Source: Candidatus Bathyarchaeota archaeon A05DMB-4
GTDB taxonomy: Archaea > Thermoproteota > Bathyarchaeia > Bathyarchaeales > SOJC01
NCBI GenBank assembly: GCA_019685575.1
Contig: JABFQO010000002.1
Coordinates: 1-64,000 of the forward strand
DNA length: 64,000 nt
Reading direction: 5' to 3'
The notes beneath the pieces are model-generated. The model searched no databases, had not been told where the DNA came from, and saw only the letters and a list, made by a program, of their open reading frames with translations. Both the position numbers and the translations under genes were made by a program. Shown piece after piece: positions 1-64,000 of the stretch. Position 1 is the first letter of the stretch; each line of letters opens with the position of its first letter.

Positions 1-29
1 AAAGAATCTCCGAGGTTATTCCAAAATTA

Positions 30-103
30 GCCGAGGTAGCTCAGCCTGGGAGAGCACCCGGCTGAAGACCGGGTTGTCGCCGGTTCAAACCCGGCCCTCG
101 GCA
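30..103 (+). tRNA. tRNA-Phe (GAA)
   Basis: A complete cloverleaf can be folded. The acceptor stem GCCGAGG pairs with CCTCGGC, the anticodon stem CCCGG/CCGGG (57-61 with 69-73) closes a seven-base loop with anticodon GAA at 64-66, and the T arm carries GGTTCAAAC. The discriminator is A103. It is followed by CCG, so the terminal CCA is not fully encoded. No intron interrupts the anticodon loop. The acetyltransferase gene on the opposite strand ends three bases beyond it. Confidence 0.96.
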
Positions 104-106
104 CCG

Positions 107-637
107 TTATTCTAGTAGCAGTTGCATTAGTATTCTGTCGGTGTATGTGCCGTTGAGGAATTTCACGTCACGAGTTAATCTACCACATTTTTTGTATCCG
201 CATTTTTTGTACACATGGAACGCTCTCTTGTTTGAAGCGTAAACAGAAAGTTGCAAGATTTCAAAACCACGCTTTTTCGCAATTTCGATAAACGTTTTTG
301 TTAGTGCCGTGCCTAATCCCAAGTTGCGGTAGCCTTTGCGGATGAAAATGCCAAACTCGGCAACGTGCGACCGCTTTTCGGTCATGGGATGGATGCTTGC
401 ACCGCCGACGATTCTGCTATCTACTCTGGCAACAAGATAGAGCACACTTGATTTTCTGCTTCGCTCGAACCATTTGCGCTCTTCTTCCATATCAGTGATC
501 TCGTTATTCATGAATAGGTATTTGCCTTCACGAATTACGCTGTTGAGTGCTTCAACAAGTTGGGGCAAGTCGTCTTCTTTTAGCCAATCAAGCGTCGCCG
601 TTCGCCCATCCTTCAGCATTACTGTCTGGTAAACCAT
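107..637 (-). CDS. GNAT family N-acetyltransferase (RimI/RimJ-like)
   Basis: This 176-residue protein has the single-domain GNAT fold expected to transfer an acetyl group from acetyl-CoA to an amine. The acetyl-CoA-binding segment is visible at about residues 100-112, where the RxxGLGTAL pattern follows a beta strand, and a C-terminal ASNKRAFHVYKKCGY block is typical of RimJ/RimL-type members. The substrate cannot be read from the sequence; ribosomal protein, other protein N-termini or a small amine are all possible. It converges on tRNA-Phe and stands alone. The ATG at 637 is the first start in frame. Confidence 0.85.
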   Translation of the reverse strand: MVYQTVMLKDGRTATLDWLKEDDLPQLVEALNSVIREGKYLFMNNEITDMEEERKWFERSRKSSVLYLVARVDSRIVGGASIHPMTEKRSHVAEFGIFIRKGYRNLGLGTALTKTFIEIAKKRGFEILQLSVYASNKRAFHVYKKCGYKKCGRLTRDVKFLNGTYTDRILMQLLLE

Positions 638-716
638 CGTTCATGCACAATCCTTCAGAAAGATTTTAAGACAAGCAAATAAATGTGTATACTCTCCACA
701 AAACTGGCGTCACAGT

Positions 717-791
717 GCGGCTGTAGTCTAGCCTGGTTTAGGACGTCAGCCTGCCACGTTGAGAACCCGGGTTCAAATCCCGGCAGCCGCA
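717..791 (+). tRNA. tRNA-Gly (GCC)
   Basis: The acceptor stem GCGGCTG pairs with CAGCCGC (784-790). The anticodon stem TCAGC/GTTGA encloses the loop CTGCCAC with anticodon GCC at 753-755. The T arm contains GGTTCAAAT. The discriminator A791 is followed by an encoded CCA at 792-794, unlike tRNA-Phe at the start of the window. An AT-rich stretch 30-40 bases upstream is the likely promoter. Confidence 0.96.
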
Positions 792-843
792 CCAAAACTA
801 CCTTGCAGATAAATGGTTAAACTGAAAAAGGCGTAACTGTCGG

Positions 844-1401
844 CTAAATCAGATGTTCCACGAGGATCTTTATTCCGATACCTATTAAAACGAAGCCGCC
901 AACGATCTCTATTTTATTCTCAAAAAGATGCCCTAATTTTGCGCCCGCAAAAACGCCCATCAACGAGAACAGAAATGTTACTGTTCCAATTATTATGACC
1001 GGGGCAGCGATTGAAATTTTCAAAAATGCAAAACTCAAACCTACAGCCAAGGCGTCAATACTAGTAGCGACGGATAAAACCAGCAGAACGTATAAGGTCA
1101 ACGGCTTGCTCTCTTCCTTATGAGATTCTATTTTTGGCGAATCGAAAATCATTTTACCACCGATAAAACTTAGCAACCCGAAAGCCATCCAGTGATCCAC
1201 GCCTGAAATAAAACCTACCAAACTAAGCCCAGCCAGCCATCCAACAATAGGCATGAAAGCCTGAAAACCGCCAAAAAACAACGCGATTTTTAGGGCGTTA
1301 TTGATTTTTACGCGTTTAATCGCAATTCCGCTTGTAACAGAAACTGCCATGGCGTCCATCGCTAATCCGAATGCAATTAATGTGATTGTAACAATGTCCA
1401 T
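844..1401 (-). CDS. mntP: MntP-like manganese efflux pump
   Basis: This is a six-helix membrane protein of the MntP (DUF204) family, which exports Mn2+ from the cytoplasm. Two homologous halves each carry the signature acidic motif: GLAMDAMAVS near the N-terminus and SIDALAVGLSFA in the middle, with the aspartates inside membrane helices. Family members begin directly with the first helix, so the ATG at 1401 is preferred. An in-frame ATG at 1452 would add 17 atypical residues but lies closer to the TATA-like TTTAAAA near 1485. No Mn riboswitch is recognisable upstream. It appears monocistronic. Confidence 0.88.
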   Translation of the reverse strand: MDIVTITLIAFGLAMDAMAVSVTSGIAIKRVKINNALKIALFFGGFQAFMPIVGWLAGLSLVGFISGVDHWMAFGLLSFIGGKMIFDSPKIESHKEESKPLTLYVLLVLSVATSIDALAVGLSFAFLKISIAAPVIIIGTVTFLFSLMGVFAGAKLGHLFENKIEIVGGFVLIGIGIKILVEHLI

Positions 1402-1548
1402 GTGTGTCACTTGTGAAGAGAGGGCTGATACGCCTATCAAGTATTTAGGCATATTGACGCTGTTTTGGCAGAATCTCCAGTTAGTTTTAAAGAGTTCTTC
1501 ATAAAAGAAACGATGAACGCCTAGGTTTGTTTAATGTCTTCTGTTGTG

Positions 1549-1830
1549 TCATGCTGGTTTGGTCGTCTTTAGTTCCCTCAAGGCGAATTCTGAAAGCCAA
1601 TATTTGCCAAGTTTCTCTTCGGCTTCTTCCAAAATATCAATCATGCCACTTAACGCTTTTTTCGATATTAGAAGCTTAACGTCAGAGCGGCCGCCGTAGG
1701 GTTTTTGGTTCACGATTACCTCGACATCCTTATAGTTAACCAAAGAAACTTCGAGTTGCCCATGAATAAAGTCTGCTTCACTAACAAGGAGCCCACTAGC
1801 TAACGGTATCTTCTTCTTAAGCCTTGCCAT
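1549..1830 (-). CDS. conserved hypothetical protein, 93 aa
   Basis: A small soluble protein that I do not recognise. It starts with a basic tail (MARLKKKI), continues with alternating hydrophobic strands, and has a helical second half rich in Leu, Glu and Lys (DILEEAEEKLGKYW). There are no cysteines, signal peptide or membrane helix. A strong Shine-Dalgarno GGAGG lies 8 nt before the ATG, which supports it as a real gene. That Shine-Dalgarno forms one arm of GGAG-GCAGT-CTCC directly before the start codon. It follows the mutase operon at a distance of about 190 bases and may be independent. Confidence 0.7.
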   Translation of the reverse strand: MARLKKKIPLASGLLVSEADFIHGQLEVSLVNYKDVEVIVNQKPYGGRSDVKLLISKKALSGMIDILEEAEEKLGKYWLSEFALRELKTTKPA

Positions 1831-2016
1831 GGAGACTGCCTCCGCATCATTTTGTGCATCACTAAGGAGTTAAGTCTTACGACTTTAGAATCTATGCGTT
1901 AGAGGCTGCTTTGAGTTTTTTTCTTTTGGAAGTTGATGTTATCGTGTTTTTGGTAGGGCGCTTGTTCTGTACTCAAGTTGTTGTGGAGCCTTGGCCAGAG
2001 ACGATGGGTAGATTTT

Positions 2017-2550
2017 CTAAAACTCTATTCCTTTTCTGGGCTTTGTTCCCTTTGTGTAAGGGTGTTTGATTTCCTTCATTTCTGTAACTAAATCAGCAAG
2101 CTCAATAATTTCTCGCGGCGCGTTACGTCCGGTTAAAACAAGTTCCACGTGATCTGGCTTGTTTTTAATAAGATCGATGACTTTGCTTAACTCTAAAAGT
2201 TTTAGATGGAGTGCTACGTTGATTTCGTCTAAAACTACAAAATCGTAATCGCCACTTTCGACAACTTTTTCCGCTAATGCAAAGGCTTCTTCCGCGAGTT
2301 GCATGTCCTTCTGGTTTGGCGGCGTTTCGGTGATAAATTTGCCTCGGCCGAATGCTTTCAATGTAATGTTAGGAAGCTGTTTTACTGAGTAAAGCTCGCC
2401 GTAGTCAAACCCGCCTTTTATAAATTGAATCACATAAACTTTGAAGCCTCTTCCAACCGCACGTAATGCTAGCCCAAAAGCGGCTGAAGTCTTGCCTTTT
2501 CCATCGCCAGTATATACCTGCACCAAACCCTTTTCTAAACGTTCTCGCAT
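2017..2550 (-). CDS. cobO: cob(I)alamin adenosyltransferase, CobA/BtuR type
   Basis: It transfers the adenosyl group of ATP to reduced corrinoid and so makes the adenosylcobalamin needed by the mutase encoded upstream. The 177-residue length fits the CobA/CobO/BtuR family. The P-loop GDGKGKTS is at residues 15-22, followed by conserved GRGFKVYVIQF, and VLDEINVAL gives the Walker B-like strand. It starts 11 bases after meaB with AGGTGT as ribosome-binding site, so it is the last gene of a mutase maturation operon. This pairing is a direct functional link: cofactor supply, G-protein chaperone and enzyme in one transcript. Confidence 0.93.
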   Translation of the reverse strand: MRERLEKGLVQVYTGDGKGKTSAAFGLALRAVGRGFKVYVIQFIKGGFDYGELYSVKQLPNITLKAFGRGKFITETPPNQKDMQLAEEAFALAEKVVESGDYDFVVLDEINVALHLKLLELSKVIDLIKNKPDHVELVLTGRNAPREIIELADLVTEMKEIKHPYTKGTKPRKGIEF

Positions 2551-2561
2551 AGAGGCAACAC

Positions 2562-3518
2562 CTAATCTTTGTTGTTTTTCAATTTTTTAGCGATTACATT
2601 TTCTGCTGCGGTGTATGGGTCAACTTCTCGTGCTAAAATTTTCTCGAGAATCTTGTCAAACTCACGTTTCTTCTTTAAGTCATTCAAGAACGATTCCTCG
2701 ATCTTTTGCCTGAGCACCTCGAAAAACTCAGTTTCCACTTGTTCTCTTCGTTTTGATGCAAAAGCGCCTTTTTCCAGATATTTTCTATGTTCCTCAATTT
2801 TTTCCACAAGTTGGCTTACGCCTTTACCTTCGATGGCAATGGTTTTTACTACGACAGGTTTCCACTCTTGTTTTCCGCTGTTCATCTCCAGCATGGTACG
2901 AATGTCGATCACTGCTCTGTCGGCGTTTTCTCTGTCTGCTTTGTTTACCACGAAAATATCGCCGATTTCCATGATTCCCGCCTTAATCGCTTGTATCTCG
3001 TCTCCAAGACCCGGCGCCAAAACAACAAGGATTGTGTGAGCAACTTTTATTATATCGACTTCGGATTGCCCTGCACCAACGGTTTCCACGATTATTACGT
3101 CTTTTCCAGAAGCGTCCAAAACACACACTGCATCCTTTGTCGCCCTTGCAAGACCTCCTAGATTGTTGCGTGTTGCCATGCTTCGGATAAAAACTCCTTC
3201 GTCTGCGCTGAGTTCTTGCATGCGAATTCTGTCTCCGAGAAAAGCGCCCCCTGTGAAGGGGCTTGAGGGATCCACGGCGATTACGCCCACAGTCTTGTTT
3301 TTATGTCTGAATTCTTTAACCAGTTTTCCAACCAACGTGCTCTTGCCGCAGCCGCCGGGGCCTGTTACGCCGATTATGTGGGCATTTCCCCCGTGCCGAT
3401 AAAGTTGTGACATCATTTGTTGTGTTTTGGGATGATTGTTTTCGATCAGGGTTATAGCTCTAGCTATGGAGCGTCGGTCACCCTTAAGCACCATTCTGGC
3501 GAGTTCTTCGTAACTCAA
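2562..3518 (-). CDS. meaB: methylmalonyl-CoA mutase-associated GTPase MeaB
   Basis: A G3E-family GTPase that protects methylmalonyl-CoA mutase and gates loading of adenosylcobalamin. It has 318 residues, the usual length. The P-loop GPGGCGKS is at 53-60, VDPSSPFTGGAFLGDRIRM is the family switch region, ETVGAGQSE gives the G3 region and NKAD is the guanine-specificity motif. The C-terminal helices match the dimerisation arm. The start is a TTG, 18 bases after the mutase small subunit. It belongs to the ArgK/MeaB group; the operon context makes mutase the obvious client rather than isobutyryl-CoA mutase. Confidence 0.93.
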   Translation of the reverse strand: MSYEELARMVLKGDRRSIARAITLIENNHPKTQQMMSQLYRHGGNAHIIGVTGPGGCGKSTLVGKLVKEFRHKNKTVGVIAVDPSSPFTGGAFLGDRIRMQELSADEGVFIRSMATRNNLGGLARATKDAVCVLDASGKDVIIVETVGAGQSEVDIIKVAHTILVVLAPGLGDEIQAIKAGIMEIGDIFVVNKADRENADRAVIDIRTMLEMNSGKQEWKPVVVKTIAIEGKGVSQLVEKIEEHRKYLEKGAFASKRREQVETEFFEVLRQKIEESFLNDLKKKREFDKILEKILAREVDPYTAAENVIAKKLKNNKD

Positions 3519-3535
3519 ATGTATCAGCTTTCTTG

Positions 3536-3943
3536 TCAGATTTTTTTCTTTACGTTTTCTTTTACATACTTCACCAAGGTTTCGGTTGGTGTGCCGGGTC
3601 CGAAAATTTCTTTTATGCCTATTTTTTTCATTTCGGGGACGTCTTCTTCTGGTATGATTCCGCCGGCGAAGACCAAAACATCATTGAGTCCTTTTTCTTT
3701 GATGAGTTCCATGATTCGTGGGAACAATGTTGTGTGTGCGCCGGAGAGTATGCTTAAGCCGATTACGTCGACGTCTTCTTGTAGTGCGGTTTCAACGATT
3801 TGTTCTGGTGTTTGCCGCAGTCCGGTGTATATGACTTCCATGCCGGCGTCTCTCAAGGCTCGGGCGACGATTTTTGCTCCTCTGTCGTGGCTGTCAAGTC
3901 CGGGTTTTGCGATTAGAACTCGAATTTTTCGTTCTTGATTCAT
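3536..3943 (-). CDS. mcmA2: methylmalonyl-CoA mutase, cobalamin-binding subunit
   Basis: A stand-alone B12-binding domain of about 136 residues. The histidine-on loop DxHxxG is visible as D17, H19 and G22, followed by the Rossmann-like strands [13 protein letters not shown] and [11 protein letters not shown] that bind the nucleotide tail. In bacteria this domain is fused to the catalytic barrel; many archaea split it as here. I chose the ATG at 3943 because GAGG lies 7 bases upstream; another ATG is two codons earlier. It is 15 bases from the large subunit and 18 from meaB. Confidence 0.93.
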
Positions 3944-3958
3944 GCACATTCCTCATGC

Positions 3959-5641
3959 TTATATGATTATTAATTCTTTGTATTCGCCGTATACGCCTCG
4001 TAGCACATCGCAGATTTCGCCGAGGGTGGCGTAGGCTTTTACGGCGTCTATTATTGTGGGCATTAGGTTTTGGTTTTTTTCTGCGTCATCGTGTAGTTTG
4101 TCGAGGGTTTGTTTTACTTTTTTGTTGTCGCGTTCTTTGCGGGTTTTTTGTAGTCTTTTGATTTGGTCTTCTTCTACTTTTGGGTCAACGCGTAGTAGTG
4201 GGATGGTTATGCATTCGTTTGCGATTTTGTAGTCGTTTACGCCTACGATCTTTCTTTTGTGAGTGTCGATTTCTTGTTGGTATTTGAAGGCGCTGTCGGC
4301 GATTTCTTTTTGGAAGAATCCTTTCTCGATTGCGGTGTATACGCCTCCCATGTTGTCGATTTTTTCGATGTATTTTGTGGCTTTTTCTTCCATTTCGTTT
4401 GTTAGGGCTTCTACGTAATAAGATCCGCCGATGGCGTCAACTGTGTTTGCTACGCCGCTTTCGTGGGCGATTATTTGTTGTGTTCTGAGGGCTACGCGTA
4501 CGGCTTCTTCTGAGGGTAGGCATAGTGCTTCGTCGAAACTGTTGGTGTGGAGTGATTGGGTGCCGCCTAAAACTGCTGCGAGGGATTGTATTGTTACTCG
4601 GATTATGTTGTTTAATGGTTGTTGTGCTGTGAGTGTGCAGCCTGAGGTTTGAACGTGCATGCGCATCCACATTGAACGGGGTTTTTTGGCTTTGAATCTT
4701 TCCCGCATTATTCGTGCCCACAGTCTGCGGGCGGCGCGGAACTTGGCGATTTCTTCGAAAAGGTCGTTGTGTGATGCGAAGAAGAAGGATAAGCGTGGAG
4801 CGAATTCGTCAACGTTCATTCCGCGTTCTAGTGCGGATTCTACATAGGCGATTCCGTCGTAAAGCGTGAAGGCGAGTTCTTGTACTGCGCTGGCGCCGGC
4901 TTCGCGGATGTGGTAGCCGCTTATGCTTATTGGGTTCCATCGTGGTAGGTTTTTTGCGCAGTATTCGATTATGTCGGTGACGAGTTTTACGGATGGTTTA
5001 GGTGGGAATATGCATAGTTTTTGGGCGAAGAATTCTTTGAGCATATCGTTTTGTGTTGTTCCTCCGAGCATGGTTCTAGGAACGCCTTGTTTGTCTCCGA
5101 TGGCGATGTACATTGCTAAGAGTACGGCTGCGGGTCCGTTTATTGTCATGCTAGTTGTGACTTTGTCGACAGGGATGCCGTCGAAGAGGATTTCAAAATC
5201 TTTTAGCGAACTGATTGCTACGCCGCATCTGCCGACTTCGCCTTGGGCTTTTGGGTGGTCTGAATCGTAGCCCGTGATGGTTGGGTAGTCGAAGGCTATG
5301 CTTAGGCCGGTTTCGCCTTCGCTGAGTAGGTATTTGAAGCGTTTGTTGGTTTGTTCTGCGGTGCCGAAGCCGCTGAATTGGCGCATTGTCCAGAGTCTGC
5401 CGCGGTGCATGGTGGCGTGGATGCCGCGGGTGAATGGGTATTCTCCGGGAAAGCCTATGTCGCGTGTGTAGTTCATGTTTTGGATGTCTTCGGGTGTGTA
5501 GAGTCGGTTGATTCTGGCTCCTGAAGTGTTGTGAAACTCCTTTTGACGTTCTGGATGTTCGCTTAGCCATTTTGGCAGGGTGGTTTGTTGCCATCGTTCT
5601 TTTTCTCGGGTTATTCGTGCGAGTTCTTTTTTGTCGAACAT
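3959..5641 (-). CDS. mcmA1: methylmalonyl-CoA mutase, large (catalytic) subunit
   Basis: The TIM-barrel subunit that interconverts methylmalonyl-CoA and succinyl-CoA using adenosylcobalamin from the partner subunit. At 560 residues from the ATG at 5641 it has the normal length. Recognisable blocks include [20 protein letters not shown] with the substrate-binding Tyr/Arg region, [22 protein letters not shown] and [17 protein letters not shown]. The frame stays open upstream to 5866, but that extension is basic, low-complexity and overlaps a dispersed repeat, so I exclude it. The coding strand is strikingly A/C-rich compared with most neighbours. No methylmalonyl-CoA epimerase is in the window. 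Confidence 0.95.
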
Positions 5642-5746
5642 TGGGGAGTGCCTCGTTAGATTATTCATACGATTACGCAAACGTCCTAAAAAGTTATTTC
5701 TTTCGACGGCTGGTTTCGGGTATTCGCGGGTTGGCTTGGTCTTTTC

Positions 5747-5806
5747 GGGTTTTTTCTGTGTGCGCGACGTTTCTCTCCTCCCTCTTCCATATATGATCCT
5801 ATTAGG
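5747..5806 (+). repeat. dispersed 60-bp repeat, copy 1
   Basis: This segment matches 48308-48365. The rightmost 27 bases (5780-5806), containing CTTCCATATATGATCC and ending TATTAGG, are identical. The left half agrees with a few substitutions and indels, starting from GGGTTTTT. It contains the short palindromes CATATATG and CCTA-T-TAGG. It lies about 105 bases upstream of the mutase large-subunit start, in the opposite orientation. It codes for nothing convincing on either strand. Confidence 0.75.
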
Positions 5807-5934
5807 CGCGCGCGCTGCGCGAAGTACTGTCTTGGTATGCATTTTTCGGCTTACCTTATGGGGCATATTCTCATCTGCACCTATTAGCGATAGACGCTGT
5901 TAACATTGACATCGCAATAAACACTGCAATCGCT

Positions 5935-6255
5935 TTGTTTGCAATACTAACTGTCTTACTATTAGAGACTTTAATTGGAGCGGCTGTTTGCGCAGTGGTC
6001 ACTTTTCTTACAGCCATAATCAAAATCGACTATGAAGCCTTATATCGAGACCATAATAGCGACGGCTCTTTTGATTCTTGGTTTGATGTAGCCCCTTGGA
6101 CCTTATACATGGTGTGGGCTGGTTGGATGTTGGTTCTGACACCTTCATATGTTTGGCGAGTAACCATGCTCGGGGCATATATAATAAAGAACCGAGAAGA
6201 ACCCTCATCATCGCTTGGATACAAATTAGGATGTGGAAAGGCATTTATTGCATAG
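5935..6255 (+). CDS. hypothetical membrane protein, possibly 5'-truncated
   Basis: I do not recognise this protein. It has two or three hydrophobic segments (about residues 1-28, and 52-78 around APWTLYMVWAGWMLVLTPSYVW) with an acidic, polar stretch between them. The only start codon near the beginning is TTG at 5935, without a clear Shine-Dalgarno. The same frame is open and hydrophobic further upstream toward the repeat copy ending at 5806, so the original 5' end may be lost or the start may be misjudged. The next gene, also a membrane protein, follows after nine bases, suggesting a two-gene unit. Confidence 0.45.
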   Translation: MFAILTVLLLETLIGAAVCAVVTFLTAIIKIDYEALYRDHNSDGSFDSWFDVAPWTLYMVWAGWMLVLTPSYVWRVTMLGAYIIKNREEPSSSLGYKLGCGKAFIA

Positions 6256-6264
6256 CATTGCAGG

Positions 6265-6657
6265 ATGGCTATAATGATTCTTAGTGTGGAATCGATGTTT
6301 TCGGAGCAATTAATACGTCATGTGATAAATTTTATTTTGCTCATTGCACTTTTGGCACCAGTTTTAATGGTTGCCATGAAACTCAAACGCAGAAAAGTAA
6401 TAATTATTCAATGTTTCATCGAAGTTGCTTATTTTCTATCTCTAATCGCTTATCTGATGGATGGATTTTACAGCGGAGTAACAATTGACTACGTACTCAA
6501 CACCATTAATACGTATAAAGGCGAAATATTCGTATGGCTTATGCATTTCATCTTTCTAATTGGTCTTTGGTTTAGGTTTATCAGAAAATTGCCAGATGGA
6601 AAAAATGATCAGCAGGACCAATCGAAATTAACACAAAGGATGGATCAGAGCCTCTAG
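6265..6657 (+). CDS. hypothetical membrane protein, 130 aa
   Basis: Three hydrophobic segments are visible, at about residues 16-38, 46-65 and 88-105. They are separated by a basic loop (KLKRRK) and a loop with charged and aromatic residues. The C-terminal 25 residues are polar and Gln/Asp-rich, presumably cytoplasmic. No family is recognisable. It starts with ATG at 6265, nine bases after the preceding small membrane protein. Nothing but this pairing hints at function. Confidence 0.5.
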   Translation: MAIMILSVESMFSEQLIRHVINFILLIALLAPVLMVAMKLKRRKVIIIQCFIEVAYFLSLIAYLMDGFYSGVTIDYVLNTINTYKGEIFVWLMHFIFLIGLWFRFIRKLPDGKNDQQDQSKLTQRMDQSL

Positions 6658-6799
6658 CATAGTGCGAAGACAAATCGTCAAAGCATAATATGTTAGCGCA
6701 ATATGAGCCTCTGAACTATCCGCCAATTGGCACTCTAATTTCCGGATCCAAAAATATAGCATTCAAGTTTAAATCAAGCTGTGCGCACATATCGCAAAT

Positions 6800-7060
6800 T
6801 TAGCTGTATAGTGTTAGGACTTTTCTTATTCCGTCTATTGACAAGTGGTACTTGTCCTGTCCTTCCACGTTAACCATCTTAACATAGCCCAGTTCGCTTA
6901 GCTTGCGTAAATGCTCCTGAACCGTCTTAGGCTCCATTGTCGTCCATTTGGCAATCTCGTCCATCGTCAACGCCTTCTCCGCATTAATCGCGCCGATGTT
7001 ATGCATCATGCACAAGAAACGGAACTCCTCGGGCAAATTCGGGCTGTAATAAAGCGACAT
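6800..7060 (-). CDS. winged-helix transcriptional regulator
   Basis: An 86-residue winged helix-turn-helix protein. The recognition region reads TMDEIAKWTTMEPKTVQEHLRKLSELGYV, followed by the wing VNVEGQDKYHLSIDGIRKVL, the arrangement of MarR/ArsR-like archaeal regulators. It has no ligand domain. It starts four bases after the stop of the glycosyltransferase, and its Shine-Dalgarno GGAGG sits inside that gene, so the two are co-translated. As the last gene of a glucan-metabolism transcript it may control that transcript; the palindrome at 8277-8290 is a plausible target. That link is inference. Confidence 0.8.
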   Translation of the reverse strand: MSLYYSPNLPEEFRFLCMMHNIGAINAEKALTMDEIAKWTTMEPKTVQEHLRKLSELGYVKMVNVEGQDKYHLSIDGIRKVLTLYS

Positions 7061-7064
7061 GCTC

Positions 7065-8231
7065 TCACTTGGCGCCTCCTTTCACGACATCCTCATAAAG
7101 TTCCGTAGTCTTCTTAGCAACTGCTTCCCAACTATAAACCTTCCGCACCGCCTCCAACCCGTTCCGAACCAACCACTCCGCGTGCCCACTGTTACTCAAA
7201 ACCCTGTCCACACCCCACGCGATCGAATCCGGATTACGCATGTACACATACACCCCCGTCCGGTCGTGCTCAACCACCTCAGCCAACCCGCCCACCTGAC
7301 TCGCCACAACGGGCACACCTGCCGCCATCCCCTCCAAAGCAACAATCCCAAAAGGCTCATAAACACTCGGCACAACCAAAACATCCGCACTCCGCATAAG
7401 CACAACCAACTCGCTGTCAGGAATAAAACCCGTAAAGTTGATTCTCCACCTCTGCCCCGTCTGGTTTGCCAACCACTCTAAATGCCCACGCAACCACCCT
7501 TCTCCCACGATCACAAACTTCGCACCCGGATACTTCGCAGAAATCTTCGGCACTGCCTGAATCAAATACTCCACACCCTTCTGCGGCACCAAACGCCCCA
7601 CATACAAAATCAACTTCTCACCCCAACCCACACCGTACCGCTGCCGCACGGCACCCTTATCCACATCCACCTGAAACTTCGCCGCATCCACCGCGTTCGG
7701 AATAATCCACACCTTATCCCACGGCACCTTAAAATGACCACACACCTCGTGCCGCATACTCCAAGTAGTAACTATAACTTTATTCGCCTCGTAAGTTGCC
7801 CACCACTCCAAACCATCAATCGTCATACTATCCACACTATGCAACGTGCTCCGCCCATACTCAGTACTATGAATCGTAGTCACCAAAGGCTTACGCAAAA
7901 AATGCTTCGCCGCAATCCCAGCCGGCGCCGTCAACCAATCATGCACATGCAAAACATCAAAATCCACACCAACATCCGCCACCCGCTTCTCAATACTATG
8001 GTTAAAAAGCAGAGTCCACGTCAAAAAATGCGGATGCCCGACCTCGCTGGGCGCACGGTAAACCTTAACACCATCGACTTCCTCAAAATTCGGCGCACCC
8101 GGAAAATCTAAAGTCACCACGTAAACCTCATGCCCCATCCTCACCAAAGCCTTCGACAAATCATGAACATGACTCGCGATGCCGCCGACAACCCGAGGCG
8201 GAAACTCCCACGTAATCTGGCAAATCTTCAA
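7065..8231 (-). CDS. glycosyltransferase family 4 (glycogen synthase-like)
   Basis: This 388-residue GT-B glycosyltransferase adds sugar from a nucleotide-sugar donor with retention of configuration. The N-terminal domain has GGIASHVHDLSKALVRMGHEV, near the residues that contact acceptor and donor phosphates. The C-terminal domain has GRLVPQKGVEYLI and the EX7E motif EPFGIVALEGMAAGVP. The neighbours, GH57 amylase and debranching enzyme, point to alpha-glucan synthesis. It is shorter than bacterial GlgA and could instead be another GT4 activity. It starts at TTG with GGAGGTG upstream. The coding strand is very G/T-rich. Confidence 0.88.
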   Translation of the reverse strand: MKICQITWEFPPRVVGGIASHVHDLSKALVRMGHEVYVVTLDFPGAPNFEEVDGVKVYRAPSEVGHPHFLTWTLLFNHSIEKRVADVGVDFDVLHVHDWLTAPAGIAAKHFLRKPLVTTIHSTEYGRSTLHSVDSMTIDGLEWWATYEANKVIVTTWSMRHEVCGHFKVPWDKVWIIPNAVDAAKFQVDVDKGAVRQRYGVGWGEKLILYVGRLVPQKGVEYLIQAVPKISAKYPGAKFVIVGEGWLRGHLEWLANQTGQRWRINFTGFIPDSELVVLMRSADVLVVPSVYEPFGIVALEGMAAGVPVVASQVGGLAEVVEHDRTGVYVYMRNPDSIAWGVDRVLSNSGHAEWLVRNGLEAVRKVYSWEAVAKKTTELYEDVVKGGAK

Positions 8232-8276
8232 CCGCAGGCACCTCCACGCACGTGAAGTCTCCTATATTCGCATGAG

Positions 8277-8290
8277 GCGTTAATTAACGC
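8277..8290. promoter_or_regulatory. 14-bp perfect palindrome at predicted transcription start (operator candidate)
   Basis: GCGTTAATTAACGC is perfectly self-complementary. On the minus strand the TATA-like TTTAAA at 8312-8317 lies 26 bases from its near end, so the palindrome covers the predicted transcription start of the glycosyltransferase-regulator unit. A bound repressor here would block initiation. Confidence 0.5.
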
Positions 8291-8311
8291 TTACTCTACA
8301 AGCTAACCACA

Positions 8312-8317
8312 TTTAAA
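8312..8317 (-). promoter_or_regulatory. TATA box for the glycosyltransferase unit
   Basis: TTTAAA in an AT-rich setting about 80 bases before the TTG start at 8231, followed by the palindrome at the expected +1 position. The resulting leader of about 57 bases carries the GGAGGTG ribosome-binding site. Confidence 0.5.
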
Positions 8318-8361
8318 ACTGAATGCATAAAAAATGACACGCACACAAAACACGCCACAAC

Positions 8362-9942
8362 TTAGGCTTGCTTAGCCGCCTTCTGCGACAACGCCTCCAA
8401 TTGACGAATCCTGCTCCGAATCAACCGCACCATCTGTTTCCGCAAAGCCTCACCCGCCACGCCTTCCTGCTTCGCAACCGCTGCCAACCGGTTCGCCAAA
8501 GCCACATCGCCGATGACTTCGCGAATCCAACGCTCAAAATCACCCCGCTCCGTGTGAAACTGCACCGAACTGATGTCCACGGCTTTCAAAGCCGCCAAAA
8601 ACTCACCCAAACTATAAACAGTCCACGGCGTCGGCGTCGCAAACTCGTAAAAGAACGTGAACCCCTTCGCACCCGTCAAATTCCGCAAAATCCACTTCGC
8701 CGCCACTTCGGGCTTTTCCAACTCCTTCAACAACCGCGCCTCAAAATCCGACAAAATCCGCGAATAAACCGCAAACGCCTCGATAGGATTCCCGGTAGGA
8801 TTGAAGTAACTGTGCACGTCGCCGGGTCCGCCGCCCTTGACACTCATGTAATACAAGTGGTCGCTCATCTGAAAATACCGCCACAAACGCAGCATCTCCA
8901 CGTCCCCGATGCCCTTCACCAACGGCTCCAAACCCTTCAAAAAATCATACGAAATCAACTGCATAGGATTGTGCAGCCATGCCGTCGGGTCGCGCTCGAG
9001 GTCTGCCCACGAAACCGTGTTAAAATCATCCACAAAAAACTCACCCACAGACGCGTGCCTCTCCGCCACCTCAGAAGGCGTACTCCAACGCAGATGCTCC
9101 CACTTGTTCACCTCACCCGGAAGCCACCGCAAAAACTCGTGAATCCCGCTTTCGGGCCAGTGATGCTCGCCGAACGTTTCATAATCCACAAAAAGCACAA
9201 TCACCTGACCCGGCGTACCCGCAAGCCAACTAGCATACTTTTCCGCAGTTAAAGGCCACCCGCTCCACCATCGGGCGGAAAACCTGAAGCCGATGTCGTC
9301 GGAAAGCCTGTAGTTACGTAGCAGAACCTTCAGCGGCGAACCCGCGGCTTGATACACATAGTTTGGGCTTCGCCATTCCAGAACTCGCTCGACTCCTTCG
9401 GTTATTATGGCTTTGTAGCCCAAGGCTTCGATGGTTTTGGCGATGGAGTTGTTGTAGAGGCATTCGGTGTTCTCGAAGACCTTGGGTTCGTGATGGAATA
9501 AATCCTTCATGAGTTGTCGGTGCATGTGCACTTGTTCGATGAATTCTTGGCGGTCGCTGCCATAGAGGCTTGAGAGCGAATGATAGTAGGTTTCGTCTAG
9601 AAATTCGACGCATCCGGTCTCAGCGAGTTGTTTGAATGATTCTAAGAGTCCGTGATTCCAGCGTTCGCATTGCTCGACAAAAACGCCCGAGATTCCGAAC
9701 GAAACTTTGAATTGTTTGTGTTCGTTCTTGAAGCGGTCAATCTCTTCCAAAAGAATCTTATTGGCCGGGAGGTAGCATTTTCTTGCGGCGCGGTCGAATA
9801 TGTGTTTGTTTAGTTCGTTGTCGAAGTAGAGTTCGTCAAGGTCTTTTTTTGTTACAGACTGACGTGACAAAAGGTCGACGTGAAAGTTGCGGTTTAGCCG
9901 GAAAGGCTGATGAACCTCAAAGATTAAGCAGACGTCAGTCAT
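8362..9942 (-). CDS. glycoside hydrolase family 57 (alpha-amylase-like)
   Basis: A 526-residue GH57 enzyme that cleaves or rearranges alpha-1,4-glucans. The family HQP motif is at residues 11-13 (EVHQPFRLNR). FENTECLYNNS carries the likely nucleophile Glu, and DYETFGEHHWPESGIHEFLRWLP contains the likely acid/base Asp and the conserved fourth region. A helical C-terminal domain follows. No signal peptide is seen, so it acts on an intracellular glucan. It lies between the debranching enzyme and the glycosyltransferase. Base composition flips within the gene near 9310-9350: the 5' third is A/C-rich on the coding strand, the rest G/T-rich. Confidence 0.93.
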   Translation of the reverse strand: MTDVCLIFEVHQPFRLNRNFHVDLLSRQSVTKKDLDELYFDNELNKHIFDRAARKCYLPANKILLEEIDRFKNEHKQFKVSFGISGVFVEQCERWNHGLLESFKQLAETGCVEFLDETYYHSLSSLYGSDRQEFIEQVHMHRQLMKDLFHHEPKVFENTECLYNNSIAKTIEALGYKAIITEGVERVLEWRSPNYVYQAAGSPLKVLLRNYRLSDDIGFRFSARWWSGWPLTAEKYASWLAGTPGQVIVLFVDYETFGEHHWPESGIHEFLRWLPGEVNKWEHLRWSTPSEVAERHASVGEFFVDDFNTVSWADLERDPTAWLHNPMQLISYDFLKGLEPLVKGIGDVEMLRLWRYFQMSDHLYYMSVKGGGPGDVHSYFNPTGNPIEAFAVYSRILSDFEARLLKELEKPEVAAKWILRNLTGAKGFTFFYEFATPTPWTVYSLGEFLAALKAVDISSVQFHTERGDFERWIREVIGDVALANRLAAVAKQEGVAGEALRKQMVRLIRSRIRQLEALSQKAAKQA

Positions 9943-10007
9943 TTTTTGTGCCCGCTTTTTGGAAGCAACTCAGAAAGTTGTGTCTTCTTCCTTATTTAAT
10001 TTCCTTA

Positions 10008-12080
10008 TTACAAATCCATTTTTTCTTCGAAAGACGGACGTTTAAACAAAACATCTTCAATGAAAGCCCTCAGAGGCTCGGCTACGCTCCATGCTTGGGC
10101 GATGCATCCTCGTGGCAGATGCGGGTTGTCTCCGTCAAAAATCTCGCTGACTGTTCCTAGCCCCGCTTGTGTGATGGATTTCTGGAAGAATGGGAGCAGA
10201 AATTTTTGGAAGGCGAAGTTGCGCCATTTTGCTTCGTGCCTTTTTGTCTTAAGGAAGGCTGTGACGAATGGTCCGAGGAGCCATGGCCAAACCGTGCCGT
10301 TGTGGTAGGCTTGGTTGCGTTGTGTCCAGTCGCCTTCGTATCTGCCAACATAATGCTCGTCTTCGGCGGATATTGTCTTGAGCCCGTATTCACATAGTAA
10401 TTTGGTTTGAACTGCGTCAACCACGGCGTTGCTTTTCGTCTCGTCAAGCATCGAGAAGTCTAATGAAACTGTGATTATTTGGTTGGGCCTGAGGGATGAA
10501 TCCTTCTTTCCGTCTACAACTGTGTCGAACAAGCAGTTTTCTTTCGGATTCCAGAATTGTTCGGCAAAACTTTTTCTTGTCTCTTCTGCCATTTCTAAGT
10601 ATCTTTCTTCAAGGTCTTTTTGTTGAAAATGCCGGGCTAGTTTTTGCATTGTTTTTAGGGCGTTGTACCATAATGCTTGGATTTCCACGGCTTTTCCCGA
10701 GCGTGGAGTAACGGGGTTGTTGTTTACGGCGGCGTCCATCCATGTTAGTCGGGATCCATGCTTTATTAGGCCGTCATTATCCATGCGGATGTTGTTTAAC
10801 GTACCCTTAGCGTAATAGTCTATGATTGATTGGAGTGTGCTCCATAGTTCGTTTTTCACGAAGCCGAAATCGCCCGTGTATTTGATGTGCTGCAGCACCG
10901 CGTTGATGTACCATAAACTTGCGTCCACGGTGTTGTATTCTGGCTTGTCGCCTTCGCGGTCGGGGAAACGGTTCGGAACTACTCCTTGGTTGCAGTAACC
11001 CTTGAAAGTCAACAAAACGTCTCTTGCATCGTTGAACCTGCCAGTCACCAGAGTCAAACCTGGTAACGCAATTAGGGAGTCGCGTCCCCAATCTTCAAAC
11101 CAATGATATCCCGCGATGATCGACTTCGAGTTTGTGGAAGCACGGTGCACGATGAACAAGTCTGTTGCTAAGACAAGCCATTTTAGCCAATCTTCCATTC
11201 CCACTTCAGCATAGCGATTCTGAAAATCCTCGAGCAAACCTTCTTGACGCTTTAATTCTCGAGTGAAAGGGTCACTTCTTTTTAATTCTGCTAAGACCTT
11301 TTGTGCTGCCTCTGGAGTTTTGTCGGCAACAGCGACGATTGAAAATTGTTCTTGTTCTTTGGGATTAACTTGCAGTTCAAAATGCCCCGGCAAAAGACAA
11401 TCATCGAAACAATCCTCTTTTCGCGACGCATCAACACGATAATACAAGTTTTCTATCCAAACACCATCATTTGCGTAGTATTTTCCTTTGTTTAACGAAA
11501 GAAGCAGAGTGTGCTTTGGCGGTTCGAATTGAAGAATTGCGTCTTGTTCGTGATTTTTTTGGCCATAACTCCATTGCCGCTGATCTTTGTCTGTTGTGTA
11601 ATAGAAGTGGCGAAAGTTGACGAGGGGGAAAACCCGTATAACTGCCTCATTCTCGTCCCGATTAAGCACCTCATAAACCGCAACAACCGCGTTCTTGTTT
11701 CTGGGCATAAAAACAGTTTTTTGCAGCGTCACATCGTGCACTTGATATTTAAACGTGGGTAACGGGTTAAGCGAAAATTCGCGAAGCAGACTGTGCGGTT
11801 TAGGGTAGAAAGTGTCATAAAACTCGTTTATCCCCAACTTATAAATTTCGTTGTCGATTTGGATTTCTTCATCAAGTTTACTAAGCAAAACATGCCTATT
11901 CGTGGGCGGATTAAACGCGGCGACCAGAAGGCCATGATATTTTCTTGTGTTCACACCTAGAACCGTCGAAGAAGCGTATCCTCCTAAACCATTAGTAACT
12001 AGCCACTCGCGACCAAGCGCTTCGTCGAGATTTCGAAAAGCGTCAGCCTCAAGGACCATTTTAAGTAACGTTTTGCTCAT
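10008..12080 (-). CDS. glycogen debranching enzyme (amylo-alpha-1,6-glucosidase, GH133 type)
   Basis: About 690 residues from the ATG at 12080. The N-terminal domain begins with EWLVTNGLGGYASSTVLG and TRKYHGLLVAA, characteristic of archaeal/bacterial debranching enzymes. The catalytic (alpha/alpha)6 domain shows GYHWFEDWGRDSLIALPGL, DASLWYINAVL and HNGTVWPWLLGPFV. It hydrolyses alpha-1,6 branch points of glycogen-like glucan. I moved the start 38 codons downstream of the longest frame because the conserved domain begins immediately after MSKTLLKMVLEAD. It lies 25 bases after the DUF89 gene, so the two may be co-transcribed. Confidence 0.93.
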   Translation of the reverse strand: MSKTLLKMVLEADAFRNLDEALGREWLVTNGLGGYASSTVLGVNTRKYHGLLVAAFNPPTNRHVLLSKLDEEIQIDNEIYKLGINEFYDTFYPKPHSLLREFSLNPLPTFKYQVHDVTLQKTVFMPRNKNAVVAVYEVLNRDENEAVIRVFPLVNFRHFYYTTDKDQRQWSYGQKNHEQDAILQFEPPKHTLLLSLNKGKYYANDGVWIENLYYRVDASRKEDCFDDCLLPGHFELQVNPKEQEQFSIVAVADKTPEAAQKVLAELKRSDPFTRELKRQEGLLEDFQNRYAEVGMEDWLKWLVLATDLFIVHRASTNSKSIIAGYHWFEDWGRDSLIALPGLTLVTGRFNDARDVLLTFKGYCNQGVVPNRFPDREGDKPEYNTVDASLWYINAVLQHIKYTGDFGFVKNELWSTLQSIIDYYAKGTLNNIRMDNDGLIKHGSRLTWMDAAVNNNPVTPRSGKAVEIQALWYNALKTMQKLARHFQQKDLEERYLEMAEETRKSFAEQFWNPKENCLFDTVVDGKKDSSLRPNQIITVSLDFSMLDETKSNAVVDAVQTKLLCEYGLKTISAEDEHYVGRYEGDWTQRNQAYHNGTVWPWLLGPFVTAFLKTKRHEAKWRNFAFQKFLLPFFQKSITQAGLGTVSEIFDGDNPHLPRGCIAQAWSVAEPLRAFIEDVLFKRPSFEEKMDL

Positions 12081-12105
12081 TTTTCGCAATCCACTTTTAC
12101 GGAGG

Positions 12106-12987
12106 TTAAGGCAAGATTTTTGCCACGTTTTTTTCTCTTGGCACACCGAAGAACCGTGCAACAGGGTTGCATTTTGTCCGCAGAAGCAGCGCATGAGGGC
12201 GGGTCAGTTTGTTTTCCGTGAGAGTTTCAGCATAACCCATACCCTTTGCTATTATCAAATCCGCAGAGTTATAGTATTGCAAAAATTCAGGCGAGGACTC
12301 TTTCAGGTTCAAACCCACCGAATCATTGCCCGTAGTAATGACTTTATCCGCAATTTTGTCCATTCCTACCAGTTTGGCGTCTTCTACCGTGGCGTCATTA
12401 AGCACAGGCTTAGCCTTAACCGCCACTACTACTTTACCACCGTACCTCTTCAATTCTCTCACAAACAAAGTGTCGAAAGCAATTTCTCCAGCGTTGTCCG
12501 TAAGATAGAGAATTGTCTTCGCTTTTTTTGCCAACCCATAAATCCTTGAAATCTCGTCGATTACCAAATCTTTTTCCGATTGCTTCATCAGTTTCTCAAG
12601 ATCGTCGAACTTGAACGAATGAACAGGTATGTCAAACTCCATAACGTTACCCACGATGCTACAGAGAAGGGCTTTCCTAAAACGTTCCTCGTCAGAATGA
12701 CTGTTGCTTATGATTTTTTCGGCTAAAGGCAGCAGTTCCAAGGCTTTCTGGTTGCTCAGACGTTTTCTCACGGCATACGGGTCTGGATTGCCCGTGGTTT
12801 TTCTGACAAGTCGGTCACGTTCGGTGCCAAGGTAAGCCGGAACAGCGTTTTGGTTGAATTCCTTTTCCAAAAAATCGAACAACGCTTTCATCGACTTGAA
12901 CCTTAAAGCCTCATCTTTCGTGGCCTCACAAATCTCCGCATAACCACGATAAATAATGCAAGGCGCGCACTCGATTTCAACTTTCAA
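12106..12987 (-). CDS. DUF89/ARMT1-family damage-control phosphatase
   Basis: A 293-residue member of the DUF89 family, metal-dependent phosphatases that remove damaged sugar phosphates or related metabolites. The N-terminal ECAPCIIYRGYAEICEAT and the metal-binding block LTDNAGEIAFDTLFVREL at about residues 165-182 are diagnostic, and later DLIIAKGMGYAETL is also conserved. It sits between triosephosphate isomerase and the debranching enzyme, which fits a role in cleaning up sugar-phosphate by-products; that role is inference. It starts 16 bases downstream of the isomerase stop, suggesting one operon. Confidence 0.88.
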   Translation of the reverse strand: MKVEIECAPCIIYRGYAEICEATKDEALRFKSMKALFDFLEKEFNQNAVPAYLGTERDRLVRKTTGNPDPYAVRKRLSNQKALELLPLAEKIISNSHSDEERFRKALLCSIVGNVMEFDIPVHSFKFDDLEKLMKQSEKDLVIDEISRIYGLAKKAKTILYLTDNAGEIAFDTLFVRELKRYGGKVVVAVKAKPVLNDATVEDAKLVGMDKIADKVITTGNDSVGLNLKESSPEFLQYYNSADLIIAKGMGYAETLTENKLTRPHALLLRTKCNPVARFFGVPREKNVAKILP

Positions 12988-13003
12988 ACTCTGTGCACCA
13001 ATT

Positions 13004-13693
<690 letters not shown>

Positions 13694-13794
13694 TCACCGC
13701 GTATAGCATAGAACGAGTTTGTTAAAATGATTTTGCATACGTAGAAAAGCGACTATTCTGAAAACACGTGTCAGATGCCAAGTTTTTTTGTGGT

Positions 13795-13989
13795 TCACTG
13801 GGTGGGGTTTGGGTCTTTCCATTTTTCTATGGTTATTTTGTCGTCGCCGAGTTTGAAGCTTACTTTGACTTTTAAGCTGTCGGTGGTCTTGAGGGGAAAC
13901 ATGCTGTCTTCCGCCAAGTCCTTGGGTAAGTATACAAAGAATTTTCCGTCTTTTCTCCTGAACAGTCTGCCTTTTCCTTCGTTTACCAT
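13795..13989 (-). CDS. small conserved hypothetical protein, possibly AbrB-like
   Basis: About 64 residues: a basic N-terminal strand-turn-strand (GKGRLFRRKDGKFFVYLPKDLAEDSMFPL) followed by two more strands. The pattern of 'readable strand, PKDLAEDSMFP' resembles the swapped-hairpin AbrB/MazE DNA-binding fold, but no toxin gene is adjacent, so an antitoxin role is not supported. ATG at 13989 is chosen; a GTG three codons upstream is possible. A TATA-like TTAAATATT near 14027 would give an almost leaderless transcript. Confidence 0.6.
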   Translation of the reverse strand: MVNEGKGRLFRRKDGKFFVYLPKDLAEDSMFPLKTTDSLKVKVSFKLGDDKITIEKWKDPNPTQ

Positions 13990-14052
13990 AGAATTCACGT
14001 GGGTTTTTCCTTCGCTTTCGACAATATTTAACCCTTACCCATCACTCAAAAT

Positions 14053-14505
14053 CTAACCACGAAAGAAGGAATCCAATGCTTTCTGTTTTGATTCGTACGA
14101 GTAGGGTAAAAGCTCCTCAATAGTCTTTACATCCACTGTCTCAGACAAAACTTGGCCAGCCCTCGCTTCTGCCATAATCACCCGCACGCCATCATCCGAA
14201 AAATCCTTAATATACTGCAAACAAGCGCCGCACGGTCGGGATTTCTCCACGTTCTTGTCCTCAATCACAACCGCAACCGCCTTGATTTTTCGGTTTCCAT
14301 GCAGAACCGCGTGGTCTATGGCGCATCTTTCTGCGCATGTGCCTAGCCCGGATATCCATGTTTCAACGTTGCAGCCTTCGTAGATTTTTTCGTCTTCAGC
14401 GAGCACGGCGGCGCCGACTTTGAATCCCCATATTACGTATGCGTTGTTCATTACTCTGAGTGCGGCTTGGAGTAGTTCGCGTTCTTTTTCGTTAAGCTGA
14501 GACAT
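14053..14505 (-). CDS. cdd: cytidine deaminase
   Basis: It deaminates cytidine or deoxycytidine to the uridine form in pyrimidine salvage. The zinc site is visible: TCAER supplies one Cys and the catalytic Glu, and PCGACLQ supplies two more Cys. GCNVE is the substrate-binding block seen in tetrameric cytidine deaminases. About 150 residues is slightly longer than the usual 130 because of a C-terminal helical tail. The start at 14505 is supported by GGAGAG 8 bases upstream; a further ATG at 14544 would add 13 residues. It follows the ABCE1 gene closely. Confidence 0.92.
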   Translation of the reverse strand: MSQLNEKERELLQAALRVMNNAYVIWGFKVGAAVLAEDEKIYEGCNVETWISGLGTCAERCAIDHAVLHGNRKIKAVAVVIEDKNVEKSRPCGACLQYIKDFSDDGVRVIMAEARAGQVLSETVDVKTIEELLPYSYESKQKALDSFFRG

Positions 14506-14578
14506 GCAAAATCTCTCCAGTGAAGGGTTTCTTATCTTAAGCATAACTTGCCTTTAATCTTATCTCAGTCATGCTTTT

Positions 14579-16372
14579 CTAATGCCTTGACGTGGCTATG
14601 TAGTAGTATTCGCCCATTTCTTTCTGGTACTTGTCCATCTTCGAGTTTTCCTTGTTCACTCGTGGCCGTTTAGTCGTCGGGTCACGGCGGAAGGTTATGT
14701 TCATGTCTTTCAAGAAAGCATTCATCCCTTGCCTAAGACTCACGGGCTGGCTTGCTTGTCCATTGACGCTTGGTTCACCTTTAAAAACCATGAGACGGTC
14801 GGCGATGAAGTCTTGGGCGACGACATCGTGTTCAACGACGAAAGCGGTCACGTTGCGGTCTTCCACCACGCGTCTGATGGTTCTCGCCATCGCGAGTCTT
14901 TCTTCCACGTCCAAGTATGCGCTGGGTTCGTCCAAGAGATAAAGCTGAGCATGTTGTGAAAGACAGGCGGCGATTGTGACTCTTTGCAGTTCGCCTCCGC
15001 TTAACTCGGGGACGTTTCGGTCTAACAGTGTTTTCAGATTAAGGGGGGTTAGGATTTCGCTTTGGTACCAGCCTGATGAAAACTCTTCTTTAGCCACGCT
15101 ACGCAGAAGTTCTTCAACTGTTCCTTGATAATCCGCAGAGATGTATTGAGGTTTGTAGCCAACCTGTAATGCATACAACATCACGGGCATACCCTCATCC
15201 GCTTTTTCGAGTCCAGCCAGAAGCTTCACGAAGGTGGTTTTTCCGATGCCGTTGGGTCCCAAAATTCCGATAACTTCGCCTTCTTTCGCTTCGCCTGCTT
15301 GCACTTCTAGCTGAAAGCCCTTGTAGGATTTTTTCATGGCTTCCCATTTTACCAACGTTTTTCCGATGCTTTGACTCGTGGACGGCGGTTTCACGTGGAA
15401 TTCTATTGGATCTTTCCTAAACCGCATATTTTCGTCTGGTATGAATCCTTGAAGGTAGATGTTTATGCCGACTCTTACACCGTGCACGTGGGAAACAACT
15501 CCATACACGCCTGGCGTGCCGTAAAAAACACATATTTGGTCAGAAAGATAGTCGATTATGGCGAGGTCGTGCTCAGCGACTATGACTGTTTTTCCTTCAC
15601 GCTTCAGTCCACGTATGGCTCGGGCAACTTCTAAACGTTGCTTAACGTCCAAATAACTCGAAGGCTCATCAAAAAGATAAACATCCGCCTCGCGACAAAT
15701 AGTCGCAGCCACCGCCACGCGTTGTAGTTCGCCTCCGCTTAGAACGTCAAGAGAACGATTCCACACCGTGCTTAGTTGAAGTTGGTCTGCAACGGCTGTC
15801 AGTTTACCACGCTCATCGACTTTCTCCAGAACCTTCCCAACCTTGCCCGAAATCACTTTCGGAATCTTGTCGACGTACTGTGGTTTGTGCACGATTTTCA
15901 AACGTTTCTCACTTAACTTCTGAAAATACTCTTGTAGCGTCGAGCCTCTAAAATGCTGAATTATTGTAGACCACGCTGGTGGGTCGTCGTATCGGCCAAG
16001 ATTTAGCATTATTTCGCCCGATAAGATTTTAATGGCCGTTGTTTTTCCGATTCCGTTTTGTCCGAGCAAACCCAAAACTACGCCTGGCGAGGGGATAGGT
16101 AAGCGGAACAGTTTAAAGGCGTTAGCGCCGAATCTGTGGCTTGCTTCTTCGCTCAACTCATCAGGTAGATTAACGATTGAAATGGCGTTGAATGGGCACT
16201 TCTTTATGCAGATTCCACAGCCGGAACAGAGAGCCTCTACGATCACGGGTTTTTCGCCCTCGAACCGTATGGCTTCTACTTTACTGCGAACTTTAGGGCA
16301 GAACCTAATGCATATGCTGTCGCAGTGCTTGGGTTTGCATTTGTCAGCGTCTAAGACTGCAACTCTTACCAT
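14579..16372 (-). CDS. rli: ribosome recycling ATPase RLI/ABCE1
   Basis: The universal archaeal/eukaryotic ABC protein that splits ribosomal subunits after termination. Two [4Fe-4S] cluster sites occupy the first 62 residues (C12-C25 and CSGCGICIKKCP). Nucleotide-binding domain 1 has P-loop GQNGIGKTT at 104-112, LSGGELQR and DEPSSYLD. Domain 2 has GPNGIGKTT, a second LSGGELQR and DEPSAYLD. The length of 597 residues is normal. A TATA-like TTATAAT about 24 bases before the ATG suggests a leaderless transcript. Confidence 0.97.
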   Translation of the reverse strand: MVRVAVLDADKCKPKHCDSICIRFCPKVRSKVEAIRFEGEKPVIVEALCSGCGICIKKCPFNAISIVNLPDELSEEASHRFGANAFKLFRLPIPSPGVVLGLLGQNGIGKTTAIKILSGEIMLNLGRYDDPPAWSTIIQHFRGSTLQEYFQKLSEKRLKIVHKPQYVDKIPKVISGKVGKVLEKVDERGKLTAVADQLQLSTVWNRSLDVLSGGELQRVAVAATICREADVYLFDEPSSYLDVKQRLEVARAIRGLKREGKTVIVAEHDLAIIDYLSDQICVFYGTPGVYGVVSHVHGVRVGINIYLQGFIPDENMRFRKDPIEFHVKPPSTSQSIGKTLVKWEAMKKSYKGFQLEVQAGEAKEGEVIGILGPNGIGKTTFVKLLAGLEKADEGMPVMLYALQVGYKPQYISADYQGTVEELLRSVAKEEFSSGWYQSEILTPLNLKTLLDRNVPELSGGELQRVTIAACLSQHAQLYLLDEPSAYLDVEERLAMARTIRRVVEDRNVTAFVVEHDVVAQDFIADRLMVFKGEPSVNGQASQPVSLRQGMNAFLKDMNITFRRDPTTKRPRVNKENSKMDKYQKEMGEYYYIATSRH

Positions 16373-16498
16373 CTATGGTCACTTTTGTTAGATTATAATT
16401 GACAAATGATTCGAGTAATAAGGGTTAAGCAATTTTAAAAGGGTTAAAAGGTAAATTAAATGAGTGTAAAAAAATAGATTTTTGAATTCGATAATTTG

Positions 16499-16567
16499 TT
16501 ACCATTCTTCTTCTTCCCATTCTTCTTCTTCGCCGATGTCTTCTTCTTCCCATTCTTCTTCTTCCAT
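16499..16567 (-). CDS. 22-residue acidic, tryptophan-punctuated peptide
   Basis: A very short gene encoding MEEEEW-EEEDIG-EEEEW-EEEEW: 15 Glu, one Asp, three Trp, no basic residue. It is supported by a strong Shine-Dalgarno GGAGGTGA ending about 6 bases before the ATG, and by a TATA-like CTTAAATG at 16617-16624 that predicts a transcription start near 16595 and a leader of about 28 bases. Glu codons are all GAA, so the DNA is a near-repeat of GAAGAAGAATGG. The frame is open upstream to 16738, but that part overlaps the asparaginase gene and lacks signals. No function is recognisable; a charge-based RNA- or protein-mimic is possible. Confidence 0.55.
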   Translation of the reverse strand: MEEEEWEEEDIGEEEEWEEEEW

Positions 16568-16616
16568 CTTTGTCACCTCCGATAACGTGTGAGCGGTATA
16601 TTCCCTACACCACATG

Positions 16617-16624
16617 CATTTAAG
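16617..16624 (-). promoter_or_regulatory. TATA-like element for the acidic peptide gene
   Basis: CTTAAATG on the minus strand, 50-57 bases before the ATG at 16567. With the normal 25-base archaeal spacing it gives a leader just long enough to include the GGAGGTGA ribosome-binding site. Confidence 0.4.
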
Positions 16625-16668
16625 CCTTGTGATAACGAAAAAAGAAAATTTCTGCATGGCTAAAACGG

Positions 16669-17640
16669 TTATTTTATGATTTTTGCCTGCATAGCCGCGA
16701 AAGGTACATCCATTCCAGGCCGCATGTAGGCGTGGCAAATGTTGGGCGAATTGTGCGCCACCTCTACGTCGCCCTTCTTATCCACGGCGATCAAGCCCAT
16801 ATGATTAAACGTGTCCCGTATTCTGCGGTTTACAGTTCTAATAGCTTTCTCCACAGCCTTCTGCGCCGAAGAACCCTCGCGCATTTGGTCGCACACGCTT
16901 TTAGATAGAACCAGCCTCACCGCAATTTCCCCCATTCCAGTCGCGGAGCAAGCGCCGGCTTCATTATCTGCGTAGGTGCCGCACCCGATTAACGGAGTGT
17001 CGCCGATTCTTCCCGGAAACTTTAAAGTTACACCGCCCGTGGACGTCGCCGCTGCTACGTTTCCGTCCTTGTCTAAAGCAACGGCGCCTACCGTGTCTAA
17101 CTGAAAAAGGCTTGGGTGTTCCTTTACGAGTTTGTAGATTTTTGGCAGGTACTCAAGTTTGCCCTTTTTGAATTGTTCTTTTAATTTGTTCCAAGATTCG
17201 AGGCGTGATTGGGTGGCGGCGTTTCTTCGTTCTAGTTTGAAAAGTTGTGCCAGTTTTTCCGCACCTTCTCCCACTATGTACACGTGGTCAGTGTTTTCCA
17301 TGATGAGACGTGCAAGGTGAACAGGGTTCTTGATGTCACTGAGCAGGCTGGTAGCCCCTGCGCGAAGGGTTTTGCCGTCCATGATCGACGCTTCCATCTC
17401 TATTTTTTTCTCAATCGTCAACGAGGAGCCGAGGCCAGCGTTAAAAACATCCATGTCTTCCATTACTTTCACAGCCGTTTCCACCGCATCCAAAGCGGCT
17501 CCGTTTTTCTCCAAAACCCTAAAACCTTTCTCGGCGGCTTCTCTAACACCTGCCAATCCGGCGTCTCTTCTTTCAAGCGGCCACTCGCCAGCACCGCCGT
17601 GAACCAATATGACTGGTGCACGCTTTTGCAATTTGTTCAC
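16669..17640 (-). CDS. isoaspartyl peptidase/L-asparaginase (Ntn-hydrolase)
   Basis: A plant-type asparaginase precursor of 323 residues that cleaves itself before a Thr to form alpha and beta subunits. The N-terminal VHGGAG motif, the GLGSSL loop and LDTVGAVALDKDGNVAAATSTGG are all present; Thr of DTVG at about residue 181 is the expected nucleophile, and GCGTYADN forms the substrate pocket. It hydrolyses asparagine or isoaspartyl dipeptides. The start is GTG; a TTTAAA box at 17683-17688 lies upstream. It is a single-gene unit with the small acidic gene next downstream. Confidence 0.92.
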   Translation of the reverse strand: MNKLQKRAPVILVHGGAGEWPLERRDAGLAGVREAAEKGFRVLEKNGAALDAVETAVKVMEDMDVFNAGLGSSLTIEKKIEMEASIMDGKTLRAGATSLLSDIKNPVHLARLIMENTDHVYIVGEGAEKLAQLFKLERRNAATQSRLESWNKLKEQFKKGKLEYLPKIYKLVKEHPSLFQLDTVGAVALDKDGNVAAATSTGGVTLKFPGRIGDTPLIGCGTYADNEAGACSATGMGEIAVRLVLSKSVCDQMREGSSAQKAVEKAIRTVNRRIRDTFNHMGLIAVDKKGDVEVAHNSPNICHAYMRPGMDVPFAAMQAKIIK

Positions 17641-17817
17641 GCTCTTTGTGGTGAAGAATAGTTACGATACAGTCTTGGGAGATTTAAACACTCTGCTAAA
17701 GAAGAAACGAATAAATAACTATCGTGTTTTATTGTTTTGTTGGGATGATGTGAGGCGACGGCGTAGAGCCTTACCGCAATGAGAAACGCTGAAAACGCCA
17801 CTGACCACTTTTTTGGG

Positions 17818-18606
17818 CTATTTGGCTATTTCCACACGCCACTTGAAGAACTGTCTTTCAGCAAGCATAAACCCCTCATTAATCACGTAGCTAATAAGCC
17901 CAATCATAATCATACCCGCAAACATCTCCGCATACAACGCCAAGTTAGCCATGCTAAAGATAAAAAATCCCAGTCCCAAAGCACTTTTTACACCAATCAT
18001 TTCTGCGGCAATTATGCACATCCATGCGATTCCGAAGCCGATGCGCATTCCTGTGGTAATTTCGGGCAATGCACTTGGGACTATAACTTTGAACATCACG
18101 TCTTTTTTATCGGCTTTGAAGGTTTTGGCAACGTCCACCAAAATCGAACTGGTTCTCTTTACACCCGTCACCGTATTAAGGAAAATTGGAAAGAACGCGC
18201 CTAGAAAAATAACAAAAGCATAACCACCAATAGCAATTCCAAAGGCGATTGACGCAAATGGAACCCATGCCAAGGGCGGGATGGGGCGAATAACCTCGAT
18301 TAACGGTTTCAACATGCTATAGAAGGCTTCATTTACGCCACATAGCAATCCCAATGCAAGAGCGAGGACAAGCGCGATGGAGAATCCTGCAAAAACTCGG
18401 TACAAACTAATGAAACTGTGGGTCAGAAGCGAATTGCCCTGTGCGTCGCCATAAACGACAAGCTGATAAAAAGCCATAACGGTGTCAGATAAGGATGGGA
18501 AATAAACCAAATTAAGAACCGTAGCACCAAGTTGCCATAGGATCAGAAAAACAACAGCCGCCGAAAGCTGAATCAGACTATTTTTATACCGCTTGAACCA
18601 GTTCAA
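17818..18606 (-). CDS. ABC transporter permease, SsuC/TauC/NrtB type
   Basis: A 262-residue inner-membrane permease with about six hydrophobic helices. The cytoplasmic EAA loop is visible in TFKADKKDVMFKVIVPSALPEITTGMRIG, which contacts the ATPase. It belongs to the family importing nitrate, sulfonates, taurine or thiamine precursors. It begins with TTG two bases after the stop of the binding-protein gene. No ATP-binding subunit lies before, between or after the pair within this window, so the ATPase must be encoded elsewhere or shared. Confidence 0.92.
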   Translation of the reverse strand: MNWFKRYKNSLIQLSAAVVFLILWQLGATVLNLVYFPSLSDTVMAFYQLVVYGDAQGNSLLTHSFISLYRVFAGFSIALVLALALGLLCGVNEAFYSMLKPLIEVIRPIPPLAWVPFASIAFGIAIGGYAFVIFLGAFFPIFLNTVTGVKRTSSILVDVAKTFKADKKDVMFKVIVPSALPEITTGMRIGFGIAWMCIIAAEMIGVKSALGLGFFIFSMANLALYAEMFAGMIMIGLISYVINEGFMLAERQFFKWRVEIAK

Positions 18607-18608
18607 TG

Positions 18609-19610
18609 CTATTCAACTTCTTGCACGATTTCGGTGTTAATGAACCCTGAAACGAATTGGTCGATGCCGCCGGGGATCTCGCTTTCTTGAAGCAGTTCGA
18701 ATTGGATTAGGTAGTTGAGCCAAGTTTTCATGCCTTGAACGTTGGGTTGATACAAGAATTTTATGTTGCTCATTGCTTGTGTGATGATGGTTTCGTTTTG
18801 TCCAGTCCATTTCTTCGCTATCGCAACCACGTCTGCGTGGTTTTCAGGGTTAAGGATGTATCTTGTTGCGTTGACGTGTACTTTCAATATTTTTTTGACG
18901 AGGTCAAGATTTTGATCCAGAAAGTCTTGACGAACCGCGAGGACGCAGCATGGATGCTCTGGCCAGATTTGAGAAGAGTTCGCAATAGCCTTGCCGTAAC
19001 CGTTTACAATTGCCGCGGCAGCCCAAGGTTCCCATGCCACATAAGCGTCAAACTCACCATTTCGTAGTCTTTCAGGCATTGTGGCTGGTGCTATGTTAAC
19101 GATGGGAAATTTTTCGCTGAGATTTGCATAGCTTAGTCCATATTGCGACAAGGCGAGACGTAATAAAACATCTTGAACGGTGGCGGTGTTCGGTATGGCG
19201 ACTTTTTTCCCGACAAGTTGGCTGACAGTATTGATTTCAGTGCCTAACCCTGCAATTATCGCCGAACCTTCTGCATTCGCGCTTGCGATGATTGTTATGG
19301 TGACATTAGCTCGGATGCGTTTGAAGGTGGCTGGCGCTGCGCCTAAATAGCCCACGTTTATGGCATTCGCGGCAAAACCATCCATTTCGCTGACTCCGTT
19401 GGGATACGGGATGTAGTCAAAGTCGATTCCCGCGTTTTTGAATAAGCTTTTTTCAACCGCGACAAAAAATGCCAGTTGATGCAAGTCGCCCTGAAGAAAG
19501 CCTATCCTTACCTTCTTCGGCGCGAACACGTAAACGTAGATAAAACTGCTTGCTGCGATGATTGTGATAAGCACCACAGCGACGGCAACAATGGTTGGCG
19601 GCGTTTTCAT
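18609..19610 (-). CDS. ABC transporter substrate-binding protein, SsuA/NMT1-like
   Basis: A 333-residue periplasmic-type binding protein with an N-terminal membrane anchor (about residues 5-28, hydrophobic, then KKVRIGFLQGDLHQLAFFVA). The two-lobed NMT1/SsuA fold shows GYLGAAPATFKRI, VGKKVAIPNTATVQDVLLRLAL and AYVAWEPWAAAAI. It would capture an organic anion such as a sulfonate, nitrate/bicarbonate analogue or pyrimidine precursor; the ligand cannot be read from sequence. It shares a divergent promoter region with the threonylcarbamoyl-AMP synthase gene and precedes its permease by two bases. Confidence 0.9.
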   Translation of the reverse strand: MKTPPTIVAVAVVLITIIAASSFIYVYVFAPKKVRIGFLQGDLHQLAFFVAVEKSLFKNAGIDFDYIPYPNGVSEMDGFAANAINVGYLGAAPATFKRIRANVTITIIASANAEGSAIIAGLGTEINTVSQLVGKKVAIPNTATVQDVLLRLALSQYGLSYANLSEKFPIVNIAPATMPERLRNGEFDAYVAWEPWAAAAIVNGYGKAIANSSQIWPEHPCCVLAVRQDFLDQNLDLVKKILKVHVNATRYILNPENHADVVAIAKKWTGQNETIITQAMSNIKFLYQPNVQGMKTWLNYLIQFELLQESEIPGGIDQFVSGFINTEIVQEVE

Positions 19611-19687
19611 TAGGCAACCCTTGTTAGAACATTCTGAAAAATGAGTAATTTAATATTTGTCTTTTTACAACCCAAGGATGGAGAAAA

Positions 19688-20290
19688 ATGAAAGTTTTAA
19701 CCGCTAATGAAAAAACAATTCGAATCGCTGTGCAAACTGTGGAAAAGGGCGGAGTAATCGTTTACCCTACAGACACAGTATACGGTCTGGGTTGTGACCC
19801 CTTCAATCGGGAAGCCGTAAAAAGAATCTTTACAATAAAAGGCGAAAGAACTAAACCCCTCCCAATACTGGCGTCAAATATAAAAGAAGCAGAAAAAATC
19901 GCCCACGTCACTGAACAAGCCCAGAAACTCGCGGAAAAATTCTGGCCGGGACCGCTTACCATGGTTTTACTGAAAAAGCCATCGCTTCTTGACGTAGTCA
20001 CTTGTGGTTTGGATTCCGTTGGCGTTAGAGTGCCTAATCATCCCGTTGCATTGGAATTGATACGGGAGGCTGGCGGGTTACTCGTTGGAACCAGTGCTAA
20101 CAAGAGCGGAGAAAAACCTCCGCAAACCGCTGAAGAAGCAGCGAGGCAGATTGGTGAGGAGGTTGATTTGGTGCTTGATGGAGGTTTTGCGCCCTTGGGT
20201 GAATCGTCGACGATTGTTGATTTGGTTATGGGAATCCCAAGAATTTTACGCCATGGACCAGTAAAAGTGGACGATATTTTGGAAGAGTGA
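19688..20290 (+). CDS. tsaC: threonylcarbamoyl-AMP synthase (TsaC/Sua5, YrdC domain)
   Basis: It makes threonylcarbamoyl-adenylate from threonine, bicarbonate and ATP, the first step of t6A37 tRNA modification. The 200-residue protein has only the YrdC domain: YPTDTVYGLGCDPFN, KGERTKPLPILA, PGPLTMVL, and VGTSANKSGE with ILRHGPV at the end. The C-terminal Sua5 domain is missing, as in TsaC. The Shine-Dalgarno GGAG precedes the ATG, with a TTTAATATT box about 35 bases upstream. The KEOPS subunit Cgi121, acting in the next step, is encoded 600 bases downstream on the other strand. Confidence 0.95.
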   Translation: MKVLTANEKTIRIAVQTVEKGGVIVYPTDTVYGLGCDPFNREAVKRIFTIKGERTKPLPILASNIKEAEKIAHVTEQAQKLAEKFWPGPLTMVLLKKPSLLDVVTCGLDSVGVRVPNHPVALELIREAGGLLVGTSANKSGEKPPQTAEEAARQIGEEVDLVLDGGFAPLGESSTIVDLVMGIPRILRHGPVKVDDILEE

Positions 20291-20346
20291 ATCTTGCGAA
20301 AATCTCTTAAAACCTTGCATGCAATAGTAACTGTGAGGAGTAGGGG

Positions 20347-20868
20347 TTGCTTAGAAATTTTAACCTCCTCATAACGACAGCGCGTGGAACAGAAGAAGAC
20401 GCTTCTTCAGAAATCTGGTATCTTCTCGGCGAAATCGGCGATACTGCGTCAAAGGTTGATAAAACTGGTGTGTCTGGCTTGGTCGCCGCGAAGACCACTC
20501 TCGACCCTTTGGTGGCTATTGAAAAACTTAGGGAACTCTTGAAAGAACGTCCTTACGAATTTCGATATTCCTACCGAATAATCCCTATAGAAAAAGTAGT
20601 TCGTACGGACGTGGCAGAAATTCAGAAAGTTGTAACCGAATTGGCGTCAAAGATTAAGGAAAACGAAACCTTCCGCGTCACGTTAGAGAAGCGGTTCACG
20701 ACAACTTCCTCGAAAGACCTTATCGACGCTGCCGCGATGAACATTGAAAGGAAAGTAGACCTCAACAAACCAGACAAAATTGTACTCCTCGAAGTCGTAG
20801 GCGGATTAACAGGCATATCCATAATCAAACCTAACGACATCTTGGCAATAATGAGAGAAAAAATCTAA
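20347..20868 (+). CDS. THUMP-domain tRNA-modification protein (Tan1-like)
   Basis: A 173-residue protein consisting of an N-terminal ferredoxin-like region and a THUMP RNA-binding domain (about residues 70-165, ending VVGGLTGISIIKPNDI). It resembles archaeal Tan1, which helps acetylate C12 in tRNA, but a stand-alone THUMP partner of another tRNA enzyme is equally possible. It starts at TTG with GAGGAG nine bases upstream and follows the threonylcarbamoyl-AMP synthase by 56 bases, consistent with a tRNA-modification unit. Confidence 0.85.
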   Translation: MLRNFNLLITTARGTEEDASSEIWYLLGEIGDTASKVDKTGVSGLVAAKTTLDPLVAIEKLRELLKERPYEFRYSYRIIPIEKVVRTDVAEIQKVVTELASKIKENETFRVTLEKRFTTTSSKDLIDAAAMNIERKVDLNKPDKIVLLEVVGGLTGISIIKPNDILAIMREKI

Positions 20869-20877
20869 AAATAATCA

Positions 20878-21447
20878 TTAGCGTTGTATGGCAAGCAAAG
20901 CAACATGTTCTATCACTAAATCCACCAACGCTTCATTCTCAAGCCCCTTCTTTTTGAGTTTTGCAGAAAACTCTTCGGTGGAAATGTTGAAAAACTGTTT
21001 TATTTTTGCGGTTTTTTCTGGACGAATTTCCAATACGCCGTCGTCGTGTTTTGCCGACAAAATTTTTTGAACCGTCTTCAAAGTGGCGTCCACGGTTTTT
21101 CGGTGCTTCCCAATAATAAGCACCGCCATCTCGGAAGTTTCAGGCGTAATTCCTATCATTGATGTTGCTTTCCTAATCTGCCGTTGCGCAGAAGCGTACA
21201 GAAGGGTTTCGACGGCGAGGTTCTTTGAAATGTTTGTTTTGTTCGCGAACGCGGTGAGCGCGTTTAAAGCAGCAAAGTAAAGATGCTGCCAAGTTGCTAT
21301 AAATTGCGCGTCAAAAAACTGAACCGCCGTAGCGTCACTTATTTCTTTCAGTGTGTTCCTAAAAAACTTGTTAACATCACTGATTTTGGCTTCTCTAAAC
21401 CCCGCGATGGCGACGTACATGTCAAAATCGGTCAGTTTACGTATCAT
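20878..21447 (-). CDS. cgi121: KEOPS complex subunit Cgi121
   Basis: Cgi121 binds Bud32 in the KEOPS complex, which transfers threonylcarbamoyl to A37 of tRNA. The 189-residue protein shows the family blocks: QFFDAQFIATWQHLYFAALNAL, KTNISKNLAVETLLYASAQRQI and SMIGITPETSEMAVLIIG. This assignment rests on pattern recognition of a weakly conserved family. It overlaps the phosphoribosyltransferase gene by four bases and converges on the THUMP gene. Kae1, Bud32 and Pcc1 are not in the window. Confidence 0.8.
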   Translation of the reverse strand: MIRKLTDFDMYVAIAGFREAKISDVNKFFRNTLKEISDATAVQFFDAQFIATWQHLYFAALNALTAFANKTNISKNLAVETLLYASAQRQIRKATSMIGITPETSEMAVLIIGKHRKTVDATLKTVQKILSAKHDDGVLEIRPEKTAKIKQFFNISTEEFSAKLKKKGLENEALVDLVIEHVALLAIQR

Positions 21448-22094
21448 TCTGTTCCCTCGAGAATTTCTTTGAGAAATCGTTCCACAAGTTCACGCTCGAA
21501 ACCGCATTTTACAAGTTTTTCTTTAACTTCCTCCACGGTTTTTCCTTTTTTCTGGAATTTTCTCAACACATTTCTTACAGTTTCTTTTCTTTCCCACGGG
21601 AAGATTATCCAATGGCTTGTTTTTTTCTCGTAGTAATCTGGAATGATTACGCTCCATGGTTTATAGTAAAGCGTGACAATTTTGATGTCTGCAGCGCCTG
21701 ATTCTTGCAGATGTTTTTTTACTAATCTAAGGCTTTTACCCGTGTCTGCTACGTCGTCTACCACGAGAACTTTCTTGTCCCTAACCGAAACTGAAACAGG
21801 CTGAGTAATAACAGGTTCGCCCTTCGTCTCCCCCACGCCGAGGTAAAACTCCGCTTTCACGTTAGCCATCTGAGGATTATTTAACAAATCAGACATGACG
21901 CGAGCCGGAGGCCAACCGCCACGGCAGACGCCCACGATCAAGTCGGGCTTGAATCCGTTGTTTTGAATTTTTTCTGCCAAGTTCAGAAGCATTTCGTAGA
22001 TTCTTTCCCATGACGGAATTTCAAACTCGTATTCTTCTGTCAGTGTCCATTTCTCCTTTTTGGAAGGGGAAAACAGTAAAGGTTGAATAGTCAC
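21444..22094 (-). CDS. type I phosphoribosyltransferase (Hpt/Gpt-like)
   Basis: A 216-residue purine-type phosphoribosyltransferase. The PRPP-binding motif VLVVDDVADTGKSL is at about residues 110-123, and DLIVGVCRGGWPPARVMSDLL forms the other active-site strand. The hood region with HWIIFPWERKETVRNVLRK resembles archaeal hypoxanthine/guanine enzymes, where W and F contact the base. A helical tail of about 35 residues follows. The base is not certain. Its stop overlaps the Cgi121 start by four bases, a neighbourhood that mixes purine salvage and tRNA modification. Confidence 0.88.
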   Translation of the reverse strand: MTIQPLLFSPSKKEKWTLTEEYEFEIPSWERIYEMLLNLAEKIQNNGFKPDLIVGVCRGGWPPARVMSDLLNNPQMANVKAEFYLGVGETKGEPVITQPVSVSVRDKKVLVVDDVADTGKSLRLVKKHLQESGAADIKIVTLYYKPWSVIIPDYYEKKTSHWIIFPWERKETVRNVLRKFQKKGKTVEEVKEKLVKCGFERELVERFLKEILEGTE

Positions 22095-22138
22095 TTGTTT
22101 TAAACCTTACTCTACACGCATTAAAGAAGGGAAGAGGC

Positions 22139-23056
22139 TTGAAGGAAATTGTTGAATGTGTGCCAAACTTTAGCACTTCCGACCCGAAAGTTGTGGACGC
22201 GATTTTAACTGAGATTAGAAACGTGAAAAACGCCTACATCATCGACTACACATTTGATGACTACTACAACCGCCTCGTAGTCTCGTTCGTGGGCAACAAG
22301 AAATCTGTACTGACTGCAGCGTTAAATTCTGCCCAAAAAGCGATCCAACTCATAGACATGAACAAACATAAAGGACAACATCCAAGGCTGGGCGCAGTCG
22401 ACGTCGTGCCTTTCATCCCAAACAAAAACACAACGCTCGAAGACTGCGTCAAACTTGCCAAAAAATTCGGAAAAACCCTCGCAAAAGAAACCAACGTGCC
22501 CGTCTACCTCTACGGCGAAGCAGCGTCCAAACCACAACGTGGCGACTTAGATTGGATACGAGAAGGCGAATACGAAGCGTTAAAAGAGATGATAAAAAAA
22601 CCTGGACGAAAACCAGATTATGGCCCAAACGAGGCTCACCCCACCGCAGGCGCAACAATCACTGGTGCACGGAAAGTCATGGCGGGCTTTAACGTCAACC
22701 TCGGCACCGCTGACATAAAAGTAGCCAAGAAAATAGCCAAAGCATTGCACGCGAAGAAAGGCGGATTTGTTAACGTCAAAGCTATCGGAGTGTCTATTCC
22801 TGGGAAGAACATCACGCAGGTTGGCATGAGCATTTCCGACTTTGAAAAAACACCGTTGTACCGTGTTTTTGAATTGATAAAGATTGAAGCCAAAAGATAC
22901 AACGTGCCGATCGTGGGAGCCGAATTTTGCGGGATGGCGCCGCTAAAGACGCTGATCGACGTAGCCAATTATTACCTAAAAATCGACAATCTTACCGAGG
23001 ATCGAGTACTAGAAATCGCTGTGCAAAGGGCAATAGAAAAAGGCAAAGGCGAATAA
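22139..23056 (+). CDS. ftcD: glutamate formiminotransferase
   Basis: It moves the formimino group from formiminoglutamate to a reduced pterin, freeing glutamate at the end of histidine breakdown. The 305-residue protein begins with the family hallmark ECVPNFSTSDPKVVDAI and contains NRLVVSFVGNK, HKGQHPRLGAVDVVPFIP and HPTAGATITGARKVMAGFNVNLGT. It lacks the cyclodeaminase domain fused in animals. The TTG start is preceded by GAAGGGAAGAGG. The host also encodes a tetrahydromethanopterin enzyme (ftr), so the acceptor could be that pterin; this is inference. It is the first gene of the hut cluster. Confidence 0.93.
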   Translation: MKEIVECVPNFSTSDPKVVDAILTEIRNVKNAYIIDYTFDDYYNRLVVSFVGNKKSVLTAALNSAQKAIQLIDMNKHKGQHPRLGAVDVVPFIPNKNTTLEDCVKLAKKFGKTLAKETNVPVYLYGEAASKPQRGDLDWIREGEYEALKEMIKKPGRKPDYGPNEAHPTAGATITGARKVMAGFNVNLGTADIKVAKKIAKALHAKKGGFVNVKAIGVSIPGKNITQVGMSISDFEKTPLYRVFELIKIEAKRYNVPIVGAEFCGMAPLKTLIDVANYYLKIDNLTEDRVLEIAVQRAIEKGKGE

Positions 23057-23059
23057 AGA

Positions 23060-24346
23060 GTGACGCGTCGAAAAGTAGACCTGCTCGTGCTAAACGCCGA
23101 AGAATTAGTGACGCTAAAGGGAGGAAGCAAAAAACCATTTACCGGCAAACAAATGACAAACCTAGAAGCAATTAGACACGGCGGATTGGCAGTTGACCAT
23201 GGGAAAATCGTTGCGATAGGCAAAACACAGAAAATTCGAAGCCGGTTCGAAGGCAAGCAAGTCATCGATGCTTCAGGAAAACTGGTTATGCCAGGATTCG
23301 TAGACCCACATACCCATCTTGTTTTCGCGGGCTCTAGGGATAAGGAGTTCGAATTAAGAATTAAAGGGGCTTCTTATTTGGAGATTCTGAAAAAAGGCGG
23401 AGGAATTTTGCAGACTGTGCGGGAAACGCGGAAAGCAAGTCTCGGTCAACTTGTTGAAACATGCGAAAAAACCTTAGACACCATGTTAACGCATGGCACA
23501 ACGACGGTTGAGGCGAAAAGCGGCTATGGACTTTGCTTGAAAGGCGAAATGAAAATCCTAGAAGCGATCAAACGCCTAAACCGGCAACATCCCGTTAGCG
23601 TCGTGCCAACTTTTATGGGTGCTCATGCTGTTCCACAAGAGTACGAGGGTAGAGCAGAAGATTATGTTGAATTAGTGTCTGATGAAATGATTCCGAAAAT
23701 CGCTGAAAAAAAATTAGCCAAGTTTTGTGATGTTTTCTGCGAAAAAGGCGTTTTCAACCTTGAACAGTCAAGGAAAATCTTGCAAAGTGGAAAAAAACAT
23801 GGACTTGCGCCGAAAATTCACGCGGACGAATTGTCACGGTTAGGAGGTACGGAACTTGCAGCAGAAGTTGGCGCGATTTCGGTGGAGCACATGATTTTCT
23901 CTTCTGAAGACGGTTTAAAAGCATTAGCAAAACATGGAATTATCGCGGTTCTGCTTCCAGCGGCTTCTTTTTCGCTTATGATGAACAGGTACGCGGAGGC
24001 TAGAAAAATGATAGACTTGGGCGTGCCCGTAGCGTTGGGCACTGATTATAACCCAAGTTGCTGGGTGGAAAGCATGCAGATAGTAATCGCTTTCGCGTGT
24101 CGAGAATTGAAAATGTCACCTGCAGAGGCGATTACGGCTGCAACAATAAACGCTGCTCACGCGATTGGTCGTGCTGGAGAAGTAGGAAGCTTGGAAGCCG
24201 GCAAAAGAGCAGATGTACTAATCGTGAATGCACCCAACCATAACTTCTTAGGTTACCGGTTTGGGATTAACATGGTTGACAAGGTGATTAAGAACGGCGT
24301 TTTGGTCGTCGAGCAAGGCAAAATGCTTAGAAACCCTACGAATTAG
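23060..24346 (+). CDS. hutI: imidazolonepropionase
   Basis: An amidohydrolase that opens 4-imidazolone-5-propionate to formiminoglutamate. At 428 residues it has normal length. The metal and substrate ligands are recognisable: PGFVDPHTHLVFAGSRDKEF, AKSGYGL, PTFMGAHAVP, HADELSRLGG and LGTDYNPSCWVESMQ. It starts with GTG three bases after ftcD, so the two are co-translated, and the product of this enzyme is the substrate of FtcD. Confidence 0.96.
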   Translation: MTRRKVDLLVLNAEELVTLKGGSKKPFTGKQMTNLEAIRHGGLAVDHGKIVAIGKTQKIRSRFEGKQVIDASGKLVMPGFVDPHTHLVFAGSRDKEFELRIKGASYLEILKKGGGILQTVRETRKASLGQLVETCEKTLDTMLTHGTTTVEAKSGYGLCLKGEMKILEAIKRLNRQHPVSVVPTFMGAHAVPQEYEGRAEDYVELVSDEMIPKIAEKKLAKFCDVFCEKGVFNLEQSRKILQSGKKHGLAPKIHADELSRLGGTELAAEVGAISVEHMIFSSEDGLKALAKHGIIAVLLPAASFSLMMNRYAEARKMIDLGVPVALGTDYNPSCWVESMQIVIAFACRELKMSPAEAITAATINAAHAIGRAGEVGSLEAGKRADVLIVNAPNHNFLGYRFGINMVDKVIKNGVLVVEQGKMLRNPTN

Positions 24347-24425
24347 GCATACACAGTTTTTCGGGTTAAATGCTAACTTTTATCTCTTTCAACGATAGAT
24401 TCTTTCCTGGAAAAAGGGGACCTTC

Positions 24426-26093
24426 ATGACCCGAGTGTTGTCAATTCCGAAACCCAACAAATGTATCAAGGGCAAAGAGTTGCACTGCAAAAACTGGCAA
24501 ATTGAAGGCGCCTTACGCATGCTCTATAACGTAATCGACCCGGAAGTTGCAAAAGACCCAGAACACCTAATCGTTTACGGAGGTACGGGTAAAGCTGCAC
24601 GAAACTGGGAATGCTTCCGCAAAATCGCAGAAACCCTCATGAACCTAGAAGAAGACGAAACGCTACTCATCCAAAGCGGCAAACCTGTAGCCGTTTTTAA
24701 GACCCACAAGCTCGCGCCAAGAGTATTAATCGCGAATTGCTTGCTCGTGCCAAAATGGGCAACATGGGACCACTTTTACGAGTTAGAACAGAAAGGCTTG
24801 ATAATGTTTGGGCAAATGACAGCGGGCTCATGGGCATACATCGGCACGCAAGGAATCCTGCAAGGCACGTACGAGACCCTAGCCGCCGTGGCAAAAGAAC
24901 ATTTTCACGGAAGCCTAAAAGGAAAACTCGTGCTCACCGCTGGTTTGGGCGAAATGGGTGGAGCGCAACCGCTCGCCGTGACCATGAACGAGGGTGTGGC
25001 GCTAGTCGTAGAGGTCGACAAGAAAGCAATCGACCGACGTCTAAGGCACAAGTATCTGGAGACATGGACCGACGACCTTAACGAAGCAATCTGCATGGCA
25101 AAACAGTCGATGAAAGAAGGAACCCCCAAAAGCATCGGACTATTAGGCAACGCGGCAGAAATTCACCCGCAACTTGTGAAAAAAGGAGTGATTCCAGACG
25201 TCGTGACCGACCAAACTTCGGCACACGACCCGCTCAACGGTTATTATCCAATGGGTCTTTCGAAAGAAGAAGCTGACGCTTTAAGAAAAAACGACCCCGC
25301 TACGTATATGACTAAAGCAAAGGAAAGCATGAAAATACAAGTGAAAGCTATGGTACAGATGATGCGGAAAGGCGCAGTAACGTTCGAGTACGGCAACAAT
25401 CTGAGGCAGCAAGCGTTTGACGCGGGTTTCAAGGAGGCGTTTGCATATCCGGGTTTCGTGCAACGTTATATCCGACCCATGTTCTGTGAAGGTAGAGGGC
25501 CGTTCCGCTGGACAAGCTTGGTTGGCGAAGAGGACGACATATACGCTTTGGACGAGGTGATTTTGAAAGAATTCGCGTATAACAAAGAACTTTGTCGATG
25601 GATAAAAAAAGCCAAAGAACAAGTAAAGTTTCAAGGCTTGCCCGCCCGCGTGTGTTGGCTCGGCTATGGTGAAAGAGCAAAATTTGGAAAAATCATGAAC
25701 ACCATGGTGCGGGAAGGCAAAATTTCTGGACCAATCTGGATTGGCAGAGACCACCTTGACTGCGGAAGCGTAGCATCGCCAAACCGTGAAACCGAGGGCA
25801 TGACGGACGGAAGCGATGCCATTGCAGACTGGCCCATATTAAACGCCCTACTAAACACCGCGGGAGGCGCCACTTGGGTTTCTGTGCATCATGGCGGCGG
25901 AGTAGGCATGGGGTACAGCATTCACGCGGGCATGTGTCTGGTCGCGGACGGTACAAGGGAAGCAGAAAAACGCATAGTCACTGTGCTCACTACTGATCCA
26001 GGCATAGGTGTAGTCAGACATGCAGATGCGGGTTATGAAAAAGCAAAGAAAATCGCCAAAGAAAAGGGCATTAAGATGCCGATGCTCAAGTAA
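24426..26093 (+). CDS. hutU: urocanate hydratase
   Basis: It adds water to urocanate using tightly bound NAD+ to make imidazolonepropionate, the substrate of HutI. At 555 residues it has the normal length. Conserved blocks include [62 protein letters not shown] and [15 protein letters not shown]. The ATG at 24426 has AAGGGGA upstream. An 80-base gap with a TTTTAT box precedes it, so it may have its own promoter. Histidine ammonia-lyase, the first enzyme of the pathway, is not in the window. Confidence 0.96.
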
Positions 26094-26099
26094 TGCGTG

Positions 26100-26117
26100 T
26101 TCTTTTTGATTTTTGAT
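26100..26117 (+). terminator. T-rich terminator after hutU
   Basis: TTCTTTTTGATTTTTGAT begins about seven bases after the hutU stop. Archaeal polymerase terminates on such U-runs without needing a hairpin; none is evident. Confidence 0.4.
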
Positions 26118-26183
26118 GCATAAAAGATACAAGTAGGTTAATCTCAATTAATTAGGCAAACCCCCTATTGGAAAGGATAAAAA

Positions 26184-27626
26184 ATGCCAACAGCAAAACG
26201 AGAAAAATGGAGCAAACATTTCGGTACATGGTACCGCAAGGTCTTGATAGAAGCCGGCATAGCCGATTACCGGTATCCAATCAAAGGCTGTGGTGTCTGG
26301 ATGCCTTACGGTTTTCAAATAAGAAAATATGGCTTGCAGATTCTTAGAGATTTGCTGGATGCGACTGGGCATAATGAAGTTTTGTTTCCGCTTTTAATTC
26401 CAGAAACTTCTCTGCAGAAAGAGGCAGCGCATGTTAAAAGTTTCGAGGCGGAATGTTTCTGGATAACTCGCGGCGGGCTAACACCGTTAGACGTGAAGTT
26501 GGCGCTGAGACCGACGAGCGAAACAGTGATAGGTCCTATGCTGAAACTTTGGATACGTTCTCACGCCGATTTGCCGCTTAAGCTGTATCAAATCGTGAAC
26601 GTTTTTCGTTACGAAACAAAGGCTACCCGACCGTTAATCCGTGTGCGTGAAGTTTCAACTTTTAAAGAAGCCCACACTTCGCATGCGACTTTAAGAGAAG
26701 CAGAAGAGCAGATTAAAGAAGCAACGCGGGTTTACAAACAGTTTTTCGACGAATTAAACGTGCCATACCGCATTTCTCGAAGACCTGAATGGGACAAATT
26801 CGCGGGTGCAATGTATACCGATGGCTTTGACACCGTGCTTCCCGACGGGAGAACACTCCAAATTGGCACGGTGCATAACCTTGGTCAAAACTTTTCCAAG
26901 GCATTCGACATAACATACGAAACAGAAAACGGACAACGAGAAAACATCTGGCAAACATGCTATGGCATTTCAGAACGTTGGCTCGCCGCCGTACTTAGCG
27001 TGCACGGTGACGACAACGGCGCTGTGCTACCCCCAAAAATCGCCCCAATCCAAGTGATAATTATCCCAATACCGCACAAAGAAAAATCCGAAGAAATCAA
27101 CAATACGTGCGTGAATGTCTGCGAAAAACTGAAAAAAAGCCATATCCGAGCAAGGGTTGACTTGCGAGAGGAACTTACGCCGGGTGCCAAATTCTTTGAC
27201 TGGGAACTCAAGGGCGTGCCAATACGGGTTGAGATTGGGCCTCGAGACATAGAACATAGCGAAGTCGTCGTAGTTCGTCGCGACACATTCGAAAAAACCA
27301 CATGCAAAATGGACAAACTAACAGATTATCTGCAGTTGCTCATGGAAAAAATGGCGGGAGAAATGCGGGAAAAAGCCAGAAAATGGATGAAAGAACACAT
27401 TCACAAGGCAAAAAGCTTGGAGGACGTTAAACAATTGTTGAAGAAACGAGCGGGCATAGTCGAGGTCTCATGGTGCGGCGAAACAAACTGCGGTCTCAAA
27501 ATGGAAGAAGAAATCAACGGAAAAATCCTAGGCATCCCACAAGATGAGAAAGAAAAACCGTCGGAAAACTGCATAGTTTGTGGAAAAGAAGCCAAAACCG
27601 TCGTGCGTGTTGCAGTGGCGTATTAA
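26184..27626 (+). CDS. proS: prolyl-tRNA synthetase, archaeal/eukaryotic type
   Basis: A class II aminoacyl-tRNA synthetase that charges tRNA-Pro. The 480-residue length and N-terminal [14 protein letters not shown] mark the archaeal type. Motif 2 is around [27 protein letters not shown] and motif 3 precedes the anticodon-binding domain ([11 protein letters not shown]). The C-terminal zinc-binding domain is present with CGETNCG and CIVCGKEA. Its last four bases overlap the end of the convergent DUF1805 gene. Confidence 0.97.
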
Positions 27627-27925
27627 ATAAGGAGTCTTATCGCTTCTTCTCCTTTCATTCCCACGCTTATGCCTCTCATTTTTGCCTTTGAAGTGACGAC
27701 TTTTATATCCGCTTTCAAGACATCCTCAAAGGTTCTTACGCCACTTACCATTGCCGCGACCACGTTCAATTTTTCCGCTGCTTCAATGTTGAGAAAACCA
27801 CACATCACAAAGCCTGTTTTCCCGATTACCACCAAGAGCGGCGGAGAGTCTGGCAAATCTACCTTTAATCCGATTGCGGTTTTATTATCTATGATTAGTT
27901 GTTCTGTGCTAATCAAATCAAACAT
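27623..27925 (-). CDS. DUF1805 domain protein
   Basis: A 100-residue protein of the DUF1805 (YunC) family. The recognisable core is [30 protein letters not shown], followed by [18 protein letters not shown]. Structures of relatives show a compact alpha/beta fold and the cellular role is unknown. The single Cys in MCGFL is conserved in the family. It converges with proS and overlaps it by four bases, so their 3' ends share sequence. Confidence 0.85.
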
Positions 27926-28087
27926 CTTCTACAGTTTCTGCAAATACTACGCACTAAAACTTTACTATTAATATTTTAAAGAAAATATCCGACGTTACCA
28001 AGTTTTATAAGTGCAACTTTTTCTATATTCGATTAAGAAGAGGTTATCAAAACGAGTGAAACAGAAAAACCAACGACAGCGTTCGCT

Positions 28088-28480
28088 TTGTCGCTAGTTG
28101 GCGGGATTCTCGGACTTTTGGCAGGCATCGCACTTGGACTTTTAGGAGCGGTTGCCACTTTCTTTGTAGGAGGCATCGGTGGAATTTTTGGCGCTTACAT
28201 TGCCGGCGTCAACGCTATAATATTAGTGGGCGCTATAATGCTCTATCAAAACCCCAACTCCGCACACACATGGGGCATCATAATCCTAATACTTTCCATC
28301 ATAGGCGGTCTAAACATCTTTGCGTTGATTGGCGGGATTCTTGCCATGACATGGAAGCCCAGTGGTGCAAGCGCCGCAGTTGGCGCACAGCCGATAAGTC
28401 GGATTTGTCCTCAGTGTGGGCGTGTGCTAGAGAAAGACGTTAAATTCTGTCCTTACTGTGGGAAAAATCTCGAAAAATAA
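28088..28480 (+). CDS. membrane protein with C-terminal zinc ribbon (DUF4064-like)
   Basis: Three hydrophobic Gly-rich segments fill residues 4-88, and a zinc ribbon with CPQCGRVLEKDVKFCPYCGKN ends the protein, presumably facing the cytoplasm. No enzymatic motif is seen. The TTG at 28088 is the only conventional start, but it has no Shine-Dalgarno. The frame continues upstream with hydrophilic residues (KTSETEKPTTAFA) that look like a genuine N-terminus. The best upstream signal is GAAGAGG before an ATC codon at 28046. The true protein is probably about 14 residues longer. Confidence 0.7.
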   Translation: MSLVGGILGLLAGIALGLLGAVATFFVGGIGGIFGAYIAGVNAIILVGAIMLYQNPNSAHTWGIIILILSIIGGLNIFALIGGILAMTWKPSGASAAVGAQPISRICPQCGRVLEKDVKFCPYCGKNLEK

Positions 28481-28485
28481 CATTC

Positions 28486-28500
28486 CTTTTTTATTTTTTT
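28486..28500 (+). terminator. T-rich terminator
   Basis: TCCTTTTTTATTTTT lies a few bases after the stop of the zinc-ribbon membrane protein and before the convergent DNA polymerase gene. Confidence 0.4.
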
Positions 28501-28545
28501 GCGCTATTCACTTTTTCAGTAGTTAAAAAAACATTGATAAAATTG

Positions 28546-31257
28546 TTACATGAATCTTTCGAGTCTTGTTAGTCCTATGATTTCTTCAAATTCTAAGCCC
28601 AACGCGTCGAGTACTTGGTCGAATGTGGATTGGAGATAGCTGACGTATTTGTCTACGTCGATTTCATTGTCCGAGGCAAGTTCTACAGGCTTCACGTGTG
28701 GTTCCTTTGTTACTTTAACAAAGCTTATCAAGTCGCCCGCCTTTAGCGTTCTTCCTTGGTTTTCTAGCATTTTGGCAGCTCTAACGTGCTGAGGTGTCGT
28801 TTTTGTATAGGCCCTAAGGGATTCGCCGAGCACGACATGAAACGCAAGGTCGTTTAGGTTGTCCCATTCTCGTCTTTTTAGTCGCATGTAGCAGTCTAAA
28901 ACTATAGCGCGTATGTCTTTCTTTGCTTGGTCAAAATCCGTAGGCGTCTTCACTTGTGCGAGTCTTTGTTTCATCTGATCGAAGGCTTCTTTGATGAAAA
29001 AGGGTATGTGCTTCTTCTTGCCCGTTAATCCTTTAACATCAACGCTGCCGTCTTCAAGCACGCCCAGATAATTTTTTTTGCGACGACTGAAAACCGTGTA
29101 CCGATAAACCTTGTCCACATCGAGGCTCATTTTTAATTCATGTTCAGACCACTTCGCCAACTCGCTAATCTGTTGGTCTGAAGGGTTTTTCAAGAAAACG
29201 CTGTCGGTATCGCCGTAAATCACCTCGATGCCTAGTTCCCGTGCCTTGTCAATGATTAAGGTGATTGAATGACGCCCAATAGATGCTGTTGCTTCGGCCA
29301 CTGGCGGACAGTAAAGGTCAAAGGTTTCCGCACCGAAAACGCCGTAACTCGCGTTTAAAATGACCTTTAATGCGCTTTGGATAACCTCGTACCAACTGCG
29401 CTGTTCTTTGGAAAGTTGTTTATCCTTTGATTTGGGTTTATACCAGAAAACACGCAAGTCACGCAAGGAGCCGATTTGAAGACTTTCCAGAGCGCGTTTT
29501 TTGGTGCAAACCCAATGTTGCGTATCTGGCACTTTATTGGCTCGGCATTCCGGGTGAGGGCAGAGTATGGATTGATAGCCGAGGTTCCAGACTTTGATGA
29601 TGGACGGATATAGGCTTGGGAAATCCATTACTGCAACATTAAAGTGCACTCCGGGCACTGGTTCGACGACGATGGCGCCTTTGTATTTTTTGCCTTTAAT
29701 GATTGCTGTTGTGGAGGTTTTGCCTTTTACAGCGATTATGTCTGAAGTGTTGGGTATAAGCCATCCCTGTTTGCGGTGTTCTGCGTGCATGAAGTTTCGT
29801 ATCCATCGTGAAACGCCTTGGCGGCTTACGTCTTCCATAGGCATGTGGCTTATGCGTGCAAGGATGAGGATGAGTTTCATGGTTAGGTCGTCGTCAAAAC
29901 TCGTAAGTTTAAATGCGATTTCAGCGTCTCGGAAACAGTATCGCGCTAATTCTGAGTAAGTTAATTCACTTAAACTTTTTTCGAGTTCAATTTTCCTCAA
30001 ATTAATCAATGCCTTGCCCACATCGTCGAGTGTCACGTCGCGGTAGCGGTTGCTGAAGGCGTAGATTTGTATGGAACGGTTATAGAAGAACTTGTACAAG
30101 TCGATGTGGACGCCATAGCGGAGCAAACAAACACGATGTCCTACTTCAATCGGGATTTCACCTTTTTTGAAGCCTAGATTCAATGCTCGGTGAGCTAAGT
30201 AGCGAAAGTCGAAGTCGTCTCCGTTGAAGGTGATAACAAATGGGTAAGTCCATAAAACATCAAAAACTGCCTGAATCAACTTCTCCTCGCTTTCAAAAAA
30301 TTTCACGTTAACATCCGCAGAAAGTTTCTCCGCGCCTTCTCGTACACCCTCACGTTTCAACAATAATATCTGCTTGAGACCATCGGAACCGTACAAAGAA
30401 ACGCAGATGATGGGTTCTGAGGCTTCACGGGGGTCAGGTACGCGCGTAGGCACTGAAGAAAGCACTTCGATATCTAACGCAACGCGGCGAAACCTCGGTG
30501 CTGGGTATTCAAGCAACCTTGCCCAATGTTCGACGTGAGCCAGTTCTTCTTTGGATTCATTTTTGAAAAGTTGAAGAGTTTTCCGCACCATCTCCTCAGA
30601 AGACTCGAGATTTGCTGAGATTAGGTTGCCTTTCTCTACCTTGTAAAGCATGCCAGGCTCTAGTTGGCGGTCGTAAATGTAGGATTGGTAATATTTAATG
30701 TGGTCTTCCCAAACCTTCACCGACTCGGCTGCGACGCCAACAACTGCAGGCGCGTCCTGCGGTATAATATCACGCATGCAACCAGCGGGGCGACCACCAA
30801 CAGCTAAAGGGTCTTTCGCCACTACTTTGGTTACAGTGACATGTTTTTCTAAAAGTGGGCTAAATTTCTCCACGAGTTCAAGGTGGTCAAACCCTTGATG
30901 TGACGTTAGCCTGTGAATTTTTTCTAGTTCGATGGGTGACAGGTTTGTCAACAAATAGGGCTTGTGTCCGGTGTTGTCGTGCCAGAAGAATATTTGTTCA
31001 GAGATGGGCTCGTAAAGCTTTATATAAGCAGCACTTTTGCGGCCATCGTATGCAGCAGAAACAAAGTAGGAAGGTGGCAAATTTTCTGGCGCTTCAAACC
31101 GTTTTTTGATTCTTTCTTTTTCGATCTCCATCTGATCCCGAAAAGAAGCGTTTTGTTTTAATGGCGCCGTCTCGGTGGGCTTGGCTAGTTGAGTCGTCAG
31201 GGTTTTAGAGTAATCATCAAGCCGCCTTTGTGCCATTCCAAGCCTCACACTTTTCAT
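28546..31257 (-). CDS. polB1: family B DNA polymerase, crenarchaeal PolB1 type
   Basis: A replicative polymerase of 903 residues. The proofreading exonuclease is intact: ALDIEVL (D262, E264), FNGDDFD near 344-350 and the YCFRD motif (Y440, D444). Polymerase motif A is DFPSLYPSII at 545-554, motif B is KVILNASYGV at 631-640 and motif C is YGDTDS at 681-686. A Cys cluster (C566, C571, C584) between motifs A and B, ending HWVCTKK, matches Sulfolobus Dpo1. No clear PCNA-binding motif is seen at the C-terminus. A TTTTTAAG box 26 bases upstream suggests a leaderless transcript, divergent from the SMC-like operon. Confidence 0.96.
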   Translation of the reverse strand: MKSVRLGMAQRRLDDYSKTLTTQLAKPTETAPLKQNASFRDQMEIEKERIKKRFEAPENLPPSYFVSAAYDGRKSAAYIKLYEPISEQIFFWHDNTGHKPYLLTNLSPIELEKIHRLTSHQGFDHLELVEKFSPLLEKHVTVTKVVAKDPLAVGGRPAGCMRDIIPQDAPAVVGVAAESVKVWEDHIKYYQSYIYDRQLEPGMLYKVEKGNLISANLESSEEMVRKTLQLFKNESKEELAHVEHWARLLEYPAPRFRRVALDIEVLSSVPTRVPDPREASEPIICVSLYGSDGLKQILLLKREGVREGAEKLSADVNVKFFESEEKLIQAVFDVLWTYPFVITFNGDDFDFRYLAHRALNLGFKKGEIPIEVGHRVCLLRYGVHIDLYKFFYNRSIQIYAFSNRYRDVTLDDVGKALINLRKIELEKSLSELTYSELARYCFRDAEIAFKLTSFDDDLTMKLILILARISHMPMEDVSRQGVSRWIRNFMHAEHRKQGWLIPNTSDIIAVKGKTSTTAIIKGKKYKGAIVVEPVPGVHFNVAVMDFPSLYPSIIKVWNLGYQSILCPHPECRANKVPDTQHWVCTKKRALESLQIGSLRDLRVFWYKPKSKDKQLSKEQRSWYEVIQSALKVILNASYGVFGAETFDLYCPPVAEATASIGRHSITLIIDKARELGIEVIYGDTDSVFLKNPSDQQISELAKWSEHELKMSLDVDKVYRYTVFSRRKKNYLGVLEDGSVDVKGLTGKKKHIPFFIKEAFDQMKQRLAQVKTPTDFDQAKKDIRAIVLDCYMRLKRREWDNLNDLAFHVVLGESLRAYTKTTPQHVRAAKMLENQGRTLKAGDLISFVKVTKEPHVKPVELASDNEIDVDKYVSYLQSTFDQVLDALGLEFEEIIGLTRLERFM

Positions 31258-31392
31258 TGTTATAAGGGGTAAGTCTCAACTTAAAAAATCCTTGCATCAC
31301 GTTGATGTTAAGTTTTCTACATAATTTCCTCTACGTATTTCTGTTTACTTTCTAGATTTTACCATCTTTTATTGTGTATGTACTTTACAATA

Positions 31393-31400
31393 CTATTTTA
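31393..31400 (+). promoter_or_regulatory. TATA-like element for the SMC-like operon
   Basis: ATTTTAATAC about 50 bases before the ATG at 31450. The leader it predicts contains GAGGAT as ribosome-binding site. The 190-base divergent region shared with polB1 holds this element and the polB1 box; nothing else stands out. Confidence 0.4.
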
Positions 31401-31449
31401 ATACTAGTCCTATGCCTATTTTCTATGCTTTGTTGAGGATAAACTGCGC

Positions 31450-33495
31450 ATGCTAATTCAAGAAATAATCCTCGAGAACTTCATGAGCTACGAGTACGCT
31501 AGGGTACCCCTTAAACAAGGCGTCAACGTCATCTGCGGACCAAACGGTGCAGGCAAATCCTCAATGCTCCTCGGCATAAGCATCGCGCTTGGACAAAGCC
31601 AAACGGAACGATCCAAAAAACTCAGTCAACTTATAAGATGGGGCAAGGACCAAGCACGAATCACGCTTATCTTGGATAATTCGCCCAAAAAAGGCGGAAA
31701 AAGGCCTGTACAAAAAATCAAAAAAGACCAAATCTTCCTCACACGCACTCTACGGTTAGATGGTAAATACGAGTTTGAACTCGACAATCGCGCTGTCACA
31801 AAAGCCGACGTACAAAGAGTTCTGGCAAACTTCGGCGTCGACCCGGACAACTTGCTTATTATAATGCACCAAAACATGACCGAACAATTCACTGTGCTCT
31901 CGCTTCAAGAAAAACTTCGCGTAGTAGAAGCCGCTGTAGGCTTGGAAAAATATCGTCAAAACGTTCTCGAAGCCCAAAAAAAACTTAGCCGAATAATTAG
32001 CCAAGAAGAATCAGTCAATAACCTCCTCGAAAACGCGGCGCAAACTCTCAATTATTGGCGTGATCAATACGATCGTTACCAACAGAAAAAACAACTGCAA
32101 ATGAAAAGACGCTTGCTTGAAAGAGAACTCGCATGGGCAGAAGTGGCGAAGAAAGAAAATAACTTGAGTAATCTGGAAGCCAAAATAAAGCAAGAACAAA
32201 ACGAACTCCAAACACTCGCCAGTGAGATAACAAAAATTGACCGACAAATAACTGAATCGCAATCAAAGATAGCAATTGTTAAGGATGAATGGAAAAAACT
32301 TCTCGAAACCCGGCTCATCCTTGAACGTGAAAAGGCTGTTCATGAAGTTAATATTCAACTTGCCAATCAAACCCTCAAAGACATGCGTGATTGGATAGAA
32401 TCCAACAAAGAACGGATCGCAGATTGCCTAGGCAGAATACAACAATTCGAAACCACCCTAGGCAAAACCGCTACACTTGTAACCGCTCGCCTCGCTGAAG
32501 TCAAAAAAGCCTACGAAAACCTCGAAACCACATGGACACAGCAATTTGCCACGAGAAACCTGAACCTAAAACAAATAATCGACAATGCCACAACCCAACT
32601 CCAAACTCTTACCGCACAAATTGCCGAAACCGAAAACAAAATGGTCAAACTTAACGCAGAAATCGACCAAGCCACTAACCAAACCATAGACCATAAAATC
32701 AACAACGCCCTTCTTCAATATCGCCAACAAGCTGCACAAAAAACTCTTAAAGAACTCGAAACCGAACTCAAAAACGCAAAAAATGAACTCGCCGAGCTTA
32801 TAACGCGTGCAGAGCAAACAGGCCCACGCTTAGTGCCCATGAAAAATATTGCAGAAATTCTAGATGAGATTCGCTTAACTGATGGGCATTTAGCCGCTCT
32901 TACAGATGTTTCAGAAGACATTGAACGCATGTATGAAAACTATTCTAAACTATACCTTGAGCTCAAAGAAAAAGCCCGACTAGTCGCAGAAAACCATCAG
33001 AAGGCTCTAGAAGAAGTTAAAACTCGCATGGAATCTTGGCGAACCGTCATCCAAAGCCTACTCGACCATGTAAACCTTCAATATCAAGCCATACTCGCAA
33101 ACGCACAAGCCACAGGCGAAGTTCGACTAATCAACGCGCATGACATCGAAGCCGCAGGACTCGAGGTGTTAGTAGGCTTTAAAGGCGCTAAACCTGTCCC
33201 GCTCGATACGCATGCCCAAAGCGGCGGTGAACGCAGCACAGCTACCATGAGCTTCTTACTCGCCTTGCAACAGCACGTGCGCTCTCCATTCCGTGCCGTC
33301 GATGAATACGACATCCACATGGATCCAAAAAATCGCGAGATGATAGCTAACCTTCTGATTGAAGCCGTCAAAAACCTAGACACCCAATACCTCGCCATTA
33401 CCCCCAGCCAAATCACGTTCGCCGGCAAAGATGTCCACGTAATCACTGTTCAAAATATAGAAGGCAAATCGCAAGTCAAAGAGGTTGTAGCTTAA
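31450..33495 (+). CDS. SMC5/6-like ATPase without hinge domain
   Basis: An ABC-type ATPase of 681 residues with the head halves at the two ends. Residues 1-40 contain ENFMSYE and P-loop GPNGAGKSS (30-38); the Q-loop region follows near LIIMHQNMTEQF. Residues 150-500 form a coiled coil rich in Glu, Gln and Lys. The C-terminal head has signature SGGERST (591-597), Walker B AVDEYD with D-loop HMDPKNR, and AITPSQ where Rad50 has a His switch. The ITP tripeptide and DEYDIHMDPKNR resemble Smc5 and Smc6 rather than Smc1-4 or Rad50. No hinge and no zinc hook CxxC is visible. A Rad50-like or coalescin-like role is the alternative. Confidence 0.85.
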   Translation: MLIQEIILENFMSYEYARVPLKQGVNVICGPNGAGKSSMLLGISIALGQSQTERSKKLSQLIRWGKDQARITLILDNSPKKGGKRPVQKIKKDQIFLTRTLRLDGKYEFELDNRAVTKADVQRVLANFGVDPDNLLIIMHQNMTEQFTVLSLQEKLRVVEAAVGLEKYRQNVLEAQKKLSRIISQEESVNNLLENAAQTLNYWRDQYDRYQQKKQLQMKRRLLERELAWAEVAKKENNLSNLEAKIKQEQNELQTLASEITKIDRQITESQSKIAIVKDEWKKLLETRLILEREKAVHEVNIQLANQTLKDMRDWIESNKERIADCLGRIQQFETTLGKTATLVTARLAEVKKAYENLETTWTQQFATRNLNLKQIIDNATTQLQTLTAQIAETENKMVKLNAEIDQATNQTIDHKINNALLQYRQQAAQKTLKELETELKNAKNELAELITRAEQTGPRLVPMKNIAEILDEIRLTDGHLAALTDVSEDIERMYENYSKLYLELKEKARLVAENHQKALEEVKTRMESWRTVIQSLLDHVNLQYQAILANAQATGEVRLINAHDIEAAGLEVLVGFKGAKPVPLDTHAQSGGERSTATMSFLLALQQHVRSPFRAVDEYDIHMDPKNREMIANLLIEAVKNLDTQYLAITPSQITFAGKDVHVITVQNIEGKSQVKEVVA

Positions 33496-34313
33496 TGGCG
33501 ACCAAACGTGAAAAACGCAAACTGGGCCGAGAAGAACTCCAACGTATAATTGCCATGTGCATGTCGGTTGAAGAACGGGGGCTTGACCCGTTCCTCGTCG
33601 ATGTGGAGGATCTCATCAAAGTCATCCGAGAATACTTTCCAGAATGGAAGCTTCCTGAAGATTTAGTATTAGACGCAGAAACAATTCATCACCTCGCCTC
33701 TGTTATTAAGATGCAAAGCGAATGGGTGAAACACCGTTCTACGTCACTTTACACTGACCCGTTTCTTCTTGAAGAAAAAATTCGGCGACTGAGCCGCGAA
33801 CAACTTGCCACGATTTTTCTAAAGTCTTACCACCCAATTGTTGAATTAGAACAAATTTCGCCCCATAGCTTGATGCAAGCCGTTCAATACTGGAAAGATT
33901 TGATTCCGTTAGACGAAAGATGGAAAAGAGTTGAATACACCGAAACCTCTATGGGCGTCACTTCAAGAGAAGAAATGATTGAACAAAAAGTCATAGCTGA
34001 AAAACGGTTTTCGGAAGAATTGGAGGCATTTTGGCGTGAACTTCTTCAGAAAACTGGAGAAAAAGAGAAAATCGAATACTGGGACTTTATCGGCTCAGAC
34101 GATTTCAAAGAGACCGTGCGCCGCGCTTACTTGGCAAGTTTTTTGGTTACATACGGCTATGCTACGCTTGAAATCGACAGACTAGAAGAAATAGTCTTCA
34201 TAAAGCCTCACAAGAAACCAATCCCATTAACTGGCAAAAAAGAAGTCGTCTCTGTTCCCGTCTCCGTCAGTTATGATGATTGGATGAAATGGAAAGAGGC
34301 GAGGACAAGTTGA
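33495..34313 (+). CDS. unrecognised partner of the SMC-like ATPase, possibly kleisin-like
   Basis: A 272-residue soluble protein that I cannot assign by motif. Its ATG overlaps the ATPase stop (TAATG), so translation is coupled. The N-terminal third is helical with DPFLVDVEDLIKVIREYF and then a helix IHHLASVIKMQSEWVKHRSTSLY, which is reminiscent of the ScpA-type kleisin layout (helix pair, then K-x-S in a long helix). The C-terminal part has RRAYLASFLVTYGYATLEIDRLEEIVFI, compatible with a winged helix such as kleisins use to bind an SMC head. That reading is inference from context and secondary structure only. Confidence 0.7.
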   Translation: MATKREKRKLGREELQRIIAMCMSVEERGLDPFLVDVEDLIKVIREYFPEWKLPEDLVLDAETIHHLASVIKMQSEWVKHRSTSLYTDPFLLEEKIRRLSREQLATIFLKSYHPIVELEQISPHSLMQAVQYWKDLIPLDERWKRVEYTETSMGVTSREEMIEQKVIAEKRFSEELEAFWRELLQKTGEKEKIEYWDFIGSDDFKETVRRAYLASFLVTYGYATLEIDRLEEIVFIKPHKKPIPLTGKKEVVSVPVSVSYDDWMKWKEARTS

Positions 34314-34870
34314 AGAAAAAAGACATTTACGCCAGCAAAGTCAAGCGTGCCGCACATCTTCTCTTCTTTAGGCGCCACCGAAAACCGGGAGTTAAAGGCT
34401 GGGAACTTCGCAAAAGACTAGGCACTGATTATCCGAAGGTGTTAACTATTTTGGACAGTTTCTTGGAGAAACTTGACTTGCAAGTGAAGACCGTTTTTGA
34501 AAGCGAACCATCCAAAGAAGCGAAGCCGTCTTTGGAAGAGTTAGACAAGGCACGTTTTTACATAACCTTGCGTGGTGGACTTACTCCGAAAGAGACGAAA
34601 ATGATGGGTTGGCGTATTGACGACATCGCAGGTTTAGCCATTACGATTTCTTCTATTATTTCAAAAAAAGGCAAAGCACCTAGGGACGACGTTGAACAGT
34701 TGCTTCGTGACAAACTGCCTGGTTGGAGAGTGGACATAAATTTGGACCGTTATATTCGGTCGGGTTATATTGCTGAAGACGAAAACCGACAACTTTATCT
34801 CGACTGGAGAACAAGAGCCGAAATTGACGAATCCGCTTTGGTGAAGCTTCTTTTAGGCTCAGAAAGCTAA
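34310..34870 (+). CDS. winged-helix protein of the SMC-like operon (kite-like candidate)
   Basis: About 186 residues, starting at TTG in the TTGA overlap with the previous stop and preceded by GAGG. An ATG at 34280 would add ten residues. The N-terminal half looks like a winged helix (RAAHLLFFRRHRKPGVKGWELRKRLG...KVLTILDSFLEKLDLQV). The C-terminal half holds a second one (GLAITISSIISKKGKAPRDDVEQLLRDKLPGW...YIRSGYIAEDENRQLYLDW). Two tandem winged helices are the architecture of kite proteins (ScpB, MukE, Nse1, Nse3), which bind kleisins. No RING or catalytic motif is present. Confidence 0.7.
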   Translation: MKKKDIYASKVKRAAHLLFFRRHRKPGVKGWELRKRLGTDYPKVLTILDSFLEKLDLQVKTVFESEPSKEAKPSLEELDKARFYITLRGGLTPKETKMMGWRIDDIAGLAITISSIISKKGKAPRDDVEQLLRDKLPGWRVDINLDRYIRSGYIAEDENRQLYLDWRTRAEIDESALVKLLLGSES

Positions 34871-34875
34871 CAAGC

Positions 34876-35580
34876 CTATCTTACTTTTCTGTAAACGAAA
34901 ATGACGGCTCCAACAACCGCTAGGGCTATGAGGATAAGTAGAGGGCTGTTTATGAGTTTGTCTTCCCAAGGCGGCTCGTAAGGTAAATCAAAAACTATAG
35001 CGTCACCAACAATAAACACGCCCTTAGCTTCTTTTGGCAAAACGAAAGAACAAGAGGCTCCAGCAGTCACGTTTGCAAAGTTATAAATTGTTCCTCCGTC
35101 AGGCGACGCCGTTCTATTCCAGTCGGACAAGGGAGTTGCAAAAGTTTGGGTAAAATTAAATGAAAAGTTTGATGAGATGTTTAAGAAGAATTTTCTCCAT
35201 GTTGTGTTTGCAGTGAAGGTTTCAATCAAAGCGCCGCGGTTGATTGTTGAGGTTATTACGTCAGGGCCTCGCAGGTTGAAGGCTGAGCGTACTGAGCGTG
35301 TTGTGTCGTTAAAACTGATGGAAGAATCATAATACTCCACGCTGACTAAGCCTTTTTCTGCAAGGTTTCTCCAAATAGTCTCCGGCACTGTGGTTTCGTT
35401 CATTATTAAGGCGTTGTTCTTTAGGGTTTCATAGGTTGTGCTGTTTATGTTGGTGAATTCGAAAACTACGTGAAAATCTCGTGTTATGTTTGCTTCAATT
35501 GAAACCGAGGAGTATGCTGAAGAGATAAAAATGCCAAATAGGACGAAAGCGAGAATTACGGGCGCTACAGAGTTTTTCAT
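34876..35580 (-). CDS. secreted, membrane-anchored protein of unknown function
   Basis: A signal peptide (MKNSVAPVILAFVLFGIFISSAYS) is followed by about 180 exported residues rich in Asn, Thr and Ser with many N-x-S/T sequons, such as NIT, NST, NET, NDT and NRT. A C-terminal helix (LLILIALAVVGAVIFVY) with a basic stop-transfer KVR follows. It is therefore a cell-surface protein anchored at the C-terminus. No catalytic motif is recognised. The start at 35580 has GGAGAG eight bases upstream; an ATG at 35607 lacks one. It converges with the SMC-like operon. Confidence 0.75.
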   Translation of the reverse strand: MKNSVAPVILAFVLFGIFISSAYSSVSIEANITRDFHVVFEFTNINSTTYETLKNNALIMNETTVPETIWRNLAEKGLVSVEYYDSSISFNDTTRSVRSAFNLRGPDVITSTINRGALIETFTANTTWRKFFLNISSNFSFNFTQTFATPLSDWNRTASPDGGTIYNFANVTAGASCSFVLPKEAKGVFIVGDAIVFDLPYEPPWEDKLINSPLLILIALAVVGAVIFVYRKVR

Positions 35581-35659
35581 ATTGATTCTCTCCAAGTTAG
35601 ATAGCATACTATCCGTCCCGAGCCTTTAAAATTTCTGTTTTCTCGTACTTAAGTTAAAC

Positions 35660-36043
35660 TTAGCAGTCGTTCTCTTTCATGGGAAAATCGAAAAAATTCA
35701 GTGCCTCAAAAATTTTCACGAATTGCAAGCCCTTCGAAGTGGTTCTTAACAGTCCATTAGAGTTTTCCAAGAGTCCGTTATCATTAAGCACATGTAAATA
35801 AATTTTCAGTTGGGTGTGGCTTAATTTTGCGCGGTGCATTAGGTTGGTTTTTTTTATGCCACCTATGGCTGTTTTAAGTATGTCTACAACTATGTCATGG
35901 CGGTCTCTGCGCTTCGAGTTATTCATCAGGGGCGTTGTTCCGTTTGCCTTTTTGTTCAAGAGCAAGTCCTTTTCCAGAATCTCCTCTGGAGTGTTGTTCA
36001 TCAAATATACGAAATCCGCGTCTATTATAAGGGTTAACGTCAA
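35660..36043 (-). CDS. winged-helix transcriptional regulator (HTH_45-like)
   Basis: The conserved region begins with RRDRHDIVVDILKTAIGGIKKTNLMHRAKLSHTQLKIYLHVLNDNGLL, then a wing LLRTTSKGLQFVKIFEAL. This is the archaeal single winged-helix type related to ArnR regulators; it has no transmembrane segment. The first 39 residues are poorly conserved-looking and the true start may be an internal ATG (36001 or 35926). It is divergent from an Lrp-like gene across 66 bases. Confidence 0.72.
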   Translation of the reverse strand: MTLTLIIDADFVYLMNNTPEEILEKDLLLNKKANGTTPLMNNSKRRDRHDIVVDILKTAIGGIKKTNLMHRAKLSHTQLKIYLHVLNDNGLLENSNGLLRTTSKGLQFVKIFEALNFFDFPMKENDC

Positions 36044-36076
36044 ATAATACGACCAATTATGTGCATTGTGAACAAG

Positions 36077-36103
36077 ACTTATAAGTAAATGAATTAATAA
36101 TTC
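36077..36103 (+). promoter_or_regulatory. promoter of the Lrp-like gene with two palindromes
   Basis: ACTTATAAGT (36077-36086) is a palindromic TATA box 28 bases from the ATG at 36110, so the transcript should be leaderless. GAATTA-A-TAATTC (36091-36103) is a perfect palindrome around one base, lying between the TATA box and the start. It could be the autoregulatory operator of the Lrp-like protein. Confidence 0.5.
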
Positions 36104-36109
36104 AAAAAT

Positions 36110-36619
36110 ATGGCAAAAGAAAAAACGATTGCACTTTTGTACGAGTTAATGAAGAATTCGCGAAGAAGCGACCGTGACCTCTCAAAAATTTTAGGCGTAT
36201 CCCAACCAACCGTTACGCGGATGCAGAAAAACCTAGAAATGAACGATTATATCCTTGAGTACACGATTGTTCCTAATTTAGTTAAATTGGGCTTCGAGAT
36301 TGTTGCCTTCACTTTTATTAATGTTGCCCGAAGCTGTACAGAGCCTAACCTTTCTCCAAAAGAGCTTTCACAAAAAGCCCACAAATGGATTGCACAAAAC
36401 AAGAATATCATTTTTGCTGGTACCGGCGAAGGTATTCGAGGCAAAAACTGTCTAGTAGTTTCTTTGCATCGCGATTTTACTAATTATACCCGTTTCATTT
36501 CAGAGTTTAGGCAACAGTGGGAGAAAAACATTCTCGACGTTGAAAGTTTTATTGTTACTTTGAAGGGAGTAATGCCCAAACAGTTCTCTTTCCGACATGT
36601 AGAAGAAATCCCCGAATAA
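36110..36619 (+). CDS. Lrp/AsnC-like transcriptional regulator
   Basis: A 169-residue protein with an N-terminal helix-turn-helix (LMKNSRRSDRDLSKILGVSQPTVTRMQKNLE) and a C-terminal alpha/beta domain resembling the RAM/AsnC effector domain (IVPNLVKLGFEIVAFTFINVA ... IIFAGTGEGIRGKNCLVVSLH). The effector domain is somewhat longer than typical and the amino-acid contacts cannot be assigned. Proteins of this family often repress their own gene, consistent with the palindrome over its promoter. Confidence 0.8.
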   Translation: MAKEKTIALLYELMKNSRRSDRDLSKILGVSQPTVTRMQKNLEMNDYILEYTIVPNLVKLGFEIVAFTFINVARSCTEPNLSPKELSQKAHKWIAQNKNIIFAGTGEGIRGKNCLVVSLHRDFTNYTRFISEFRQQWEKNILDVESFIVTLKGVMPKQFSFRHVEEIPE

Positions 36620-36648
36620 ACATCGCGAAGTTTGTTGCTTTTCGCTTG

Positions 36649-37263
36649 TCATTTGTACTTTTGATATTCAACGAAAACTCTTTTCAGTTCCTTCACAGGC
36701 TCTTTATGGACATCAACACGCAAAGAAATAAACGGCCGCGGTCCAACCAAGCCTTTCCCAACTACCAAAAGCGCGGCTGAAGTCTTTCCTCTCTTGTCAC
36801 CGCCCTCGTTTTGTCCCGCTTCCAAAGCCGCGAGCAATCGGTCTGCTAATTCGCCTCTTGCGTGTTCAAAGGCTTGCGCCATGGTCTCTATGACTTGTTT
36901 TCCGACAAGCATGTTCCCGGCAATCACGTAGTTTTTTCCAATTATGTGACCTTTCCATGGAATAGTTTGTTTTCCAGTAAACGCCGCGGTGTACCCGTTT
37001 TTGTCTATCATGATGATTTGTCTTGTTTCACGGTCGGTATCCTTTTTAAGCATAACATCAAGCGCTGATTTTGGCGAGAATCCCCTCTTCAGCAATTTCA
37101 AACCGTTCACACCGTACAGAATGTTCGTGTTAGCTTGTGTTGCGATTGCGCCTACGTTTGCTTCTGCGTGAGGAACAACGCTTCCGACAGCAGGCGCTGC
37201 GGTGGCGACAACCACGCCTAAGGTTAATGTTTTTTGGCATCGGGCAACGATGGAAAACGTCAT
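36649..37263 (-). CDS. DUF1028 protein (Ntn-hydrolase-like)
   Basis: A 204-residue DUF1028 protein. The hallmark start MTFSIVARC with GVVVATAAPAVGSVVPHAEANVGAIATQA is present, along with GNMLVGKQVIETMAQAFE and GGDKRGKTSAALLVV. Relatives have an Ntn-hydrolase fold and some occur with transporters or peptidoglycan/amide metabolism, but the activity is unknown. Its start overlaps the stop of the MFS transporter gene by four bases, so it may process a compound that transporter imports. Confidence 0.85.
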   Translation of the reverse strand: MTFSIVARCQKTLTLGVVVATAAPAVGSVVPHAEANVGAIATQANTNILYGVNGLKLLKRGFSPKSALDVMLKKDTDRETRQIIMIDKNGYTAAFTGKQTIPWKGHIIGKNYVIAGNMLVGKQVIETMAQAFEHARGELADRLLAALEAGQNEGGDKRGKTSAALLVVGKGLVGPRPFISLRVDVHKEPVKELKRVFVEYQKYK

Positions 37264-38444
37264 TCCATTGTTCCTTCTTTGTCTTCTCTTTTTTCAGGGA
37301 GTCTAAACGCGAGAACTAACGCTATTAAAGCGAATATCGTTAACACGTAGAAGGCCATGTCCAAACCGTACGTGTCTGCTATGGCCCCAGCGGCTAGTTG
37401 CGAAAGGGAACCGATGCCGAAGGAAGTGAAGAAGAAAATGCCAAAAACCGCACCACGTTGATTTTGCGGCGATAAGAAACCTGTTAGCGAGTTTAATGCG
37501 GGTTGATGCGCGTAGAATGATAAACCATACAACGCGATAAAAAGTAAGATGCCCACGATATAAATTGGTATAAACAAGAGCGAAAGTAAACTTAAACAAA
37601 CACCCGTCGACGTGGCTATCAAGACTTTTTTGGAGCCAACCTTATCCGCGGCTTTTCCTCCGATCCATTGCCCTGGCACACCAGCAGCTAGAATCATCGT
37701 ATAAGCAACAGAAGCCCACATCGGGTCAACAAGCCTATTCTCTTTCAGATACGTGGGAAAAAACAACTCCACACCCTTCATAAAAAGCCCGATCGCCACG
37801 TTAAAAATCAACAATATCCATAGCTCGCGAATCTTCAACGCGTCAAGTATGGTTCCAGCGTTATCGTTTTTGTTCTTGGTCTCGCCAAAACTCTTGACAA
37901 ATAACAATGCAAGCCATATGCACAATACGCCAAAGGCAACGAACGCCCAAGCCCACCCGAAAGCGGCACCGATGAACCAAGCAACAGTAGGAGTTAGCAC
38001 AACGCCTAAGGTGCCGCCTACACCGTGCAGTCCCATAGACTCGGCAGTTCTACCTTTAAACACTTTTGAAATCAGCGAATTCGCCGTTGGGTGATAGAGG
38101 CTCGCCCAGGCAGCCATCAAAACCAGCGCCAAAGCATAAACGTAAATGCTCCTCGTAAAACCAGCAGCAATCATGATGAACGTGGATAAGCCTGCGAAGA
38201 AGAGGCTTAGGGTGATTGTTCTGGCTTCGCCGATTTTATCTCCTAATGGTCCGCCTACGAGCGCTCCGACTCCATAAATCAGAGACGCAACCGTAGCAAC
38301 TGCGCCGATAACTGATTTTGTGATGCCCAAGTCGCTCATTATTAAGCCTAATAAAGGCGGCGCGATGACGAAAAGGGAATGGTTAAGCGAATGCGCTGCT
38401 CCGAGTAATGCAAGTCGAATGTTTCTGTTGGACTGTTGCTGCAA
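37260..38444 (-). CDS. major facilitator superfamily transporter
   Basis: A 394-residue protein with about 12 hydrophobic helices in two halves. The cytoplasmic loop motif between helices 2 and 3 is GGPLGDKIGEARTITL and its counterpart in the second half is GGKAADKVGSKKVLI. The substrate is unknown. It is translationally coupled to the DUF1028 gene, and the pair sits downstream of the Lhr helicase gene with its own leader. Confidence 0.9.
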   Translation of the reverse strand: MQQQSNRNIRLALLGAAHSLNHSLFVIAPPLLGLIMSDLGITKSVIGAVATVASLIYGVGALVGGPLGDKIGEARTITLSLFFAGLSTFIMIAAGFTRSIYVYALALVLMAAWASLYHPTANSLISKVFKGRTAESMGLHGVGGTLGVVLTPTVAWFIGAAFGWAWAFVAFGVLCIWLALLFVKSFGETKNKNDNAGTILDALKIRELWILLIFNVAIGLFMKGVELFFPTYLKENRLVDPMWASVAYTMILAAGVPGQWIGGKAADKVGSKKVLIATSTGVCLSLLSLLFIPIYIVGILLFIALYGLSFYAHQPALNSLTGFLSPQNQRGAVFGIFFFTSFGIGSLSQLAAGAIADTYGLDMAFYVLTIFALIALVLAFRLPEKREDKEGTME

Positions 38445-38494
38445 CGTGTTCCCTCTTTAGAGAAAAAGAAAGATTACTGCTTTTCTAATAAGCC

Positions 38495-41389
38495 TTAGCC
38501 TTGCACGGGTTTTTTCTGGTTTTCCCAGTATGGTTTTGTCCGCAAGTACTGAATCTTTGCCTTAAGCAAGTCCATGTAGAAATCATCTTCATTTGAGTGC
38601 ATTTTTCCAAGAATGCGGAAGGCTGTTTCAGGTCCAACCCCCTTGACTTGGAGGGCGATTAATGCTTTCTTTCCATAACTTAACGTAAGATCGGCGGTGC
38701 GGCGTGCGTAGCTTAAGTGTTCAAGTTCTTCCGACGTAAGTTCTGCTCCTTTTTGGCGTCGTTTAAGAATTTCCATTAGAGTTTTTGGGTTTTGGTCCAA
38801 TCGAACCTGCGCCAGAAGTCCACTACCACATTTCTCGCAAACGGGTTTTTCTGATAATTCTCGAATTCGTTTTTCTTTTGTCCAGTCGCCGCACGAGAGG
38901 CAGAGAAGTGTGGTGATTCTTAGGTTGATGGTCTTTTTCATGCGCTCAATGTTGCTTAGAAGAACCTTTTCTGGCGCCATAAGCTCAGGTGTCTGCAAAA
39001 ACTTTTCCAAAATACCGTAAGCGATGGGTGACGGTTTTTCCAAACAAAGCAACCTGGCGATTTTTATTTTTCCTTCTTTTATTTCGTGCATGATGTGTTT
39101 TACTGTTGAAAGGTCAACTTTTTCCTGCAGCGCCTCTCGTAAAGTTTCTTCGTAAACTGGAGTCTTCTCAAACCTTCTCGCCAATTCTTCTTGTCTTTCT
39201 GGTCCCATAGTTTTTCCACGTGGAAGTGCGCCGAACCTTTCGGCAACAAACTTCATCTTATAACCAAACGGAAAGCGGGCTTTCAAATATTCATTAAATG
39301 CCTTGTCCACTTCTTCGTCGGATAGGCGAAAAAGAACATTAGATATTTTTTCAAGATTTTCACGCGACACTTTGCTGGGCATTTCGACGAGAATTCGGTA
39401 GCCATCGTTCCACCAACCAACAATCAGTTCTTGGTCAGACAAAACCGCGTCAAAAATACTGCCCAAAGTGCGGTTCACGATTTCGCCAAAGCAAGCATGG
39501 ATAACCAAATATTTGTCGAAGCCCTCGATAAGAATGCTCTCATGAGTAGGTAGTGGAACATTCTGTTTCAAGTGCTCGTCTATCTCTTCGATTGCTTTAC
39601 GCATCGCGTTATTGTCTACTGAAAGCTTTTTCGCCAAAATTTCCGTTGTTTTTTCAACGCTTGCTTCTTTTTGTAGAAATTCTGCGATTTCTTTACGAAG
39701 TCGACCCGTTTCCTGTGCGAGATCAAAAGGAACAGGTAGCATTTCGCCGTCCCAGCCAGGAATTGCAGCGTACGGATCTTCAGATGGTATAACATAAACG
39801 GTGCCTGTTTCGTCCTCTATTTGCACGATGCGCCAGATTTTGCCCTTACAAATGAAGTTCAAGCCTATCCTCGCCCTTAAAGCCATGAACTCGTCGCCTA
39901 AAGTGCCAATGGAACGGTCGGAAAGCACGTCGATTATTGGGTATCGCTTTTCGTCTGGAATCATTGACAGGTTTTCGTAATAGTACGTTCGAGTTTTTCG
40001 TGTTTTCCGCAAAGTGTCTCCTTCTATCTCCAATTCTCCAAGTATATCTAGGTAATTTGCCACGTCTAAAAGTTTGGCTTTTGAGAGGTTTTGGTAGGGG
40101 TAGGCGCGCTGGACTATTTGGAGAACTTGGTCTACTGTGGCTTTGCGTTTGTCCATGAGAATGCCCGCTATTTGATGTGCTAAAACATCGAGTGCGCCCT
40201 TGTGAATTTGAATCGGCTCCAATAGACTCTTGTAAGCTCTTTTTACTGCAGCAATAGACTCTAAAATGTCGTCAAAAAAAGCCGTAATTATGATGCCCTT
40301 CGACACTAAACCAAGCCTATGTCCGCTTCTTCCAACCCGCTGAATAAGATTGCAAACTTGCCTTGGCGAAAGATATTGCACCACCAAATCTACCGTTCCA
40401 ATATCGATGCCAAGTTCCAAGGTACTAGTGCAAACTATGCCCTTTAAACGTCCAGCCTTAAACTCGTCTTCAATGAAGGCTCTTTCCTCTTTTGAAAGCG
40501 AGCCGTGATGCACCGCAATGTCAGTGGTTAATTGGTTTAATTTGCTTCCCAGAATCTCAGCGTTTGTTCGACTGTTCACGAAAATAAGCGTCGATTCGTG
40601 ACTTTTCACCAAGTCCAAAATGTACCTAACTCTCGCTGCTGCTTCAGGGGCAGTTCGCCATTTCCCAGCAAGGTCATAATCTGCGTCTTCAGGAACAGGA
40701 AACACGACATTATAATGAAAACTTTTTGGCAACGGAACTACAACAACTTTTATTGGTCGATTAGTGCCCGCGATAAATTGTGCCATTTCGTCGGTTTTCC
40801 CAACTGTGGCGGATAAGCCGATTCTTTGAAACTCTTTCCCAGTGATTTCAAAAAGCCTTTCCAACGCAATCGTTAGTTGAGTGCCCCGTTTGTCTTCGGC
40901 TAACTGGTGAACTTCATCAATAATAACGTAACGCACATTGCTCAAATGTTCTCGCATACGGCTACCCGGCAAAATAGCTTGCAACGTTTCTGGCGTGGTC
41001 ACCAGCATGTTGGGAGGGCGAAGCGCTTGTCGTCTTCGTATCTTTATCTCCGTATCACCGTGTCGAACTTCTATGGACATACTCAAATGTTCTGCCCAAG
41101 AAGAAAGTCGTCGAACCAAGTCACGGTTGAGTGCACGAAGCGGCGTCACATAAACAATCGCTATGCCTTTCTTTTCTTTTTGTTGAAGAAAACTCGAAAA
41201 AACTGGCAAAAATACAGCCTCTGTCTTTCCACTACCAGTGGGCGCAACCAAAAGAACATTCTCTCCAGCCAAAATCAGCGGAATCGCCTTAACCTGAGGA
41301 GCCGTAGGTTCAGAAAACCCAAATTCACTTAACGTCTTTTGCAAAGGCTTAGCAAGCAATTCAAACACGCTAGATGCGCTTGTGCCCAT
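38495..41389 (-). CDS. lhr: Lhr-type superfamily 2 helicase
   Basis: A large ATP-dependent helicase of 964 residues. The DEAD-like core contains the Q-motif region GFSEPTAPQVKAIPLIL, motif I APTGSGKTE, motif II DEVHQL, motif III SATVG, motif V TSTLELGIDIG and motif VI QRVGRSGHR. The long C-terminal part includes the Lhr winged-helix/beta-barrel region, a zinc ribbon (CLSCGDW...CEKCGSG) and a helix-hairpin-helix (ALQVKGVGPETAFRIL). Lhr proteins unwind 3'-tailed duplexes and RNA:DNA hybrids in repair or RNA metabolism. The zinc ribbon and hairpin mark an archaeal subgroup. Confidence 0.92.
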   Translation of the reverse strand: MGTSASSVFELLAKPLQKTLSEFGFSEPTAPQVKAIPLILAGENVLLVAPTGSGKTEAVFLPVFSSFLQQKEKKGIAIVYVTPLRALNRDLVRRLSSWAEHLSMSIEVRHGDTEIKIRRRQALRPPNMLVTTPETLQAILPGSRMREHLSNVRYVIIDEVHQLAEDKRGTQLTIALERLFEITGKEFQRIGLSATVGKTDEMAQFIAGTNRPIKVVVVPLPKSFHYNVVFPVPEDADYDLAGKWRTAPEAAARVRYILDLVKSHESTLIFVNSRTNAEILGSKLNQLTTDIAVHHGSLSKEERAFIEDEFKAGRLKGIVCTSTLELGIDIGTVDLVVQYLSPRQVCNLIQRVGRSGHRLGLVSKGIIITAFFDDILESIAAVKRAYKSLLEPIQIHKGALDVLAHQIAGILMDKRKATVDQVLQIVQRAYPYQNLSKAKLLDVANYLDILGELEIEGDTLRKTRKTRTYYYENLSMIPDEKRYPIIDVLSDRSIGTLGDEFMALRARIGLNFICKGKIWRIVQIEDETGTVYVIPSEDPYAAIPGWDGEMLPVPFDLAQETGRLRKEIAEFLQKEASVEKTTEILAKKLSVDNNAMRKAIEEIDEHLKQNVPLPTHESILIEGFDKYLVIHACFGEIVNRTLGSIFDAVLSDQELIVGWWNDGYRILVEMPSKVSRENLEKISNVLFRLSDEEVDKAFNEYLKARFPFGYKMKFVAERFGALPRGKTMGPERQEELARRFEKTPVYEETLREALQEKVDLSTVKHIMHEIKEGKIKIARLLCLEKPSPIAYGILEKFLQTPELMAPEKVLLSNIERMKKTINLRITTLLCLSCGDWTKEKRIRELSEKPVCEKCGSGLLAQVRLDQNPKTLMEILKRRQKGAELTSEELEHLSYARRTADLTLSYGKKALIALQVKGVGPETAFRILGKMHSNEDDFYMDLLKAKIQYLRTKPYWENQKKPVQG

Positions 41390-41437
41390 TAACCGTTGTC
41401 GCCTACTTAGTCATGTGCATGCTCGTTGATAATTCTT

Positions 41438-42259
41438 TCACTCATCAAAATCATTAACCGGTAAAGAAAAAATTGTAGGATTTACATGTTTCTGCTCTTT
41501 CCAGGCGACCGAAATCTTTTCTTTAAAACCGTGTGCTTTTAAGAATTCGTTTAATACTTGTCTAGTTGGCGCCTTTCTCGAAGAAAATACTACCTCACAA
41601 TCAGGGTTGGTCCAAATCGTTATCCCCCTTGATTTGCCATGATGAATGAAAATCAAACGACTTTCAGTTTTATTCTTTCTCAACAGAAGCATGCTTACCG
41701 TGTTGCCTTTTTGATCCTTTAACGTGGTTGAAACAGAATCCGCCGCCGTGGCGACGTCCATTTTGTTTTTCATCATCTCTTCAAAGAAATGGGGGAGAAC
41801 TTCAGAATCGATTAGTGTTCCAGTTTTCACGGATTCAAGTTTATGTCTCAACCGAAGCGCCGTCAGAATTTCTTTGTAATTTTCCATGAATCCATTGTGA
41901 ACCGAGATAACTTTCAAGTCTTCACTACACGCTGCAATATATGGTTGTGTGCATTCTTTAAAAGCGATTGTATTTTGAAAAATGGGGCTGGCCCATCTTA
42001 CGTGACTTATGAGTAGTTTTGTCCGTGGCTTTTTTCCCAAAATTCTTTCAGCAAGCATTCTTGCGGGGGAGCCGTTTGTTTTTCCAACTTTTACAAAAAC
42101 TTCTCGTTCATCAGAATCTACAAAATACGCTCCTGCGCCATGCCCGCCCACTGGATATTTTTCAACCGAATATTGATGTGCTTCCAGAAGCATAAGCACT
42201 TTCATGGCAAGCGATACTTCCAAGGGCTTCGAAAGCACAAATCCAAATATGCCACACAT
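41438..42259 (-). CDS. stand-alone class II glutamine amidotransferase domain
   Basis: The protein starts MCGIFGFV, with Cys2 as the nucleophile after Met removal. HVRWASP, CTQPYIAACSEDLKVISVHNGFMENY and SEVLPHFFEEM follow the GATase type 2 pattern that releases ammonia from glutamine. It has 273 residues and no synthase domain, unlike GlmS, PurF or AsnB. The acceptor enzyme is not evident nearby. A role as amidotransferase subunit of a glutamate synthase-like or sugar-amidating enzyme is possible. Confidence 0.85.
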   Translation of the reverse strand: MCGIFGFVLSKPLEVSLAMKVLMLLEAHQYSVEKYPVGGHGAGAYFVDSDEREVFVKVGKTNGSPARMLAERILGKKPRTKLLISHVRWASPIFQNTIAFKECTQPYIAACSEDLKVISVHNGFMENYKEILTALRLRHKLESVKTGTLIDSEVLPHFFEEMMKNKMDVATAADSVSTTLKDQKGNTVSMLLLRKNKTESRLIFIHHGKSRGITIWTNPDCEVVFSSRKAPTRQVLNEFLKAHGFKEKISVAWKEQKHVNPTIFSLPVNDFDE

Positions 42260-42398
42260 TTCAAGTCAATACGCCAATTCTGTCGACAAGCTATTCAAGT
42301 TTGTGTTGGATTCGTTTGCGGTTTTAACCATAAAAAACTGTAAATATAGAGCATTAGAAGTAATGGATGATAAAGAAGCAGAGGACGTGAGTGATCGT

Positions 42399-42641
42399 TT
42401 ATTTTTCTTGATTCGTTGCGCCACTTATGTAAGCCCAAGCCATCACTAAACCAATCGTAAGAAGCGCACCTGCAAATCCCGAGAGTATCCAGTCAAGACC
42501 GACTGTTGGAAAGTTCGCCAAGATCCAAGGAATGATGTTTTGATACGTAGCTTTTGCAATGATGCCAGCCATGAATCCTAAGAGCGCAAACATGGCAAAG
42601 ATTTTGAATCTTTCTCCCAATTTTTTCACCTTGGCTTTCAT
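42399..42641 (-). CDS. small membrane protein, 80 aa
   Basis: A basic N-terminus (MKAKVKKLGERFK) precedes two hydrophobic segments at about 13-31 and 52-72, separated by NIIPWILANFPTVGLDW. It is not a recognised family. It is divergent from the cdv operon across about 200 bases; whether it is linked to cell division is unknown. Confidence 0.5.
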   Translation of the reverse strand: MKAKVKKLGERFKIFAMFALLGFMAGIIAKATYQNIIPWILANFPTVGLDWILSGFAGALLTIGLVMAWAYISGATNQEK

Positions 42642-42764
42642 ATTCTATTTTCATTCCTTTTTAGGCTAACTTACATAATTTTGTCTATAATGACAAATTC
42701 GTCACGCTTCTCTTTCAATAAGAAGTTTAAAGCCTAAATCACAGCCAAATAGACGTTATATTGT

Positions 42765-42778
42765 CACATATATATGTG
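42765..42778. promoter_or_regulatory. 14-bp palindrome upstream of the cdv promoter
   Basis: CACATATATATGTG is perfectly self-complementary and lies about 16 bases before the TTATAAAT box at 42794-42801. Its position upstream of TATA/BRE fits a regulator site. It could alternatively be an AT-rich element without function. Confidence 0.4.
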
Positions 42779-42793
42779 CGTATTTTGATCATG

Positions 42794-42801
42794 TTATAAA
42801 T
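42794..42801 (+). promoter_or_regulatory. TATA box of the cdv operon
   Basis: TTATAAAT lies about 50 bases before the TTG start at 42850, predicting transcription from near 42823 and a leader that contains the GGAGGT ribosome-binding site. Confidence 0.55.
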
Positions 42802-42849
42802 GTAATAATACAGTTTTAACGTCCCCTTTATGCTTTGGAGGTATTCAAC

Positions 42850-43509
42850 TTGTCAGAAAGATTTGCTAAACGTTGGGAATCCAGGGAAGAGCAACAACCC
42901 TTCACCACACGTGTCAAAGAAGCAGTGAGTCCACCCGGACCGTTGAAGCCACGACTGGATGCAGCAATTAGGCGCATTGAACTGCAGACACAAAGACTTG
43001 ATCAAGCAACCGAACGCTTTTCGCAGCGAGACAAAGCAATCTTCGCGAGGATCGTTGATGCTTACACGAAACACGACATGGCACGCGCAAATGTTTTCGC
43101 CAATGAACTCGCAGAAATAAGAAAAATGGAAAAAATGATAATGCATGCACGGTTGGCGCTAGAACAAATAGTGCTAAGGTTGAGAACAGTTTCAGAACTC
43201 GGTGACGTCGTAACGACGCTTGCACCGGCGGTTGGAGTGCTCCGCACAGTGCGAAACGGTATGGCTTCAGTTTTCCCGGAAGCAGAAAGAGAACTGGGCC
43301 AAATCGGAAACCTGTTAAGCGGTATCATCATCGACGCAGGACAAAGCACAGGCTTGACGATAAACTTCGACGCGGCAAACGAAGATGCACAAAAAATTCT
43401 CGCAGAAGCAGGATCCGTGGCCGAACAGAGAATCAAGGACAAATTCCCAGAGCTGCCCGCAGGGATGCCAACAGTAGGCGAAACTACGCCGTCGACGACG
43501 ACTTCGTAA
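42850..43509 (+). CDS. ESCRT-III family protein (CdvB paralogue)
   Basis: A 219-residue ESCRT-III (Snf7-like) subunit that would polymerise on membrane during division. The helical core is clear: RLDAAIRRIELQTQRLDQATERFSQRDKAIFARIVDAY, then MARANVFANELAEIRKMEKMIMHARLALEQIVLRL. It lacks the C-terminal winged helix of CdvB. The tail has KFPELPAGMP, a possible MIT-interacting motif. I chose TTG at 42850 because GGAGGT lies seven bases upstream; a TTG five codons earlier overlaps that site. It is the first gene of the cdv operon. Confidence 0.9.
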   Translation: MSERFAKRWESREEQQPFTTRVKEAVSPPGPLKPRLDAAIRRIELQTQRLDQATERFSQRDKAIFARIVDAYTKHDMARANVFANELAEIRKMEKMIMHARLALEQIVLRLRTVSELGDVVTTLAPAVGVLRTVRNGMASVFPEAERELGQIGNLLSGIIIDAGQSTGLTINFDAANEDAQKILAEAGSVAEQRIKDKFPELPAGMPTVGETTPSTTTS

Positions 43510-43531
43510 ATAAAACAGAAGGGAGAGCATT

Positions 43532-44275
43532 ATGACTTATCCAACATCCCCACTTTTTGAATCTCTCAGCAAACCAATAAAAGACGCGTACGGCCGCACT
43601 ATAGGCACAGTCGCTTCCTTCGTTGTCAGCCCGAACGATGTTATTACTGAACTCTTCGTGGAACACGGCGACAAAGAAATTTTCCGCTATACCAGTGATC
43701 AAATAAAACTCGATGAAAACGGCGTCACATTGCTTTCTCCGACAAAACTGAAGGTCGAATCGCTATGCAACGAGATACCGTTGATTTGGCGAAAAAATCA
43801 AGCTCTAAACGTGCTTGTCGAAAAGAAGAAAATAACCCCTGAGATGGCGGACGAACTTCACGTGGTCTTTGAGACCGCTTTAAATCAACTCAAAACTGAC
43901 GCAAAGGTAGTGAGCGAAGACATAGACAAGCAAATAGCAGCATGCTCCAAACGAATCATAGATCTAGGCATTGCGCTTGTCAACTTGGAAATCGAACACG
44001 AAATCGGCCAAGTCAGCGAAAGCACGTACGAAGCAGCCTTTAGCTTAATACAAGAAAACAGAAAATGCCTAAGTGCCGAGAAAGAAGATTTAGAAGCAAT
44101 GAAGAATAAACTTTCAAACATACTTCTCGGCGAAAACCTTGCCCCAGTCGCTTTGCCACCAGTTCCTGAAGAACAGAACGTGCCAGAGGAGGCAGAAGCA
44201 GCCTCTTCACCTCTTCCCGAACCCCCTGTTGTAGTGTATGTAAAGAATGTGAATACGCAATCAGACTCTGAGTAA
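43532..44275 (+). CDS. cdvA: cell division protein CdvA
   Basis: CdvA is the archaeal protein that binds membrane/DNA and recruits CdvB to mid-cell. The 247-residue protein has an N-terminal PRC-barrel-like domain (PIKDAYGRTIGTVASFVVSPNDVITELFVEHG) and a long coiled coil at about 90-195. The Pro/Glu-rich tail ends with PPVVVYVKNVNTQSDSE. In Sulfolobus the CdvA C-terminus binds the winged helix of CdvB; the hydrophobic VVVYVKNV strand may do so here (inference). A good GGGAGAG site precedes the ATG. It lies between two ESCRT-III genes. Confidence 0.9.
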   Translation: MTYPTSPLFESLSKPIKDAYGRTIGTVASFVVSPNDVITELFVEHGDKEIFRYTSDQIKLDENGVTLLSPTKLKVESLCNEIPLIWRKNQALNVLVEKKKITPEMADELHVVFETALNQLKTDAKVVSEDIDKQIAACSKRIIDLGIALVNLEIEHEIGQVSESTYEAAFSLIQENRKCLSAEKEDLEAMKNKLSNILLGENLAPVALPPVPEEQNVPEEAEAASSPLPEPPVVVYVKNVNTQSDSE

Positions 44276-44295
44276 CCAAAAACTGGCGGGTGGAA

Positions 44296-45207
44296 ATGAA
44301 AATCGCTGGCAAAATCACTGATTTCTTCGGTTTGCACAGTGAAGAGCCTCAAATCGGCGATGTCATAAGCAACTCGATATACAAACTCAAAATTCAACAT
44401 GCAAAACTTAACCAAGTGACGGTACGATTGCAGGAAAGAGACAAGTATCTTTTCCGGGCATGCGCACTCGCGGTACAGAATAACGCCCGAGAAAGAGCAG
44501 TTATATACGCCACTGAACTTGCCGAAGTGAGAAAACTTCAAAACCTTCTTTCACAAACCCAGATTGCAATCGAACGCATTATCCTAAGGCTTGAGACCAT
44601 CAAAGAACTAAGCAACATCATGATCGACTTGAAACCCGCTCTTGGAATTCTCAAAAACGTCACTCAAAGCCTCGTCCAAGTCATGCCCGATGTCGCTTCA
44701 GAGCTAAACAACATCAACGAAAGCATCTCAGAAACACTCGCCGTAACCAGCGCTCGCTCTACCGAACCGCCAATCTTACCCCTCAACGTGAAAACACCCG
44801 CCGGAGAAGAAATTCTCAACGAAGTCTCAGCAGTCTTGGAAGAAAAACTGGCTGAAAAATTCCCCGAACCGCCCGCCACCATCACCGTACAGGAGAAAAC
44901 TTTAGCTCAACCGGTTGAAGGCGTAAAAGAAATGATAGCTCTTGCCGCCTGCTACTCTGAATCTGGCGAAAGCACAGAAGAAAACCCTTCCCAAACCCTT
45001 TTTTCTTATAAAGAATTGAAAAGTGTCCAAGTTACAATCCAAAAAGCTCCTTCTCACGAAGAGAGTGTTTTGGAATATTTGAAAAATAATCCTGGCTATC
45101 TCGACATAATGGAATGTGCGAATAAATTGCAGATTGCGCCAGGCGATGTCGAGAAAGCTTTGGAAAAGTTAGGCGCAGAAGGAAAGATAGAGATTAAAAC
45201 TTCGTGA
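44296..45207 (+). CDS. cdvB: ESCRT-III protein CdvB with C-terminal winged helix
   Basis: About 303 residues. The ESCRT-III core (NSIYKLKIQHAKLNQVTVRLQERDKYLFRACALAV...YATELAEVRKLQNLLSQTQIAIERIILRL) is homologous to the first gene of the operon. A Pro-rich linker contains KFPEPPATI, and a C-terminal winged helix follows (SVLEYLKNNPGYLDIMECANKLQIAPGDVEKALEKLGAEGKIEI), the CdvA-binding module of true CdvB. A GTG two codons upstream is an alternative start. Its stop overlaps the cdvC start. Confidence 0.92.
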   Translation: MKIAGKITDFFGLHSEEPQIGDVISNSIYKLKIQHAKLNQVTVRLQERDKYLFRACALAVQNNARERAVIYATELAEVRKLQNLLSQTQIAIERIILRLETIKELSNIMIDLKPALGILKNVTQSLVQVMPDVASELNNINESISETLAVTSARSTEPPILPLNVKTPAGEEILNEVSAVLEEKLAEKFPEPPATITVQEKTLAQPVEGVKEMIALAACYSESGESTEENPSQTLFSYKELKSVQVTIQKAPSHEESVLEYLKNNPGYLDIMECANKLQIAPGDVEKALEKLGAEGKIEIKTS

Positions 45208-46388
45208 TGGTCATGAGTGCATCTCAAGAGTTAGAGAAAGCTGCAACGAATTACGCGTTGGAAGCCGTGCGTTTGGATAAACAAGGGTCACGAGGGATGG
45301 CTATTACGCTTTACCAAAAAGCCATCGAATCCCTCTTAAAATTGGTGCAGTTGTATCCAGAATATAATTTGAACAAGGTTTACATCCAACGTGCAATGGC
45401 TTATCAAGAAAGAATAAAAATTCTGCAAGGTGGGTTGCCCATCCAACCCGAAGAAATCGGGGAACGGCCTCCTTCGCAAACGCCGGATGCCACGCCGCCA
45501 AGTGATGGAAAGAAAGCAAGTTACGATGAATTGGTGACAAAAGAAAAACCCGATGTGAAATGGGCAGAAGTTGTAGGGTTAGAAACAGCCAAAAAAGCCA
45601 TCAAAGAAGCCATCGTATACCCTGTGCAAAGGCCCGATTTGTTTCCGCTTGGATGGCCAAGAGGAATCCTGTTGTATGGTCCGCCGGGTTGTGGCAAAAC
45701 TCTTATCGCGGCTGCAGTCGCAACCGAAATTGATGCGGCTTTTATGTCGGTCGATGCGGCATCTATAATGTCCAAGTGGTTAGGCGAGGGAGAAAGAAAC
45801 GTTGCGAAATTGTTTGATACGGCTAGAAAAAATGTAGATAATGGAAAACCAGCCATAATCTTTGTTGACGAATTAGATTCTTTGATGGGTAGGCATTCGA
45901 GCGAAGTAGGCGGCGAGGTTAGAGTTCGTAACCAGTTCCTAAAAGAAATGGACGGCGTACTTGAGAAGGGGAAAAAAATCCATATCTACGTAATAGGCGC
46001 CACAAATCGCCCGTGGGATTTGGACTGGCCTTTTATTCGCAGGTTCCAAAAACGTATCCTTGTGCCGTTACCTGATTATCATGCGCGTTTGCAGATGTTT
46101 AAACTTTATACTAGCAATCTTGAGCTTGCGAGCGATGTTGATTTGAACGAGTTGGGTCGTTTGTCGGGTGGTTTTTCAGGTAGTGACATCCGTGATGTTT
46201 GCCAATCTGCTCATCTCAAGGTTATTGGAGAGTTTTTTGAGTCTGGGCAGGCGAATAATAAGAAGGCGAAACCGCGGGCTCTTTCTATGAAGGATTTTCT
46301 CCAAATATTGGAGGATAGAAAGCCGAGCGTTTCGGTGGAAATGCTCACGTCCTATACTAAATGGGCGGAGGCGTTCAAGGCTTTGTAG
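45207..46388 (+). CDS. cdvC: Vps4-like AAA ATPase CdvC
   Basis: The ATPase that remodels and disassembles ESCRT-III polymers at the end of division. The N-terminal MIT three-helix domain (about residues 3-75: LEKAATNYALEAVRLDKQGSRGMAITLYQKAIESLLKLVQLYPEY) is followed by a linker and one AAA domain. That domain has Walker A GPPGCGKT, the WLGEGERN pore-loop region, Walker B IIFVDELDSL and the arginine-finger region FIRRFQKRI. Length and order match Sulfolobus CdvC. The ATG at 45207 overlaps the cdvB stop (TGATG); GTG at 45204 is also possible. Confidence 0.95.
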   Translation: MVMSASQELEKAATNYALEAVRLDKQGSRGMAITLYQKAIESLLKLVQLYPEYNLNKVYIQRAMAYQERIKILQGGLPIQPEEIGERPPSQTPDATPPSDGKKASYDELVTKEKPDVKWAEVVGLETAKKAIKEAIVYPVQRPDLFPLGWPRGILLYGPPGCGKTLIAAAVATEIDAAFMSVDAASIMSKWLGEGERNVAKLFDTARKNVDNGKPAIIFVDELDSLMGRHSSEVGGEVRVRNQFLKEMDGVLEKGKKIHIYVIGATNRPWDLDWPFIRRFQKRILVPLPDYHARLQMFKLYTSNLELASDVDLNELGRLSGGFSGSDIRDVCQSAHLKVIGEFFESGQANNKKAKPRALSMKDFLQILEDRKPSVSVEMLTSYTKWAEAFKAL

Positions 46389-46461
46389 GAGGGCTTCGGA
46401 AAGGTCTGGAGTGCACGCTACTTATTATGTAAGCGTCTGTGGACCTCCTTTCTCCCTTCAG
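46386..46461. ncRNA. long imperfect hairpin between cdvC and the CitG-like gene
   Basis: AGGAGGG, GAAAGGTC and ACGCTAC on the left pair in order with GTAAGCGT, GACCTCCTTTC and CTCCCTT on the right, around the loop TTATTAT. This gives a long stem with a few bulges. It begins at the cdvC stop and is followed by T-rich stretches (46494-46513). It may be a 3' stabilising or termination structure, or a small RNA; no known RNA family was recognised. Confidence 0.35.
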
Positions 46462-46510
46462 CGTTTCGCTCTGGACCCCGAAAAAGCCCGGCCTTGTTTT
46501 TTCTGGTTTT

Positions 46511-47476
46511 TTATGGGCGGTAGCCTTTTAAGATGTGTAGGGCTAGTGTGGCGGTTATTAGGTCTGCTGTTGTTCCTGGGTTGAGTTTGTTTTTCTTGTC
46601 TCTTAGGGTGTGGTCGAGTTTTGTGATGGCTTTTTTGCCTTGTTTTGTGTTTAGGCCGCCTAGTTTTAAGATGTGTTTTGCTTGTTGGGAAATTTGTTTT
46701 GCTTTTTCTATTCCGTTTTTTCTTGCTATTAGTGTGTCGGGTGTTTGAGCAAGGATTTTGAGGAAGGTTTGTATGATGGCGTGGTTTAAGTTGTTTTTTG
46801 CTTTTAGTTCTTTTCGTAAGGTCTCGTAGCCTATGTTGAAGGTGATGGGGTAGTTGTTGATCCATTCGTTGGCTATTGAGTCGTACTTTGCTGAGATTTT
46901 GAAAATGTCGTATAGTGTGGTGTGGGTTTTTAGGATTTCTTTTTTTGAAAGCGGGTTTGTTGCGTCGAATCGGGTTGTTTTGTTCAGTCCGCCGGGTTTT
47001 GCTATTTCGATTGCTTCGTAAACTGCGACGGCGTCTTCTGATGTGGTGTTGGTTGTTATGATTCTGATGTTTTTTCTGAGTTTTTTTAAATCTAGTTTTT
47101 CATTGTTTTGTTTTAGTGTTTTTCCCGCGGCTGTGGCTATGGGTGTGAGGAGGATGGTTGTGCCTAGTAGAGTGTTGCCTCCGTGTTGCCAGTGGTTGAT
47201 TCTTTTTGTGGCGTTTTTTATGATGTTTCCGATGCCTGTTTGGTTTGGGCGGATTTTTTCTTCTGCGAGTTGGATGCCTTTGGCGGCGGCGATTTTTAGG
47301 CTTGGGGCGATTGCGACTGCTGAGGCGAGGAAGTGTTCGTAGTTTGTTTTGTGGAAGTTGGCGTTTTTGTGTATGTTTCCTGGTTTTGGTGCGTTGACTT
47401 CTAGCAGGATGGCCAGTTGTAAGCAGGCGGCTATGTGTTCGGTGATTTCTGTTTGGGTGGTGGGTGCTTGTGGCAT
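46511..47476 (-). CDS. triphosphoribosyl-dephospho-CoA synthase-like protein (CitG family)
   Basis: A 321-residue member of the CitG/MdcB family, which in bacteria makes the prosthetic-group precursor of citrate or malonate lyase from ATP and dephospho-CoA. Recognisable blocks are CLQLAILLEVNAPKPGNIHKNANFHKTNYEHFLASA, GIGNIIKNATKRI, HGGNTLLGTTILLTPIATAAG and KPGGLNKTTRFDATNP. No lyase subunit is nearby; archaeal homologues occur widely without citrate lyase, so another reaction is likely. Its coding strand is A/C-rich. It converges with cdvC. Confidence 0.85.
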   Translation of the reverse strand: MPQAPTTQTEITEHIAACLQLAILLEVNAPKPGNIHKNANFHKTNYEHFLASAVAIAPSLKIAAAKGIQLAEEKIRPNQTGIGNIIKNATKRINHWQHGGNTLLGTTILLTPIATAAGKTLKQNNEKLDLKKLRKNIRIITTNTTSEDAVAVYEAIEIAKPGGLNKTTRFDATNPLSKKEILKTHTTLYDIFKISAKYDSIANEWINNYPITFNIGYETLRKELKAKNNLNHAIIQTFLKILAQTPDTLIARKNGIEKAKQISQQAKHILKLGGLNTKQGKKAITKLDHTLRDKKNKLNPGTTADLITATLALHILKGYRP

Positions 47477-47542
47477 TTTGGTCTATTTTTCTGTGGATGC
47501 AAAGTTTTATTAACGTTGTGTAAAAAATTACACTGCATTGAA

Positions 47543-48307
47543 ATGGTTTACACTGGGTTGGTGGGTATGAGTATTTCGGCGAAGGAAGAGGCGTTTGTTG
47601 TGGTTTTTGCGGCATTGTATTATGTTTTTTCGCTTGTTACTCCGTATGTGCCTGCGGTTGGGTTGCCTGAGATTAAGATTCATTTGGAGGCGTTTTTGGC
47701 TTCGGTTTTTGGGATTTTGTTGGGTGCGAGGTTGGGTGCGTTGACGGCGTTTGTGGGTGCTTTGGTTGCTTGGGTGTTGCCTCCTGGGAATGCGAGTGTT
47801 TATGGTGCACCGTTTTTGTTGTCGCCGCCGTTGAATGCGTTTGCTTCGGGTTTGATTTATGAGAGGCGTTGGAAGGAAGCGGTTGGTGTGATGGCTTTTT
47901 TGATTGGTGTGTTTTGGTTTACTTTGCCGGTTACGCCGTTTGGTCAGTATTGGTATGTGGGGTTGGCTGTGACGTTTGATAAGATTATTGCGTTGGCGTT
48001 GGTTGTGCCTGCTGTGGTGTTGTTGAGTAAGCGTAGGGCGTTGTTTGTGGCGTTTTTCTTGTTAGCGTTTGTTGGTAATCAGGTTGATAACATGTGGGGT
48101 GCTTTGGTGTTTGCGTTTCCGGTTGTGTATGGTGGAATTTTTGGTTTGAACGTGGAGGTTGTGCGGTTTTTGTTTACGGTTAGTCCTTTTGTGTATCCTG
48201 CTGTGCGGCTTATTCAAGCGTTTCTTGCTGCGGTTGTTGCGGTGCCTTTGGTTCGGGCTCTTCGTGGTGCTGGTTGGATTCCGCTTGGAAGAAAGCGGGA
48301 GAGTTGA
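47543..48307 (+). CDS. membrane protein resembling ECF transporter substrate-binding (S) component
   Basis: A strongly hydrophobic protein of about 254 residues with roughly seven helices. The Gly/Ala-rich helix pattern VFGILLGARLGALTAFVGALVAWVLPPG resembles S components of energy-coupling-factor vitamin transporters. No ATPase or T component is adjacent, and the substrate is unknown. The ATG at 47543 lies about 33 bases after a TTTATTA box; ATG at 47567, with a G-rich sequence before it, is equally plausible. The coding strand is very G/T-rich. Its stop is followed immediately by repeat copy 2. Confidence 0.7.
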   Translation: MVYTGLVGMSISAKEEAFVVVFAALYYVFSLVTPYVPAVGLPEIKIHLEAFLASVFGILLGARLGALTAFVGALVAWVLPPGNASVYGAPFLLSPPLNAFASGLIYERRWKEAVGVMAFLIGVFWFTLPVTPFGQYWYVGLAVTFDKIIALALVVPAVVLLSKRRALFVAFFLLAFVGNQVDNMWGALVFAFPVVYGGIFGLNVEVVRFLFTVSPFVYPAVRLIQAFLAAVVAVPLVRALRGAGWIPLGRKRES

Positions 48308-48365
48308 GGGTTTTTCTGCTGTGCGCCGCGTTTCTAGACCCTCTTCCATATATGATCCTATTAGG
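48308..48365 (+). repeat. dispersed 60-bp repeat, copy 2
   Basis: This segment matches 5747-5806: the last 27 bases are identical and the first half is diverged with small indels. Here the right end is extended into a 15-base inverted repeat, GATCCTA-T-TAGGATC, which copy 1 lacks. It starts right after the stop of the ECF-like gene and lies about 80 bases beyond the end of the osmC gene. Confidence 0.75.
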
Positions 48366-48444
48366 ATCCAAATACACCCCAAATATGACCAGAGAACTGC
48401 GGGTTCTATCTTGCCTTGCTGAGTTTTCGCCAAGGATAATGTGG

Positions 48445-48864
48445 TTATTCTGATATTATTTCTGTCTCAACCTTTACAGGAATAGACTCCTTAAAAATAA
48501 ACAGCACTGGGCAGTTGGCTTCTGTTCCTCGCCACGCAGCCTCCAACAACTCGTGCCTCGCTTTTCCTGCAATACGTACTTTCAGGTTTACGTTGCTTAT
48601 TACCGGCGAGTCTGGGGACTTGTCGGCTTCAACCTCGACTTCCATTTTAGTCAACGGAATTTTGCTCTTTTTCGCAACATCAGCAAATATCGTTATGGCG
48701 CAGCCTGTTAGGCTCGTGAGCGAAAGCTCCAAAGCTGTTGGTCCAGAGTCTGTTCCGCCTTTCGTTGTTTCTACGTCCAAAACTATGCTGTGGGTTCTAG
48801 TGTTGTCCACTATGCTACGTGTGTTTTCTACCCATCGAGCGTGGGCTTTAACCTTTGCCATCAT
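48445..48864 (-). CDS. OsmC-family protein
   Basis: About 139 residues with the OsmC/Ohr fold. GPTALELSLTSLTGCAITIFADVAKK carries the one Cys expected in the central helix, and ANCPVLFIFKESIPVKVE near the end carries the second Cys, so a thiol-peroxidase pair is possible. Relatives reduce organic hydroperoxides. The start at 48864 has AAGGTGT eight bases upstream, preferred over the ATG at 48882. Confidence 0.85.
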   Translation of the reverse strand: MMAKVKAHARWVENTRSIVDNTRTHSIVLDVETTKGGTDSGPTALELSLTSLTGCAITIFADVAKKSKIPLTKMEVEVEADKSPDSPVISNVNLKVRIAGKARHELLEAAWRGTEANCPVLFIFKESIPVKVETEIISE

Positions 48865-49022
48865 CTTACACCTTATAAGCAATGGTTTTTCCGAATCAGT
48901 AAATAAACATGTGGGTCAACCGCCGTTTTTCAAGGACTAAAGCACTGTGTGTAGGACAACTCGTTGCACAAGCGTTTTATAAGCCAACGCAACCACTCCG
49001 TAATCAAACCGGAGAACTTCCA

Positions 49023-49826
49023 ATGATTGCTCACAATGAACCCTTCGACGTAGGACGAGTTGTCTACCTTGCAAACAGAAAAATCTACGGCTACGCTTTC
49101 AAAACCATGCTCGACCCAAAAACAACCTTAAAAGTGGCAGAAATCACAGCCAAAGCCAACGCGCCCATGATATTCATACAATATTCCAAGCCAAAACTAA
49201 CCGAAAAAACAGCAAAGGGCTTAATTTACCTTGACTTTACAGAGGCTACTTCTACGCCAGAAAACATTCTGAAAGAATTTAAGAAATCAGTCGCGGTGGA
49301 ACATGTTCAACTCTTGAAGCCCACCAAGAGCGGAGTCCTTGCGGATACCTACTTCTTTCCTCTAATACTTGGAGATGAGCGTATAGTAATTTTCAGAAAA
49401 TCACTGTACGAAGGCTTCATAGTCGGCATCAAAAAACAGTTCGGAACCGCAGGAGAAGCCTTGCTTTACTACACGGGCTTCGACTTTGGACAACGCGCCT
49501 ACAAATACTACAAAAATCTCGCCATCACCCAAGACCTAAACGAACTAGGCGAAATAGCCAAAGCACTGGGAGCAACGACGGGTTGGATGCAGATCGAACC
49601 AGTCAACGTAAACACAAAAACAAAAACAGCACAAATAAGACTCCACAACAATTTCGAATGTGAACTTGGAAAAGGAAACAAGAAACCTTACAGTCACTTC
49701 TTAAGAGGCTTAATTGCGGGATTTTTTGCAGGCTTGTTCAAGCAAGGCGTACTCGTCAAAGAGAAAAAATGCATCGCCAAAGGCGATCCCTACTGCGAAT
49801 TTGAGATACGATCTAAAAACAAATAA
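49023..49826 (+). CDS. V4R domain-containing protein
   Basis: A 267-residue protein whose C-terminal half is a V4R (4-vinyl reductase) domain: FGTAGEALLYYTGFDFGQRAYKYYK, and at the end HFLRGLIAGFFAGLFKQGVLVKEKKCIAKGDPYCEFEIR. The two late cysteines are the family's C...C signature for metal or ligand binding. The N-terminal half is a PRC-like or novel alpha/beta domain. V4R domains sense hydrocarbons or other small molecules. I use ATG 49023, with GGAG upstream, instead of an earlier frame-opening start. Confidence 0.82.
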   Translation: MIAHNEPFDVGRVVYLANRKIYGYAFKTMLDPKTTLKVAEITAKANAPMIFIQYSKPKLTEKTAKGLIYLDFTEATSTPENILKEFKKSVAVEHVQLLKPTKSGVLADTYFFPLILGDERIVIFRKSLYEGFIVGIKKQFGTAGEALLYYTGFDFGQRAYKYYKNLAITQDLNELGEIAKALGATTGWMQIEPVNVNTKTKTAQIRLHNNFECELGKGNKKPYSHFLRGLIAGFFAGLFKQGVLVKEKKCIAKGDPYCEFEIRSKNK

Positions 49827-49834
49827 CTCAATTT

Positions 49835-50047
49835 CTAATCGACAACTTTTTTCCCAGTTTTTTCTGCGTGCTTTTCTCGAAGTTTGCTGGCTAACTCGCC
49901 ATCTTCAAGGATAAACGCGCCACGGTAACCGCAAACTTTGCATTCCCAAATCGACCACAACTGAGGGAGCCCGCTTGCCCAGTGGACTTGCGTTGAGCCA
50001 CACTTTGGACAGTACTTCCGCTTCTCTTCACTCACTGATTTTCTCAT
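49835..50047 (-). CDS. small zinc-ribbon protein
   Basis: About 70 residues: a basic N-terminus, a four-Cys zinc ribbon (YCPKCGSTQVHWASGLPQLW then WECKVCGYRG) and an acidic/helical C-terminus. The ribbon resembles those of TFS/TFIIB-like factors, but nothing further is recognisable. GGAG directly abuts the ATG and a TTATTAATATAC box is about 40 bases upstream. A TTG seven codons earlier is possible. Confidence 0.72.
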   Translation of the reverse strand: MRKSVSEEKRKYCPKCGSTQVHWASGLPQLWSIWECKVCGYRGAFILEDGELASKLREKHAEKTGKKVVD

Positions 50048-50156
50048 CTCCAAAAAAACAATAGACAAAACACGAGTATATTAATAAACCATAGCGTCTT
50101 TCACGGAAAACTTCAAATACCCAGCCCATTCCATCATCCAGAAGCACGGGTCAAGA

Positions 50157-50440
50157 ATGAGCAAGAACGACTGGACAAAAGAAGAACTCCAAAAATACGC
50201 CAAAGTGACTGCTGTCACGCGTTGTCCTCTCTTTTACGATTCAACATACCCAACGCCGTAGTCATGTCCGAAAAAATCGCAGTTCAAAACACAGAAAAAT
50301 GCACGAACTGCGGAACATGCGTTCAACGTTGCCAATTCCACGCGTGACAGATTATTGACGGGCAACTGAGGTTTTACCGAGAGAAATGCTTCGGCTGCGG
50401 CTTATGCGTTGCCACGTGTCCCAGTAAGCAATCTCCTTAG
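50157..50440 (+). pseudogene. decayed ferredoxin-like 4Fe-4S protein gene
   Basis: This 460-base space between genes holds the ruins of an iron-sulfur protein. ATG 50157 opens MSKNDWTKEELQKYAKV but hits TAG at 50259. In another frame, from 50264, the translation contains KCTNCGTCVQRCQFHA, then an in-frame TGA at 50345, then QIIDGQLRF and KCFGCGLCVATCPSKQSP before a stop at 50438. Two complete CxxCxxCxxxC cluster motifs in one frame, broken by a stop where such proteins usually have Arg (CGA to TGA is one change), plus a frame change at the front, indicate a pseudogene. A sequencing error is the alternative. Confidence 0.65.
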
Positions 50441-50528
50441 CAAAAAGACTAGGAAAACGTTTAATTTCCTACAACACATAAATACCAAAGTAGCCACTGG
50501 TAATATTTGATCACAAGCTGGTTGTTCG

Positions 50529-50858
50529 ATGGGGCGAATCGCCAGGTGGTTCGAAGATTTTCGCGAAACAATGGAAGCCACCTTGCTAAACAAATGGCTG
50601 TGGATTATCATCGGCTGCCTATGCGCGATCGTGATCGTGCCCCTTATGGTGCTGTGGGTTATGATGATTGTTCCACCATGGTTAGCCGCAACGTTAACCA
50701 TCTTAATCCTCATAAGTTGGGGCATCGCCAGCGGCTACAAGGAATACTTGCTCTATAAACGGAAAAGTGAACAAGCAAGAAGTAGGGGCGAAGAATTCAA
50801 CGCTGCCGCGTATGATGAATATGTAGAAAAACAAAAGCGCTACCGTGTCCGCTCATGA
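50529..50858 (+). CDS. small membrane protein, 109 aa
   Basis: An amphipathic N-terminus ([17 protein letters not shown]) is followed by two membrane helices at about 22-45 and 50-68 and a charged cytoplasmic tail of 40 residues ([33 protein letters not shown]). No family is recognised. It precedes the chelatase ATPase by 70 bases on the same strand and may be co-transcribed. Confidence 0.55.
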
Positions 50859-50928
50859 AGGACGCGGCGAGGGTTTAGATGTCCTTATATTGCTTTGCAT
50901 TGAATTGAATATTTTGGTGCAGAGACGA

Positions 50929-53355
50929 TTGTCTAAGCGAGTTGTTTTGCCGTTTTCAGCGATCGTAAACTTGGACAAACTGAAACTAGCCATAATCATC
51001 AACGCCATAAACCCCAAAATCGGCGGGCTACTCATCCGTGGCTCGAAGGGCTCTGGGAAAACCACGCTCGTGCGTTCTTTGGCAGACATTCTGCCAAAAA
51101 TCCAAGTGGTGAAGGATCACCCGTTTAACTGCAACCCCTACGACCCGTCTAACATGTGCCCGGTTTGCAGAGAAAGCTACGAGAAGGGCAAGAAGTTGCC
51201 GGTCGAAGAAAGACCCATGGTTGTTGTGGATTTACCGTTGGGCGCGACTGAGGATAGGGTGGTGGGCAGTTTGGACGTGGAAAAGGCGATTAAGCTGGGC
51301 GTCGAAGCCCTAGAACCCGGCATACTAGCCGAAGCGAACCAGAACATTCTCTACGTGGACGAGATCAACCTGCTGCCCGACCACATCGCAGACGACTTGC
51401 TCGATGCGGCGGCGACGGGCTGGAACGTTGTCGAAAGAGAAGGCATCTCCGCTAGCCATCCTGCGCGGTTTATCTTTATCGGCACGATGAACCCCGAGGA
51501 GGGCGAATTACGTCCGCAGCTTTTGGACAGGTTTCCGTTGTCTGTGAGCGTGACGCCGATCATGTCGGTTGAGGAAAGGATGGAGGTCGTTAGGCGAAAT
51601 TTGGAGTTTGAGTCTAACCCCGAAGAATTTATCGCAAAATACAGCGGCATACAAGAGGAGTTGCGGAGGAGAATTGCCCAAGCGCGGGAGCTGTTGCCTA
51701 AAGTGGTGATGCCCGAGGCTTTGTTGAAAGCGGTTTGCAAGACATGTATTGACTTGAAAGTGGACGGCATGCGACCCGACATCGTCATAAGCAAGGCAGC
51801 GCAGACGCTTGCCGCGTTCGAAAACCGCACTCAAGTCACGCTAAGCGACGTGCTTGTCGCTTCTGATTACGCTTTAAGCCACAGAACCCGTGAAGGCGGA
51901 TTTCTAGAGCCAGCCACGCCGGAGGAAATCAAGAATGCCCTCTTGACGAACATGAAGGAGATGGGCGTGCCCATGGACGAGACGCAAGAAGAAAAGAAAC
52001 CGGGAGCAGAGAAGAAGAAAGAAAAGGGCGTTAGGGCGATTTTTCGTTTTACCGGGCAAGCGGCTGGGAAGGAAGAGTTTCTCAAAAAGCATAAGACTAT
52101 CAAGAATTTTCTGCTAAGGATGTCTAAAATCTACTCCACAATCGCGCGGGTTACGGGTCAAACGATTTTCTCGTGGAGAGCCAAAAAACTCAGTGAACCC
52201 GAGAAGGACATGGCGAAAAGCAAGGGCACTTTTGCTGGGGAGAAGCCGCAGGTCAGAGGCGAGTTGGAGAAGAAGCAGATTGGCTTGGCTAAGGATAAGG
52301 GCGTGCCTTCGGTGGAGATGGCTTTGAGAGAGCCCGACGTGGCTAAGGGTTATTCGTTGCTGACCACGATGCGGGAACCGCTCAAGGGTGCGCCTAGCAT
52401 GTTGTCAAGTTTGAGTTTCAAGGCTAAGAAGACCCGTAGCGCGCCAAGCGTCTATGCGGGCAAACGGGCTGAGACGATTACTACGCTTCATCGTGGGCGT
52501 CCGCACGGCTGGCGGATTCCCCGTGGAAAGCCTCAGGATATTCATTTGCCTGCGACTATTCGTGCGGCGGCTGTGCGGCAGAAGTTTCGGACGCGTGAGC
52601 CGAGTCTTGGGACGGCGGTTGCGATTGGGGTTGAAGATGTGCGTGAGAATCTGCGTCGGTATAAGGCGCCGATGACGATTGTTTTTGTGGTGGACGTGAG
52701 TGGGTCGATGATGATGAACATTGACGCGGTGAAGGCGGCGCTTATGCGGTTGCACAGTGATGCGTATCGTTATCGTGACCGTGTGGGGATTGTGGCTTTG
52801 AAGGACACGGGTGCGGTGGTGGCGCAGCACCCGATTACGAATTTGCGGGTGGTGGCGAACCGTTTGTTGGGCTTGCGGGTGAGTGGTTATACGCCTTTGG
52901 CTGCGGGTATGTTGAAGGCTTGGGAAGTTTTGAAAGAAGCTAGGCGGAGGGATAATTCGACGATTCCTGTGATGGTGATTATCACGGACGGCAGTGCGAA
53001 CGTGCCTTTGATGAAAAGTCTCGAAAGCGGCGAGGTTCGAGTGGTGGATGAAACGCGTGTGGCAGTGAGGGAGTATGAAGGCTTGGCGGTGAGGGACGTT
53101 CTGTCAGTGGCGAAGCTAGTTAAACGTGAGGGCATCCACACGATTGTGATTAACACGAACCCGCACTTCGCCGGAAGAGAAACCTATGGCTTTGCGGTAA
53201 CAGAACTAATCGCCAGAAAAACAGGTGGAAACTTGCACACGATTGGCTTGGTGCAAACTAACAAGGAATTCGTCGAAAACATGATAAACAGCATCATCGA
53301 AGACCAAAGACAAATAACACACCAAGCAACTAAAGCAGCAGTAAAATATAATTGA
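50929..53355 (+). CDS. fused BchI-BchD-type AAA/VWA chelatase ATPase
   Basis: About 808 residues combining both small subunits of a magnesium/cobalt-type chelatase. The AAA module has P-loop GSKGSGKTT near residues 38-46, a Cys insertion ([13 protein letters not shown]), Walker [11 protein letters not shown] and sensor region [23 protein letters not shown] long basic/Pro linker leads to a VWA domain with MIDAS motif DVSGSM near 588 and ITDGSAN. It would power metal insertion into a tetrapyrrole by a large CobN/ChlH subunit, absent here. I chose TTG 50929 because the conserved VLPFSAIVN start follows after six residues; the frame is open earlier. Confidence 0.85.
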
Positions 53356-53771
53356 ATAAGATTATAGTCCTTCTGTTTGGATGTTTGATTATGCAAGACG
53401 AGAAGACGCTTCTGGATTATTACACAAAAAGTATGATGACCCACGCTACAATTACGGTTGCCATTGTTTTTGGTCTATTCTCCATTTTGAACCTAATTTC
53501 TACAAAAGAATTGATTATTAAAATAGGGTTGAGTGCCGTCTATTTTCTTTTAGGACTTTTTGGGTGGTATGAGATAAGAAGATATTTGTATTGCGGAAAG
53601 AAAGCTAAAAGTTTTGTAAAGCACTTTGGCGTCGACGAATACACAGAGGCAAATAAAGAAAAGACAATAGTAGGGTTTGTTGCTAAACATATCTGGCCAC
53701 ATATAATATCTTTGTATTGGTTTTTCATGATCTATTGTTTTTTAATTATTTGGCTTGATTATTTCATTTAG
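53352..53771 (+). CDS. hypothetical membrane protein, 139 aa
   Basis: Starts at TTG in a TTGA overlap with the chelatase stop, or at ATG 53391. Two hydrophobic segments ([20 protein letters not shown] and [21 protein letters not shown]) and a last one at the C-terminus ([18 protein letters not shown]) flank a soluble region with [15 protein letters not shown]. No family recognised. Codon use is more A/T-rich than the preceding gene, so co-regulation is uncertain. Confidence 0.5.
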
Positions 53772-53814
53772 ATTTTTTATACACGTTCTCATGACACAAA
53801 AATGTCGCTTTAAG

Positions 53815-53821
53815 GTTTAAA
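53815..53821 (+). promoter_or_regulatory. TATA box of the purine operon
   Basis: TTTAAAT lies about 28 bases before the purE ATG at 53846, which places the transcription start at or next to the ATG. No Shine-Dalgarno precedes purE, so the first gene should be translated leaderless while the downstream genes rely on coupling. Confidence 0.5.
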
Positions 53822-53845
53822 TTCTGCCTCGTTTAATTCGTTACT

Positions 53846-54346
53846 ATGTCTCGAGAAAAGATCATTGTGTTGATGGGTTCTAAAAGCGACTATGATTTTG
53901 CCAAACGAATACAGCAATTTCTCGAAAAGGAAGGTTTTCCTGTAAAGTGTGAGTTTAATGTTGCTTCTGCGCATAAGACGACTAAAAAATTGTTAGACGA
54001 CTTGGCAGAGTACGAGAAAAGTGGAGATAGCATCGTTTACATCACAATTGCTGGCTTGTCCGACGCGCTTTCAGGCGTAGTCGCTGGTTATTCTAAGTTT
54101 CCAGTTATTGCTTGTCCACCGGACGCGGAGCAGTTTGGCTGGGCGAAGGCTTTCTCGTCGATTATGATGCCCAAGGGCGTCGCCGTGGCTTTTGTTTCTA
54201 ACCCCGAAAACGCAGCGCTCGCAGCCGTAAAAATCCTAGCATTATCTAATCCTAGACTGCAGAAAAAGATTATATCATATAAGGAAAGGCTAGAAAAAGC
54301 AGTTTATGACGCCGCTAAAGAAGTGAAAGGAGGTGGAAAGAAGTGA
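53846..54346 (+). CDS. purE: AIR carboxylase, class II PurE
   Basis: It carboxylates aminoimidazole ribotide. MGSKSDYDFAKRI and ASAHKT define PurE. The later blocks ITIAGLSDALSGVVAGYSKFPVIACPP and SSIMMPKGVAVAFVSNPENAALAAVKI match the class II (animal-type) enzyme, which uses CO2 directly. They do not match class I (AGGAAHLPGM), which uses PurK product. SAHK rather than SAHRTP supports class II. No PurK gene is in the cluster, which agrees. At 166 residues it is normal in size. It overlaps purC by four bases. Confidence 0.9.
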   Translation: MSREKIIVLMGSKSDYDFAKRIQQFLEKEGFPVKCEFNVASAHKTTKKLLDDLAEYEKSGDSIVYITIAGLSDALSGVVAGYSKFPVIACPPDAEQFGWAKAFSSIMMPKGVAVAFVSNPENAALAAVKILALSNPRLQKKIISYKERLEKAVYDAAKEVKGGGKK

Positions 54347-55194
54347 CAACATCCGAAAACGTCGTGCTCGAAACCAGCCTGCCCCACCCACTGTTCAAAC
54401 GGGGCAAAGTAAGAGACGTTTATGATTTAGGCGACAAACTCCTAATCGTCAGCACCGACCGCATCAGCGCCTTCGACGTCGTCCTTCCCAACGGCATACC
54501 CCACAAGGGCGAAGCCATAACCCGCCTCTCCACATACTGGTTCAGCCAAACAAAGGACATAATCCCCAACCACATCATCGAAACCGTCGACCCCCGCACC
54601 GTACTCGTAAAAAAAGCCAAACTCGTCCCAATCGAATTCGTCATACGCGGCTACCTCTACGGCGCAGCATACGAAAACTACAAGCAGGGCAAACCCATAT
54701 GCGGCATAAAACTGCCAAAAGGATTACAGAAAGCCCAAAAACTCCCCAGCCCCATACTCACGCCCACAACCAAAGCCGACGTGGGCCACGACCTCGAAAT
54801 AACACATAAAGACATGGAGCAAAAAATAGGCAAACGAATGGCGACGTACATCGAAGAGGTTTGTATGCAAATCTACGAGAAAGCCTCACAACGAGCGGAG
54901 CAGAACGGCATCATCGTCGCCGACACAAAACTCGAATTTGGCACACTCGAAAACGGCGAACTAATCCTCATCGACGAACTCCTCACACCCGACTCATCCC
55001 GCTTCTGGCCACGAGACAAGTACAAAATCGGCGAAGACCAACCAAGCTTCGACAAACAATACGTCCGCGATTATCTCCTAAGCATAAAATGGAACAAACA
55101 ACCACCCGCACCCGTCCTTCCGCCCCACGTGGTCGCCGAAACGTCCAAAAAATACATCGAAGCCTACGAAAGATTAACGGGCGACAAATTCTAA
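54343..55194 (+). CDS. purC: SAICAR synthetase
   Basis: It joins CAIR and aspartate using ATP. The 283-residue length fits the longer PurC form. Conserved features include KRGKVRDVYDLGDKLLIVSTDRISAFDVVLPNGIPHKG, VIRGYLYGAAYENY, PTTKADVGHD and IIVADTKLEFG followed by LIDELLTPDSSRFWP. GTG start overlapping purE. The coding strand is strongly A/C-rich. Confidence 0.96.
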   Translation: MTTSENVVLETSLPHPLFKRGKVRDVYDLGDKLLIVSTDRISAFDVVLPNGIPHKGEAITRLSTYWFSQTKDIIPNHIIETVDPRTVLVKKAKLVPIEFVIRGYLYGAAYENYKQGKPICGIKLPKGLQKAQKLPSPILTPTTKADVGHDLEITHKDMEQKIGKRMATYIEEVCMQIYEKASQRAEQNGIIVADTKLEFGTLENGELILIDELLTPDSSRFWPRDKYKIGEDQPSFDKQYVRDYLLSIKWNKQPPAPVLPPHVVAETSKKYIEAYERLTGDKF

Positions 55195-55269
55195 CAATCC
55201 AAACAACCAAAAAACTCGAAAGGACAACGCTTTAATAACATCAACTCGGTAAACCCTAAACGAGAAAAA

Positions 55270-56367
55270 ATGTCCACCGAAAAAATCAAAGAAACAATCT
55301 CAAAATACAACAAAAACAAAATCTGCATCGGCGTTCTAGGCTCGCACTCAGCGCTTGAAATCGCCCACGGCGCAAAACAAGAAGGCTTCCCCACGGTTGT
55401 CGTCTGCCAAAAAGGCAGAGAAAAAACCTACGTTAAATATTATAAAAACCTTTTCGATTACGTCTTGCTTCTAGACAATTTTGCCGATGTTGTAAAGGAA
55501 GAGAACCTTCAGAAACTTAAAAAACTCAACACCATCTTTGTGCCCAACCGATCTTTTTCCGTATACGTGGGATACAAGAACATAGAAGAAAAATTTTCCA
55601 TCCCCATCCACGGCAACCGCTACATGCTCAAAACCGAAGAGCGCAATACTCCTAAAAACCAATACTACCTACTAAAAAAAGCAGGCATCCCTACACCAAA
55701 AACCTTCAGATCGCCCGATGAAATAGACCGCTTGGTGATCGTTAAAGTGCCAGAAAAAGGAAGAAAAATAGAAAGAGCCTTCTTCTATGCGTCCTCATCC
55801 GAAGAATTCAAGCAAAAAGCAAAACAACGCATCAAAAAAGGAATAATCCGCCAAGCCGACTTAGAAGAAGCCGTCATAGAAGAATACGTAATCGGCGCCA
55901 AATTCAACGCCAACTATTTCTGGTCGCCACTCACAAACGAACTCGACCTCTTAGGATTCGACAAAAGAATCCAAACCGACCTAGACGGTGTGCTAGATTT
56001 ACCCGCCAACGAACAACTCGAACTAGCAACACCAACACAAAACGTCGAAATCGGACACATAGGCGTAACTATGCGAGAAAGCCAGATAGAAAAAATCCTC
56101 GAAACCGGCGAACAGTTCGTTAAAACCTGCAAAAAAGAATATCCCCCAGGCATGATAGGCTTATTCGCACTGCAAGGCGCGGTTACTAAGGAATTGGAGT
56201 TTTATGTTTTCGATGTCAGCCCAAGAGTGCCTGGCTGCCCATGCGTGGAACCTACCTCACCCTACATGAAGTACAAGTACGGCATGGAAGTCGGCCCTGG
56301 GAGAAGAGTCGCCATGGAAATAAAACGGGGAATAAAAGAAGATAGATTAGAGGAAATAATGACTTGA
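55270..56367 (+). CDS. purP: PurP-family ATP-grasp enzyme, paralogue 1
   Basis: PurP makes FAICAR from AICAR, formate and ATP, replacing PurH transformylase in archaea. This 365-residue copy begins with the family signature GVLGSHSALEIAHGAKQEGFPTVVVCQKGREKTY and has an ATP-grasp core with EEYVIGAKFNANYFWSP and VFDVSPRVPGC. The loop after HGNR (YMLKTEERN) differs from the usual LLxWExxR pattern, which the next gene keeps, so this copy may have a changed activity. A TTTAATAA box near 55230 may give it its own promoter. Confidence 0.88.
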   Translation: MSTEKIKETISKYNKNKICIGVLGSHSALEIAHGAKQEGFPTVVVCQKGREKTYVKYYKNLFDYVLLLDNFADVVKEENLQKLKKLNTIFVPNRSFSVYVGYKNIEEKFSIPIHGNRYMLKTEERNTPKNQYYLLKKAGIPTPKTFRSPDEIDRLVIVKVPEKGRKIERAFFYASSSEEFKQKAKQRIKKGIIRQADLEEAVIEEYVIGAKFNANYFWSPLTNELDLLGFDKRIQTDLDGVLDLPANEQLELATPTQNVEIGHIGVTMRESQIEKILETGEQFVKTCKKEYPPGMIGLFALQGAVTKELEFYVFDVSPRVPGCPCVEPTSPYMKYKYGMEVGPGRRVAMEIKRGIKEDRLEEIMT

Positions 56368-57449
56368 TAACACGAAAAAAAATAAGCCAGATACTAAGCT
56401 CGTATGACCAAGAAAACCTAGCCATATGCACGTTAGGCTCGCATTCAGCATTGAATATCTTCAAAGGCGCCAAAGAAGAAGGTTTCAAAACAGTATGCGT
56501 ATGTAAGGAAAACGACAAAATATTGTACAAGAAGTTTCCATTAGCTGACGAAATCCTCATAGTGAGAGAATTTGCAGACATATTAAAACCCAATTTTCAG
56601 AAAAAACTAACCCAACTAAACACCATACTCATCCCACACGGTTCCTTCACCGCCTACCTTAACACAAAACAACTAACCAACAGCCTGTTTGTGCCCATGT
56701 TCGGAAACAGACAACTCCTCGACTGGGAAGCAGACCGAGAGAAACAGAAACAATGGCTATCCAACGCTGGACTCAAACTACCCAAAACCTTCCAAAAACC
56801 CGAACAAATAAACACTCTAACAATCGCAAAACTTCCTGGCGCCAAAGGCGGCAAAGGATACTTCCTCTCCAACTCTCCAAAGTCTTTTCGTAAGAAAATT
56901 AAAGAAATGATACGTCGCGGTCTTCTGAGCAGAAAGGATGTAAGGCTGATTCATTTGCAGGAGTATGTTTTAGGCGTTAACGTCTACCCGCACTATTTTT
57001 CATCAATAATCAACAGAGACGTAGAATTTCTCGGAGTAGACAAACGCTACGAATCCGCAGTGGATGCTATAGGAAGATTGCCGGCAAGTGAACAACTAGA
57101 AATAGGCATTAACCCTACTTACACAATAGTCGGCAACATCCCGATTATGCTTCGAGAATCACTGCTTCCCGAACTTATTAGAATAGGCGAGAGCGTAGTC
57201 AAAGTTTCAAATGATATCGCCCCACCAGGCGTGATAGGTCCCTTCTGTCTTGAAACAGTGATAACTGATAATTTGGATGTCTACGTGTTCGAGATTTCAG
57301 CACGAATCGTCGCAGGGACGAATGTCGGCATCGGAATTTCGCCTTATGCATATTTGAGGTATGGCGAGAACATGTACATGGGAAGAAGAATAGCATTGGA
57401 AATAAAACAGGCCGCCAAACAGAAAAAATTGGGCGAGATAGTAACTTGA
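56364..57449 (+). CDS. purP: PurP (FAICAR synthetase), paralogue 2
   Basis: A second PurP-like protein, 361 residues, about a third identical by eye to the preceding one. CTLGSHSALNIFKGAKEEGFKTVCVCK, FGNRQLLDWEADREKQKQWL, LQEYVLGVNVYPHYFSS and VFEISARIVAGTN are as expected for formate-dependent PurP. It starts at TTG within a TTGA overlap with the first copy and ends in another TTGA overlap with purM. It is the better candidate for the canonical enzyme. Confidence 0.9.
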   Translation: MITRKKISQILSSYDQENLAICTLGSHSALNIFKGAKEEGFKTVCVCKENDKILYKKFPLADEILIVREFADILKPNFQKKLTQLNTILIPHGSFTAYLNTKQLTNSLFVPMFGNRQLLDWEADREKQKQWLSNAGLKLPKTFQKPEQINTLTIAKLPGAKGGKGYFLSNSPKSFRKKIKEMIRRGLLSRKDVRLIHLQEYVLGVNVYPHYFSSIINRDVEFLGVDKRYESAVDAIGRLPASEQLEIGINPTYTIVGNIPIMLRESLLPELIRIGESVVKVSNDIAPPGVIGPFCLETVITDNLDVYVFEISARIVAGTNVGIGISPYAYLRYGENMYMGRRIALEIKQAAKQKKLGEIVT

Positions 57450-58555
57450 CAATAAACTCACGACCAACCAGAAAAACACAGAAAAAATATAGTTACGCAG
57501 AAGCCGGTGTTGACCGAGAAGTCAGAGCTAATTCCAAGACTACCCTCCGAGTTTTGAGGCAAACCTTCAAGCTTTATCCATACGGCAGAGCAGTCAAACT
57601 TCCATACGGCTACATACTTCCTTTCGGCGGAAAAAGATATCTGGACCTAGAGATAGAAGGCGTGGGCACAAAGGTTCTGGTGGCGCAACTTGCGAACAAA
57701 TACGACACAATAGGCATAGACGGAGTCGCTATGGCTGTTAACGACGTAATCCGTTCGGGCGCCAACCCCCTCGCAATCGCAGACAACATCCACGCTCAAG
57801 TTTCCGACCCAAAACTAATAAACGAATTAATAAAAGGCATAGCGAAAGGCGCCGAAGAAGCAAAATGCATCGTACCGAGCGGAGAAATCGGCGACGTAGC
57901 AGAAATAATCATGGGCGTGACTGAAAGGAAAGGCTTCGACATTATAGTCGCATGCATAGGCGAACTGGAAGAAAACAAAATAATCTGGGGAAACAACATC
58001 GAACCAAGCGACGCAATAATAGGACTACGAAGCACGGGGCTCCACAGCAACGGCATCACTCTGGCACGGAAAGTCCTGTTCAAGCAGTGGGGAGGAAAAT
58101 ACGACGCGTTCGATGTTCCAGATGGGTTCGACAAAGAAATCGTCTTCGAAGTCTTGGAACCCACCGAAATCTACGCAAAACCTTTACGCGATTTGACGAA
58201 AAAAATGACGATAAAAGGTGCGGTACACATTACAGGCGACGCCTATCTGAAATTCGACAGGCTCATGCTTTTTTCAAAGCGAATAGGTTTCGAATTCGAC
58301 AATTTCAACCCACACCCCATTTTCGATTTAATCCAACAAACGGCCATCGAGGTCAGAGGAAAAATTTCAGATGCGGAGATGCTGAAAACCTTCAACATGG
58401 GCTGGGGCTTCGCAGTCATCGTGGACAGAAAAAACGCAGAGGCAACAATAGATTGCGTAGAGAAAACCGGCGTGAAAGCGGAATTAATCGGACACGTTAC
58501 CGCGACCGGCAAAATAGTGGCGCGGTACAAAGACAAAAAAATCGTGTTGAAATAG
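57446..58555 (+). CDS. purM: AIR synthetase
   Basis: It closes FGAM to aminoimidazole ribotide with ATP. The 369-residue protein starts YSYAEAGVDREVRANSKTT and contains GVGTKVLVAQLANKYDTIGIDGVAMAVNDVIRSGANPL, IVPSGEIGDVAEII, GLRSTGLHSNGITLARKVLF and the late AHITGDAYLKF/NMGWGFAVIV region. Translation is coupled to the second purP by the TTGA overlap. The N-terminus is basic and about ten residues longer than typical. Confidence 0.95.
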   Translation: MTINSRPTRKTQKKYSYAEAGVDREVRANSKTTLRVLRQTFKLYPYGRAVKLPYGYILPFGGKRYLDLEIEGVGTKVLVAQLANKYDTIGIDGVAMAVNDVIRSGANPLAIADNIHAQVSDPKLINELIKGIAKGAEEAKCIVPSGEIGDVAEIIMGVTERKGFDIIVACIGELEENKIIWGNNIEPSDAIIGLRSTGLHSNGITLARKVLFKQWGGKYDAFDVPDGFDKEIVFEVLEPTEIYAKPLRDLTKKMTIKGAVHITGDAYLKFDRLMLFSKRIGFEFDNFNPHPIFDLIQQTAIEVRGKISDAEMLKTFNMGWGFAVIVDRKNAEATIDCVEKTGVKAELIGHVTATGKIVARYKDKKIVLK

Positions 58556-58568
58556 CATTTCCATATTT

Positions 58569-58605
58569 GTTTAAATTTTTAATTAAATAAAGTTTAAATT
58601 TTTAA
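58569..58605 (+). promoter_or_regulatory. tandem duplicated promoter element before purS
   Basis: GTTTAAATTTTTAA occurs twice, at 58569-58582 and 58592-58605, 23 bases apart. The second TTTAAA lies 28 bases before the purS ATG and would give a leaderless transcript. The first could be a second TATA box or a repeated factor site. Confidence 0.45.
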
Positions 58606-58623
58606 CTGTTTAGTGGTATAACT

Positions 58624-58875
58624 ATGAAATTCAACGTAAAGATTGAGGTTATGCTAAAACCTGGGCATTCTGACCCTGAAGGCGAGACTACGGCGCGGGC
58701 GCTTAGGGAACTCAACTATCCGATAGAAAGCGTTAGCGTTAGCAAGGTGTACATGGTTGTTTTGGAGGCGGGTTCAAAGGCTGAGGCAGAAAAAATGGCG
58801 GATGGAATGTGCAGAAGATTACTTGCAAATCCGACGAAAGACGATTATAGGTTTGAGATCAGGGAAACGAGATGA
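58624..58875 (+). CDS. purS: FGAM synthase subunit PurS
   Basis: The small structural subunit that links PurL and PurQ. At 83 residues it has the family's usual length and motifs: KIEVMLKPGHSDPEGETTARALRELNYPIESVSVSKVYMV. The last part is DYRFEIRETR. Its stop overlaps the purL ATG (ATGA). It has its own promoter, so purSLQ may be expressed separately from the upstream genes. Confidence 0.94.
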   Translation: MKFNVKIEVMLKPGHSDPEGETTARALRELNYPIESVSVSKVYMVVLEAGSKAEAEKMADGMCRRLLANPTKDDYRFEIRETR

Positions 58876-61247
58876 ATCTCTATCAAAAACGCAAAGTGCC
58901 CTTCGAGCTCTTCGACGTTAACATCCTCAAGGCAAATGACGCGCGGTTGTTAGAAATAAGCCAAACTATGGGCTTGGCGCTGAATCTAAACGAAATGAAG
59001 ACGATTAAAGATTACTTCTCCAAGCTGGGACGAAACCCAACTGACGTAGAACTTCAAACTCTCGGGCAAACATGGTCAGAACACTGCTATCACAAAACGT
59101 TCAAAGGTACCATAGTTACGGAAAAAGGCAAAATTGAAAGTTTATTCAAAACCTACATCGCCAAGGTGACGAAGGAACTTAACCTTTCATGGTGCATATC
59201 GGTTTTTGAAGACAACGCAGGCATAATAGAATTCGACAACGGCTATGGCATCGCCGTGAAAGTTGAAACCCACAACCATCCTTCGGCCATAGAACCGTTC
59301 GGCGGAGCGGCTACCGGAGTAGGCGGAGTCATCCGTGACGTTTTAGGCGTGTGGGCTGACCCTATTGCGTGTATGGATGTCTTAGGTTTTGGCCCACTAG
59401 ATTACGACTACGAACGCCTTCCTCCAGGAGTGAAGCATCCAAAATACATCTTTCGCGGCGTCGTAGCCGGCATAGGTTGCTACGGAAATAACATGGGTAT
59501 CCCAACAGTCAACGGCGCGATATATTTCGACGAAAGCTACACGGGGAACGTAATAGTCTACTGCGGATGCGTCGGGCTCTTGCCGCTAGATAAGTTTGCA
59601 AAAAATGTCAAACCAACAAACATCATAGTATTAGCCGGCGGAAAAACAGGACGCGACGGCATTCACGGCGTAACCTTTGCGTCAGCCGAACTTTCTGAAA
59701 AATCCGAAGAAGTGTCTAGACCTGCTGTTCAAATAGCTAACCCGATTGAAGAGGAAAAACTGAAACGGGTGCTCATCAAAATTCGCGACTGTGGGCTCGG
59801 CTCTGGTGTCACGGATTTAGGCGGCGGAGGTTTATCCAGTGCGGTAGGCGAGATGGCGCATAGGTTTGGCTTGGGTGCGATTGTTGAGTTGGATAAGGTT
59901 CCGCTTAAGTATTCGGGGTTGGCGCCGTGGGAAATTTACATCTCCGAGTCTCAAGAAAGAATGTTGCTTGCAGTGTCGGAGAAGAACTTGAGACAAGTTT
60001 TGGCAATTTTCGCTGAAGAAGACGTAGAAGCAACCGCCATCGGCAAATTCACTGAAAACCATCAACTCAAACTAACCTATCAAGGAGTCAAAGTTGCCCA
60101 GTTAGACATAGACTTCATGTTTCAACCACCTAAAATTGAAAAAAAAGCAAAACACAAAAAGCCCACCCTAAGCGAACCATCCTTCCCAGAACCGAAAAAT
60201 TTAACGACCCCACTTCAAAAAATCCTCTCCTCGCCCAACGTCGCAAGCAAAGAGCAAGTTATCCGCACGTACGATCACGAGGTCAAAGGCAACACGACAC
60301 TGAAGCCACTACAAAGCCAACACGCAGGACCAAACGACGCTGCCGTCATAAAACCCCTAGACAACTCATGGAAAGGCTTGGTTATCTCTTGCGGAATGAC
60401 CCCAGCCTACGGAAAAATCGATTCATACTGGATGGCCGCATCAGCCATTGACGAAGCAGTCCGTAACAACATAGCCGTAGGCGGTAGAAGAATCGCCTTA
60501 CTCGACAACTTCACGTGGGGCAACCCGGAAAAACCCGAAAGACTCGGCGCGCTTGTGGAAGCATGCAGAGCCTGCTACGAAGTTGCGAAAGGCTTGGAGA
60601 CGCCGTTCATTTCTGGAAAGGACAGCCTCTATAACGAATCGCCACTAGGACCAGTAACACCCACGCTTTTGATTACCGCGGTTGGAATAATTCCAGACGT
60701 AAGAAAAACCGTGTCCATGGAACTAAAAACCGCCGGCGACCCAGTTTACATTCTCGGACAAACAGGTAAAGAACTAGGCGGGTCTGAATATTACCGCTTG
60801 CTCGGTTTCATCGGAAAAACAGTGCCAAAAGTGAAAACTAATTTGGCAAAAAGAACGTTTGAGGCATTAACTGGCACCATTGATTCTGGGCTCGTCCGCG
60901 CCTGCCACGACATTTCCGAAGGCGGATTAGCAGTCGCGGCGGCTGAGATGGCGTTCAGTAGTGACTTTGGGCTTGAACTTTGCCTAAAAGACGTGCCTAG
61001 AACCAATGACGTGGGACGAAATGATTTTGTTCTATTCTCAGAATCCAACAGCAGATTTCTCGTCGAAGTCTCCAAACAACATAGGCGACGGTTTGAAGAA
61101 TTAATGAAAAACTGCAACTACGCCCAAATAGGCATAGTAACAGACGATCCATTCTTGAAAATTTACGGCTTGAACGAAGAAAAACTCGTGTCCGCAGAAT
61201 TAGCGGCGTTAAGGAAACGATGGCAAAGCGGTCTCGGAGGGGCATAA
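58872..61247 (+). CDS. purL: FGAM synthase subunit PurL
   Basis: The synthetase subunit using ATP and ammonia from PurQ to convert FGAR to FGAM. TWSEHCYHKTFKGTI, VKVETHNHPSAIEPFGGAATGVGGVIRDVLG and GGGGLSSAVGEMAHRFGLGA are the small-PurL motifs. At 791 residues it is longer than the usual 710-740, chiefly because of a Lys/Pro-rich linker of about 55 residues near 415-470 between the two halves and an extended N-terminus (LYQKRKVPFELFDV). Confidence 0.96.
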   Translation: MNLYQKRKVPFELFDVNILKANDARLLEISQTMGLALNLNEMKTIKDYFSKLGRNPTDVELQTLGQTWSEHCYHKTFKGTIVTEKGKIESLFKTYIAKVTKELNLSWCISVFEDNAGIIEFDNGYGIAVKVETHNHPSAIEPFGGAATGVGGVIRDVLGVWADPIACMDVLGFGPLDYDYERLPPGVKHPKYIFRGVVAGIGCYGNNMGIPTVNGAIYFDESYTGNVIVYCGCVGLLPLDKFAKNVKPTNIIVLAGGKTGRDGIHGVTFASAELSEKSEEVSRPAVQIANPIEEEKLKRVLIKIRDCGLGSGVTDLGGGGLSSAVGEMAHRFGLGAIVELDKVPLKYSGLAPWEIYISESQERMLLAVSEKNLRQVLAIFAEEDVEATAIGKFTENHQLKLTYQGVKVAQLDIDFMFQPPKIEKKAKHKKPTLSEPSFPEPKNLTTPLQKILSSPNVASKEQVIRTYDHEVKGNTTLKPLQSQHAGPNDAAVIKPLDNSWKGLVISCGMTPAYGKIDSYWMAASAIDEAVRNNIAVGGRRIALLDNFTWGNPEKPERLGALVEACRACYEVAKGLETPFISGKDSLYNESPLGPVTPTLLITAVGIIPDVRKTVSMELKTAGDPVYILGQTGKELGGSEYYRLLGFIGKTVPKVKTNLAKRTFEALTGTIDSGLVRACHDISEGGLAVAAAEMAFSSDFGLELCLKDVPRTNDVGRNDFVLFSESNSRFLVEVSKQHRRRFEELMKNCNYAQIGIVTDDPFLKIYGLNEEKLVSAELAALRKRWQSGLGGA

Positions 61248-61248
61248 A

Positions 61249-62067
61249 TTGAAAAAAGACGAAGTTAGAGTTTGCATCCTTCGCGTAGGTGGAACCAACT
61301 GCGACGCTGAGACAAAAAGAGCGTTTAGTGATTTAGGCGTAAATGCGGAAATAGTCCATTTCAACCAACTCTTGAAAAAACGAAACCTTTTCGATTATCA
61401 CGGGCTAGTTTTTCCAGGCGGCTTCTCTTATGGCGATTACGTGCGTGCCGGCGTGATTTGGGCCAAATCAGTTGCAGCAAAGATTGGCGCGGATCTGGAG
61501 AAATTCGTGGAAAAAGAGCGTCCAATTCTTGGGATTTGTAATGGTTTCCAAGTTCTCATCGAGGCCGGTTTATTACCTGCTTTTGATGGCGTCAGCGAGT
61601 ACCCAGAAGCGGCACTGGCGCCTAACATTCCGCCTGGATACAACTGTCGATGGGTGTATCTCAAACGCGAAAACAACGGCAAATGCGTCTTTACCCGAAA
61701 CATGCCGAAAAATAGGGTCATAAAAATCCCCGTGGCACATTCAGAGGGAAGATTCCTCTTTCCGAAAGAAAAAGAGAATGAATACCTGAAACGGTTGTGT
61801 GACAACGACCAAGTCGTCTTTCAATACTGCCATTCTGATGGCACACTTGCTGTGGGCGAGTATCCAGCGAACCCTAACGGCGCGTTTAATGACATCGCCG
61901 GCATATGCAACCCTCAAGGCACAGTCTTCGGTTTAATGCCGCATCCGGAAAGAGCTTTTTATGGTTGGCAGTTGCCCGACTGGACAAAAAAAGGCACCGT
62001 GCCTGCGTTCGGAGATGGGAAATTAATCTTCGAATCAGTCGTCGAGTATATTACAAAGAAGTTTTAG
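61249..62067 (+). CDS. purQ: FGAM synthase glutaminase subunit PurQ
   Basis: A class I glutamine amidotransferase that supplies ammonia to PurL. The nucleophile lies in GICNGFQVLIEAGLLP, the oxyanion region in FPGGFSYGDYVRAG, and the His-Glu pair in GLMPHPERAF. At 272 residues it is normal. It starts at TTG one base after the purL stop and is the last gene of the operon. Confidence 0.96.
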   Translation: MKKDEVRVCILRVGGTNCDAETKRAFSDLGVNAEIVHFNQLLKKRNLFDYHGLVFPGGFSYGDYVRAGVIWAKSVAAKIGADLEKFVEKERPILGICNGFQVLIEAGLLPAFDGVSEYPEAALAPNIPPGYNCRWVYLKRENNGKCVFTRNMPKNRVIKIPVAHSEGRFLFPKEKENEYLKRLCDNDQVVFQYCHSDGTLAVGEYPANPNGAFNDIAGICNPQGTVFGLMPHPERAFYGWQLPDWTKKGTVPAFGDGKLIFESVVEYITKKF

Positions 62068-62072
62068 TTAAT

Positions 62073-62984
62073 TTAAACGAGTTCCCTCGGCAATTGCGAT
62101 TTGTGTGGTAGCCCAGGCCGCGGTCCAACCTTTGTGATGCATCTTGAAGCGACGAAATTCCCAAGTTTACCGCATTGTTCCAAGCTCTTCCCCTTTATTA
62201 GTCCGTAAAGGAAGCCTGCACAGAAAGCGTCGCCTGCGCCAGTTGTGTCAACAACCTTTACTGGGTATCGTGGGATGAGGTGGCTTTCTTTGCCGTTAGT
62301 GACGTAAGAGCCTTTTGAACCAAGCTTAACGGCGACAATTTCTATACCTTCACCAAGCAACATTTTTGCGCCTTTTTCGTATCCCTCGCCCGTCAATAGT
62401 TCCAACTCGTTTTCGTTCGGGAAAATCACGTAGCATCGCTTGATTATCGGCTCCAGCGCGTTTAAGCCCTTTTCGGCGTATAAATTGCCGGGGTCTAGGC
62501 TTATTTTTACGTTTTTGGCTAGTGATTTCACTAGATTTTTTTGAACTTTGAACGCTTCTTCGCCCGCGAACGAAGTGACATGCATAAAGTCTGTGTTGTT
62601 GGCGTATTGAGGGTTTATTTCGTTTAGAGTTATGGTGCTGTTGACGCCTGCGTCTATGTAAAGTGCTCTTTCGCCCTTTTTATCGACAAACCCGATGACG
62701 ACGCCGCTTCTGCCACTCTTGGCTATTACAATGCCCTCAGTGTTTACTTTTTCTTTTTCAAAATCACCAAGCAGAAGACGCCCTTCACGGTCGTTTGCCA
62801 CTTTTCCGATGTAGCCCGTCTTTAACCCCAGTCTTGCCAGACCCACGATGGTGTTTGCTGCTGATCCGCCGCATGTTTCTACGCAGTCTAGGATCGTGCC
62901 TTCGCCGTCTTCTTTAGCGATCTGTTCTACCAAGTATAGTCTGTCTACGTTAAGCGCTCCTATTCCTATAACGTCAAACTTCAT
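62073..62984 (-). CDS. PfkB-family sugar/nucleoside kinase
   Basis: A ribokinase-family kinase of 303 residues. The N-terminal [31 protein letters not shown] and the C-terminal [17 protein letters not shown] with the catalytic Asp are clear. The substrate is not readable; ribose, fructose phosphate, nucleoside or a pterin-pathway intermediate are possible. Its start overlaps the stop of ftr by four bases, so it is co-translated with a C1-metabolism gene. Confidence 0.88.
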
Positions 62985-63895
62985 GGGAACAACTCCCGCA
63001 GGTTTATCTTGTATTTGCCAAGTTTTCCGCCATAATTCCCCGCAGAAATCTTCACGACATCCTTAACTTGGCAAGCGGCTCTGATGCCTTCTCTCATAGC
63101 GTCTTTTACTGCTTTTAAAGAAACTCCGTTGATCACGATTTCTGGAATGTACTTCACGCCATTAGGCACAAGCGATTCTTTGCCTAACTTCTTCTTTAAC
63201 GATGGACAGTAGAGGTGATTTGTGGTCGGCCCTATTTGAGGAAATTTTGTTTCCGTCTTTGACCCAGCAGAGCACACGTCAAAAGGTGTGATAACACCCT
63301 CAATTTTGTGTACGGCTTCAAGCACCTTTTTTCCAGCCTCAACCAGTGCCCTTTTTGTTTTGCACATGTACCAAAAGTTTGCGCCAGAAACTCCTCGCGC
63401 ATAGCCTATGTACCGTTCTATTTGGAAGTCGGGCACCATGACTGGGACGATTATCATTCTGCGTCCGAAACGCTGCTCTTCCCATTCGTAGCCGTCGCCG
63501 CAGTGCCCCACACGTTCCATCATATCCAGTTTTCCTTCGGCTTTCGGAAGCGCGTCGAATAGGGCAGTGAAGGGCTTTACGAGTATGTCTTGGCGGATGC
63601 GGTGGGAGAGTTCTTTTTCAAACTTTTCTAAAGACTTCTCAAACGGTTTTTCCTCGTCAATCTTTCCCCAAAACTGTAAGATGGCGCCCAAGCGTTTGTC
63701 GGGAGTCTCTTTTTTTGTGAGCCATTTTTCAACTCCGCCTTCGGTTCTCCCTATGACCACTGAGGGCGTGGCTGTTGCGTTTTCGGCGGCTTGGCGAAGC
63801 GTTTTTTTATCGTCGGCTGTGACGATAATTCGGCAATAAAGCCCCTCGAACGCTTCAGCGTACGTGTCTTCGATCACGACTTTCATGTGCTTCAC
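62981..63895 (-). CDS. ftr: formylmethanofuran:tetrahydromethanopterin formyltransferase
   Basis: It transfers the formyl group between methanofuran and tetrahydromethanopterin, the second step of the methyl branch of archaeal C1 metabolism. The 304-residue protein matches Ftr throughout: [47 protein letters not shown], and [21 protein letters not shown] at the end. An internal ATG three codons in (63886) is an equally good start. It shows that the host uses tetrahydromethanopterin-type C1 carriers. Other pathway genes presumably lie beyond the window. Confidence 0.95.
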
Positions 63896-63937
63896 GTGGA
63901 AATTACACTTGTAACCGTTGTGCTTAAGAAGATTTGG

Positions 63938-64000
63938 TTAACCCAGCCTGCCGATTGCTTCGCCCCTGACGGTTTTACGAAAGGCAATGCTTTCTTTTGC
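63938..64000 (-). CDS. 3' end of an unidentified gene (partial)
   Basis: A frame open from the window edge encodes the last 20 residues AKESIAFRKTVRGEAIGRLG and stops at 63938. It is about 45 bases upstream of ftr on the same strand. Ftr is often near formylmethanofuran dehydrogenase genes, but 20 residues are too few to say what this is. Confidence 0.4.
   Translation of the reverse strand, partial: AKESIAFRKTVRGEAIGRLG

Follow-up and report, generated by a model that had tools for sequence, protein, structure and literature searches.

A hinge-less Smc5/6-like SMC encoded in an operon with an Nse4-type kleisin and a KITE protein in a Bathyarchaeota archaeon

In a 64,000-nucleotide stretch of the genome of Candidatus Bathyarchaeota archaeon A05DMB-4 (the window), we found three overlapping genes encoding a hinge-less SMC ATPase, a kleisin and a KITE protein. 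The Smc5/6-type identity of this trio is strongly supported, and we consider it probable (roughly 78%) that it represents an archaeal relative of the Smc5/6 core, in which a homodimeric SMC, an Nse4-type kleisin and a dimeric KITE would act as an ATP-gated DNA clamp. Smc5/6 is the least understood of the eukaryotic SMC complexes. The original prediction was drawn from the SMC gene; the kleisin and KITE genes next to it turned out to be stronger evidence than the features of the SMC gene that were noted first.

The SMC gene (31450..33495, + strand) is an intact open reading frame of 681 aa with an ATG start, and Pfam SMC_N covered residues 3-664 of its product (E = 1.4e-33); its assignment as a Smc5/6-like hinge-less SMC ATPase draws on the reading frame, Pfam, PDB profiles, AlphaFold2 and trees. 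The head motifs, predicted to be complete, were all found in place and conserved in 52 diverse orthologues: Walker A GPNGAGKS at residues 30-37 (31537..31560, +; orthologue alignments), the ABC signature QSGGERS at residues 590-596 (33217..33237, +; alignment), and the Walker B/D-loop segment DEYDIHMDPKNR at residues 618-629 (33301..33336, +; profile alignment and family motif counts). The tripeptide ITP, common to Smc5/6, occupies the switch position at residues 650-652 (33397..33405, +; profile alignments) as part of ITPSQ (residues 650-654). Among the orthologues, GPNG[AS]GKS was kept in 52/52, the strict pattern DE[FY]D-x-H-x-D in 45/52 and ITP in the large majority, and the consensus of the archaeal Smc5/6-like family reads DE[FY]D[VI]H[ML]D plus ITP. 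The corresponding D-loop and switch are DEFDVFMDQVNR...ITP in yeast Smc6, DEFDVYMDMVNR...LTP in human Smc6 and DEINQGMD...ITP in Smc5, whereas canonical archaeal SMCs mostly have DE[IV]DAHLD with ITL or VSL, and Rad50 has DEPT with ITH or VTH. Two sequence marks of the Smc5/6 clade, ITP at the switch and a D-loop of the form DE-x-x-x-x-MD, are present in the window SMC, and their earlier association with Smc5/6 was borne out. Orthologues with 51-65% identity occur in most genomes of the same order, so chance is no concern; the named relatives, at 54-66% identity, were nearly all Bathyarchaeota.

Comparisons of the protein sequence strongly indicate that the window SMC head is nearer to Smc5/Smc6 than to any other SMC. 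When the single sequence was searched against the PDB, Smc5 (1.4e-26) and human Smc6 (2.3e-26) led; the best match of the N-terminal half alone was Smc6 (4e-16), and that of the C-terminal half alone was Smc5 (1.4e-18). The family profile, built from the 52 diverse orthologues and run against the PDB, was led by ten Smc6/Smc5 chains with E-values from 4.7e-70 to 2.1e-55 (Smc6 4.7e-70, human Smc6 3e-69, Smc5 4e-66, human Smc5 2e-55), followed by Pyrococcus SMC (2.2e-52), Smc2 (1e-46), Smc3 (7e-42) and also Smc1 and Smc4, with Rad50 far down the ranking (about 1e-11). As a control we used the canonical SMC of the same genome, for which Pyrococcus and Bacillus SMC and then Smc1-4 ranked highest and no Smc5/6 match at E <= 1e-30 was found in the PDB. 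Foldseek of the predicted SMC structure returned yeast Smc5/6 chains first.

Maximum-likelihood head trees were built from the two head halves joined (352 columns); eukaryotic Smc1-4 were not included in them and are represented by the profile ranks. The archaeal family, Smc5 and Smc6 formed one clade with a support of 100/99 when nine Rad50-like outgroups were used and 99/94 with three, and in this tree without Smc1-4 the canonical SMC and Rad50 heads fell outside that clade. The best tree that placed canonical SMC, without Smc5/6, next to the archaeal family was rejected (p-AU 0.038), as was the best tree that joined Smc5/6 with canonical SMC (p-AU 0.025), both at modest strength. Smc6 forms a long branch, and the two head trees disagree on the position of the archaeal family, as sister of Smc5 plus Smc6 or nearer to Smc6. 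These results uphold the predicted SMC5/6-like identity, with Smc6 and Smc5 outranking all other SMCs and a clade bootstrap of 99-100%.

The genome (1.53 Mb, archaeal) holds one full-length Smc5/6-like SMC gene and a separate canonical SMC of 1183 aa that adjoins a ScpA-like gene. A truncated or decayed paralogue of the canonical SMC would agree with SMC_prok_A being the best prokaryotic NCBIfam model (3.9e-56). However, the NCBIfam SMC_prok_A and SMC_prok_B scores were 190 and 142 bits against cut-offs of 729 and 567, the ATPase motifs are intact and conserved family-wide, and the tree sets the protein apart from the full-length SMC of the same genome. With that 1183-aa SMC and its adjacent ScpA-like gene standing separately, we rejected this reading as very improbable. 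We attach equally little credence to a hookless Rad50 or an ASRP/coalescin (ClsN/Sph-type) protein, with which the window SMC shares an ABC head on a hairpin coil, a similar overall size and model matches of 1e-19 (Rad50) and 7.5e-13 (ASRP). These scores lie far under the model cut-offs (NCBIfam ASRP 47.9 bits vs 300), the zinc hook of those proteins is missing, Rad50-like proteins fall outside the SMC clade in the tree, and kleisin and KITE partners are present here, whereas Rad50 has neither (PMC10586767). An identity as Rad50, ASRP or arcadin-4 was rejected on the sub-cut-off scores, the absence of a hook and the tree position, and neither profiles nor trees placed the protein within Rad50 or coalescin.

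The AlphaFold2 monomer model of the SMC (52-sequence alignment, mean pLDDT 85.5) runs from an outgoing coiled-coil helix (residues 166-336; 31945..32457, +) through a five-residue tip turn (residues 337-341, pLDDT 66-71, no CxxC; 32458..32472, +) and a returning coiled-coil helix (residues 342-454; 32473..32811, +) to a joint and the C-terminal head. The tip turn lies at what we take to be the place of the hinge or hook in other SMC and Rad50 proteins. Residues 455-490 (GPRLVPMK...EILDEIRLTDGHLAALTDVSEDI; 32812..32919, +), modelled by AlphaFold2 and conserved in the alignment, may by analogy be the SMC 'joint', and the uninterrupted helix of 171 residues would make the arm about 25 nm long. 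Walker A and the signature lie 446-562 residues apart in about 75 relatives versus 1046-1058 in canonical archaeal SMCs, and none of the short members among these relatives carries a CxxC. The predicted monomer, a plain helix-turn-helix arm with no hidden hinge or hook, together with this short spacing confirmed the absence of a glycine-rich hinge and of a zinc hook at the level of sequence and predicted structure. The middle 350 residues had been described as coiled coil; the coil stood, and its length was corrected to a hairpin of about 290 residues (166-454), with 455-490 forming the putative joint.

The moderate pLDDT of the tip (66-71) means that a small interface there could be missed, and this bears on a less likely reading in which the same three-subunit complex closes into a ring by dimerisation of its arm tips via coiled coil and works as a smaller loop extruder. 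The head, kleisin and KITE that such an extruder needs are all present, and Smc5/6 extrudes loops (PMC10132971). Yet the tip varies more in length and is less conserved than any other stretch of the alignment, and no motif is shared there; the Walker A-signature spacing also ranges over more than 100 residues among family members. We regard tip closure as possible but doubtful and prefer the ATP-gated clamp.

Immediately downstream, the ATG of a 272-aa gene (33495..34313, +) has one base in common with the stop codon of the SMC gene. Its product alone matched Pfam Nse4_C at E = 7e-4, under the gathering cut-off, in a C-terminal winged helix (residues 198-268; 34086..34298, +). Nse4_C was matched by 25/28 close relatives and 21/36 diverse relatives (best 1e-6), and no other Pfam family recurred comparably among them. 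The profile of diverse relatives found yeast Nse4 (1.2e-5) and the human Nse4-type EID3 (3e-5) in the PDB, with archaeal/bacterial ScpA next (2e-3); these E-values were obtained with profiles built from the relatives collected here, and the match to Nse4 is confined to the C-terminal part. Because Nse4_C recurs among the relatives and Nse4 tops the diverse profile, we assigned the product of 33495-34313 as a kleisin nearest to Nse4. Single-sequence Pfam and NCBIfam scans of both the kleisin and the KITE were nearly blank, and profiles of diverse orthologues were required.

The third gene (34280..34870, +; 196 aa) overlaps the kleisin gene, and its start is uncertain (TTG at 34280 or ATG at 34289). 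AlphaFold2 modelled its product as tandem winged helices (27 sequences, mean pLDDT 78), and Foldseek of this model gave the MAGE-G1/NSE1 complex, other MAGE domains and Nse1-Nse3-Nse4 as best matches, with ScpB and MukE lower in the list. Among diverse relatives, SMC_Nse1 was matched by 7/36 and MAGE by 5/36; the window KITE as a single sequence had no Pfam match. Searched against the PDB, the profile of close relatives yielded chance-level matches only, and that of diverse relatives yielded a designed protein and MAGE at E 0.02-0.04. The assignment as a Nse1/Nse3-like KITE thus rests on the fold search, since the sequence-only profiles are weak. There is no cysteine in the window KITE and therefore no RING. 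Relatives searched had one KITE gene per genome, except one genome with a second copy. In that genome (G009:C1:446608-448256), the second KITE gene lies beside 90 aa of the SMC C-terminus (78% identity), and the two together look like the decayed remains of another operon copy.

The SMC, kleisin and KITE genes overlap in the window and in relatives, and kleisin and KITE were kept beside the SMC in 28/30 close relatives. Among same-order genomes covered by both searches, 23 encode SMC as well as kleisin, 9 encode neither and 1 is discordant (G019, with only an SMC fragment of 431 residues). Where the SMC is located elsewhere, the kleisin and KITE genes were still adjacent in 7/7 genomes. At three loci (L076, L084 and L086), kleisin and KITE genes were observed with no Smc5/6-like SMC within the 7.5 kb examined. 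The kleisin was present in 126/300 Thermoproteota genomes drawn evenly, and the trio, or at least the kleisin-KITE pair, occurs across Thermoproteota, Hadesarchaea and methane-cycling Euryarchaeota, the named carriers being Bathyarchaeota, Nitrososphaeria, Methanomethylicota, Thermofilales, Brockarchaeota, Hadesarchaea and Methanosarcinales/Methanophagales. Most of these genomes are metagenome-assembled, so an isolated absence could reflect a gap in the assembly.

This broad inheritance, with one copy per genome and no island-like pattern, argues against a Wadjet-like (JetABC) defence system on the chromosome for sensing circular DNA of foreign origin. The trio shares with Wadjet/MukBEF-type complexes the gene logic of SMC, kleisin and KITE in a single operon, human Smc5/6 has a part in antiviral immunity (PMC10586767), and PADLOC gave weak matches to AriA, LmuB and JetC. 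These matches, however, arise from the shared ATPase and coil; the kleisin and KITE had no PADLOC match, the Wadjet/MukBEF heads are not the closest, and no JetD-like nuclease or topoisomerase-like partner of the trio was seen among the listed ORFs of the window. We consider a defence role improbable, and a defence island was rejected with the PADLOC matches reaching only the common ATPase/coil.

Outside the complex, an Lhr-type helicase gene (38495..41389, - strand) is a recurrent neighbour of the trio, lying within about 6 kb of it at 29 loci in several lineages (L128, L131-L136, L144, L150, L160-L162, L165 and others), often convergent and just downstream of KITE. Archaeal Lhr is reported to be a fork-targeting helicase (PMC7437997), and its gene proximity suggests a possible functional partner. 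A family of 230-aa proteins is divergently transcribed upstream of the Smc5/6-like gene at about 39 loci (L106:4133-4945, L075:5724-6419, L165:5174-5869 and about 36 others), and its association with the trio is likewise an argument from proximity; a member is present on another contig of the window's genome (G000:C14:20939-21652). No Pfam or PDB relative of this family was found, and 17 aligned members have 33 invariant columns in common. At 16 Bathyarchaeota-type loci (L093, L094, L097, L099-L104, L108, L111, L112, L118, L146, L167 and L168), an RNA polymerase large-subunit block, identified by reading the sequence without a family search, is located 2-5 kb downstream of the Smc5/6-like gene in convergent orientation. 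The family B DNA polymerase gene polB (28546-31257, -; family match), divergent and 192 bp from the trio, was rejected as a conserved neighbour, as it is not kept in other loci.

At least five related genomes contain a long Smc5/6-like SMC of about 1040 aa whose coil tip bears a zinc hook of the Rad50 type, C-x-x-C-G-S (L154:2941-6057, +; likewise L207, L208, L209, L211 and L212). In the tree this hooked form is nested inside the short family, and two genomes (G337 and G339) carry it alongside the short hinge-less form. The L154 gene is surrounded by ribosomal-protein genes; a search of that genome, which may be incomplete, turned up no Nse4-like kleisin. The window's genome itself encodes a short Rad50-like protein of 695 aa with the zinc hook CPLC (G000:C18:8887-10975, L188:88-2175), which scores far under all Rad50 equivalog cut-offs.

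In DNA-bound yeast Smc5/6, the engaged heads surround one DNA duplex together with Nse4 and the KITE Nse3, and Nse4 holds the Smc6 neck with its N-terminal part and the Smc5 head with its winged helix (PMC9191643). All parts of this DNA clamp have archaeal counterparts and the hinge is missing, so a homodimeric ATP-gated clamp would be expected, and we infer its stoichiometry, assembly, DNA clamping and cellular role as follows. The single SMC ATPase would be used as a homodimer and the single KITE protein as a dimer, like Nse1-Nse3. Two ATP would be sandwiched as the two SMC heads engage; one SMC may be bound at its neck by the N-terminal helical part of the kleisin and the other at its head by the kleisin's C-terminal winged helix, with the KITE dimer seated on the middle of the kleisin. 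Heads, kleisin and KITE would then clamp double-stranded DNA atop the engaged heads, comparable to DNA-bound yeast Smc5/6. Without a hinge the arm tips could not be closed by the usual domain, so that the arms of about 25 nm would be free or weakly paired at their tips and the complex would be mainly an ATP-gated clamp or short-step translocase, not a classical hinge-closed ring. It would operate beside the canonical SMC-ScpA of the same cell, not in its place, with a likely role in the upkeep of replication forks and recombination intermediates.

Like the eukaryotic Smc5/6 core (Smc5, Smc6, Nse1, Nse3 and Nse4), the archaeal trio has a related head sequence with DEFD-x-x-MD and ITP, an Nse4-type C-terminal winged helix and a KITE fold nearest to Nse1/Nse3. 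Unlike the eukaryotic complex, the window SMC lacks a hinge and has arms about half as long, a single SMC gene replaces the heterodimer (some relatives have the second, hooked form), and one KITE gene stands in place of two, without the RING of Nse1. Canonical SMC-ScpAB of bacteria and SMC-ScpA of archaea also pair SMC with kleisin, and with KITE in the bacterial version, but the canonical SMC has a hinge and forms a separate complex in the same genome. Archaeal SMC-ScpA was reported without KITE subunits (PMC7055376), against which we place a KITE in an archaeal SMC family. A hinge-less SMC clade of marine Actinobacteria was reported in 2025 from ocean metagenomes (PMC12153180); compared by description only, its members likewise combine an SMC-like head with a coil that has no hinge and no CxxC, but they are bacterial and no kleisin or Smc5 is named for them.

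Yoshinaga & Inagaki described in 2021, as cited in PMC9389158 and stated in PMC10003631, an 'SMC5/6-related' SMC of archaea; like the window SMC, it groups with eukaryotic SMC5 and SMC6, and on that description the two almost certainly belong to the same family. The presence of an SMC5/6-like SMC in an archaeon therefore held as predicted, and its novelty did not, the type having been published in 2021. The papers searched, the 2021 paper aside, mention neither the absence of a hinge in this family nor its Nse4-type kleisin, its KITE, the operon or the hook variant. A 2024 preprint on the prokaryotic roots of SMC complexes (doi 10.1101/2024.01.07.573240) may describe the same complex. Given the 2021 report and this possible overlap, we claim as new only the lack of a hinge, the Nse4/KITE operon and the zinc-hook variant.

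A question in the field is why Smc5/6 kept KITE subunits when cohesin and condensin took HEAT-repeat partners. We see an even chance that the trio is a complete Smc5/6-type SMC-kleisin-KITE complex without a hinge, that this homodimeric archaeal machine predates eukaryotes and that part of the family gained a Rad50-type hook. The archaeal three-gene version would be a minimal Smc5/6, small enough for reconstitution, and it makes directly testable both an origin of Smc5/6 in archaea as a unit and the clamping or moving of DNA by a hinge-less SMC complex. If this reading is true, a DNA motor or clamp of the Smc5/6 class could do without the hinge, a homodimeric Smc5/6 encoded by three genes would have been present in archaea before eukaryotes, and some archaeal members would since have acquired a Rad50-type zinc hook in place of the missing hinge. 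How Smc5/6 arose, and what its minimal design is, could thereby be studied outside eukaryotes.
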